Positions 1-33,432 of a stretch of DNA of 33,432 nucleotides are shown piece after piece. This DNA comes from Acidobacteriota bacterium (GTDB lineage Bacteria; Acidobacteriota; Blastocatellia; Pyrinomonadales; Pyrinomonadaceae), in NCBI GenBank assembly GCA_003222845.1, contig QHXG01000112.1:1-33432 (forward strand), read 5' to 3'. Position numbers and translations under genes: made by a program. The notes beneath the pieces are model-generated. The model saw only the letters and a list, made by a program, of their open reading frames with translations, was not told the origin of the DNA and did no database searches. The first letter of the stretch is position 1; each line of letters opens with the position of its first letter.

Positions 1-1792
1 CCTCGTCGGCAATCATTTCTGAAAAACCGGTGGCGATAATTACGGGCAGATCGGGGCGAAACTCTTTGACCCAGCGCGCGACGTGCAGGCCGCTCAGCTC
101 CGGCAGACCGAGATCGCAAACCATCAAATCAAATTCAGCTTTGTCCAGGCGATCGAGGGCTTCGGCGCCGGTGGTGGCTTCGGTTACTTCATGACCCTGG
201 GCGCGGAACGCATCGTTCAAGAGCACGCGGACTTTCTCTTCATCTTCGACTACCAGAACGCGTGCCGGCTTTGTTCCGTTGGTTGGCGCCAAGGGTGTGG
301 CCACTGCAGGCGAAGACGATTCGTGAAGCGGCAGAATTACCTCGAAACGAGTTCCTTTTCCAGGGGCGCTGATAACGTTGATGTGGCCACCGTGATTCTC
401 GATGATGCCGTGCGAAGCGGAGAGGCCGAGGCCCGTGCCGCGTTCACCTTTGGTTGAATAAAACGGTTCGAAGATGCGTGGGATGACTTCGGGTGGCATG
501 CCGGATCCGGTGTCCGCAACCCAGAAGCCGGCGTTTAGACCATCGTTGCGCGTTCCGATTTCGATTGTTCCACCGTGGGCCATCGCATCGACGGCATTGA
601 AGATCAAGTTCAGCACGACCTCGCGCAGTTCGGACGAATCACCCAAAGTCAGCACTGGTTTGGGTGCCTCCATGCGCACTTCGATGGTGCCGGTACGGTG
701 CGCTGATTCTGCCTGCCATTTGGGTCGGGCGATCTCGACACTGGAAATCACGAGTTCGCTCAAATCAACCGGCGCGGACGCCCGGGTCGAACCACGGCGC
801 GAGAAGTCGAGCAGACGCCGCAAGGTCTGCGAGCAATCCCCAACTGCTTGAGTGATGACTTCGAGGCTCTTCTGGTTTGGTTCATCGGCGCCGCTGCGCA
901 TTAAGAGCAACTGCGCCCTTCCCTGAATCACCGTGAGAGAATTATTGAGGTTGTGCGCGACACCGGCGGCGAGTTCACCCAACGCGCGCAACTTATCAGA
1001 TCGTGCGGCGCGTTCCTGAGCCAACTTGCGTTCGGTAATATCGCTCATGAAAACCATTACTCCGGTGATGCTGCCGTCACGCCAAAGCGGCGATGTATGA
1101 GCATCCATGCAGCGAACGCGCCCATCGGCGCAGATCGTGCGCAATTCGAATTGTTTCTGTTCGCCGGCGAGGGTGCATTGGAGTGCGGCGCCAGCCTCTT
1201 CCTTCGATTCAGCAGCGCCAATCATGGTGAAGTCCTGGCCGAGAAGTACTGAGGGCGTTAAGCCACTGTCGATTTCCGCGCGCTGGTTCATCCACGTGAA
1301 GCGACGCTCGGAATCCAGCGTATAGATTTCGTCGGGAGCAAGATCGACCAGACTAGCCAGAAACGCGCGTTGCTTGCTTGCTTCTTCCTCGACGTCTCGC
1401 AAGTCAGATATGTCGCGGGCAATGACGATGCATCCGGCGGCGGAATCAGGTTGCTGATCTCCGGATTGGGGAACCACGCGCACCAGCAACGGTCGACGCG
1501 CTTTGTTTTCGGCGGGAAGTTCGACTTCAACGGCTGCGCCACTCGCGATGGCGCGATCCACCATGCAACCAGCCCCTTCCAAACCCCACAACATGTCGCA
1601 GCAGCGGCGACCCGACAGGAATGCGCGCCGCGCCTGCTCCAGCGATTCGCCGGCGCGGTTGATCTTCTTCAGCCTCTTGTCGGCGCCGAAGATGTAAACC
1701 GCATCCGGCAAACTGTCGATCGTCGCCTCCCACACGCGGTCGGAAGCCATCAACGTGTTGACGAGTTTGATATGCGCTTCTGTGGAACTCAT
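1..1792 (-). CDS. Hybrid sensor histidine kinase (PAS-PAS-HisKA-HATPase-receiver), C-terminus cut by window edge
   Basis: Reading the minus strand from an ATG at 1792 gives about 597 residues open to the window edge. Two PAS-like regions (about residues 10-125 and 135-250; the second ends in the MSDITERK signature) precede a HisKA box GVAHNLNN with phospho-acceptor His280. The HATPase domain follows, with an N box (NLIFNAVDAM), DTGSGMP, EPFYSTK and GTGLGLS. A receiver domain starts near residue 513 with Asp517 in VVEDEE and phospho-acceptor Asp560 in VCDLGLPE; its conserved Lys lies outside the window. The family autophosphorylates on His and passes phosphate to its own receiver. No membrane segment is visible, so it is probably cytoplasmic and senses through PAS. 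Stop codons upstream of 1792 limit the start; the Shine-Dalgarno is weak. Ligand and downstream partner are unknown. Confidence 0.93.
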   Translation of the reverse strand, partial: MSSTEAHIKLVNTLMASDRVWEATIDSLPDAVYIFGADKRLKKINRAGESLEQARRAFLSGRRCCDMLWGLEGAGCMVDRAIASGAAVEVELPAENKARRPLLVRVVPQSGDQQPDSAAGCIVIARDISDLRDVEEEASKQRAFLASLVDLAPDEIYTLDSERRFTWMNQRAEIDSGLTPSVLLGQDFTMIGAAESKEEAGAALQCTLAGEQKQFELRTICADGRVRCMDAHTSPLWRDGSITGVMVFMSDITERKLAQERAARSDKLRALGELAAGVAHNLNNSLTVIQGRAQLLLMRSGADEPNQKSLEVITQAVGDCSQTLRRLLDFSRRGSTRASAPVDLSELVISSVEIARPKWQAESAHRTGTIEVRMEAPKPVLTLGDSSELREVVLNLIFNAVDAMAHGGTIEIGTRNDGLNAGFWVADTGSGMPPEVIPRIFEPFYSTKGERGTGLGLSASHGIIENHGGHINVISAPGKGTRFEVILPLHESSSPAVATPLAPTNGTKPARVLVVEDEEKVRVLLNDAFRAQGHEVTEATTGAEALDRLDKAEFDLMVCDLGLPELSGLHVARWVKEFRPDLPVIIATGFSEMIADE

Positions 1793-2083
1793 TTCGGAAG
1801 TGGCGTTGGCGGAGTCTTCACCTGCCAGCTGTACTCGGTGTAATGTCGAGAGTGGCAGTCCTGCCCACCGCGCGCGCGGCAAGGCTTATGCCAAGAGACA
1901 TTCGCTGATTGCATTGCGAAATCTGATAGAAGGCCCCGAAAAAGCGGGATTCTCGCGTCAGGCCGGTGACAGAGATTGGAAGGGTCGTTCACTTTGACAG
2001 TTCAGCCTGACAATTTGTCCGTGCGCGTCGACAGTGTGTCATGTAGCAGATGGAAAAATGTGAGGTGAGAAATGGAAAAATGA

Positions 2084-3472
2084 TCAGTTCTTCGGCTCGT
2101 ATTCACCTCGGGCGCGAGCTGTTTCGTAATCCGAATCCACAAGGCGCATAGCTAAGCGCACGGGGCGATAGCTGAAAGGAGCGGGGCCGCCCAGAGCATT
2201 TTGAATTGCGCTGACAATGCCGTCCTGATTATGACGAAAACGGAGCACGTTGCCGTGCTGATTGAGGATCACGAATAGTACGACCCGTCCGCTCTTTGTT
2301 TTCATTTCGCCAACCAGCGAGCTCGCGCCTCCATCCGTACGCACGAGAGTTCCGGTTTTTGCGATCACGCTGCCTCGCGTTAGCGCATCTGTGTAACGAT
2401 CCTCCAGCGTGCCCGGATCGATGCCCGCCACCGGCAGAATATCTGACAGCGAAAGATTGTGTTTCCACAGTTCGTCACTGAGCGCCCGCAGAATCTTCAT
2501 CATGGCGCGCGGCGTCACGCGATTGATGCCCAGGCCGCTGGTTGACGACAACGCGATCTCGTCCGCGTTAATCTTTAACTTGTCCGCCAGTGTCGCACTT
2601 ACTGCCTGTGGCCCACCCACGTTTTCGCCAATGCGTTCAGCCATGAAGTTGTTCGAATAACAGAGCAAAACTTTCAGGACGTCCACGAGTTTGCTCGATT
2701 TGTGAGTGAGTAACGGAACGGCTTCCGGCGGCGCTGAACCAACTTGAACTTCGCCCGTGATCGTGACGCTCGGCACGCTACTAAGACTCTCTTTATCACC
2801 AACCAAAGTGCGCTCGTCGAGCCACGCTCGCGTCGCACTAGCTGAGCGCCGGGCGGCGTCCAGGGTTTCAAGAAACTGCTGGCCGGAGTGTTTTGCCGAC
2901 CAGTCAAAATTCATCGTAAAGCCCGGCCCGACAATCAGGTTACCAGTGATCGTACGGATCCCAAGCTGGTTCAACTGGCGGCCCAGCATGATGGCGTGTT
3001 CGTAATGAAGAGAGGGATCGCGCCCCGTGACTATCAAGTCTCCGGTCAGCGTCCCAGTCGTTTTGTCGATCTTGCCGCCAACCCACAGCGAAGTCACAAA
3101 ACGATGCTCGGGTCCGAGGTTCTGCAAAGCCACGAGCGCGGTCGCCAGCTTGACTGCTGAGGCCGGATTGAACTTTTCGTCAACCGATTGTGCGGCGACT
3201 GTCGATCCGTCGAGCGTTTCCGCAAGCACACCTTGCAATCCATGAATTGACGTCAGATACGATGGCTGCGCCGGCGCCGGTGTAACTGGCGAAATGGAGC
3301 GAGAGGTTCCCGAGTTGTCAGCTGGTCCTTGAGCTTGTTCTACGCGCTGCTTTGCGTCAGACTGCAAGACAGTAGTCGCGGAACTTTGTTGACCAAACGC
3401 GAGGGCCACGCCCTGCAACATAATGGCCAAGGCGATTCCTATCTTCATCAATCTCTGTTGTGTATTCAACAT
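2084..3472 (-). CDS. dacB: D-alanyl-D-alanine carboxypeptidase/endopeptidase, PBP4 (peptidase S13) family
   Basis: The 462-residue product carries the three penicillin-binding motifs of family S13 in order: SxxK as Ser105-Ala-Val-Lys108 (in FNPASAVKLA), SxN as Ser273-Asn-Asn275, and KTG at Lys372-Thr-Gly374. The N-terminus has a signal peptide (IGIALAIMLQGVALAFG), so it acts in the periplasm, where the family trims the terminal D-Ala or cuts cross-links in peptidoglycan. ATG at 3472 is used here; Met9 is an alternative start that would give a more typical signal peptide. Residues 30-70 are a Gln/Ser/Pro-rich linker. The protein is transcribed alone, divergently from the DNA glycosylase gene. 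Family assignment is secure; the substrate preference between carboxypeptidase and endopeptidase activity cannot be read from sequence. Confidence 0.93.
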   Translation of the reverse strand: MLNTQQRLMKIGIALAIMLQGVALAFGQQSSATTVLQSDAKQRVEQAQGPADNSGTSRSISPVTPAPAQPSYLTSIHGLQGVLAETLDGSTVAAQSVDEKFNPASAVKLATALVALQNLGPEHRFVTSLWVGGKIDKTTGTLTGDLIVTGRDPSLHYEHAIMLGRQLNQLGIRTITGNLIVGPGFTMNFDWSAKHSGQQFLETLDAARRSASATRAWLDERTLVGDKESLSSVPSVTITGEVQVGSAPPEAVPLLTHKSSKLVDVLKVLLCYSNNFMAERIGENVGGPQAVSATLADKLKINADEIALSSTSGLGINRVTPRAMMKILRALSDELWKHNLSLSDILPVAGIDPGTLEDRYTDALTRGSVIAKTGTLVRTDGGASSLVGEMKTKSGRVVLFVILNQHGNVLRFRHNQDGIVSAIQNALGGPAPFSYRPVRLAMRLVDSDYETARARGEYEPKN

Positions 3473-3643
3473 TGAAATGATAGCGAGTTCCGGGAAAGCG
3501 CGGAGCGGGTAGGCCTCGCGTCGTCGTCGCTAATCATATCACGGAATAAGCTTGCGAGGGCCGTGCCTTCCAAAAACGCTCGACTTCGATGCTGACGACC
3601 CGGCACAGGATGCATTCCGGGCGTGGTTCGCGTCGCAAGTTCG

Positions 3644-3673
3644 TTGACAGGGAAATGAACGGGCACCTAGAAT
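3644..3673 (+). promoter_or_regulatory. Sigma-70-type promoter ahead of the DNA glycosylase gene
   Basis: A perfect -35 hexamer TTGACA (3644-3649) is followed after 18 bases by TAGAAT (3668-3673). Transcription would begin near 3680, only about 9 bases before the GTG start at 3689, so the mRNA would be nearly leaderless. Confidence 0.6.
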
Positions 3674-3688
3674 TCACTTGTTGAAGTT

Positions 3689-4357
3689 GTGCCACGCGAT
3701 CATGCACCTGTAACCGTCGATCGTTTGCGCGTCATATATTTGGCGCGGCGCAATGAGATTCGAGCCAGGTTAACCGAATTCACCGAAGTTTGGCACACGG
3801 CTTCAGACGCGCGGCTTTGGGAAGAGATGGTCTTTTGCATCTTTACCGCCGGCGCGTCGGCAAAGATGGGTTTGCGCGCGGTCGAAGCGGTGCGGCCATT
3901 ATTGAAGACCGGTAGACAGAAGACCATGACGCGTGCGCTGGTCGAAGCGGGCGCCCATCGTTTTCCGAATGCGAGACCGGAGTACATCGTGATCACGCGA
4001 GAATATTTACGGAGGTCGTTTTCGATGCGCCTGCGAGAACGACTGGAAAGTTTTCGTGACGCGTCTGAACGTCGCGATTGGCTGGCACAAGATCCGCGCA
4101 TCAAAGGACTCGGCTACAAAGAGGCGAGCCACTTTTTGCGAAACGTAGGCTTCAAAGGATACGGCATCCTGGACAAGCACGTCGTTCAATGCCTGGCAGA
4201 GATGGGCGTGATTAAATCGGCGATGCCCCCGACCAACCGTAAGAACTACCTGGAGACCGAGGCGCGCATGCGAGAATTCGCCAAACAAGTTGGGATTGAT
4301 TTTGACGAACTTGACCTGGTGCTTTGGTCGATGAAAACCGGCGAGGTTCTCAAGTAG
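3689..4357 (+). CDS. ogg: 8-oxoguanine DNA glycosylase/AP lyase, Ogg2-like (HhH-GPD)
   Basis: The 222-residue protein matches the short archaeal-type Ogg2 group of bifunctional N-glycosylase/DNA lyases, which remove 8-oxoguanine and nick the abasic site. The helix-hairpin-helix and catalytic block reads IKGLGYKEASHFLRNVG, with the Schiff-base Lys144, and the catalytic Asp162 lies in GILDKHV. Length fits the family (about 205-225). The start is GTG at 3689: an in-frame TAG at 3668-3670 excludes anything longer, and there is no good ATG nearby. No convincing Shine-Dalgarno is visible, which fits the predicted very short leader. The stop TAG at 4355-4357 overlaps the likely GTG start of the next gene, so the two are probably co-transcribed although functionally unrelated. 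Confidence 0.9.
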   Translation: MPRDHAPVTVDRLRVIYLARRNEIRARLTEFTEVWHTASDARLWEEMVFCIFTAGASAKMGLRAVEAVRPLLKTGRQKTMTRALVEAGAHRFPNARPEYIVITREYLRRSFSMRLRERLESFRDASERRDWLAQDPRIKGLGYKEASHFLRNVGFKGYGILDKHVVQCLAEMGVIKSAMPPTNRKNYLETEARMREFAKQVGIDFDELDLVLWSMKTGEVLK

Positions 4358-5991
4358 TGGGACGACCATCAACTAGATCTACCATTTCACGAATTGGCGT
4401 GCTGGCGCTGGTTTGTTTCGTGTTGGCCGTCCTTGCCGCGGCCAGGCCGGCGGACAATGAAAAGTCGCGCAGCCGCGCTCATCGGGCGCTTCGCAGCGGA
4501 GACTTCGAGCGCGCCGAACAAATTTATCGCGAGTTGCTGGCGAAAGACGATCGCGACACGGACGCGCGGCTCGGCTTAAGTCAGGCGCTGCTGAAGCTAA
4601 GACGATTGCAGGACTCCTTCGATCACGCCGCACGCGTCATCGCCATCGATCCCCTCTCGGCACGCGCACACGCATTGCTCGGATCAGCCATCCTGGCTTC
4701 AGGAGACTTTCGCCTTTCGGTAGAAGAGTTTCGCACCGCGCTAAGTTTGGATGAGAACCAGGCGATGGCCGTAGCCGGTCTGGCAATGGTCGATTATTAC
4801 GAGAACCGCCTGGCTACATGCGTGTCCGGACTGCGTCGCGCCGCGAGTATCGACCCCGACGAACCGGATTATGTCTTCAGCCTGGGCCAGGCCGCCGCGC
4901 GATCCGAAAGGTACAAGGAAGCTGCGGATGCTTATGAACGCTTTCTCATCATTGCGCCGCGCACCGACGCCGATCGCCGCGCCCGCATTCGTGGCCTAAT
5001 CGACTTCTTGCGTTATCTCGGACAACAGAGTTCGCTTTACGATCTTGAAGGCGCGGATCGAACCATGGTCGAGTTCGAGAACCGGGATAATCGCCCGATC
5101 ATCAAAGTTCGAATCAATGGCTCGAAGGACTATCTACGCTTCGTACTTGACACTGGTTCGGGCATGTCGGTGCTTTCGGAAGAGACCGCTCGAAAACTGG
5201 GGATTAGGCCGGTAGCGCGGGGAGGTCTGGCGCGCGCGGTTGGCGGTGGCGGGCGGTTCGAGATCGTTTATGGATATCTCAGTTCGGTCGATATCGGCGA
5301 GGTTCGCGTCGCCAACGTACCGGTTTACATTCGCCATTTCTTTGACGATCATAATCCCGTAGATGGATATCTGGGGATTTCGGCATTAGGCCGGCTGGTG
5401 ACTTCGGTTGACTATGGAACGCATACTCTGACGTTGATTCGTCAGCGCAATAATGACCTCGATCTGGGAAGGCTCGTCAACAGCGTCGGAAAACCGGCTA
5501 ACGTTCAGACCGTCGAATCCAGACCGGGCTTCAATGTTTCCGTGCGAACCACCGCGAGCGGTTTTTTGAGTGGCGAAATCCTGATAGATGGAGTCAAGAA
5601 ACCGCTCAACTTCATTATCGATACGGGAGCCACGGTTACCGTAATGGCTGAGAAGTTGGCGGCGCAGGACGAGTTTCAACCGTTCATAAAGGAGGGTCGA
5701 ATGCGCGTGTTTGGAGCTGCGGGTATAGCCGAAGACGTGAAGATGGCCTTGCTCCCAACGATCTCCGTCGCCGGCTATTCGCGCGAGAAGGTGGACGCGG
5801 CCGTGCTCGATCTCGAGCCGGTAAATGAAACCGCGGGCTTCCTCCAAAGCGGAATTCTGGGCGGTAATTTTCTTCGGCACTTTCGCGTAGTTTTCGATTT
5901 TCAGAGGGGCGTAATACGACTCGAGCCGCTGGAGGCCAGCGCGGTCCAAATCGGGAGCCCAACTCCGGAAAGCTCTGTCCATCAGCGATGA
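4357..5991 (+). CDS. Secreted TPR protein with two retropepsin-like aspartic protease domains
   Basis: An ATG at 4324 is possible, but GTG at 4357, overlapping the preceding stop, leaves a clean signal peptide (ISRIGVLALVCFVLAVLAAA), so 544 residues are annotated. Residues about 35-240 form TPR-like helical repeats (SGDFERAEQIYRELL; ERYKEAADAYERFL). Two gag-polyprotein-protease-like beta domains follow. The first has the catalytic triplet FVLDTGSGMSVLS with Asp265, the second FIIDTGATVTVMA with Asp422; each ends in a GYLG or GILGGNFL flap/psi-loop-like segment. Retropepsins normally work as homodimers, each subunit giving one Asp, so two copies in one chain could form an intramolecular pseudo-dimer (inference). 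Export suggests a periplasmic protease or peptide-binding role. It overlaps the PIN gene by 4 bases (ATGA). No substrate can be proposed. Confidence 0.85.
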   Translation: MGRPSTRSTISRIGVLALVCFVLAVLAAARPADNEKSRSRAHRALRSGDFERAEQIYRELLAKDDRDTDARLGLSQALLKLRRLQDSFDHAARVIAIDPLSARAHALLGSAILASGDFRLSVEEFRTALSLDENQAMAVAGLAMVDYYENRLATCVSGLRRAASIDPDEPDYVFSLGQAAARSERYKEAADAYERFLIIAPRTDADRRARIRGLIDFLRYLGQQSSLYDLEGADRTMVEFENRDNRPIIKVRINGSKDYLRFVLDTGSGMSVLSEETARKLGIRPVARGGLARAVGGGGRFEIVYGYLSSVDIGEVRVANVPVYIRHFFDDHNPVDGYLGISALGRLVTSVDYGTHTLTLIRQRNNDLDLGRLVNSVGKPANVQTVESRPGFNVSVRTTASGFLSGEILIDGVKKPLNFIIDTGATVTVMAEKLAAQDEFQPFIKEGRMRVFGAAGIAEDVKMALLPTISVAGYSREKVDAAVLDLEPVNETAGFLQSGILGGNFLRHFRVVFDFQRGVIRLEPLEASAVQIGSPTPESSVHQR

Positions 5992-6467
5992 AACCCAGCA
6001 CTTATCTCGAGACTTCGGTTGTTGGCGCGTACCTAGACAATGGCGAGCCCTTTCGTCGCGATCTGACGATTCGCTGGTGGGAACATGAATTGTCAGAATA
6101 TCGGGCGGTAATATCGCCGCTGGTGACGAGCGAACTTGGGCGCCTCGCTGAACCACATCGTTCCGCGTACCTGAAATTGGTCGAAGGACTCGAACAGGTC
6201 GAACTCACGGAAGAGGCGGCAATCCTCGCCGAAGGCTATGTCTCGCGCGGAATTTTTCATCGCAAGTTTATCGCCGATGCCTTGCACGTAGCGGTTGCTT
6301 CATTCCACAAAATCGATTATCTAGTTACATGGAACTTCGGCCATTTGGCGAACGTGAGGCGGCAAGCGCGCATCCGTCTATTCAATACGGCGGCCGGTTT
6401 TTTCGTTCCCATGATCGTGACGCCGGAGTTTTTGGTTTCGGAAGCAACGGAGATTGAGGCCGCTTAA
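5988..6467 (+). CDS. PIN-domain protein, VapC-like putative RNase
   Basis: The 159-residue product has PIN-fold landmarks: YLETSVVGAYLD near the N-terminus (the usual first Asp is Glu8), SELGRL with Glu49, ADALHVAVA with Asp97, and YLVTWNFGHLAN with Asn116, the usual fourth acidic position. This subgroup commonly carries E at the first site and NFxH at the last. PIN proteins are metal-dependent RNases, often toxins of type II modules. The ATG overlaps the stop of the protease gene by 4 bases, so translation is probably coupled. A small ORF begins 66 bases downstream and could be its partner. Whether it is a toxin or a housekeeping nuclease is not settled by sequence. Confidence 0.82.
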   Translation: MKPSTYLETSVVGAYLDNGEPFRRDLTIRWWEHELSEYRAVISPLVTSELGRLAEPHRSAYLKLVEGLEQVELTEEAAILAEGYVSRGIFHRKFIADALHVAVASFHKIDYLVTWNFGHLANVRRQARIRLFNTAAGFFVPMIVTPEFLVSEATEIEAA

Positions 6468-6468
6468 A

Positions 6469-6530
6469 ATTGAGATTGAGATTTAGAGGATTTGAGATCT
6501 GAGGTTTGAGATCTGGAGATTTGAGATCGA
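6469..6530 (+). repeat. GAGATTT-type degenerate tandem repeat
   Basis: The PIN-small ORF gap is filled by irregular copies of a TTGAGAT/CTGAGAT unit (five or six in 62 bases). The 15-mer GATTTGAGATCTGAG at 6489-6503 recurs exactly at 7592-7606, after the next two genes. Confidence 0.7.
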
Positions 6531-6533
6531 AGC

Positions 6534-6758
6534 GTGTACCGCCGACCTAAATTCTTAACCGTGTTGCATGAGATTCGCGAAAGGATGTCGCGCGAAGCCG
6601 ACTATGACGTCGATCTGTTCGCCGAGATGGTGCGTTCGGGCGCGCGCCCGAAGCATGGGCCGGCGCGCAACATTCGTGGCCAGAGGAAACACTCGCCGCG
6701 CAATGATGAAATCGAAATTGAGCCAACACGGATGAACGGACGCCGACGCGCCTCTTAG
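6534..6758 (+). CDS. Small basic protein, possible partner (antitoxin) of the PIN protein
   Basis: GTG at 6534 opens a 74-residue frame beginning MYRRPKFLTVLHEIRERM. The N-terminal half (residues 5-34) is a predicted helical segment with the pattern LxxIRERMxxEAxYDxxxFAEMV, similar to small proteins found beside PIN nucleases of this subgroup. The C-terminal half is rich in Arg, Lys and His and probably disordered. No DNA-binding fold is obvious. It lies on the same strand as the PIN gene but 66 bases away across a simple repeat, and no Shine-Dalgarno can be seen because that repeat fills the leader. The antitoxin role is inferred from position and pattern only; it could also be a chance ORF, though its helix pattern argues for coding. 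Confidence 0.5.
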   Translation: MYRRPKFLTVLHEIRERMSREADYDVDLFAEMVRSGARPKHGPARNIRGQRKHSPRNDEIEIEPTRMNGRRRAS

Positions 6759-6784
6759 CATGGTGCACTTCGCGCTTTACTGTA

Positions 6785-7573
6785 ATGGACGCCACCTTTG
6801 AAACGATTGGCTTGGAAGTGCCCAGCGAGAAGGCGATTAACTTTCTCGCCGAGCGCGCCGAGAATCATGGTGAGCCTACGCGGCTATTGCGGCGCGGCGC
6901 GGTCCTGCATGGCCGTTGTTGGAAACTCGGAGAAGGTCTCGAAGTCTGGACCGTGCTCTACGAATCAGGCACCGGCGAAGTTTTCTACGCGAACTGTCGT
7001 CCGGGTTTTCGCGCCCGCTACATGCAGCGGATCACACCCTGGGCCCTCACCGAGTATGATGAACAAGGCGAAGCAGTAGTGCACGGTTACTGCGGCGGCT
7101 CGGACACCGAAGTCCTGTTCGAGCTGCAAAACCTGACGGAAGTTGGCGCCTCCGGTTTTCGCGCGCCAGCGCTGCACGTCGGCTTGTGCGGCCTGGCGTA
7201 TCGCGCTCGGGTTTGCGCGCGCGAGATGGAGAGGCGTTGGTTGCCTTTGGAAAAGGCGGCGCCGTCGCGCGCGTCCCACGAAAATGATTGGATTCTTCGC
7301 GGCCGCGTGTTGGCTTTCAAACCGCTACGAAATCCGCTTTCGGGCAGCGAACTCTACTGGATCTATCTCGATCTATGCGGGCTGAAATTGGAAGTGTTGG
7401 TTAATACGCGCTCGCTAAGCGGCGGGCCGCTTTATGTGGGGGGAACTCTTTCCGCTGAAGTTTGGCTTCAGGGCCATGTGTTCGACGAACAGGCACTGCG
7501 GCTGCGTTACGAAGGCGTCGATCCCGCCTGTTCGCCGCAGAGTTTCTGGCCAAACTTTTCTCGCAGTAATTAG
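6785..7573 (+). CDS. Conserved-looking protein of unknown function
   Basis: I do not recognise this 262-residue protein. It is soluble, without signal peptide or membrane span. Residues 1-145 look like mixed beta strands (VLHGRCWKLGEGLEVWTVLY; GEVFYANCRPGF). Residues 170-250 read as a possible OB-like beta barrel (WILRGRVLAFKPL, YWIYLDLCGLKLEVLVN, GGTLSAEVWLQGHV); this fold is only a guess from strand pattern. Codon use resembles the neighbours and the frame is uninterrupted. It starts 26 bases after the small ORF on the same strand, and is bracketed by two copies of the GAGATTT repeat. Confidence 0.7.
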   Translation: MDATFETIGLEVPSEKAINFLAERAENHGEPTRLLRRGAVLHGRCWKLGEGLEVWTVLYESGTGEVFYANCRPGFRARYMQRITPWALTEYDEQGEAVVHGYCGGSDTEVLFELQNLTEVGASGFRAPALHVGLCGLAYRARVCAREMERRWLPLEKAAPSRASHENDWILRGRVLAFKPLRNPLSGSELYWIYLDLCGLKLEVLVNTRSLSGGPLYVGGTLSAEVWLQGHVFDEQALRLRYEGVDPACSPQSFWPNFSRSN

Positions 7574-7575
7574 GG

Positions 7576-7620
7576 CTGAGATCGATTCTCAGATTTGAGA
7601 TCTGAGATTTGAGATTCTTG
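7576..7620 (+). repeat. Second copy of the GAGATTT-type repeat
   Basis: About 45 bases of CTGAGAT/TTGAGAT units directly after the unknown gene, sharing a 15-base exact match (7592-7606) with the copy at 6489-6503. The two copies flank the 6534-7573 gene pair in the same orientation. Confidence 0.7.
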
Positions 7621-7687
7621 ATTGGTTTAGTTGAGACTATTAGCGTTTGATACCTCGCGTGATTGTCCCGGCTTCTGCTCTGCTTGA

Positions 7688-8323
7688 ATGAAGCGACTCT
7701 TAATCATCATCCTCACGGTGTTGGTCCTGGCTGTCATCGGCCTCTATGTTTTCGATCAGTACTGGATCCACCATTACGATTCTCTAATTGCGCGCGAAGC
7801 CGTCCGCTATCAAGTCGATCCCGATTTGGTGTGGAGCATCGTGTATGAAGAAACCTATTTCACACCGTGGAAGAAAGGCCGCAACGGAGAGATTGGATTG
7901 ATGCAAGTTACCCCGGTGGTCGCTCGCGAATGGGCTGCCGAGACCAGCTTGACGCCTCTGGAGCAACGTGCTGCCGCGGATACCGAGACGCTGTTGCGCG
8001 ATCCGGAGCGCAACGTTCAGATCGGCTGCTGGTATCTCGAAAAATCCAGCCAGGAATACCGCGATTCGCCCGGACGTGAAGCGCGGATGCTGGCGGCTTA
8101 TAACGCCGGCCCTAGCCGGGCGGCGGATTGGAATCGCGTGGCTAATGGCGCCCCGCCATTGACCGAGCAGGAATTCATCGCCCGCATCGATATCGCTTCC
8201 ACGCGGGCTTACGTCACTTCAATTCTCGATCGCTATCATCGCGTCAAGGCGGCGCGCGGTGCTCCCCAAAACAGTGTCAGCTCCAAAGGTCCAAAGGGTC
8301 CTGTCTTCTTTCATCAGACATGA
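7688..8323 (+). CDS. Membrane-anchored lytic transglycosylase (SLT domain)
   Basis: An N-terminal membrane segment (LLIIILTVLVLAVIGLYVF, residues 4-22) is followed by a compact Slt70-type goose-lysozyme-like domain. Visible motifs are IVYEETYF with the likely catalytic Glu54 (Glu replaces the common Ser that follows it), GEIGLMQVTP, ERNVQIGCWYLE and MLAAYNAGPSRA. The family cleaves the glycan strand of peptidoglycan, forming 1,6-anhydromuramyl ends. At 211 residues it is a minimal version. The C-terminal 20 residues are polar and low-complexity. Its stop overlaps the ATG of the amidohydrolase by 4 bases (ATGA), so the two are translationally coupled. It is the second peptidoglycan-acting enzyme in the window, but far from dacB. 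Confidence 0.9.
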   Translation: MKRLLIIILTVLVLAVIGLYVFDQYWIHHYDSLIAREAVRYQVDPDLVWSIVYEETYFTPWKKGRNGEIGLMQVTPVVAREWAAETSLTPLEQRAAADTETLLRDPERNVQIGCWYLEKSSQEYRDSPGREARMLAAYNAGPSRAADWNRVANGAPPLTEQEFIARIDIASTRAYVTSILDRYHRVKAARGAPQNSVSSKGPKGPVFFHQT

Positions 8324-9744
8324 CGGTAATCTATTCAGCGCGCTGGCTGCTGCCTATTGTATCGCCGATGCTCGAAGATAGCGCGCTGGCAATCGACGGT
8401 TCCACGATCGTCGCGGTTGGCCCACGCGGTGAGATAGTGTCTGCATTTCCAAATTCGCCGATTGAAGATTTCGGCCAAGCGGCGATTCTACCTGGATTAA
8501 TTAACGCACATTCCCATTTGGAATTGACCGTAATGCGAGGCTTTCTCGAACGCGAAGAAAGCGATTTTTCCGCGTGGCTGAGAAAGCTGACCAGCGCGCG
8601 CCCGGCGATGACCCCGGAAGATCTGATCGTCTCAGCCACCTGTGGAGCGATCGAGGCGGCGCGCGCCGGCGTTACCAGCGTTGGCGATTCCAGCTCATCG
8701 GGCGCGCACACCATGCAAGCGCTAAGACGTGTCGGACTCCGCGGCATTGTCTATCAGGAATCCTTCGGCCCTGCTCCCGAACGAGCAGCCGAGAACGTCG
8801 CGCAACTATGCGATCAAATCGGTGGGATGCAGGAATACGAAAATGATCTCGTGCGTGCAGGCGTATCGCCGCACTCGCCCTACACGGTAAGCGCGACGCA
8901 GCTTGAGATTATTTCTCGTCTGGCCATCGATGAAAAGCTTCCGTTGATGGTGCACGCGGCCGAATCACAAGCTGAGAAATTACTTCTATTGGAAGGTCGT
9001 GGCGCATTCGCGGAGGGACTTAACAAACGTGGTATCGACTGGGATGCTCCGCGAATCTCGACGATTGCCTATTTGCAACGTCACGGCGTCCTGGACACTA
9101 GACCTCTACTAGCGCACTGCATCAACGTCGATGATAACGATCTCGATCTCATCAAACAAAGCGGCGCTGCCATCGCTCATTGTCCTAAGTCCAATGCGAA
9201 GCTGGGGCATGGCTGCGCGCCTTTCGCTCAATTCGTCTCACAGGGAATCACCGTCGGCCTGGGAAGCGATTCAGTCGCGAGCAATAACACCTGCGACATT
9301 CTCGAAGAAGCGCGTTTTGCGACGCTGCTCGCACGACTTGATTGGGGCAGTAGCCCCCGCGTTAGCAAGGGCCCTGGGTCCTTCGACCTCAGCGACGGAA
9401 TAGTAGAACTCCCTGATAGTCGGAAAAATGCATTGGTCACCGCCGAGCAAGCGTTGTTCGCAGCGACCGTCGGTGGGGCTCGCGCGCTGCGGATCGAAAA
9501 TCGAGTCGGCGCGCTCGCGAAAGGAATGCAGGCGGACATCGTGGTGGTCGATCTCAGTAGCGCACATCAACAGCCCATCAGCAATCCGGCAGCCACACTG
9601 GTCTTTTCCTCATCGGGGCGAGATGTGCTGCTAACGATGGTCGCGGGAAAAGAGATCTATCGTGATGGTCGTGTGAGCACTGCGTCTGAGGAAGAATTAC
9701 GAATTCGACTGACAGAAATCAGAAGTAAATTCGAAGGTACGTGA
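8320..9744 (+). CDS. Amidohydrolase of the TrzA/ATZ/MTA-SAH deaminase family
   Basis: The 474-residue protein has the metal-binding set of the cytosine-deaminase-like amidohydrolases: NAHSHLE (His64, His66), VHAAES (His212, Glu215), LAHCINV (His266) and GLGSDSVASNN (Asp317), with IAHCPKSNAKLGHG between them. The flanking beta-sandwich is formed by residues 1-55 and the C-terminus (GMQADIVVVDL). Members deaminate or dechlorinate purine- and triazine-like compounds, including S-adenosylhomocysteine and methylthioadenosine. The exact substrate cannot be chosen, and the unusually permissive family makes any name risky. It is translationally coupled to the lytic transglycosylase. A long hairpin follows 38 bases after the stop. 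Confidence 0.9.
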   Translation: MTVIYSARWLLPIVSPMLEDSALAIDGSTIVAVGPRGEIVSAFPNSPIEDFGQAAILPGLINAHSHLELTVMRGFLEREESDFSAWLRKLTSARPAMTPEDLIVSATCGAIEAARAGVTSVGDSSSSGAHTMQALRRVGLRGIVYQESFGPAPERAAENVAQLCDQIGGMQEYENDLVRAGVSPHSPYTVSATQLEIISRLAIDEKLPLMVHAAESQAEKLLLLEGRGAFAEGLNKRGIDWDAPRISTIAYLQRHGVLDTRPLLAHCINVDDNDLDLIKQSGAAIAHCPKSNAKLGHGCAPFAQFVSQGITVGLGSDSVASNNTCDILEEARFATLLARLDWGSSPRVSKGPGSFDLSDGIVELPDSRKNALVTAEQALFAATVGGARALRIENRVGALAKGMQADIVVVDLSSAHQQPISNPAATLVFSSSGRDVLLTMVAGKEIYRDGRVSTASEEELRIRLTEIRSKFEGT

Positions 9745-9781
9745 CTAGTTTATAGACGAGAAGCGCTCTTAATTTTACGCT

Positions 9782-9826
9782 CTTCCGAATTGAGTGAAAT
9801 GCCCAGCATTTCGCTCAATTCGGAAG
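9782..9826. repeat. 20-bp near-perfect hairpin in the gap after the amidohydrolase gene
   Basis: Arms 9782-9801 and 9807-9826 pair over 20 bases with one mismatch (a G-T type pair) around the 5-base loop CCCAG. No T-tract follows on either strand, so it is not a standard terminator. The rest of the gap (9827-9986) holds three small hairpins: GCCGC/GCGGC, CTGTC/GACAG and AGACCG/CGGTCT. Confidence 0.8.
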
Positions 9827-9986
9827 CGGACAAGATGGGTGTGCTAAGCGAGCTATAAACATTTCGCCGCTACGCGGCTGTCTTCCCGACAGAACTCCTA
9901 AAGCAGGGTGTGAATAAGAAAGTATCACAGTAAGACCGAACTGCGGTCTTGCAGGTATCCCAGAAATATTTGCTATCATAACGACC

Positions 9987-10985
9987 ATGCTGGACGCGCG
10001 ACGATTCTTGTTACCCGCAATTAGCACAGCCCTGCTCGGACTGACTTTCGTCGGGAGTATTTCCGCGCAGAGTCCTGGCAATCCCATGACTCCTTCGAAT
10101 CCCACTATGGTTGGAAGGCACCTTGACGACGATAAGGAAGCGCTCTACGCGCAATTTAACGATTACAAGCGGAACCCGAATCCCGAACAGCAGAGGTTTG
10201 CTTATCCAACCGCCAAAGAATATCTGCGCCGGTTCGGAGGCGAGACCGACACTGAGACGAAGGAAGTGCGAAGATTCGTCGCCGAATACGAGAGGGCGAT
10301 GCACGAGCACGAACTCTATGCTGCTTACGGCGCCAGGAACTACGCGAAAACTTTTGAACTGGGTCGACCGCTCTTGAAATCGGATCCGGAAAGCTTTTTC
10401 GTGCTCGGCATTATGGCTGAAGCCGGCTACGACAGTGCGTTAGCGGGAAATGCGAGTCTGAACACCGAGACAATTGATTATGCGAAGCGAGCAATTCGGC
10501 TCATCGAGGACAACAAAGTTTCTAAAGCCGATCCGTTCAAGAGCATGGATATTGCGCGTGGCTTTCTTAACTTTGCTTTGGGATGGTTTCTCAAAGACGA
10601 AGAGCCGGTTACCGCCGCCGTCGCCTTTACGAAAGCTGTACAGACTGACAGCCCTTATCGAACTGACCCCGCAGCCTGCCATCGTCTGGGCGTCTCAATT
10701 CTGAAGGGCGAATTCAATCAATTCTCCGCTCTCTACAACGAAAAGTTTGGCAACAAACCTCCGTCTGCGGAACAGACTGCGATGCTGGAACGAATCAAAC
10801 ACCTGGCCGACCGAGCCATCGACGCCTACGCTCGCGCCGTCGCCCTCAGCACCCGGCCCGAACAACAAGACGCCAAAAACAAAATCCTCGCGCAGTTGAC
10901 GACGCTCTACAAAAACTTTCACAACGGCTCGGACGCGGGATTGAATGAGTTGATATCGACTGTTCTGTCGAAACCAATGCCTTAG
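9987..10985 (+). CDS. Secreted TPR-like protein of unknown function
   Basis: The 332-residue protein begins with a signal peptide (FLLPAISTALLGLTFVGSISAQS; cleavage after about residue 28) and is otherwise mostly helical. Segments such as AAYGARNYAKTFELGRPLLKSDPESFFVLGIMAEAGYDSAL and EPVTAAVAFTKAVQ resemble degenerate tetratricopeptide repeats, which usually mediate protein contacts. No catalytic motif is visible. The ATG at 9987 has no clear Shine-Dalgarno. It converges on the YARHG gene; a GC-rich hairpin lies between the two stops. Confidence 0.75.
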   Translation: MLDARRFLLPAISTALLGLTFVGSISAQSPGNPMTPSNPTMVGRHLDDDKEALYAQFNDYKRNPNPEQQRFAYPTAKEYLRRFGGETDTETKEVRRFVAEYERAMHEHELYAAYGARNYAKTFELGRPLLKSDPESFFVLGIMAEAGYDSALAGNASLNTETIDYAKRAIRLIEDNKVSKADPFKSMDIARGFLNFALGWFLKDEEPVTAAVAFTKAVQTDSPYRTDPAACHRLGVSILKGEFNQFSALYNEKFGNKPPSAEQTAMLERIKHLADRAIDAYARAVALSTRPEQQDAKNKILAQLTTLYKNFHNGSDAGLNELISTVLSKPMP

Positions 10986-11003
10986 GTGAACTCAAGAAAG
11001 CTA

Positions 11004-11025
11004 TGGGCAGGTTTTACCCTGCCCA
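11004..11025. terminator. Hairpin between convergent genes, possible terminator
   Basis: TGGGCAGG (11004-11011) pairs perfectly with CCTGCCCA (11018-11025) around TTTTAC, followed on the plus strand by a pyrimidine-rich run. A second perfect 7-bp hairpin, GGTCCCG/CGGGACC, is at 11046-11064. They sit between the convergent stops at 10985 and 11079. Confidence 0.5.
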
Positions 11026-11078
11026 CTTCTGCTTTCTGTTCTCTCGGTCCCGGCCCGCGGGACCCGCGATTGGCCTTA

Positions 11079-12251
11079 TCAACCCTCGATCGTGCTCATC
11101 GCGGTTACAGCTTTCTTTTCGTAGGCGGCGATGACCGCAACGTTTCCTTTCTCGACGGTGCTCAGGGAAGCGTCGCTGTAGCTTGGGTTGGCTTTGTACC
11201 AATCAAGGCTGGCAAAGTATTTTTGCGTCCAGGGGTCCTTGAAAACCTTTCCTTGGCGAGCATAGATCTCTTCGCGCATCTTGCGAACATCTTCAAGGAA
11301 TAAGCCCTGGAGCAAAGCGCTCGTGATGGGCGCAGTGCTTATTTGATTGTGCAGCTTGTTTTCGTAAGCGACGATCGTTTCGACATTGGTCTTGTCCGGA
11401 CCCGAGAGTTCTTCGTCTTTGAAATCCGGATTAGGATCGTACCACGGCTGGCCGCCGAAATACTGATCGAGCCAAATTGTCTTAAAGATACGGCCATGGC
11501 GGGCATAGACTTCGTTGCGCAGTAGCCGCAATTCGTGCAAGCTCAGACCGCGTAGCATCGCCGGAGTAATGAGCTTGTTCTCGAACAATTCCATGTCGCC
11601 GGGAGCCAAAGCCACGCGACGCTGCTGTCTCTGGATGGTGTCGATCAATTGCAGGTTCTTGCGCTCGATTGCGCTGAGGCTCTTGGGATCGTAATGATCG
11701 GCCGGACGATACCAGTAACGCTCGTCGAAATATTGCTGAAGCCATGGTGTGCCATCGAAACGCTTGCCATGAATCGCTTGAATCTCAGCCGCCAACACTG
11801 TCCACTCGGCATTGGTGTGTGCCCCGAGTTTCTTCCGCGTTAGAGCGCGGCTCTGGTAGAGGCGCATGTCACCAGCTTGCACGGTATCGTGCTTCTCCGC
11901 TTCGGCGATACGAATGACATCCAGGTTGCTACGCTCGGTATCATTCAGCGCTGAATTCTGAAAGTTCGCATTGGCTTTGTACCACGAACGCGATTCGAGG
12001 TAACGGCGAATCTCCGCGTCTTTGAAGACACGTCCATGCTTGCCAAAGACGATGCCACGTACCAGTTTGAGATCATCGATGGATAATGCGGCAATGTCGG
12101 CAGGAGCAATAGTCTTGCGGGCGAAATCAAAATTCTCCCAATCTTTTACTGCTGGGTATTCGTCTTGTGCTTGGGCGAGGGAAAAAGCCGAAACGAAAGC
12201 GAGCAATAGAAGCGGAAGAAGTAAACGAGCGAAGTTGAAAGGGGATTTCAT
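11079..12251 (-). CDS. Secreted protein with four YARHG-type repeats
   Basis: ATG at 12251 is chosen over an upstream ATG at 12389 because a GAGGAAGG ribosome site precedes it and a signal peptide follows (LLLPLLLLAFVSAFSLAQAQ). The mature protein (390 residues with signal) contains four copies of a unit of 75-80 residues: GKHGRVF...SWYKANANF, IHGKRF...YWYRPADHY, YARHGRIF...PWYDPNPDF and YARQGKVF...DWYKANPSY. Each copy has the YARHG core, a charged helix, an aromatic W-Y pair and an LSxxExxNxxxI tail. YARHG domains are extracellular modules of unknown biochemical role, usually present once per protein. The product is probably periplasmic or surface-exposed. It is encoded alone, facing the TPR-like gene. 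Confidence 0.85.
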   Translation of the reverse strand: MKSPFNFARLLLPLLLLAFVSAFSLAQAQDEYPAVKDWENFDFARKTIAPADIAALSIDDLKLVRGIVFGKHGRVFKDAEIRRYLESRSWYKANANFQNSALNDTERSNLDVIRIAEAEKHDTVQAGDMRLYQSRALTRKKLGAHTNAEWTVLAAEIQAIHGKRFDGTPWLQQYFDERYWYRPADHYDPKSLSAIERKNLQLIDTIQRQQRRVALAPGDMELFENKLITPAMLRGLSLHELRLLRNEVYARHGRIFKTIWLDQYFGGQPWYDPNPDFKDEELSGPDKTNVETIVAYENKLHNQISTAPITSALLQGLFLEDVRKMREEIYARQGKVFKDPWTQKYFASLDWYKANPSYSDASLSTVEKGNVAVIAAYEKKAVTAMSTIEG

Positions 12252-12395
12252 AGGTTGAACCTTCCTCAGCGTAGAGACGAAGCTAACGGATGTTTTTGCG
12301 AGTGGATGCGCTGTCCCAACTTGGGTGTGTCTGGAGAGCGATACGAATACCAAAGCCCCATGAATGGGACTCATAAATTGATGAGTCATTCTCCG

Positions 12396-12417
12396 GCCCA
12401 GGCGTGAACGCCTGGGC
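12396..12417. repeat. Perfect 9-bp hairpin GCCCAGGCG/CGCCTGGGC after dnaJ
   Basis: Arms 12396-12404 and 12409-12417 with loop TGAA. It lies 22 bases past the dnaJ stop, but no T-tract follows, so it may be a REP-like palindrome as much as a terminator. A second perfect hairpin, GACTCAT/ATGAGTC, is at 12368-12387. Confidence 0.6.
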
Positions 12418-12438
12418 TAGAGAAAAGCCACGCTAACC

Positions 12439-13534
12439 TCAGCCAAAAATGTCGCGGACTTTGTCGACCAGTCGCTTGTCTTCCAGATCCGGCGTTTCGA
12501 TCTTCGCCAACTGTTCCAGAAGCTTCCGTTGTTCGCGCGTCAACATCGTCGGAGTCACGACTGAAACCGCCACAAACAAATCGCCGCGGCCACGACCACC
12601 CAGCACCGGCATTCCCTTGCCGCGCACGCGAAAGACCGTTCCAGTTTGGGTGCCCGCAGGAATCTTGAGCGACTGCTCGTTATCGAGAGTCTTGACCTGT
12701 ACTTCAGATCCGAGGGCGGCCTGCGCGAACGTGATTGGGACTGAAGCATAAAGATTGTTTCCCTGACGCTCGAACTGTTCGTGCTCCGCCACATGGATGA
12801 CGACATATAGATCACCCGCGGGTCCGCCGTAGGCCCCTGATTCGCCCTCGCTCTGCAGTCTCAATCTCGAGCCGGTTTCGACGCCGGCTGGAATCTTGAC
12901 TTCCATCGACTTTTCGCGCTCGACGCGGCCGGCGCCGCGACAGCTTTCGCAGGGTGAGATGATCACCTGGCCAGCGCCGCGGCAAGAGCTGCACGTACGC
13001 GAGACCGAGAAGAAGCCTTGCTGAAAGCGCACCTGTCCGCTGCCTTCGCACGCGCGACAAGTCTCAGGCTTCGTGCCCGGTGCAGCTCCTGAACCGTTGC
13101 AAGTCTCGCACATTTCGAGTTTAGGAATTCGCAATTGCGCAGTCATTCCCGTGGCTGCGCAAATCAGCGCCGCGGTGCGCCGCAGATCGCCGGCCGCCCG
13201 CGCGCGCGCCGGCGCCAAATACGTCGCCAAAACCGAACAGGTCGCCGAGAATATCTTCGAAGCCGCCAAAACCTGGCGCGCCCCAGGCCGCACTCGCTGC
13301 GCTGGAAACGCCCGCGTGGCCAAACCGATCGTAACGCCGGCGTTGCTCAGGATCGGAAAGCACGGCATAAGCTTCAGCGGCTTCCTTGAATTTTTCTTCA
13401 GCCGCAGGATCACTTCGGTTCTTGTCTGGATGATATTGATGGGCGAGTCGCCGATATGCGCTCTTAAGATCTTGCTCGCTTGACGAGCGATTGACGCCCA
13501 AAACTTCGTAGTAATCTCGCTTGTTAACAGCCAT
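12439..13534 (-). pseudogene. dnaJ: DnaJ co-chaperone gene disrupted by a frameshift
   Basis: Two reading frames together make one DnaJ. The first (start 13534) encodes the J-domain, [14 protein letters not shown] through the HPD motif in HQYHPDKN, then a Gly/Phe-rich linker ending RGADLR, after which it runs out of frame and stops at 13121. The second frame resumes at [17 protein letters not shown] and carries all four CxxCxGxG zinc motifs (CETCNGSG, CRACEGSG, CSSCRGAG, CESCRGAG) and both C-terminal substrate-binding domains to 12439. In intact DnaJ about ten residues (a YDLxISFEEA-like stretch) join the two parts; they are missing, consistent with a deletion of about 29 bases near 13160. 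As sequenced the gene cannot make full-length DnaJ. An assembly error is the main alternative. Confidence 0.85.
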
Positions 13535-13552
13535 AGTTCTGATATTGAGAAG

Positions 13553-13598
13553 AGCGGCCAGTAGTTGAACCGCTGTAACGGCAAAGCCACTGACCGCT
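13553..13598 (-). promoter_or_regulatory. Hairpin in the dnaJ leader RNA
   Basis: In the minus-strand RNA, 13598-13587 pairs with 13564-13553 over 12 bases including two G-U pairs, with a 22-base loop. On the plus strand the same two positions are mismatches, so the structure fits the dnaJ transcript better. It ends 18 bases before the dnaJ ATG. Read on the plus strand it is followed by TTTTTT, so it could instead be a terminator for antisense transcription. Confidence 0.45.
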
Positions 13599-13603
13599 TT
13601 TTT

Positions 13604-13633
13604 ATTTTACTTGAACGAGTCCGATTCGCTCAA
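13604..13633 (-). promoter_or_regulatory. Possible promoter for dnaJ
   Basis: On the minus strand TTGAGC (13633-13628) and TAAAAT (13609-13604) are 18 bases apart, 70 bases before the dnaJ ATG. The 311-base dnaK-dnaJ gap makes a separate dnaJ promoter plausible. The rest of the gap holds the leader hairpin and a dispersed repeat; no CIRCE motif is present. Confidence 0.35.
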
Positions 13634-13687
13634 TTCCATTTTTGACGTCCGACAACCCTACAGAAACGCGAATTCAGGTTCCAGACC

Positions 13688-13745
13688 AACTTTAGGAAGC
13701 TCTGAATAAGTTAATCTCCTTAACGTCCTCTCTCCCTTTAGCAGA
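13688..13745. repeat. Dispersed repeat, copy 1 (dnaK-dnaJ gap)
   Basis: About 58 bases beginning AACTTTAGGAAGC and running into CCTCTCTCCCTTT match 27393-27450 at roughly 80% with one indel. The tail resembles the CTCTCCCTTTGGGAGAG...GGTGAGGG type of palindromic repeat seen in many bacterial genomes; here it continues into GGTTACGGTGAGGG (to about 13761). Confidence 0.65.
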
Positions 13746-13845
13746 GCGGTTACGGTGAGGGCTTAGTGACGCTACCACCTTCTTTCCTCCCGCATCCGCA
13801 CGGCTAGAGAAAGGAGATGAATTCTTACGCTGCTCTTCTATGCCC

Positions 13846-15693
13846 TCACGCCGGCCCTCGCTCAACTTCTTTCGTGGTTTCGGGCTCGGCTGATTCTGCC
13901 ATCATCGCTGTCGTAAGTTGACGAGCCACACGATCCACGGCATCGAGCGCCATACGCAGTTCACCCAATTCATCGGACTCGAGGGCGGCCTCGCTTTCGC
14001 TCAAAAGACGTTGTGCGTTCTCATGACGTTCTTTCGAAAGTAGCCCACCGAATTCCAGAAACGAGCGTTGTGTATTCTTCACCAAGCTGGACAGCCGGTT
14101 CACGAGATCGATTTTATCCCGCTGACTCCGATCGCTTTCGGCCGAGGTTTCAGCTTCCCGGATGATCCGATCGATTTCGTCCTGCGACAGACCTGAGCTT
14201 GGCGTAATACGCATCTGCTGCTCGCGACCAGTGGCTTTATCCGTGGCCGAGACGGAAACAATTCCATTGGCATCGACTTCGAAGGTTACGTCAATCTGTG
14301 GTATGCCACGCGGCGCCGCGGGAATTCCCACCAGCTCGAACCTTCCCAGACTGCGATTGCCGGTGGAGATTTCCCGCTCGCCCTGAAGGACGTGAATCTC
14401 AACCGAGGACTGATTGTCGACGACCGTCGTAAATGTCAGACTGTTGCGCAGCGGAATGGTCGAGTTCCGTTCGATGATCTTGGTGAATAAGCCGCCGCGA
14501 GTTTCGAGGCCGAGACTCAGGGGCAACACATCCAGCAGCACAATGTCCTTGACATCGCCGGACAACACGCCGCCCTGAATGGCAGCGCCCATCGCTACCA
14601 CTTCGTCGGGATTGATTTCGACGGAAGCTTTCTTGCCGAAGATGTCCGCCACGGTGCGTTCGACAATTGGCGAGCGAGTTTGGCCACCCACGAGGATCAC
14701 TTTATCGACATCCGACGCTTGCAGCTTCGCATCGGCCAGAGCGCGCTCGCACGGTTCGACTGTTTGTTGCACCAGATCCCTAACCAGCTCCTCAAACTTC
14801 TCCCGCGTGAGCGTCTTGTTTAGATGCTTTGGACCAGACGCGTCGGCGGCAATAAAAGGAAGGTTAAAACTGGTCTCGCTGGCGGAAGACAATTCGCACT
14901 TCGCCCGTTCAGCAGCTTCTTTTAGTCGTTGCAGAGCGAGCCGGTCCCGGCGGAGATCGATCCTGCTATCGGCCAGAAACTGATCCGCCATCCAGTTCAT
15001 GATCCGCTCGTCGAAATCTTCGCCGCCCAGATAGGTGTTGCCTGAAGTCGAGAGGACGTCAAACACGCCGTCGTTCAATTCCAGGATCGAAATATCGAAG
15101 GTGCCGCCGCCGAGATCGTAAACGGCGATCTTCTCAGCTTCAGACTTGCCAAGACCATAAGCCAGCGCCGCCGCCGTGGGCTCGTTGATAATCCGTTCGA
15201 CGTTCAGGCCCGCAATCTTGCCCGCATCCTTGGTCGCCTGTCGCTGCGTATCGTCAAAGTAGGCCGGCACGGTGATAATCGCATCCGCCACTGCTTCTCC
15301 GAGAAAATCTTCGGCCGCGGCCTTCAAACGTTGCAAGACAATGCCAGAGAGTTCGGGCGGGCTGTAGACGCGACCCTGAACGCGCACGCGCGCATCGCCG
15401 TTTTGCGAATCGACAATCTCGAAGGGCGCGCTGTCTCGCATTCTTTGCCCCTCGGGTGAATCAAACTTGCGACCGATCAGACGCTTTACCGCGTAGACAG
15501 TGTTGGACGCATTCGTCACCGCCTGGCGCTTGGCAATCTGGCCTACCAGCCGCTCGCCTTTGTCGGTGAAACCGACGACGCTGGGCGTCGTGCGTCCGCC
15601 TTCTTTATTGGGGACAATCTGCACCGTGCCGCCTTCCAGCACCGCGACACAGCAGTTGGTGGTTCCTAAATCAATCCCGATGATCTTTCCCAT
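13846..15693 (-). CDS. dnaK: Hsp70 chaperone DnaK
   Basis: ATG at 15693 ([22 protein letters not shown]) is the family's standard start; a frame from 15717 adds only eight unconserved residues. The 615-residue protein has the Hsp70 phosphate-1 motif IDLGTTN, the phosphate-2 motif [14 protein letters not shown], the adenosine motif [13 protein letters not shown], the linker [13 protein letters not shown] and a complete substrate-binding domain. It binds exposed hydrophobic peptides in an ATP cycle driven by DnaJ and GrpE. The C-terminal tail ends EVERGPA, without the EEVD-like terminus of E. coli-type DnaK, and is somewhat short (typical length 610-640). It follows grpE by 38 bases and is separated from dnaJ by 311 bases. 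Confidence 0.97.
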
Positions 15694-15731
15694 ATTTCTT
15701 GCTACACCATCTCTCACGGTCGGGTTTCGTA

Positions 15732-16430
15732 CTATTCATTGTCCCTACGCGCGGAAACTTTTACCATCGCAGGTCGCAGGAGCCGATCGCCGATGCGATA
15801 GCCGCGCGCCAGCTCAGCAATAACGGTGTCCGGTTCGTGCTCGTCCGAAGGTTCGGTGACGACGGCCTCATGAATGTGTGGATCAAAGCGCTCGCCAACC
15901 GCAGGAATTGGCTGAACGCCGAAGGATTCGAGGACTTCATTGAGTTGCTTGCCAATCAGCTCGACTCCGTGAAGAAAATGCCTGAACTCCGGGGACTCGC
16001 TGGTTTCAATCGACCGTTCGGCATCAAGCGCGCGGTTCAAGTTATCCAAAACAGGGAGCAGCTTGCGCGTCGCTTCTGCCACCACGCGATTGTAGGCTTC
16101 GGCGCGTTCGCGTTCGATGCGTTTGCGATAATTATCAAAGTCGGCCTGGCGGCGCGCGACTCCTTCCTGTGCCTCAGCCAGTGCCGTCTCCAGCCGTTTC
16201 AACTCGGCCCGCGACGCAACAAGTTCCGCGAGCTCGGGTCCGCCCAGTCGCGAGTCGTCAACTTTCGGCTTCGCTGCATTGTCGACCTCGGAAATCTCGA
16301 TCTCGTCCGTCAGTGTTTCTTGGAAATCACTCGACTGCGGTTGGGTCGCAGACGCCGAGCGCTCTTCATCATCGTCGAAGAAGCGAATGGGAATGCTGTT
16401 CGACTGCTTGTCCTTTCGATCTGATGCCAT
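15732..16430 (-). CDS. grpE: Nucleotide exchange factor GrpE
   Basis: The 232-residue product has an acidic disordered N-terminus ([16 protein letters not shown]), a long coiled-coil helix (residues about 70-125, [29 protein letters not shown]), then the conserved GrpE block [33 protein letters not shown] and [17 protein letters not shown], which forms the beta domain that opens the DnaK nucleotide cleft. Order hrcA-grpE-dnaK-dnaJ matches the classical heat-shock operon. It starts 46 bases after hrcA; the leader has no strong Shine-Dalgarno, so coupling to the upstream genes is likely. Confidence 0.96.
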
Positions 16431-16476
16431 TTAGGTTCGATTCTCTATCTCGCCCGAGGGCGGAGCGGCGAAACTG

Positions 16477-17580
16477 TCAATGCAAGGACACTTCATTCAA
16501 CAGGGCGCGTTCGATGAAGCGCGCAAGGTAGTTTACCACAGCCATCATCCGGCCGTACTCCATTCTCATCGGTCCCACGACCCCGATCGCGCCCAAAACA
16601 TCGCCACCGACTTCGTACGAAGTCGTGATTACAGCACACCGCTTCATTGAGGATGCAACGTTCTCTCGTCCGATTACCACCCTTACATTCCCAATCGACG
16701 GTTGACTCGAAATGCACTCGTTCAAGATTTTCACCAGACGGGATTTCTCCTCGAACATCCGAAATAGCTCGCGGATGCGCTCGGCGCCCGAAAACTCAGG
16801 TTTGGTGAGAATGTTTGAGGCTCCGTCAAGATAGACCTCCGCGGTCGCATCCTCGTCTTGCAGGCTTCGCTCGCACAACAACATAGCATTGCGCAGGACC
16901 GTGTCGTACAAGGCTTTCTCTTCGCGCATCAACTCGATAATCTCCGCGCGAATTGCCAACAGGCTTTTACCGCTAAACTCGACATTCAAATAACGAGCAG
17001 TTCTATCCAGCTCATCCTGAGCGAATTCTTCATCAAGCGTAATCACCTTGTCGTGCACGATGTTCGAGTTCGATACCAAGACCACTAAAACTCGACGATC
17101 GGGCAGGCGGACAAACCTGATGTGCCGCAGGCGATTCTCAGCCAACGAAGGCCAGACTACGATGCCGACGTTTTCCGAAAGCTCAGAAAGTACATGGGAG
17201 GCTTTCTCCAGCAAACGATCCGGTCGCACCGTGGTTTCGCGCCCGAAGCCGATGCTCTCGATAGCACGTAGATCGGTCTTCGACAGCCGCGTCGAGTCCA
17301 GCATGTTGTCGACGTAATATCGATATCCCTTGTCAGTCGGAATTCTACCCGCCGAGGTATGCGGCTGCTGTAACAGTCCGAGCTCTTCCAACTCAGCCAT
17401 GACGTTGCGAATCGTGGCTGAACTCCAGCCGGCAGCGCTGGCAAATTTATCCGATACGACGTGGGATCCGACGGTCTCGCCCGAGATCAAGTGCTCTTCG
17501 ATGATTGCGGACAGCACAGCCTGGCGTCGCGAATCTGGCGCTGGTCGACCTGACTTTTGGGAACTTGTGCGATTGACCAT
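16477..17580 (-). CDS. hrcA: Heat-inducible transcription repressor HrcA
   Basis: The 367-residue protein has an N-terminal winged helix (RRQAVLSAIIEEHLISGETVGSHVVS, SSATIRNVMAELEELGLLQQPHTSAGRIPTDKGYRYYVD) followed by a GAF-like ligand domain and the C-terminal region RVVIGRENVASSMKRCAVITTSYEVGGDVLGAIGVVGPMRMEYGRM typical of HrcA. HrcA represses groE and dnaK operons by binding CIRCE (TTAGCACTC-N9-GAGTGCTAA). No CIRCE copy is visible ahead of hrcA, grpE, dnaK or dnaJ here, so its targets may lie elsewhere (for example groESL) or its operator may differ. The ATG at 17580 is first in the operon; a sigma-70-type promoter lies 54 bases upstream. Confidence 0.96.
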   Translation of the reverse strand: MVNRTSSQKSGRPAPDSRRQAVLSAIIEEHLISGETVGSHVVSDKFASAAGWSSATIRNVMAELEELGLLQQPHTSAGRIPTDKGYRYYVDNMLDSTRLSKTDLRAIESIGFGRETTVRPDRLLEKASHVLSELSENVGIVVWPSLAENRLRHIRFVRLPDRRVLVVLVSNSNIVHDKVITLDEEFAQDELDRTARYLNVEFSGKSLLAIRAEIIELMREEKALYDTVLRNAMLLCERSLQDEDATAEVYLDGASNILTKPEFSGAERIRELFRMFEEKSRLVKILNECISSQPSIGNVRVVIGRENVASSMKRCAVITTSYEVGGDVLGAIGVVGPMRMEYGRMMAVVNYLARFIERALLNEVSLH

Positions 17581-17633
17581 TGGATTATCTCGGGTTAAGT
17601 CACAGCAATACTGCGTGCGGCCCGAACGTGGTC

Positions 17634-17663
17634 AGTATAACGAAATAGCCAGATGTCTCGCAA
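17634..17663 (-). promoter_or_regulatory. Promoter of the hrcA-grpE-dnaK operon
   Basis: On the minus strand TTGCGA (17663-17658) and TATACT (17639-17634) are separated by 18 bases, predicting a start near 17627 and a leader of about 47 bases to the hrcA ATG. The hexamers are sigma-70-like, not sigma-32-like. The rest of the 323-base gap (17581-17903) shows no CIRCE and no other clear element apart from a short GTGCT/AGCAC repeat at 17741-17761. Confidence 0.55.
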
Positions 17664-17903
17664 ATTATGGTCTTTTCTAGCCCCTCGTAATTCTCGTTTC
17701 ATCAAGTCCGGGATTCTTGAGAACGGGTAAACCCATGGTGGTGCTAGGCTTAATGGAGCACGAAAAACTGCTTTCGCGGACAAACCAGACTGGTTAGGGC
17801 CAGATGTCCCATCGGCACAATCGCTTAGCGAGTCGATGGCCCACGACGTTTGACGCGCTGCTCAAGACGCTCCTAAGATGACTGAGCCTGGGAAGCGCCG
17901 ATC

Positions 17904-18650
17904 GTGCCCCAACAGAATCTCCATCTCCAGCGAGTCTTTAGTGACGCCTTTCGCCAACTTGGTCGTGGACGTCGTCGCCTGACGCCCGATGCTAACCAAA
18001 TCGAGGTAAGGTTTTATCCCTACGCCGGGTTGCACCACACCATCCGACTGCGGGCTGGTCGCGTCTACGTAAGGCTCTCCGATCTTTTTCGAACGGCGCC
18101 GCCGGAAGTAATTCGCGCGCTTGCGTTCTTGCTGGTAGCGCGGCTGCTTTCGCGAAAGGCGCCGCGAACCGAGGAACAGATTTATCGCTCGTATGCCCTT
18201 AGTCCCCAGCTTTTGCGTGCCTCGGATTTGGTGCGAAGACAACGCGGTCGCAAAGTCGTTTCCTCATCCCGTGGCCAGGTTTACGATTTGAAACGAATCT
18301 TTGCGCGGCTCAACCGACGTTACTTTGAAAATGAGATGCCAAGACCTGTCCTGACGTGGTCGCAAAGACGAGCCCGCAGCATCCTCGGCCATCACGATGC
18401 GGCCCACGATACGATTACCATCAGCAAGGCATTGGATTCTCGGGAAGTCCCCGAGTGGTTCGTCGAATACATCGTGTTCCACGAGATGTTGCACGTCAAA
18501 CATCCAGCCCGAATAATGAACGGCCGCCGTTATTACCACCCGCCCGCGTTCCGCACTGAAGAGCGAGCCTATCCTCGATATCAACAGGCGCAGGATTGGC
18601 TCGACCGCGTCGTGCGCAAACGTCACGAGTTACGGGCGCGCGCGGCTTAG
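17904..18650 (+). CDS. SprT-like/M48-type zinc metallopeptidase domain protein
   Basis: GTG at 17904 is used: a GGAAG ribosome site lies 8 bases upstream, and an in-frame TGA at 17883 excludes a longer form. The 248-residue protein has a zinc site FHEMLHVKHP (His193, Glu194, His197), with a downstream YYHPPAFRTEERAYPRYQQA segment likely giving the third ligand. Upstream, VYDLKRIFARLNRRYFENEMPRP is the helix-strand signature of SprT-like domains, and LTWSQRRARSILGHHDAAHDTITIS is the preceding beta sheet. The N-terminal 110 residues are basic and unassigned. Family members are intracellular proteases or metal-dependent hydrolases; there is no signal peptide. It is monocistronic and followed by a hairpin with a T-run. 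Confidence 0.82.
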   Translation: MPQQNLHLQRVFSDAFRQLGRGRRRLTPDANQIEVRFYPYAGLHHTIRLRAGRVYVRLSDLFRTAPPEVIRALAFLLVARLLSRKAPRTEEQIYRSYALSPQLLRASDLVRRQRGRKVVSSSRGQVYDLKRIFARLNRRYFENEMPRPVLTWSQRRARSILGHHDAAHDTITISKALDSREVPEWFVEYIVFHEMLHVKHPARIMNGRRYYHPPAFRTEERAYPRYQQAQDWLDRVVRKRHELRARAA

Positions 18651-18794
18651 TAGCATAAACTTCATTCTTGCGAATCAGGTAGTACCACCTGCGTCAGCGG
18701 CTGGGTTTTTAGCAACCAGATCCCACCCGCTTCATTCTGGAACTCAATTCGAGCTTTAGCGTGAACTCATTCAGGTAGGTGGGCTCCTCCTAAG

Positions 18795-18848
18795 AGCGAG
18801 CAAGCGGCGCTGGACGTTATTAGTCTCTGCAAAGCTTGCTCGCTTTTC
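18795..18848 (+). terminator. Probable intrinsic terminator in the SprT-like/efp gap
   Basis: AGCGAGCAAGC (18795-18805) and GCTTGCTCGCT (18834-18844) form a perfect 11-bp stem with a 28-base loop, followed by TTTCT. It is 145 bases past the stop, so it could also be a repeat. The rest of the 384-base gap (18651-19034) shows nothing else clear; an AAAAGGAA ribosome-site-like run sits 13 bases before efp. Confidence 0.45.
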
Positions 18849-19034
18849 TACCTTCCCGAAGGAAGCCTTCCTCGGTTCTGTCTGATCTCCATTGCGCAAA
18901 CCCACAGTTCGTCTTTTAGCGGTCGGCTGGACAACAGCCCAGATCGCCCGCTAGACTACGTGATTTGCAATAGTGCGTTTGGTCCCATCTATCGCTACAC
19001 ATCAAAGTAAAGTAAAAGGAACTCATAACGAGTA

Positions 19035-19622
19035 ATGGCAATTCCAGCAACCCAAATCAGAAGAGGTATGGTGATCGTCTTTGAAGGCGAACCTTGCCGA
19101 GTAGTTGAATTTCGACATCATACACCGGGCAATCTGCGCGCAATGATCCAAACCAAGCTGCGAAGCATTCGCACTGGCTCGTCTTTCGAGCATCGCTTTC
19201 GTTCGGCAGATACCATCGAGAGGGCTTCCGCAGATACCATCGAGAGGGCTTCCCTCGAACAACACGAGATGGAGTACTTGTATTCTGACGGCTCGCACCA
19301 CCATTTCATGAATACTGAAACGTTCGAGCAGATTGCTTTGAGTGACGACGAGCTGGGCGACGCGGCGCAGTGGCTTACGCCGGGACTCAAGATTCAGGTT
19401 GAGTTTTACGACGGCACGCCCATTGGTATTGATCTGCCGCCATCTCTGGAACTCACAGTTACGCAAACCGAGCCTTCGCTCAAAGGCGCCACCGTTTCCA
19501 ATGTAAATAAGCCCGCAACGCTCGAAAATGGCGTGACGATCCAAGTCCCGCCGTTCGTCAACGAAGGTGATCGCATTCGCGTAGATCCGAGCGAAGGGCG
19601 ATACATGGAACGGGCGAAATAG
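19035..19622 (+). CDS. efp: Translation elongation factor P, with an internal duplication
   Basis: The 195-residue protein has all three EF-P domains: an N-terminal KOW-like domain ([26 protein letters not shown]), a middle OB domain ([24 protein letters not shown], close to the E. coli consensus), and a C-terminal OB domain ending [31 protein letters not shown] relieves ribosome stalling at polyproline. The tip loop that carries the modified Lys34 or Arg32 in well-studied EF-Ps reads PGNLRAMIQ, with Asn33 at that position. An exact 8-residue repeat [16 protein letters not shown] (58-65, 66-73) extends the domain I-II junction. It is followed 30 bases later by waaA on the same strand. Confidence 0.95.
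19206..19253 (+). repeat. Exact 24-bp in-frame tandem duplication inside efp
   Basis: The 24-base unit at 19206-19229 (beginning GCAGATACCATC) is repeated without change at 19230-19253. It adds eight residues between EF-P domains I and II and keeps the frame. Confidence 0.97.
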
Positions 19623-19652
19623 TCGTGCAAGCTAAAGCTTGATCTCTAAGTC

Positions 19653-21020
19653 GTGTATTTCATCTATAGCGCGCTGCTGACGGTTGGCTTTATTGTCCTC
19701 CTGCCGAAGTTCGTGAGCGATGCCCTGCGCAGCCGCAAGTATATTACCGGCCTCAGTCAACGCCTCAGCAATCTGCCTGTCATCGCGTCATCGGATTATC
19801 CGATCGTCTGGCTGCATTGTGTTTCGGTCGGCGAAACTGAGGCCGCTCGTCCCTTTGTGCGCGAGTTTCTCGATCGTTTCCCGTCTTATCGCCTGGTTGT
19901 CTCCACTACGACGGTAGCAGGCCAAGAGCTTGCTCAAACGCTCTACGGTCAACGAGCCGCGCTGGTTTTCTATTTTCCAATTGATTGGGCCTGGACGGTT
20001 CGTCGGGTGCTGCGGCGGATCAACCCTTCAGCGCTGTTCGTGATGGAAACCGAATTGTGGCCGCGGCTGTTTCGCGAATGCCACCTGCGAAGCATCCCCG
20101 TGGCGTTGCTTAATGGCCGCATTTCGCCAACTTCGTTTCGCCGCTACAGGTTGACAGGCTCGTTCATGCGGCGCGTGCTCGACGATCTTTCAATCGCCAT
20201 GATGCAATCTGAACCGGACGCAACCCGCATGCGCGAGTTAGGTCTTCCCGCGGAACGAATTCTCGTGCCCGGCAATCTGAAGTTCGACATCGCTGAAACC
20301 GCTCTCGATGACGCCGTGACGAATGAACTTCGCGTACGTTTCGGCATCGATGGAAAAAGACCGGTGATTGTAGCGGCGAGCACTCACGCGCCCGAAGAGA
20401 GTGTGATCCTCGAAGCTTTCAAACAGATCAAGTATCGCCAGCCGCTCCACGACGCGCGTATGATTATTGCACCACGCCATCCCGATCGATTCGATGAGGT
20501 TGCTTTGCTCTTGAAAACTTCTGGCTTGACGTGGTCACGTCGCTCTCACGCATCGTCGCCAAACGATGCGACTTGTGAAGTAATTCTGCTGGACAGCATC
20601 GGAGAATTGCGCGCGATTTATGCGCTCACCGATATTGCTTTCGTGGGCGGAAGCATTGCGCCACACGGCGGGCACAATGTGCTAGAGCCAGCCGCCAGAG
20701 GCGTGTGCGTTGTTACCGGCGCGCACACGCAGAACTTTGCCGCGGTGACCAAAGCGCTACGGGATGAAAATGCGATTGTCCAAATGCCCGAGCTTCAAAC
20801 CGCTGAAGCATCAACAAAACTAGCGGCTGTTTTGTTCGAGCTTCTCTCTGACGAAGAGCGGCGACGCGAAATCAGCAAGCGCGCGCGGTTAGTCTGTAGC
20901 CAGAACCGCGGCGCGACCGAGCGAACAATTGAAACGATTGCGCGAATGTTATCCAAGCCGGAGGCTGCCGCTGGGCTGCCTGTGCCTCTTTCTCCCTTGC
21001 ACGTCACCACCGCGAAATGA
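19653..21020 (+). CDS. waaA: 3-deoxy-D-manno-octulosonic acid (Kdo) transferase
   Basis: This 455-residue GT30 enzyme transfers Kdo from CMP-Kdo to lipid A precursor on the inner face of the cytoplasmic membrane. It opens with a membrane anchor (MYFIYSALLTVGFIVLLPKF). The catalytic loop WLHCVSVGETEAARP gives the expected base Glu61; VMETELWPRLFRECHLRSIPVALLNGRIS and NLKFDIAE are family signatures, and FVGGSIAPHGGHNVLEPAARG is the CMP-Kdo-binding segment. Start is GTG at 19653; the ribosome site is weak. Its stop overlaps the lpxK ATG (ATGA at 21017-21020), forming an efp-waaA-lpxK run. The number of Kdo units added cannot be told from sequence. Its presence indicates an outer membrane with Kdo-containing lipopolysaccharide. 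Confidence 0.96.
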   Translation: MYFIYSALLTVGFIVLLPKFVSDALRSRKYITGLSQRLSNLPVIASSDYPIVWLHCVSVGETEAARPFVREFLDRFPSYRLVVSTTTVAGQELAQTLYGQRAALVFYFPIDWAWTVRRVLRRINPSALFVMETELWPRLFRECHLRSIPVALLNGRISPTSFRRYRLTGSFMRRVLDDLSIAMMQSEPDATRMRELGLPAERILVPGNLKFDIAETALDDAVTNELRVRFGIDGKRPVIVAASTHAPEESVILEAFKQIKYRQPLHDARMIIAPRHPDRFDEVALLLKTSGLTWSRRSHASSPNDATCEVILLDSIGELRAIYALTDIAFVGGSIAPHGGHNVLEPAARGVCVVTGAHTQNFAAVTKALRDENAIVQMPELQTAEASTKLAAVLFELLSDEERRREISKRARLVCSQNRGATERTIETIARMLSKPEAAAGLPVPLSPLHVTTAK

Positions 21021-22114
21021 ATCCTTCGATAACAGCCGCGTTGACGCCTTTTAGTAGGCTGTACGGCGTCGCCGGCAGAGCACGTCGGGCGCTCTATGAC
21101 AAAGGCTTGCTGCGTGTCCATAACGTTTCGGCTCCCGTGATCAGTGTGGGAAACGTCACGGTGGGAGGAACCGGAAAGACTCCCCTGGTTGCTTGGATTG
21201 CGAAGGTGTTGGCACGCGAGGGTGGCCGCGTGTGCATCCTCACACGTGGTTACGGCCGGCTTGACTCTCATGATCGAGTAATCGTTTCGGATGGCAATGA
21301 AATTCTCGCCAGCCCTGAGCGTGCAGGTGACGAAGCTTATCTGCTGGCGGAAGAACTGAAAGGTTGCGCCGCAGTAATCAGTGATGCCGATCGCGTAGCG
21401 GCCGCGCACTGGGCGGTCGAGAATTTGAGAACAGACATCTTTGTCCTTGACGATGGATTTCAGCACCTCCGCATCGCGCGAAATCTCGACATCGTAACGA
21501 TTGATGCGACCAACCCATGGGGTAATCGAAAACTGCTTCCGGCGGGAATTTTGCGGGAGCCGCTCAGCGCCTTAACCCGCGCGGATTGTATCGTAGTTAC
21601 GCGTGCGGATGCTGCCCAACAACTCGATGAGTTGGAAAATGAGCTGGTCCGACTAAACAATGGAATCCCTGTTTTTCGCTCGCGCATGAATCTCGCGCGA
21701 TTGCGGCACGTGTTCGGTGACGAGTCTTCGCTTGGCACCAACGAAATCAAACGATCTTCCGTGGCTGCATTTTGCGGCATCGGCAATCCGGAATCGTTTT
21801 TTGGGCTATTAAGCCGCGAAGGTTACCAGCTTTGTCACACTCGAACTCTTCGCGATCATCATCGTTACGTCCAATCGGACCTCGATCGAATTGAGCGCGA
21901 ATCGATCGCCAAAGGGGCACGGGCATTACTCACTACAGCCAAAGACGAAGTAAAGCTCCGCTCAATTAATACGAAGCTACCTTGTTACGCCGTTGATATT
22001 GAAACTGAGATCGAAGAAGGCAAAGCCCTCAGCGCGCTCATTGACAAAGCCGTTTGGAGTGCGCCGGCAGAGCGAAGCGGCGACGGCGCTTTGGATTCGC
22101 GCAGCGTCCGCTGA
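21017..22114 (+). CDS. lpxK: Tetraacyldisaccharide 4'-kinase LpxK
   Basis: The 365-residue kinase phosphorylates the 4' position of the lipid A disaccharide (Raetz pathway). The N-terminal segment is amphipathic; the Walker A motif is ISVGNVTVGGTGKTP with Lys54, followed by ILTRGYGR, DEAYLLAEEL, FVLDDGFQHLRIARNLDIVTID and LLPAGILREPLSALTRAD, all hallmarks of LpxK. The core ends around residue 345; the last 20 residues (AVWSAPAERSGDGALDSRSVR region) are encoded by the left arm of a long inverted repeat that fills the gap to the Ser/Thr kinase, so the natural stop may have been replaced. It is coupled to waaA by a 4-base overlap. Confidence 0.96.
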   Translation: MNPSITAALTPFSRLYGVAGRARRALYDKGLLRVHNVSAPVISVGNVTVGGTGKTPLVAWIAKVLAREGGRVCILTRGYGRLDSHDRVIVSDGNEILASPERAGDEAYLLAEELKGCAAVISDADRVAAAHWAVENLRTDIFVLDDGFQHLRIARNLDIVTIDATNPWGNRKLLPAGILREPLSALTRADCIVVTRADAAQQLDELENELVRLNNGIPVFRSRMNLARLRHVFGDESSLGTNEIKRSSVAAFCGIGNPESFFGLLSREGYQLCHTRTLRDHHRYVQSDLDRIERESIAKGARALLTTAKDEVKLRSINTKLPCYAVDIETEIEEGKALSALIDKAVWSAPAERSGDGALDSRSVR

Positions 22115-22169
22115 TCACAAGTCCAAAGAAAAGCGCCGTCGTCGCTTCGCTCTGCCGGCGCACGCCAAA
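22053..22169. repeat. Long inverted repeat between convergent lpxK and Ser/Thr kinase genes
   Basis: Arms 22053-22095 and 22122-22169 are near-perfect reverse complements, with one substitution-type difference in the core, one near the outer end and a 4-5 base indel, around a 26-base loop. The left arm lies inside lpxK and the right arm ends exactly at the kinase stop (22170). It could serve as a bidirectional terminator, although its size and GC-rich core suggest a REP-like element. Confidence 0.9.
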
Positions 22170-23762
22170 TCATTGCGGCGTCGGGGTCTGCTTCGTTACG
22201 GTCTTCACAGTCGGTGAAGCCTGCGGAGGCGGTTCACTCTTCACAGACGGCGATGCCTTGGGCGTCGGCGACTCGCGTGGGACGTTCGCATTCTTGCTTG
22301 GTTTCGCTGAGGGACTTGGCTCAGTTCCAAAATTTCCGCTGACGTTAGACGGCGGCAGTTGACCTCTTTGATTTGTGTTCTCGTTAGCGTTTTCCTTAAC
22401 GCCCAGAGGCGTTGATGATGTAGAAGGTAACGGCTGTGCTTGAATGCCACGCTCGCTTTCGCCTGTAGGCGGGCTCAGTGCCTGCACCGGCTGGCTGTTT
22501 GGATCAGCCGTGAGCCCAGTTTGCTGGCCGTTCGTTTGATCGGAAGTGGTTGGTGCTGTCCCTCGCGTCAGCAGAAATACGGCCCCAAACACTACGACCA
22601 TCACAATCGCCGCGGGAATCATAATGCGCCACGGATTGACGGTCGCTGGCCCAGGCCGTACGCCAACTTCCTGAGCGGGGATAGGGATTTCCTGTCTCGA
22701 GCGGACGGAGGTCGCTTCCTGGCGTGGCTGAATTAGTGTTATTTCGTCGAGATCGTCGGGCGGCACGGGCGCGTTAGGTACTGTATCCGCCACTGGCATC
22801 GGGGCATCGGCAAGAGCAACGCCGGCTTCCGAGGCGCGTGAGAGCTCTGCGGAAAATTCGCCGGCAGTTTGAAACCGATCCGCAGGCTGTTTCGCTAACG
22901 CCTTGGCGATCGCCTGATCGATTGCTGCCGGCAGGTCAGCTCGCGTGGCAAGGATCGATGGCGGTCGATCCTGCACCTGCTTCATCATGATTACGGTCGG
23001 CGATTCACCAGTGAAGGGAACCTGCCCGGCGAGCATTTCATAAACAATCACACCCAGCGAATAGATATCCGAGCGCGCATCGATGGATCCAGTCTGTGAA
23101 CACTGTTCGGGCGACATGTATTGCGGCGTGCCCACCACGAGATTTGGCGCGGTGATGTCGGCATCGGCAAAACTCTCGGACAATTGAATCTTGGCGATGC
23201 CAAAATCGAGCACCTTAGCCCAATCCGCGCCGGTGGTTTGCGAGAGCATGATGTTGTCGCTCTTCAAATCGCGATGCACAACGCCTTGACCATGCGCGGC
23301 ATCCAGAGCGCCGGCGACTTGCCGTACGATCTCAACGACCCGCGCGAGCGGCATTGGGCCTTCGCTCTTGATGATCTCCTTCAGTGTTCGGCCATCGAGA
23401 TATTCCATTACCAGGAAGACCACGCCGTTCTCGGCCTCACCAAAATCGGTGACGTTGACGGCGTGTGGATGCGAGATGCGCGAAGCGGCTTTGGCTTCGC
23501 GGGAGAAGCGAGCCACGACGGCATCGTCGACGGCCAGTGACGGGCGCAGCACTTTGATCGCGACGGTTTTGTCCATTAGCACGTGCTTGCCGCGATAGAC
23601 CGCGCCCATGCCGCCACGCTTGACCAATTTTTCGATGAGGTACTTTTCGGCGAGGGTTTGCCCTAATAGCGGATCGTCAACGCTCCGCAAGACAGCGGCA
23701 TCGACCGAGCAAAGGGTGGTCGTGTCCGCATACTCTTTGCCACAAACGGGACAAACTTTCAT
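22170..23762 (-). CDS. Membrane Ser/Thr protein kinase with N-terminal zinc knuckle
   Basis: The 530-residue protein begins CPVCGKEYADTTTLCSVDAAVL, a short zinc-ribbon-like segment common on acidobacterial kinases. The kinase domain (about 40-305) is complete: glycine loop GGMGAVYRG, Lys70, the catalytic loop HRDLKSDN (Asp165), DFGIA (Asp187) and GTPQYMSPEQ. A single transmembrane helix is at about 380-398 (IMIPAAIVMVVVFGAVFLL), so the kinase is cytoplasmic. The C-terminal 130 residues are a Pro/Ser/Thr/Gln-rich tail with no PASTA or other sensor domain. ATG 23762 follows an AAAGGA ribosome site at 6 bases. Targets are unknown; it is not in an operon with obvious substrates. It runs toward lpxK. 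Confidence 0.95.
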   Translation of the reverse strand: MKVCPVCGKEYADTTTLCSVDAAVLRSVDDPLLGQTLAEKYLIEKLVKRGGMGAVYRGKHVLMDKTVAIKVLRPSLAVDDAVVARFSREAKAASRISHPHAVNVTDFGEAENGVVFLVMEYLDGRTLKEIIKSEGPMPLARVVEIVRQVAGALDAAHGQGVVHRDLKSDNIMLSQTTGADWAKVLDFGIAKIQLSESFADADITAPNLVVGTPQYMSPEQCSQTGSIDARSDIYSLGVIVYEMLAGQVPFTGESPTVIMMKQVQDRPPSILATRADLPAAIDQAIAKALAKQPADRFQTAGEFSAELSRASEAGVALADAPMPVADTVPNAPVPPDDLDEITLIQPRQEATSVRSRQEIPIPAQEVGVRPGPATVNPWRIMIPAAIVMVVVFGAVFLLTRGTAPTTSDQTNGQQTGLTADPNSQPVQALSPPTGESERGIQAQPLPSTSSTPLGVKENANENTNQRGQLPPSNVSGNFGTEPSPSAKPSKNANVPRESPTPKASPSVKSEPPPQASPTVKTVTKQTPTPQ

Positions 23763-23841
23763 GAGATCCTTTCAGTCCGGGTTGAGGTTAGCCTAGCACA
23801 GCGGTTTTAAGACGAGCAAAGACGTACTTCGTAATGCGTGT

Positions 23842-23993
23842 CAGAACCTCGAGCGCTAGGGACCGGATCACCTGCCATTTGTGATTCGCACAGCCTGCGA
23901 TTAGGAAGTGAACTCCCGATGAAAAATGAAAAACGGTCAAATCATAAATCATTACAATGACAAATGATCCGGTCGCTACCGCTCGCGGTTCTG
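23842..23993. mobile_element. Inverted-repeat element A (152 bp), non-autonomous element candidate
   Basis: Arms 23842-23870 and 23965-23993 match in inverted orientation at 26 of 29 bases and carry the core CCGGTCGCTACCGCTCGCGG on the right arm. The same core occurs twice, also inverted, in the element at 28896-29089. The 94-base interior is AT-rich with no ORF of its own. It fills most of the 316-base gap (23763-24078) between atpE and the Ser/Thr kinase gene; I see nothing else in that gap. Confidence 0.75.
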
Positions 23994-24078
23994 ATACACG
24001 CGAATTGCATCCAAAAGAAAAAGCGAGCAAAGCTCTAGAGCTTCGCTCGCTTATTTCATGTGATTGACGCTATTGCCG

Positions 24079-24408
24079 TCAGACTCTCGCGACGACAGCG
24101 AAAACCACCAGCAACGCAAACAGCACTAGTGACTCGATCAGCGCCAAACCCAGAATCATCATGGTCTGGATTCTTCCAGCCGCGCCTGGGTTGCGGGCCG
24201 CGCCTTCGCACGCCGCAGCACCGATCCGCGATTGACCGAGCGCGCCACCGAACACGGCAATGGCGAATCCAACTCCGGCGCCGATCGCCACGTAACCTTT
24301 GTAGCTCACCGCTGACTCAGCCGCTGTGGCAGCAGGCTGCGCGATGGCTGTTAGCGCCACCATCAAAATCCCGAGCACGGCGAAACATAGCATTCTTAGT
24401 CTTCTCAT
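24079..24408 (-). CDS. atpE: F0F1 ATP synthase subunit c
   Basis: The 109-residue subunit c has an N-terminal signal-like hydrophobic stretch (MLCFAVLGILMVALTAIAQ), longer than the 70-85 residues of most c subunits, followed by the two-helix hairpin. The polar loop is ARNPGAAGRI and the ion-binding carboxylate is Glu92 in LALIESLVLF. Gln59 in GALGQSR aligns with the Gln of some c rings, but the Thr and Tyr used by Na+-binding rings are replaced by Leu and Phe, so proton coupling is more likely. A strong AAGGAG lies about 10 bases before the ATG. It is separated from atpB by 243 bases on the same strand; that gap shows no clear feature. Confidence 0.95.
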   Translation of the reverse strand: MRRLRMLCFAVLGILMVALTAIAQPAATAAESAVSYKGYVAIGAGVGFAIAVFGGALGQSRIGAAACEGAARNPGAAGRIQTMMILGLALIESLVLFALLVVFAVVARV

Positions 24409-24651
24409 TTCTTATTTCTCCTTGTCCGGATTTCGAATCCAGACCATTCAGTTTCACACGAACGATTCGTAAAGAAACGCCGCCGGTATGATTTCGCCCG
24501 CATCCGGTATCCACCGCCCCTCTTACAACGGCGCTCCTGCGATACAGACATGAACAAGCTATGAGTGGCTGCGTTGCCCTTGACGCTCGCGATATGATTT
24601 ACGCTCCAACGTATGCGGCGCGTTGCTCGCATCGCTCGAAGCGCGCAAATA

Positions 24652-25563
24652 CTAAGTCAGCACCGGTACCATGAATTCTTCACTCTCATCTTCAGCATGG
24701 CCATGTTCCGCATGACCGTCATGCGGCGCGTGCGAGACCTCGCTTAGATATAGCTGCGACAGCAGCACGAACACGAAAGTTTGAATAAAAGCAACGAACA
24801 GGCTCAGCGGCATAAGCAAGATCGGCACCAGCCAGTAGGTCACTCCGGGGACCAGGTGCGCGATAGTGTCCAGCACCTTCTCGTCGGCGAACATGTTGGC
24901 GAAAAGACGAATGCCGAGGGTGAACGGTCTGATTAGATTGCTTATCAATTCGATGGAAAAGATTAGCGGAGCAATCCACCAGATGGGACCGGCGAAATGT
25001 TTCAAATGCCCGAACAGCCCATTCTCTCTGATGCCGATGTAGTTGTAGTAAATGAATGACGACAGACCGAGCGCGAACGTCACACTGGTCGCCGACGTCG
25101 GCGACATGAAGAGCGGAAACATTCCCATCAAGTTTGAAATGAGAATCAGCACCGCAAAGGTCATCACCACCGGGAAATACTGCAAACCATGCGGACCAAC
25201 GATGTCTTCCAGCATGCTGCGCACGGCGAGCACGCCAACCTCGAGCGTCTGTTGCCCAGGTCCCGGCTCTTCTTCGGAAAGTCTGCCTTTCAACATCCAG
25301 ATCACTACCAGACTGAGAATGCAGGCGACGACGAACATCACCGTGTACCACGGGATCGCATTCTCCGGTGTGTACGGGCCGAAAGCGGCTTCCGGCGTGG
25401 AACCAAATTTTGCCAAGAACTTTTGCCAGAACGGATAGGTGTACTTCATTTCGAAGTCATAAGCCGTCTGGCCAAAATATTGATTGACAAGCTTCACCAA
25501 GATCGGCGCCTGCTCCACTTGCTCGGCAGCTTTCTCAGCTTGCTCCTGAAAGAAAAGGAACAT
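24652..25563 (-). CDS. atpB: F0F1 ATP synthase subunit a
   Basis: ATG at 25563, sharing a base with the atpI stop (TAATG), is chosen over an upstream TTG-type extension, giving 303 residues. Subunit a forms the ion half-channels next to the c ring. The essential Arg is in IRPFTLGIRLFANM, followed by the conserved final helix LSLFVAFIQTFVFVLLSQLYLSE. At least five hydrophobic segments are visible. The N-terminal 60 residues are longer and more charged than in E. coli, and the C-terminal tail is His/Asp/Glu-rich (APHDGHAEHGHAEDESEE), possibly metal-binding (inference). An AGAGGAA site precedes the start by 9 bases. F1 genes are not in the window. Confidence 0.95.
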   Translation of the reverse strand: MFLFFQEQAEKAAEQVEQAPILVKLVNQYFGQTAYDFEMKYTYPFWQKFLAKFGSTPEAAFGPYTPENAIPWYTVMFVVACILSLVVIWMLKGRLSEEEPGPGQQTLEVGVLAVRSMLEDIVGPHGLQYFPVVMTFAVLILISNLMGMFPLFMSPTSATSVTFALGLSSFIYYNYIGIRENGLFGHLKHFAGPIWWIAPLIFSIELISNLIRPFTLGIRLFANMFADEKVLDTIAHLVPGVTYWLVPILLMPLSLFVAFIQTFVFVLLSQLYLSEVSHAPHDGHAEHGHAEDESEEFMVPVLT

Positions 25564-26000
25564 TAGAAAGATTCCTCTCGATGAATAATAGCGAAATAGA
25601 ATTGTCTGCCGGCTTCGACGAACAATGCCGGCACAAACGCACACAGCCCGGCGATAGTCGCCGGCAGCGAAACCAGTCGCAGCTTATACGCGGCGAATGA
25701 AATCACGCCAATAACAAAATAACGAAGAATGTATCGCGATGCTTTTGCCTGCGGTCTCTCAGAAGGGATGTTGACGTTGAAGACGGCAGCGACCGAGGTC
25801 CGCAGCCAGTGATAATTCAACAGCGCAAGAGTTCCACCCAGCAACAATCCGCCGGTAACGCGCCACGGCGCGAGGATCGCGCTGGCCATAACGGCAAGAC
25901 CGACGGTAACAACCATCGCGAAGAACACACGCGTCTCGATTGCGGTATTGCTTCCGCCCGAGAACTGATCCGTGCTTACACTGTCAGGAATCCGTGTCAT
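25563..26000 (-). CDS. atpI: ATP synthase subunit I-like membrane protein
   Basis: The 145-residue protein has four predicted transmembrane helices (FFAMVVTVGLAVMASAIL, GGLLLGGTLALLNYHWL, ILRYFVIGVISFAAYKL, PATIAGLCAFVPALFVEA). Size, topology, the GxLLxxxNxxWL-like pattern in helix 2 and its position directly before atpB fit AtpI, an assembly helper of the c ring, whose sequence is poorly conserved. The stop overlaps the atpB ATG. No good ribosome site is seen before the ATG at 26000. It could be some other small F0-associated protein, but the location makes atpI the best call. Confidence 0.8.
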   Translation of the reverse strand: MTRIPDSVSTDQFSGGSNTAIETRVFFAMVVTVGLAVMASAILAPWRVTGGLLLGGTLALLNYHWLRTSVAAVFNVNIPSERPQAKASRYILRYFVIGVISFAAYKLRLVSLPATIAGLCAFVPALFVEAGRQFYFAIIHREESF

Positions 26001-26079
26001 GAATTAAGCGGACGATTTTACATGGCGGGGAACAAGTTGCCAACTTGCGGTGGGAAGAGGAGTTCCCGCTATCAAAAGA

Positions 26080-26235
26080 GCGGCTCTGCCGCCGCATAGT
26101 GCGGAAAGGCTCTGCCTTTGCGGGCCAGTGGACTCTCGATCAATCTTCATCCTGAGGCTAAGCCTCAGGATGTAGCGAAGGCTGGACTTTGACGGTAAGC
26201 CGGAGGCTTACCGCACTGTGCTGCGGCGGAGCCGC
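26080..26235. repeat. Cloverleaf-like palindromic element with three internal hairpins
   Basis: Outer arms 26080-26104 and 26211-26235 are inverted repeats with small indels. Inside are three hairpins in a row: AAAGGC/GCCTTT (26105-26119), CATCCTGAGGC/GCCTCAGGATG (26148-26172, perfect 11 bp with a 3-base loop) and GGTAAGCC/GGCTTACC (26194-26212, perfect). It occupies the gap between the slipin stop (26265) and atpI, which diverge in no obvious operon. No ORF is present. Confidence 0.85.
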
Positions 26236-26264
26236 GTTTGGAGCTACTAGCAGCGTCGCCTTGG

Positions 26265-27320
26265 TCATCGTAACTGCCGTGGCGGCGGTGGCTGTTGCGA
26301 TTGGTCTGAGGGCTGCTTCACACCCGTCTCGGCAAACATCTCTTTAATTGTTCCGACCGCGGAAAGCATGGTTGACGTTTCGACCGGCATGAAGATCACT
26401 TTGGCGTTATTGCTCTTGGTCATGTCACGCAGGCTTTCGATATAGCGCGTTGTGATCAAATACTGCGCTGGATTGCCGTGTTCCTGCATCGCCTGAGCAA
26501 CCTGAGCAATCGCCTGCGCCTCAGCTTCGGCCTGACGCAGGCGCGCCTGGGCCAATCCTTCGGCCTGCAAAATGTTCGATTGCTTTTCGCCTTCCGAACG
26601 AGTTACGGCTGCTTGCTTCTCGCCTTCAGCTCTGGTGATCGCCGCCTGGCGCTCACCTTCGGCCTGCAACACCAGGGCCCGACGCGTTCGCTCTGCGGTC
26701 ATCTGTTTCTCCATAGTGATCCGCACATCGTCGGGTGGATTGATGTTCTTCACGTCCACTCGCGTGACTTTCACCCCCCACTTGTCCGTCGCCTCGTCCA
26801 GAATGAGGCGCAGCTTCCCATTAATCTGATCGCGCTGCGACAGCGTATGGTCCAGATCCATATCACCCATCACGGCGCGCATGCCGGTGATCGTTAACTG
26901 CACAATCCCTCCTACCAGATCGTTCATCTCGTAAAGAGCTTTGACAGGATCGGTCACTTGCCAGTACACGACTGAATCGACGTGAATGGTGACGTTGTCG
27001 CGGGTAATGACCGGCTGCGGCGGCAGGTCGAGATATTGTTCGCGCAAGTCGATCGAAGTCATGCCCGGTCGCGTGTTCGTCCAGTAAACCCCGCGCGGCT
27101 TGTCCAGGAACGGCACCAGGATGTTAAGGCCGCTCGCCGCCACGCGGTTGAAACGGCCGAGCCGCTCAACCAGCATCACGGTCGCCTGCGGCACGATCTT
27201 AATGGTCTTGATCGCAATGATCAGCAGCACCAGGCCGATAAAAAAGAGGAAGAAAAGCAACAGGATTGTTCCTATGGCTACTCCCTCTCCCTGCAAAAGA
27301 ATCAAATTTGCAAATGTCAT
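26265..27320 (-). CDS. SPFH/band 7 membrane protein, slipin (stomatin-like)
   Basis: ATG at 27320 follows a perfect GGAGG at 7 bases, so it is preferred over the TTG at 27338; the product has 351 residues. An N-terminal membrane segment (TILLLFFLFFIGLVLLIIAI) is followed by the SPFH domain (IKIVPQATVMLVERLGRFNRV, PGMTSIDLREQYLDLPPQPVITRDNVTIHVDSVVYWQV) and a long Ala/Glu/Gln coiled coil (RALVLQAEGERQAAITRAEGEKQAAV, near residues 215-275). The C-terminus is Gln/Pro-rich. Members form membrane scaffolds and often sit beside an NfeD-type protease partner; none is adjacent here. The gene is monocistronic between the amidase gene and the palindrome. Confidence 0.93.
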   Translation of the reverse strand: MTFANLILLQGEGVAIGTILLLFFLFFIGLVLLIIAIKTIKIVPQATVMLVERLGRFNRVAASGLNILVPFLDKPRGVYWTNTRPGMTSIDLREQYLDLPPQPVITRDNVTIHVDSVVYWQVTDPVKALYEMNDLVGGIVQLTITGMRAVMGDMDLDHTLSQRDQINGKLRLILDEATDKWGVKVTRVDVKNINPPDDVRITMEKQMTAERTRRALVLQAEGERQAAITRAEGEKQAAVTRSEGEKQSNILQAEGLAQARLRQAEAEAQAIAQVAQAMQEHGNPAQYLITTRYIESLRDMTKSNNAKVIFMPVETSTMLSAVGTIKEMFAETGVKQPSDQSQQPPPPRQLR

Positions 27321-27392
27321 CGCATTACCTCCGCGCAATCCGACTTCGTGGTTTTTGGGGTGCCACTATATCGAAAGGCTCGTTGTTCGACA

Positions 27393-27450
27393 AACTTTAG
27401 GGAGCTTCGGAATAAGTCAATTTCCTTAAAGTTCCCTCTCCCTTTGGGAG
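27393..27450. repeat. Dispersed repeat, copy 2 (slipin-amidase gap)
   Basis: Matches 13688-13745 at roughly 80% with one indel, in the same orientation. It ends in CCCTCTCCCTTTGGGAG. A separate perfect 8-bp hairpin, ACAAACTG/CAGTTTGT (27456-27475), spans the amidase stop codon. Confidence 0.65.
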
Positions 27451-27466
27451 CATCAACAAACTGATT

Positions 27467-28876
27467 TCAGTTTGTCGGAGTGATACGCCAGCCGCCAAGC
27501 GCATCTTCGATCACCTTCGCGGCCGCTAACACAGTTCGCTCTTCATATGGCTGTCCGATAATCTGCACGCCGATTGGCAATCCCTCCGGCGAGCGTGCGG
27601 CCGGCACAACTACGCTCGGTAGTCCGAACACGTTGACGGCTTGAGAATAGCCGAACGCGCGAAAAATGCTCATGGATTGTCCGGAAACTTTCACCCGTTG
27701 CTTTCCATGTTCAAACGCGGGCGTCGAACCAACCGGCGCGAGAATCAGCGGCGTGGTCTTCATCCATCGCAGCAGTTGCTCACGCAGATGCTCGCGTTCG
27801 ATGACCGCTTTCGCGCGCGTCTCAGCCACGTCAATTTTGTCTTTCAGCTCGGTCGACTGGCTATGCATTTTGCGCAGTAAGCCGAAGATTTGGGGGCCGG
27901 CTTCGCGTCTCCGGCCGTGATAGAACCGAACGAGCTGTTGAAACGCTACATAAGAAAACAATTCGACCCACAGACGGGAGCCGTGTGTTACACCCGGCGG
28001 GCACTCCTCCTTAATCTTAAGACCAGCCTCCTCCAGAGTTCTGGCCGCAGCCTCAACCGCTCGTTCCGTTTCTTTTGTTACCGCTATGGCGCCATCGTAT
28101 GTGTAGTAAGCCAATTGTAGTCCACGCAGAGTTGCAACTCGATCGCTGCGCGGCGATGGAATTGAGTCAGCCATGACATTGAACAACAATTCAAGGTCTT
28201 CGACTCTACGCGCCATTGGTCCAATGCACGCGCCTAATGAGAGGGCGCCGATTGCCTCCGGAACGTGACCATCCATCGGCACGCGGCCAGTTGTCGGCTT
28301 CAATCCGGCAATCCCGCAAAAGTGTGCCGGCACGCGAATCGATCCGGAAAGATCGCTGCCAACTCCTGCGGGCGAAAGACAGGCCGCAATAGCGGCTGCT
28401 TCACCACCGCTCGAACCGCCCGGCGTTAGCTTCAAATCATAAGGATTGTTCGTGCGACCAAAGACCGGATTATCGGTTTCGTAGGGTACCGCCATCTCGG
28501 GTGTGTTGGTTTTGCCGAGGATGATTGCCCCCGCGGCTTTCAATCGAGCAACGACTGGAGCATCACGCTCAGGGACATGATGGGCGCGGATTTGCGTACC
28601 GCTCGTAGTCCGCAATCCTTGCGTGTCAATCGTGTCTTTTACCGTGAAGGGGACACCATGAAGCGGACCGGCTGTCTCACCCTTTGATAACGCGCTGTCG
28701 GCTGCGCGCGCGTGATCGATTGCGTCCTCGGCGAGCGTCACGATCGCATTCAGGGAAGGATTGATCGATTCGATCCGTCGCAGGTGTGCATCAATCACTT
28801 CGACCGGCGAGACTTCGCGCGAACGGATTAACGAAGCAAGTTCGGTTGCTGACTTTGTCGTTAGCTCTTCCGACAT
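27467..28876 (-). CDS. Amidase of the amidase-signature family
   Basis: ATG at 28876 is used (a TTG at 28882 would add two residues), giving 469 residues. The amidase signature is clear: PFTVKDTIDTQG holds the catalytic Lys (near residue 80), LTPGGSSGGEAAAIAACLSP the cis-Ser, and VGSDLSGSIRVPAHFCGIAGLKPT the nucleophilic Ser (near 179). The C-terminus GLPSVVVPAARSPEGLPIGVQIIGQPYEERTVLAAAKVIE is typical. The family hydrolyses amides broadly and includes GatA; no gatB or gatC is nearby, so it is more likely a free amidase than the tRNA amidotransferase. The substrate is unknown. Confidence 0.9.
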   Translation of the reverse strand: MSEELTTKSATELASLIRSREVSPVEVIDAHLRRIESINPSLNAIVTLAEDAIDHARAADSALSKGETAGPLHGVPFTVKDTIDTQGLRTTSGTQIRAHHVPERDAPVVARLKAAGAIILGKTNTPEMAVPYETDNPVFGRTNNPYDLKLTPGGSSGGEAAAIAACLSPAGVGSDLSGSIRVPAHFCGIAGLKPTTGRVPMDGHVPEAIGALSLGACIGPMARRVEDLELLFNVMADSIPSPRSDRVATLRGLQLAYYTYDGAIAVTKETERAVEAAARTLEEAGLKIKEECPPGVTHGSRLWVELFSYVAFQQLVRFYHGRRREAGPQIFGLLRKMHSQSTELKDKIDVAETRAKAVIEREHLREQLLRWMKTTPLILAPVGSTPAFEHGKQRVKVSGQSMSIFRAFGYSQAVNVFGLPSVVVPAARSPEGLPIGVQIIGQPYEERTVLAAAKVIEDALGGWRITPTN

Positions 28877-28895
28877 CTTCAAGTTTTAGGATAGC

Positions 28896-29089
28896 GGACC
28901 CTTCCGTTGCAGCACCGCGAGCGGTAGCGACCGGCCCAGCTGGAGCGCAAGCGTCCTGCTTGCCATGATCACGAAGCGCGGAAAACTAGTCTCCGTTGCG
29001 AGCGCAGCATTTGAGGTTTGCAAGCGAGACGCGTGCGCTCCAGTCAGCGGGCCGGTCGCTACCGCTCGCGGTTCTGTAACGGAAGGTCC
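28896..29089. mobile_element. Inverted-repeat element B (194 bp), related to element A
   Basis: Imperfect arms of about 70 bases (28896-28964 and 29017-29089) pair over GGACC...TTCCGTT, the core CCGCGAGCGGTAGCGACCGG and CTGGAGCGCAAGCGT. The core matches both arms of element A (23842-23993). Short frames across it translate to PRAVATGP-like peptides, an artefact of the core. It lies between the amidase start and the mdh promoter; with the promoter and the mdh leader hairpin it accounts for the 371-base gap. Confidence 0.8.
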
Positions 29090-29105
29090 ATTTTCAAACT
29101 GTTCC

Positions 29106-29135
29106 TTGACACTCTTGGAAGCACGCATTTAGACT
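29106..29135 (+). promoter_or_regulatory. Probable promoter of mdh
   Basis: TTGACA (29106-29111) and TAGACT (29130-29135) are 18 bases apart, predicting transcription from near 29142 and a leader of about 106 bases that contains a perfect 22-bp hairpin. Confidence 0.5.
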
Positions 29136-29159
29136 CGGCTTTCTTTCAAATCGTAACAC

Positions 29160-29231
29160 GTAGCATAGACTTCAGTCTGTGTTTGCCTCGCGAACAAGGC
29201 CCCTGAGATCACAGACTGAAGTCTATGCTAC
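29160..29231 (+). repeat. Perfect 22-bp inverted repeat in the mdh leader
   Basis: Arms 29160-29181 and 29210-29231 (GTAGCATAGACTTCAGTCTG...) are exact reverse complements with a 28-base loop. The structure ends 16 bases before the mdh ATG, just upstream of the GAAAGGA ribosome site, so it leaves that site free. Confidence 0.85.
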
Positions 29232-29247
29232 TGAAAGGATCGAAATC

Positions 29248-30180
29248 ATGGGAGCAAGAAAAAAGATTACCGTCGTTGGCGCGGGGAATGTCGGCGCCAC
29301 GGCGGCGCATTGGCTCGCGTCAAAAGAACTTGGCGACGTGGTGTTGGTTGATATCGTCGAAGGTGTCCCGCAGGGCAAGGCCCTGGATTTAGCTGAAGCC
29401 GCACCGGTCGAAGGTTATGACGTACGTTTGATTGGCACCAACGGCTATGATGAGACGACGGATTCTGATGTCGTCATTATCACCGCTGGTCTCGCACGGA
29501 AACCGGGCATGAGCCGCGACGACTTATTACGCACCAATGCCGATATCGTCGGCAAGGTTGTCGACGAGTGCGTCAAACGCTCGCCGAATTCGATCCTGGT
29601 CATTGTTTCAAATCCTCTGGACGCGATGTGTCAGGTGGCGCTTCGTCGTTCAGGATTTCCCAAACATCGCGTTGTCGGCATGGCCGGCGTTCTCGATTCA
29701 GCCCGCATGCGTTGCTTCCTCGCCGAAGCGCTCGATGTTTCCGTGGAAAATGTCACGGCTTTCGTGCTCGGCGGACATGGCGACACAATGGTGCCACTGC
29801 CGCGCTATTCAACCTGCGCCGGAATTCCGGTGACAGAATTGTTGTCAAAGGAACAGATCGACGCGATCGTCAAACGAACGGCCGGCGGCGGGGCCGAGAT
29901 TGTGAATCTCTTGAAGACTGGTTCGGCTTACTACGCTCCGTCAGCCGCAGCCGTAGAGATGACCGAATCGATCTTAAAAGACAAGAAAAAGATTCTGCCG
30001 TGCGCCGCCTACCTCGAAGGCGAGTATGGTATCAACGGTCTTTACGTCGGCGTACCGTGCAAACTCGGCGCAAAAGGCCTCGAGCAAGTGATCGAGATTA
30101 CGTTGACCGCGGAGGAACGCATTGCGCTGCAGAAAAGCGCGGCTGCCGTGCAGGAGTTGATCGACGTTTTAGGGATTTAG
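29248..30180 (+). CDS. mdh: Malate dehydrogenase (LDH-like MDH)
   Basis: ATG at 29248 follows a GAAAGGA site and begins [22 protein letters not shown], the Rossmann NAD-binding motif; an upstream in-frame ATG at 29179 lies inside a palindrome and is rejected. The 310-residue enzyme interconverts malate and oxaloacetate with NAD in the TCA cycle. Family features are the acidic residue at the end of beta-2 (VVLVDIVEG, for NAD), substrate Args in [34 protein letters not shown], and the catalytic His177 in [16 protein letters not shown]. The Arg pattern in the mobile loop favours malate over lactate dehydrogenase. It stands alone, although sdhA/sdhB of the same cycle lie 1 kb away on the other strand. 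Confidence 0.96.
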
Positions 30181-30245
30181 CATTGACAGACCTTCCTAGC
30201 CGGCAGAATAATGTGCTCCGTGAAGGCACGATTGTCTTCTGATCT

Positions 30246-30275
30246 TTGAAAACTCATCAGAAAGAAGAATATTAA
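30246..30275 (+). promoter_or_regulatory. Possible promoter ahead of the Cys-rich frame
   Basis: TTGAAA (30246-30251) and TATTAA (30270-30275) are 18 bases apart. Transcription would start near 30282, just after the candidate ATG at 30280, so this promoter fits a shorter translation start or an RNA product better than the ATG. Confidence 0.3.
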
Positions 30276-30279
30276 CAAG

Positions 30280-30495
30280 ATGCTAACAACATTTAAGTAA
30301 AAGTGTACGTGCGGTTCATGGGTACCATGCGCAGAGGAACGGACTCACAAATGCTATTCCGAGAAGGATCGTTCCGAAGATCCTGTGAAACCTGAACTGG
30401 TGCACAAAATGCGATCAGCTAGAAGAGGAGACTTTTGCAGTTGCGGAGGAAATCAGGATTGCCGATATTGCGGAGGTTCTGGTCGAATCCTGTAA
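30280..30495 (+). pseudogene. Short Cys-rich zinc-knuckle frame with an in-frame stop
   Basis: ATG 30280 reads MLTTFK, meets a TAA at 30298-30300, and then continues open for 64 codons to TAA at 30493-30495. The long part holds eight Cys: CTCGSWVPC and KCYS at the start, and FCSCGGNQDCRYCGGSGRIL at the end, a pattern like small zinc-binding proteins with CxCGGxxxCxxCxGxG tails. No ATG, GTG or TTG occurs in frame before GTG 30385, so the N-terminal Cys group cannot be translated by a standard start. Options: a gene broken by one nonsense change, stop read-through, a shorter peptide from GTG 30385 or ATG 30409, or an RNA gene. A strong terminator follows. The family is not recognised; coding character is inferred from Cys spacing. 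Confidence 0.4.
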
Positions 30496-30511
30496 GTCGT
30501 TTCCCTTATCG

Positions 30512-30550
30512 AAAGGGCAGCAGATCTCACAAAGATCTACTGCCCTTTTT
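30512..30550. terminator. Strong intrinsic terminator
   Basis: AAAGGGCAGCAGATCT (30512-30527) pairs with 30533-30548 over 16 bases with one mismatch and a 5-base loop, running into TTTTT then GGTTTT on the plus strand. It ends the transcript of the Cys-rich region and may also stop the minus-strand YgiT transcript from the other side. With the Cys-rich frame and promoter it accounts for the 391-base gap 30181-30571. Confidence 0.85.
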
Positions 30551-30571
30551 GGTTTTAAGAGTTGTCCAGCA

Positions 30572-30829
30572 CTAGCGTGTTTCGATCGCCAGAGCCTTTC
30601 GATAGTCCGCCAAGGGAAAGGTTATCTTAGTTCGAATCGCGTTTCGTCCCTCGGCGATTTTCTCCAGACGTTTGTAGACGACCGCATCGAAGTAGAGTTC
30701 GCCACATTTTCGACAGACCCGGACCGGCACGTGGTCAACGTAAATGAGTTCCTTTCGGTAATGAAAAGGAACGCGCATGACCGCCTCTTCGACAAGACCG
30801 TCGCAGAATTCACAAGGATCTTTCTTCAT
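30572..30829 (-). CDS. YgiT-type zinc finger protein, putative antitoxin
   Basis: This 85-residue protein has two Cys pairs, CEFC (6, 9) and CRKC (39, 42), spaced as in the zinc-binding N-terminal domain of MqsA/YgiT antitoxins. The motif VPVRVCRKCGELYFDAVVYKRLEKI is typical of that domain. There is no C-terminal HTH, so DNA binding as in full MqsA is not expected; the last 25 residues are helix-forming. Its ATG overlaps the stop of the DUF4258 gene by 4 bases (ATGA), a layout typical of toxin-antitoxin pairs with the toxin first. An antitoxin role is inferred from domain and position. Confidence 0.85.
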   Translation of the reverse strand: MKKDPCEFCDGLVEEAVMRVPFHYRKELIYVDHVPVRVCRKCGELYFDAVVYKRLEKIAEGRNAIRTKITFPLADYRKALAIETR

Positions 30830-31113
30830 GATTCATCACCAAGCGCGAACACGGTTACTATTCTAAGCCATTCCCCGGAGACAATCCTACAAATAACTGA
30901 CACAGAGCGACCATCACATGCCCGGCCCGTTATCTCGTACCGCGTGCCCCGTGGGTCTTTGGTTAACTTCTTTGTGATCGAGCCGTTGAGAATAGCGTTT
31001 TCAACATCAATCGCGTTTAAGAAGTCGGTCGCCATCTCTTCGTTAGCATGCACGGAGATTTGGTATCTTTCTGCGCGAACAAGATCTCTCAGTTTGTCGA
31101 TGGCACGCTTCAC
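30826..31113 (-). CDS. DUF4258 protein, putative toxin of a TA pair
   Basis: The 95-residue product matches the DUF4258 pattern: a leading helix (LRDLVRAERYQISVHANEEMATD) with the S-x-H-A-x-x-x-M motif, the AIDVENAILNGSITKKLTKDPRGTRYEITG segment and the RSVSVICRIVSGEWLRIVTVFAL end, a fold thought to be related to RelE/BrnT-type toxins. It is encoded directly before, and overlapping, the YgiT-type gene. It begins only 6 bases after the sdhB stop on the same strand, so it may be read from the sdh transcript. No RNase activity is shown by sequence alone. Confidence 0.82.
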   Translation of the reverse strand: MKRAIDKLRDLVRAERYQISVHANEEMATDFLNAIDVENAILNGSITKKLTKDPRGTRYEITGRACDGRSVSVICRIVSGEWLRIVTVFALGDES

Positions 31114-31119
31114 CGAAAA

Positions 31120-31863
31120 TCATTTCTTCAACCATCCAAGCAACCCATAAAGCACCGTCTCGCGGTTCTCTTCATAGATTGCTTTCGTCAGCGGAATGTT
31201 CATCGGACAGACCTTCACACAATTTTGCGCGTTGCCGCAGTTGGTGATGCCGTCGTCGCCCATGATCGCTTCGATACGCTCGTCTCGATTCATGGCTCCT
31301 GATGGATGCAGGTTGAAGAGGCGCACCTGCGCGATTGCTTGCGGGCCGATGTAATGATCTTCGTCGTATTGCGGGCAGGCCTCGAGACAACATCCGCAGG
31401 TCATGCAGCGCGAGTAGGCGTAGCGCTCCATCACGTCTTCCTGATCCATGCGAGGGCCGGGACCGAGATCGTGCGTGCCGTCGAGTTCCACCCAGGCGTG
31501 AACGCGCTTGAGGTGATCGAACATCGGTGAGCGATTGACCACGAGGTCGCGTACGTTTGGAAACTTGGACATTGGCTCGAGCTTGATCGGCTGATCGAGA
31601 TTATCGACCAGTGCGGAGCATGACTGCCGCACGCGTCCGTTGATGACCATCGTGCAGATGCCGCAGACTTGCTCGAGACAGTTCATGTCCCATGAGGGTG
31701 GCGTGGTTTGCTTTCCAGACTTGGTGACGGGGTGCTTGCGGATTTCCATTAGACAGGAAATGACGTTGAGGTTGGGACGGTAAGGTATCTCGAACTCTTC
31801 CCAATGCTGAGGGGCGTCCGGCGAAGGGCGGCGCTTGATGTGGATCTCGACTGTCTTGTTCAT
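31120..31863 (-). CDS. sdhB: Succinate dehydrogenase/fumarate reductase iron-sulfur subunit
   Basis: The 247-residue subunit carries electrons from FAD in SdhA to quinone in the membrane part. The [2Fe-2S] cluster ligands are in CLEQVCGICTMVINGRVRQSC; the [4Fe-4S] and [3Fe-4S] ligands are in CMTCGCCLEACP and CGNAQNCVKVCP. The sequence resembles the Bacillus-type enzyme. Its ATG is 8 bases after an inverted repeat that occupies the sdhA-sdhB gap, and no Shine-Dalgarno is visible, which may weaken or uncouple translation. It follows sdhA on the same strand; sdhC should be beyond the right edge. Confidence 0.96.
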   Translation of the reverse strand: MNKTVEIHIKRRPSPDAPQHWEEFEIPYRPNLNVISCLMEIRKHPVTKSGKQTTPPSWDMNCLEQVCGICTMVINGRVRQSCSALVDNLDQPIKLEPMSKFPNVRDLVVNRSPMFDHLKRVHAWVELDGTHDLGPGPRMDQEDVMERYAYSRCMTCGCCLEACPQYDEDHYIGPQAIAQVRLFNLHPSGAMNRDERIEAIMGDDGITNCGNAQNCVKVCPMNIPLTKAIYEENRETVLYGLLGWLKK

Positions 31864-31871
31864 AGTTAGTT

Positions 31872-31980
31872 AGCCACAAGAAGGCACAAAAAGCGCAAAA
31901 TAAGCGAAGCCGTATTCGTCCTTCCGATTTTCTTCGCTCCTCATTTCTTGTTTTTTGTGCTTTTTGTGGCTTTCGTGGCT
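31872..31980. repeat. Inverted repeat filling the sdhA-sdhB gap
   Basis: Arms 31872-31909 and 31932-31980 pair imperfectly with indels over AGCCACNAA, GCACAAAAAGC and AAGCGAAG blocks. It occupies nearly the whole 125-base space between the two genes and leaves sdhB without a normal ribosome site. Confidence 0.7.
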
Positions 31981-31988
31981 GCCTTCTT

Positions 31989-33432
31989 CTACGCCTTTGC
32001 CGTTTCTTTCTTCTCGTGCGAGTAGTCACGCTTCCGCGGCGCGATCATTGACACGTCAACCGGCTCGTAAGAGAGCACTGGACCTTCTCCTGAGTATTCG
32101 GCGATCGTGGTCTTTAACCAGTTGGCATCGTCACGATTCGGGAACTCGGGCTTGTAATGCGCGCCCCGCGATTCATTGCGATTCAATGCTCCGAGGGTGA
32201 TCACCCGCGCTAACTCGAGCATGTTGTCCAAGTGTCGCGCATGCGGCAAAGCCATCGTGGCCCAAAGATTTGAATCATTGATCGAGATACTCCGATAACG
32301 CTCCATTAATTCGCGCAACCTATCATCAGTCTCTTTCAAACGATCGTTGTAACGCACCACGGTAACGTTATCCGTCATGATCCGTCCCATCTCTTCGTGG
32401 ACCTTGTATTGATTTTCGTTGCCGCTTTGTTTGATCAGCGCCTCGTTGATTTCCTGCTGTCGTTTCGTCTCCTGCTCGTATATCCGCGAATCATCGGCAC
32501 CATTTCGCTGCACATTCGTCGCCCATTCAATTGCCGCGGGGGCCGCGATGAAACCACCGTAGACACAACTCACCAGCGAGTTCGCGCCTAAACGATTGGC
32601 GCCGTGAATCGAGTAATCGCATTCGCCGGCAGCCAATAAGCCGGGAATGCTTGTGCGCTGATCGAAGTCGACCCATAGTCCGCCCATTGAATAATGCACG
32701 CCCGGAAAAATGCGCATTGGCACGTGCCGTGGATCGTCGCCCACGAACATCTCATAAATCTCCAGGATGGCGCCGAGTTTCTGATCGAGCGTCTCAGCCG
32801 GAATGTGCGTGAGATCGAGATAAACCTGGTTCTCGCCGTTGACCCCAAAACCATCGATACAAACTTGAAAGATCTCGCGCGTGGCAATATCGCGTGGCAC
32901 CAGATTGCCGTAAGCCGGATACTTCTCTTCGAGAAAATACCAACGCTCTTTTTCGGGGATCGAGGAAGGCGATCGCTTATCGCTTTTCGCGCGCGGCACC
33001 CAGACGCGTCCGCCTTCGCCGCGAGCCGATTCGCTCATCAAGCGCAGCTTGTCATCGCCGGGAATCGAAGTTGGATGCACTTGAATGAATTCGCCGTTCG
33101 CGTACTTCGCGCCTTGTTGATAACAGGCCGAGACCGCGCTGCCGGTGCACACCATCGAATTGGTCGACTTGCCAAAGATCAATCCTGGCCCACCGGTCGC
33201 GATGATGACGGCATCCGCGGGAAATGCTTTCAATTCCAAAGACCGCAAGTTCATCGCTACCAGGCCGCGACAAACCTGATGATCGTCGAGCACCAAAGAC
33301 AACATCTCCCAGGCTTCATATTTCTTAACCCGGCCCGCCACTTCGTAACGCCGCACCTGTTCATCGAGCGCGTACAAGAGCTGCTGGCCCGTCGAAGCGC
33401 CGGCAAATGCGGTGCGATGATGTTTGGTGCCG
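31989..33432 (-). CDS. sdhA: Succinate dehydrogenase flavoprotein subunit, N-terminus cut by window edge
   Basis: The frame is open to the window edge and covers about 480 residues of a protein usually near 590-640. The visible part starts GTKHHRTAFAGASTGQQLLYALDEQV, typical of Bacillus-type SdhA. The covalent-FAD His is outside the window. Active-site features present are SESARGEGGRVWVP, HYSMGGLWVD and HGANRLGANSLVSCVYGG. SdhA oxidises succinate to fumarate in the TCA cycle. Order is sdhA-sdhB on the minus strand. The stop at 31989 is followed by an inverted repeat before sdhB. A TTG at 33377 is internal and not a start. Confidence 0.96.
   Translation of the reverse strand, partial: GTKHHRTAFAGASTGQQLLYALDEQVRRYEVAGRVKKYEAWEMLSLVLDDHQVCRGLVAMNLRSLELKAFPADAVIIATGGPGLIFGKSTNSMVCTGSAVSACYQQGAKYANGEFIQVHPTSIPGDDKLRLMSESARGEGGRVWVPRAKSDKRSPSSIPEKERWYFLEEKYPAYGNLVPRDIATREIFQVCIDGFGVNGENQVYLDLTHIPAETLDQKLGAILEIYEMFVGDDPRHVPMRIFPGVHYSMGGLWVDFDQRTSIPGLLAAGECDYSIHGANRLGANSLVSCVYGGFIAAPAAIEWATNVQRNGADDSRIYEQETKRQQEINEALIKQSGNENQYKVHEEMGRIMTDNVTVVRYNDRLKETDDRLRELMERYRSISINDSNLWATMALPHARHLDNMLELARVITLGALNRNESRGAHYKPEFPNRDDANWLKTTIAEYSGEGPVLSYEPVDVSMIAPRKRDYSHEKKETAKA

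Follow-up and report, generated by a model that had tools for sequence, protein, structure and literature searches.

A REPIN-like miniature element between the slipin and atpI genes of an acidobacterium, probably derived from a RAYT-bearing element of TIRtron type

Introduction

IS200/IS605 enzymes cut and rejoin hairpin ends in single-stranded DNA, and insertion proceeds without target duplication. REPINs and GTAG REPs are short, dispersed, inverted hairpin doublets found with few copies per genome of a RAYT, or REP-associated tyrosine transposase (PMC3116915, accessible part). The accessible parts of the published accounts present these enzymes as stationary: RAYTs are apparently incapable of self-mobilisation (PMC3116915), and REPtrons are said neither to transpose as a unit (PMC6006769) nor to be able to self-propagate (PMC3733652). 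A further arrangement, the TIRtron, is described in the accessible text of PMC3733652 as a RAYT-like gene with terminal inverted repeats, of a kind other than GTAG REPs, on either side; some of these repeats form dispersed families, often as dimers, and a TIRYT group from Acidobacteria is described.

The element reported here lies in a 33,432-nt stretch of DNA from an Acidobacteriota bacterium of the Pyrinomonadaceae (GCA_003222845.1, contig QHXG01000112.1), called the window below. With a probability of roughly 0.85 we take it to be a non-autonomous miniature transposable element (MITE), REPIN-like, whose 43-nt ends are predicted RAYT recognition ends; on the best reading a RAYT element of the kind published as TIRtrons would be both its source and the agent of its movement. 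In its described features the family agrees with TIRtrons, a type already known to include Acidobacteria. As in TIRtrons, a RAYT-like Y1 gene lies between inverted repeats, the unit consensus lacks GTAG, and the same repeats are dispersed, also as dimers. Unlike the published group, this one belongs, by record titles, to another acidobacterial lineage; in it short and long copies share their ends, relics of internal deletion are present, and a site can be compared with its empty counterpart. With long, short and partly deleted copies sharing their ends in related genomes, the origin of REPINs and the self-movement of RAYTs become addressable.

The element and its fold

The element sits in the gap between a slipin gene and atpI, 29 nt after the former and 79 nt before the start of the latter (Table 1). 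The first-pass annotation saw here an outer inverted repeat enclosing three hairpins, two of them perfect with arms of 11 and 8 bp; this layout stands, as do the 11-bp arms, and the second perfect hairpin proves to have arms of 9 bp. The DNA fold of the element has an energy of -60.8 kcal/mol, where shuffles average -36.5 (sd 3.4; z -7.1), and the RNA fold gives z -5.7; none of 200 shuffles folded as well in either form. The window contains no Rfam match, and a folded-RNA role, also raised at first pass, may be a side effect. Separately, a small palindrome, CAAGTTGCCAACTTG, lies at 26033-26047 just upstream of atpI; it is kept in genome G030, occurs with paired changes in G059, and may serve to regulate the ATP synthase operon.

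Table 1. Features of the window element and its neighbours (positions in the window), and RAYT loci of the subfamily grouped by the arrangement of units.
Feature	Position or loci	Strand	Remarks
atpI	25563-26000	minus	Pfam ATP-synt_I
Whole miniature element, 156 bp	26080..26235	.	two inverted units at family spacing
Left 43-nt end unit	26080..26122	+	model R1 65.4 bits, E 9.6e-11 (own genome); itself a row of R1
Outer small hairpin H1, left end	26080..26092	.	5-bp arms; 16 units of the own genome have 98.7% of cells paired
Hairpin H3, left end	26102..26122	.	9 pairs, one G.G mismatch in the window; two-sided changes at 3/9 pairs (16 own-genome units)
Central hairpin	26148..26172	.	11-bp arms, perfect; two-sided changes at 6/11 pairs (18 copies)
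Right 43-nt end unit, inverted	26193..26235	-	model R1 69.1 bits, E 1.6e-11 (own genome); itself a row of R1
Hairpin H3', right end	26193..26213	.	9-bp arms, perfect; two-sided changes at 3/9 pairs (18 copies)
Outer small hairpin H1', right end	26223..26235	.	97.7% of cells paired in 18 copies; two-sided changes 0
Outer inverted repeat	26080-26118 / 26197-26235	.	39 nt, 82% complementary
slipin	26265-27338	minus	Pfam Band_7
RAYT inside a simple inverted pair of units	L221, L222, L227, L228, L230, L231, L232, L234, L236, L238, L242-L246, L248, L250		L221 is the locus of L183, L222 that of L156
RAYT with whole short elements on both sides	L225, L226
RAYT with units one-sided or otherwise arranged	L223, L224, L233, L235, L240, L241, L249
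RAYT without unit at E<=0.01	L229, L237, L239, L247

A dispersed family with hairpin-bearing ends

The repeated unit is each 43-nt end with its own hairpins. A 201-bp query found 20 matches in the element's own genome, and an alignment of 16 of the 18 units in the own-genome stretches (two weak C568 units were left out) had 96.9% of the cells in its two hairpins paired, and 4 of 14 pairs showed two-sided changes; shuffles matched the 16 units 4 times in 500 for the number of changed pairs and never in 500 for the number of cells. The pattern GGCTNNGCCGCNGCAC with two mismatches was no commoner than its control in a first-look count (194/198 vs 222/192) and, because it showed no excess, was replaced by the model R1. 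At E<=0.001 R1 recovered at least 30 units in the own genome, a floor given that 150 of 3982 first-look candidates were scored, and a count in which 16 rows match by construction.

Among 99 genomes of the window's bacterial family, with 64 candidates scored per genome so that counts of 64 are floors, units were present in 62, spread over 15 of 29 genera and including all seven genomes of the window's genus. A degenerate exact pattern, run across 84,980 species genomes, returned 74 stretches, all titled as Acidobacteriota MAGs, under the names Acidobacteria, Blastocatellia, Pyrinomonadaceae or Chloracidobacterium. We also considered a phage-borne element and rejected it, the exact unit pattern occurring in no IMG/VR stretch. 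A literature search on the 43-nt repeat family, covering mostly papers outside subscription, found no paper.

Distinct elements with paired units number 76: 70 from the 74 named stretches, partnerless units being left out, and six from the own genome, whose weaker pairs, for example on C327, C563, C568, C707, C385 and C82, were excluded. In length 68 of them fall between 145 and 175 bp. By a simple palindrome rule, 37 interiors hold two short hairpins, mostly GAGGCTNNGCCTC and GAGGCNNAGCCTC, and 29, the window copy among them, hold one that is usually longer; one has three, six have none, and the other three elements are long. Median identity over 73 copies is 0.73 for the whole element and 0.60 for the interior. 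It had been proposed that the structure is a composite of three smaller repeats inserted into each other, a chance nesting that the presence of several hairpins within an outer repeat might bring to mind; we regard this as having a negligible chance of being right, since the complete arrangement recurs, its order fixed and its size range narrow, in 76 distinct copies, and the central hairpin of the window has no second occurrence in its own genome even with three mismatches allowed. The annotation would have been refuted by a lack of other copies of the combined form; such copies do exist among the 76 distinct elements.

Conservation bears on the local hairpins, which follow one another in a row, and not on the long stem of the cloverleaf. 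In 18 copies of the single-hairpin class, hand-picked and including some close relatives for which the shuffles are uncorrected, 97.7% of cells in the five local hairpins were paired and 55 changes were two-sided, a result seen in none of 500 shuffles. The long stem formed by pairing arm with arm was paired in 86.8% of cells, and all 500 shuffles did at least as well. As the local hairpins beat the shuffles and the arm-to-arm pairing falls below them, the cloverleaf stem is not the conserved feature. Over the whole unit there is no excess of arm-to-arm mismatch (7.2 vs 7.4 when re-paired). At one hairpin pair the A/T choice is the same in both ends of 19 of 61 elements against 30.8 expected (P 0.00075; 61 of the 76 elements could be typed and the other 15 were dropped). 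Opposite choices at the two ends could mean either that left and right ends are distinct by descent or that a long perfect palindrome is avoided.

Pair-conserving changes in the hairpins might alternatively reflect replication template switching that perfects palindromes, and not selection for recognition by a transposase. Template switching is documented as a mutation process in the accessible literature, and the changes of A-T to T-A type on both sides, with few unpaired intermediates, are what it would leave; we consider it possible but less likely than not, as the fixed layout, the spread of copies and the association with RAYT genes set out below would go unexplained.

The base before an element is T or C in 83% of cases and the base after it A or G in 87%, and the GTAG tag is absent. 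In genome G075, AGGCG follows 6 of 30 elements (right flanks of L180, L203, L164 and L195), several with TTGA beyond; this may mean that certain targets are preferred or that a subfamily has been extended on one side. As a presumably mobile doublet of two inverted units, the element would work like a REPIN and yet falls outside the class as defined by GTAG: neither GTAG nor GGAG stands at the hairpin foot, each end carries more than one hairpin, and a RAYT is often inside the element.

RAYT genes within long copies

Two long copies, L183 (784 bp) and L156 (742 bp), carry between their inverted units, with inner hairpins beside it, an ORF of 181 and 185 aa respectively. The L183 protein passes the model NF047646 (REP-associated tyrosine transposase) at 81.8 bits against a cut-off of 80, and Pfam Y1_Tnp marginally (23.7, cut-off 23). 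Among PDB sequences, a profile of 14 homologues matched only TnpA-REP (4er8), and weakly (E 9e-4); the predicted structure of the L183 protein (pLDDT 92.8) had 4er8, the E. coli TnpA-REP with a REP hairpin, as its best structural match (Foldseek E 4.9e-7; Z 13.2, rmsd 2.7, 134 aligned), followed by transposases of the ISDra2 and IS608 types. A Thg1-type fold also matched, with Z up to 9.2, which we took as a shared core fold. Y134, which we take to be the catalytic tyrosine, and the second histidine are invariant in 14 of 14 homologues, the first histidine in 13. The other suggestion made at first pass, a recombination substrate, thus comes close, in that the same ends elsewhere enclose the gene of a predicted hairpin-binding Y1 (HUH) transposase. 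The element shares with IS200/IS605 and its miniature derivatives a Y1 transposase fold, hairpin ends and insertion without target duplication; it differs in that the ends are inverted copies of one unit and the enzyme passes a RAYT model, and the sizes of 742-784 bp would leave no room for tnpB.

The link with this RAYT subfamily appears specific. At E<=0.01, at least one unit was found at 26 of 30 loci of the subfamily, and in 17 a simple inverted pair encloses the gene (Table 1); among the best Y1_Tnp genes of the 99 family genomes, none of 30 loci had a unit, 18 of these loci lying in unit-bearing genomes and the other 12 being uninformative because their genomes have no units. The own genome's eight best Y1_Tnp loci also had no unit (0/8), a result that spoke against a RAYT link until the lower-scoring subfamily surfaced inside a long element. 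Scored by genome with RAYT at E<=1e-15, units and RAYT occurred together in 47, units only in 15, RAYT only in 2 and neither in 35 (Fisher 1.6e-12), and by genus at E<=1e-38 the counts were 10/5/1/13 (Fisher 0.0017); any Y1_Tnp gene is also associated with units (61/1/24/13, 6e-6), and all these statistics ignore relatedness among genomes. The 15 of 62 unit-bearing genomes in which no RAYT of the subfamily was found at E<=1e-15 are drafts; three of them, G048, G073 and G060, have 49-62 units each.

The own assembly, which is 92% complete, holds fragments of this RAYT subfamily and no intact copy. A 338-bp element (C783:2164-2501) has lost the middle of the gene but keeps both its ends, residues 1-37 and 155-179, within a single open frame, a 421-bp element (C82:7193-7613) has kept residues 128-180, and on C664 residues 1-66 remain beside a lone unit. 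Internal deletion of long elements to give short ones would leave just such a series of relics, and ends common to RAYT-bearing copies and internal-deletion forms are what places the element among MITEs. With only decayed RAYT in the assembly, the window copy may at present be immobile.

Presence and absence at orthologous sites

Two copies in G075 (L180, 6754-6905 and 7688-7840) separated by about 0.8 kb show 99% identity, and their 150-bp flanks resemble each other no more than by chance (0.60 and 0.59 vs a null median of 0.59). Where copies lie on separate contigs of a genome, they are 85-91% alike with flanks at 0.55-0.61. In one cross-genome pair, L212/L169, the flanks are alike (0.77 and 0.75), for which common descent is the best reading; L179/L167 and L164/L194 possibly share common descent as well. 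Similarity stops at the left edge of the unit, and on the right three L180 copies partly share some 15 further bases. Direct repeats of at least 4 nt flank none of the 76 elements (0.35 expected), and so there is no target duplication.

At the window locus, the slipin-atpI gap contains the element in the own genome and in G053 and lacks it in G030, G059 and G064; in G002 and G045 atpI is not next after slipin. The slipin tree joins the own genome to G030 (80/86) and G053 to G064 (100/100), so that this patchy presence needs two gains or several losses. Units occur at 2 of 32 slipin loci, those of the own genome and G053. The flanks of relatives are too diverged for the exact junction of the window copy to be read. 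After slipin, G064 (L145) has a different palindrome, a GCGGGCATCC/GGATGCCCGC repeat, and G002 (L143) two GTAG-led hairpins; this side of the gene seems open to palindromic insertions.

A task in the cell, as a two-way transcription terminator or a stabiliser of mRNA 3' ends kept for its RNA or DNA structure, would suit an element with strong hairpins on both strands, 50 of 62 examined copies of which lie outside crude ORF calls though ORFs make up 86% of the stretches. We think such a role improbable: placed copies lie mostly between tandem genes (34 of 48, with 9 between convergent and 5 between divergent genes), they face gene 3' ends (52) and 5' ends (44) about equally, Rfam has no match, presence at orthologous sites is patchy, and elsewhere the same hairpin ends enclose a transposase gene.

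Comparison at a second site involved a long copy. In G030 a RAYT-bearing copy lies between two neighbour genes 821 nt apart, and in the five other members of the genus having both genes the orthologous gap has neither unit nor RAYT (0/5), measuring 36-115 nt in four and 505 nt, with other content, in G045; the own genome has no match to the neighbour gene used. In flanks of 1.5 kb, shorter at contig ends, 7 of 406 genome pairs had a neighbour gene in common at their RAYT loci (3 of the 95 within-genus pairs), and 266 of 406 (95 of 95 within genus) at the slipin loci of the same 29 genomes. The comparative evidence suggests that the RAYT-bearing copy arrived or left whole, and partial deletions would tie it to the short copies.

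Two accounts of these loci have to be weighed. It may well be, at about even odds, that the RAYT of this lineage is neither immobile nor domesticated and rides a transposon that moves as a unit, the REPIN-like elements being its deletion derivatives with intermediates caught. A classical REPIN/REPtron arrangement, in which a single-copy RAYT stays in place, short elements alone are mobilised and neighbourhoods vary by horizontal transfer and gene loss, is possible though somewhat doubtful. It accords with the published treatment of RAYTs and REPtrons as immobile units, so far as the accessible texts go, with subfamily copy numbers of mostly one or two per genome, and with L225 and L226, where whole short elements stand beside the gene as in REPtrons. 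It does not readily account for the 17 of 30 RAYT genes that are enclosed in the manner of an IS, beyond mere flanking, for a RAYT-bearing copy placed exactly between two genes whose gap is empty of unit and RAYT in five of five congeners, or for the internal-deletion relics. No near-identical pair of RAYT genes was seen within one genome, identities to the query differing. At L226/L259 (G075:C7, about 277,800-279,900) the RAYT gene is flanked by whole short elements with a third nearby, a REPtron-like cluster in a family that elsewhere encloses the gene.

Discussion

Taken at the level of sequence comparison, the analysis establishes the family and its ends, their occurrence around one RAYT subfamily and not around the other Y1 genes compared, the deletion derivatives, and presence and absence at orthologous sites. 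Under the reading we prefer, a MITE derived from a RAYT element of TIRtron type, a copy of 0.7-0.8 kb would supply the RAYT, and this Y1 HUH single-strand transposase would bind the end hairpins in single-stranded DNA, cut and rejoin the ends, and insert the element without target duplication; short elements would be moved by it in trans, and would themselves have been born from long ones through internal deletion.

What is added here is evidence pointing to a RAYT element that moves as a unit. If this is true, it would represent the autonomous ancestral state already proposed for REPINs. The step from transposon to repeat population becomes directly testable in this family, which may help to explain the origin of such bacterial repeats.

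The own genome probably harbours a further family of REP-like repeats, served by a RAYT of its own. Its mark is a second 16-mer, CGCTCTGCCGGCGCAC, which is present, among the first places listed, as inverted pairs 84-116 bp apart (for example G000:C14:4197-4300, C103:4749-4851, C207:6044-6154 and C225:7741-7840, and also L011:404-516), and one such pair, that of L011, lies about 1 kb from a Y1_Tnp gene.
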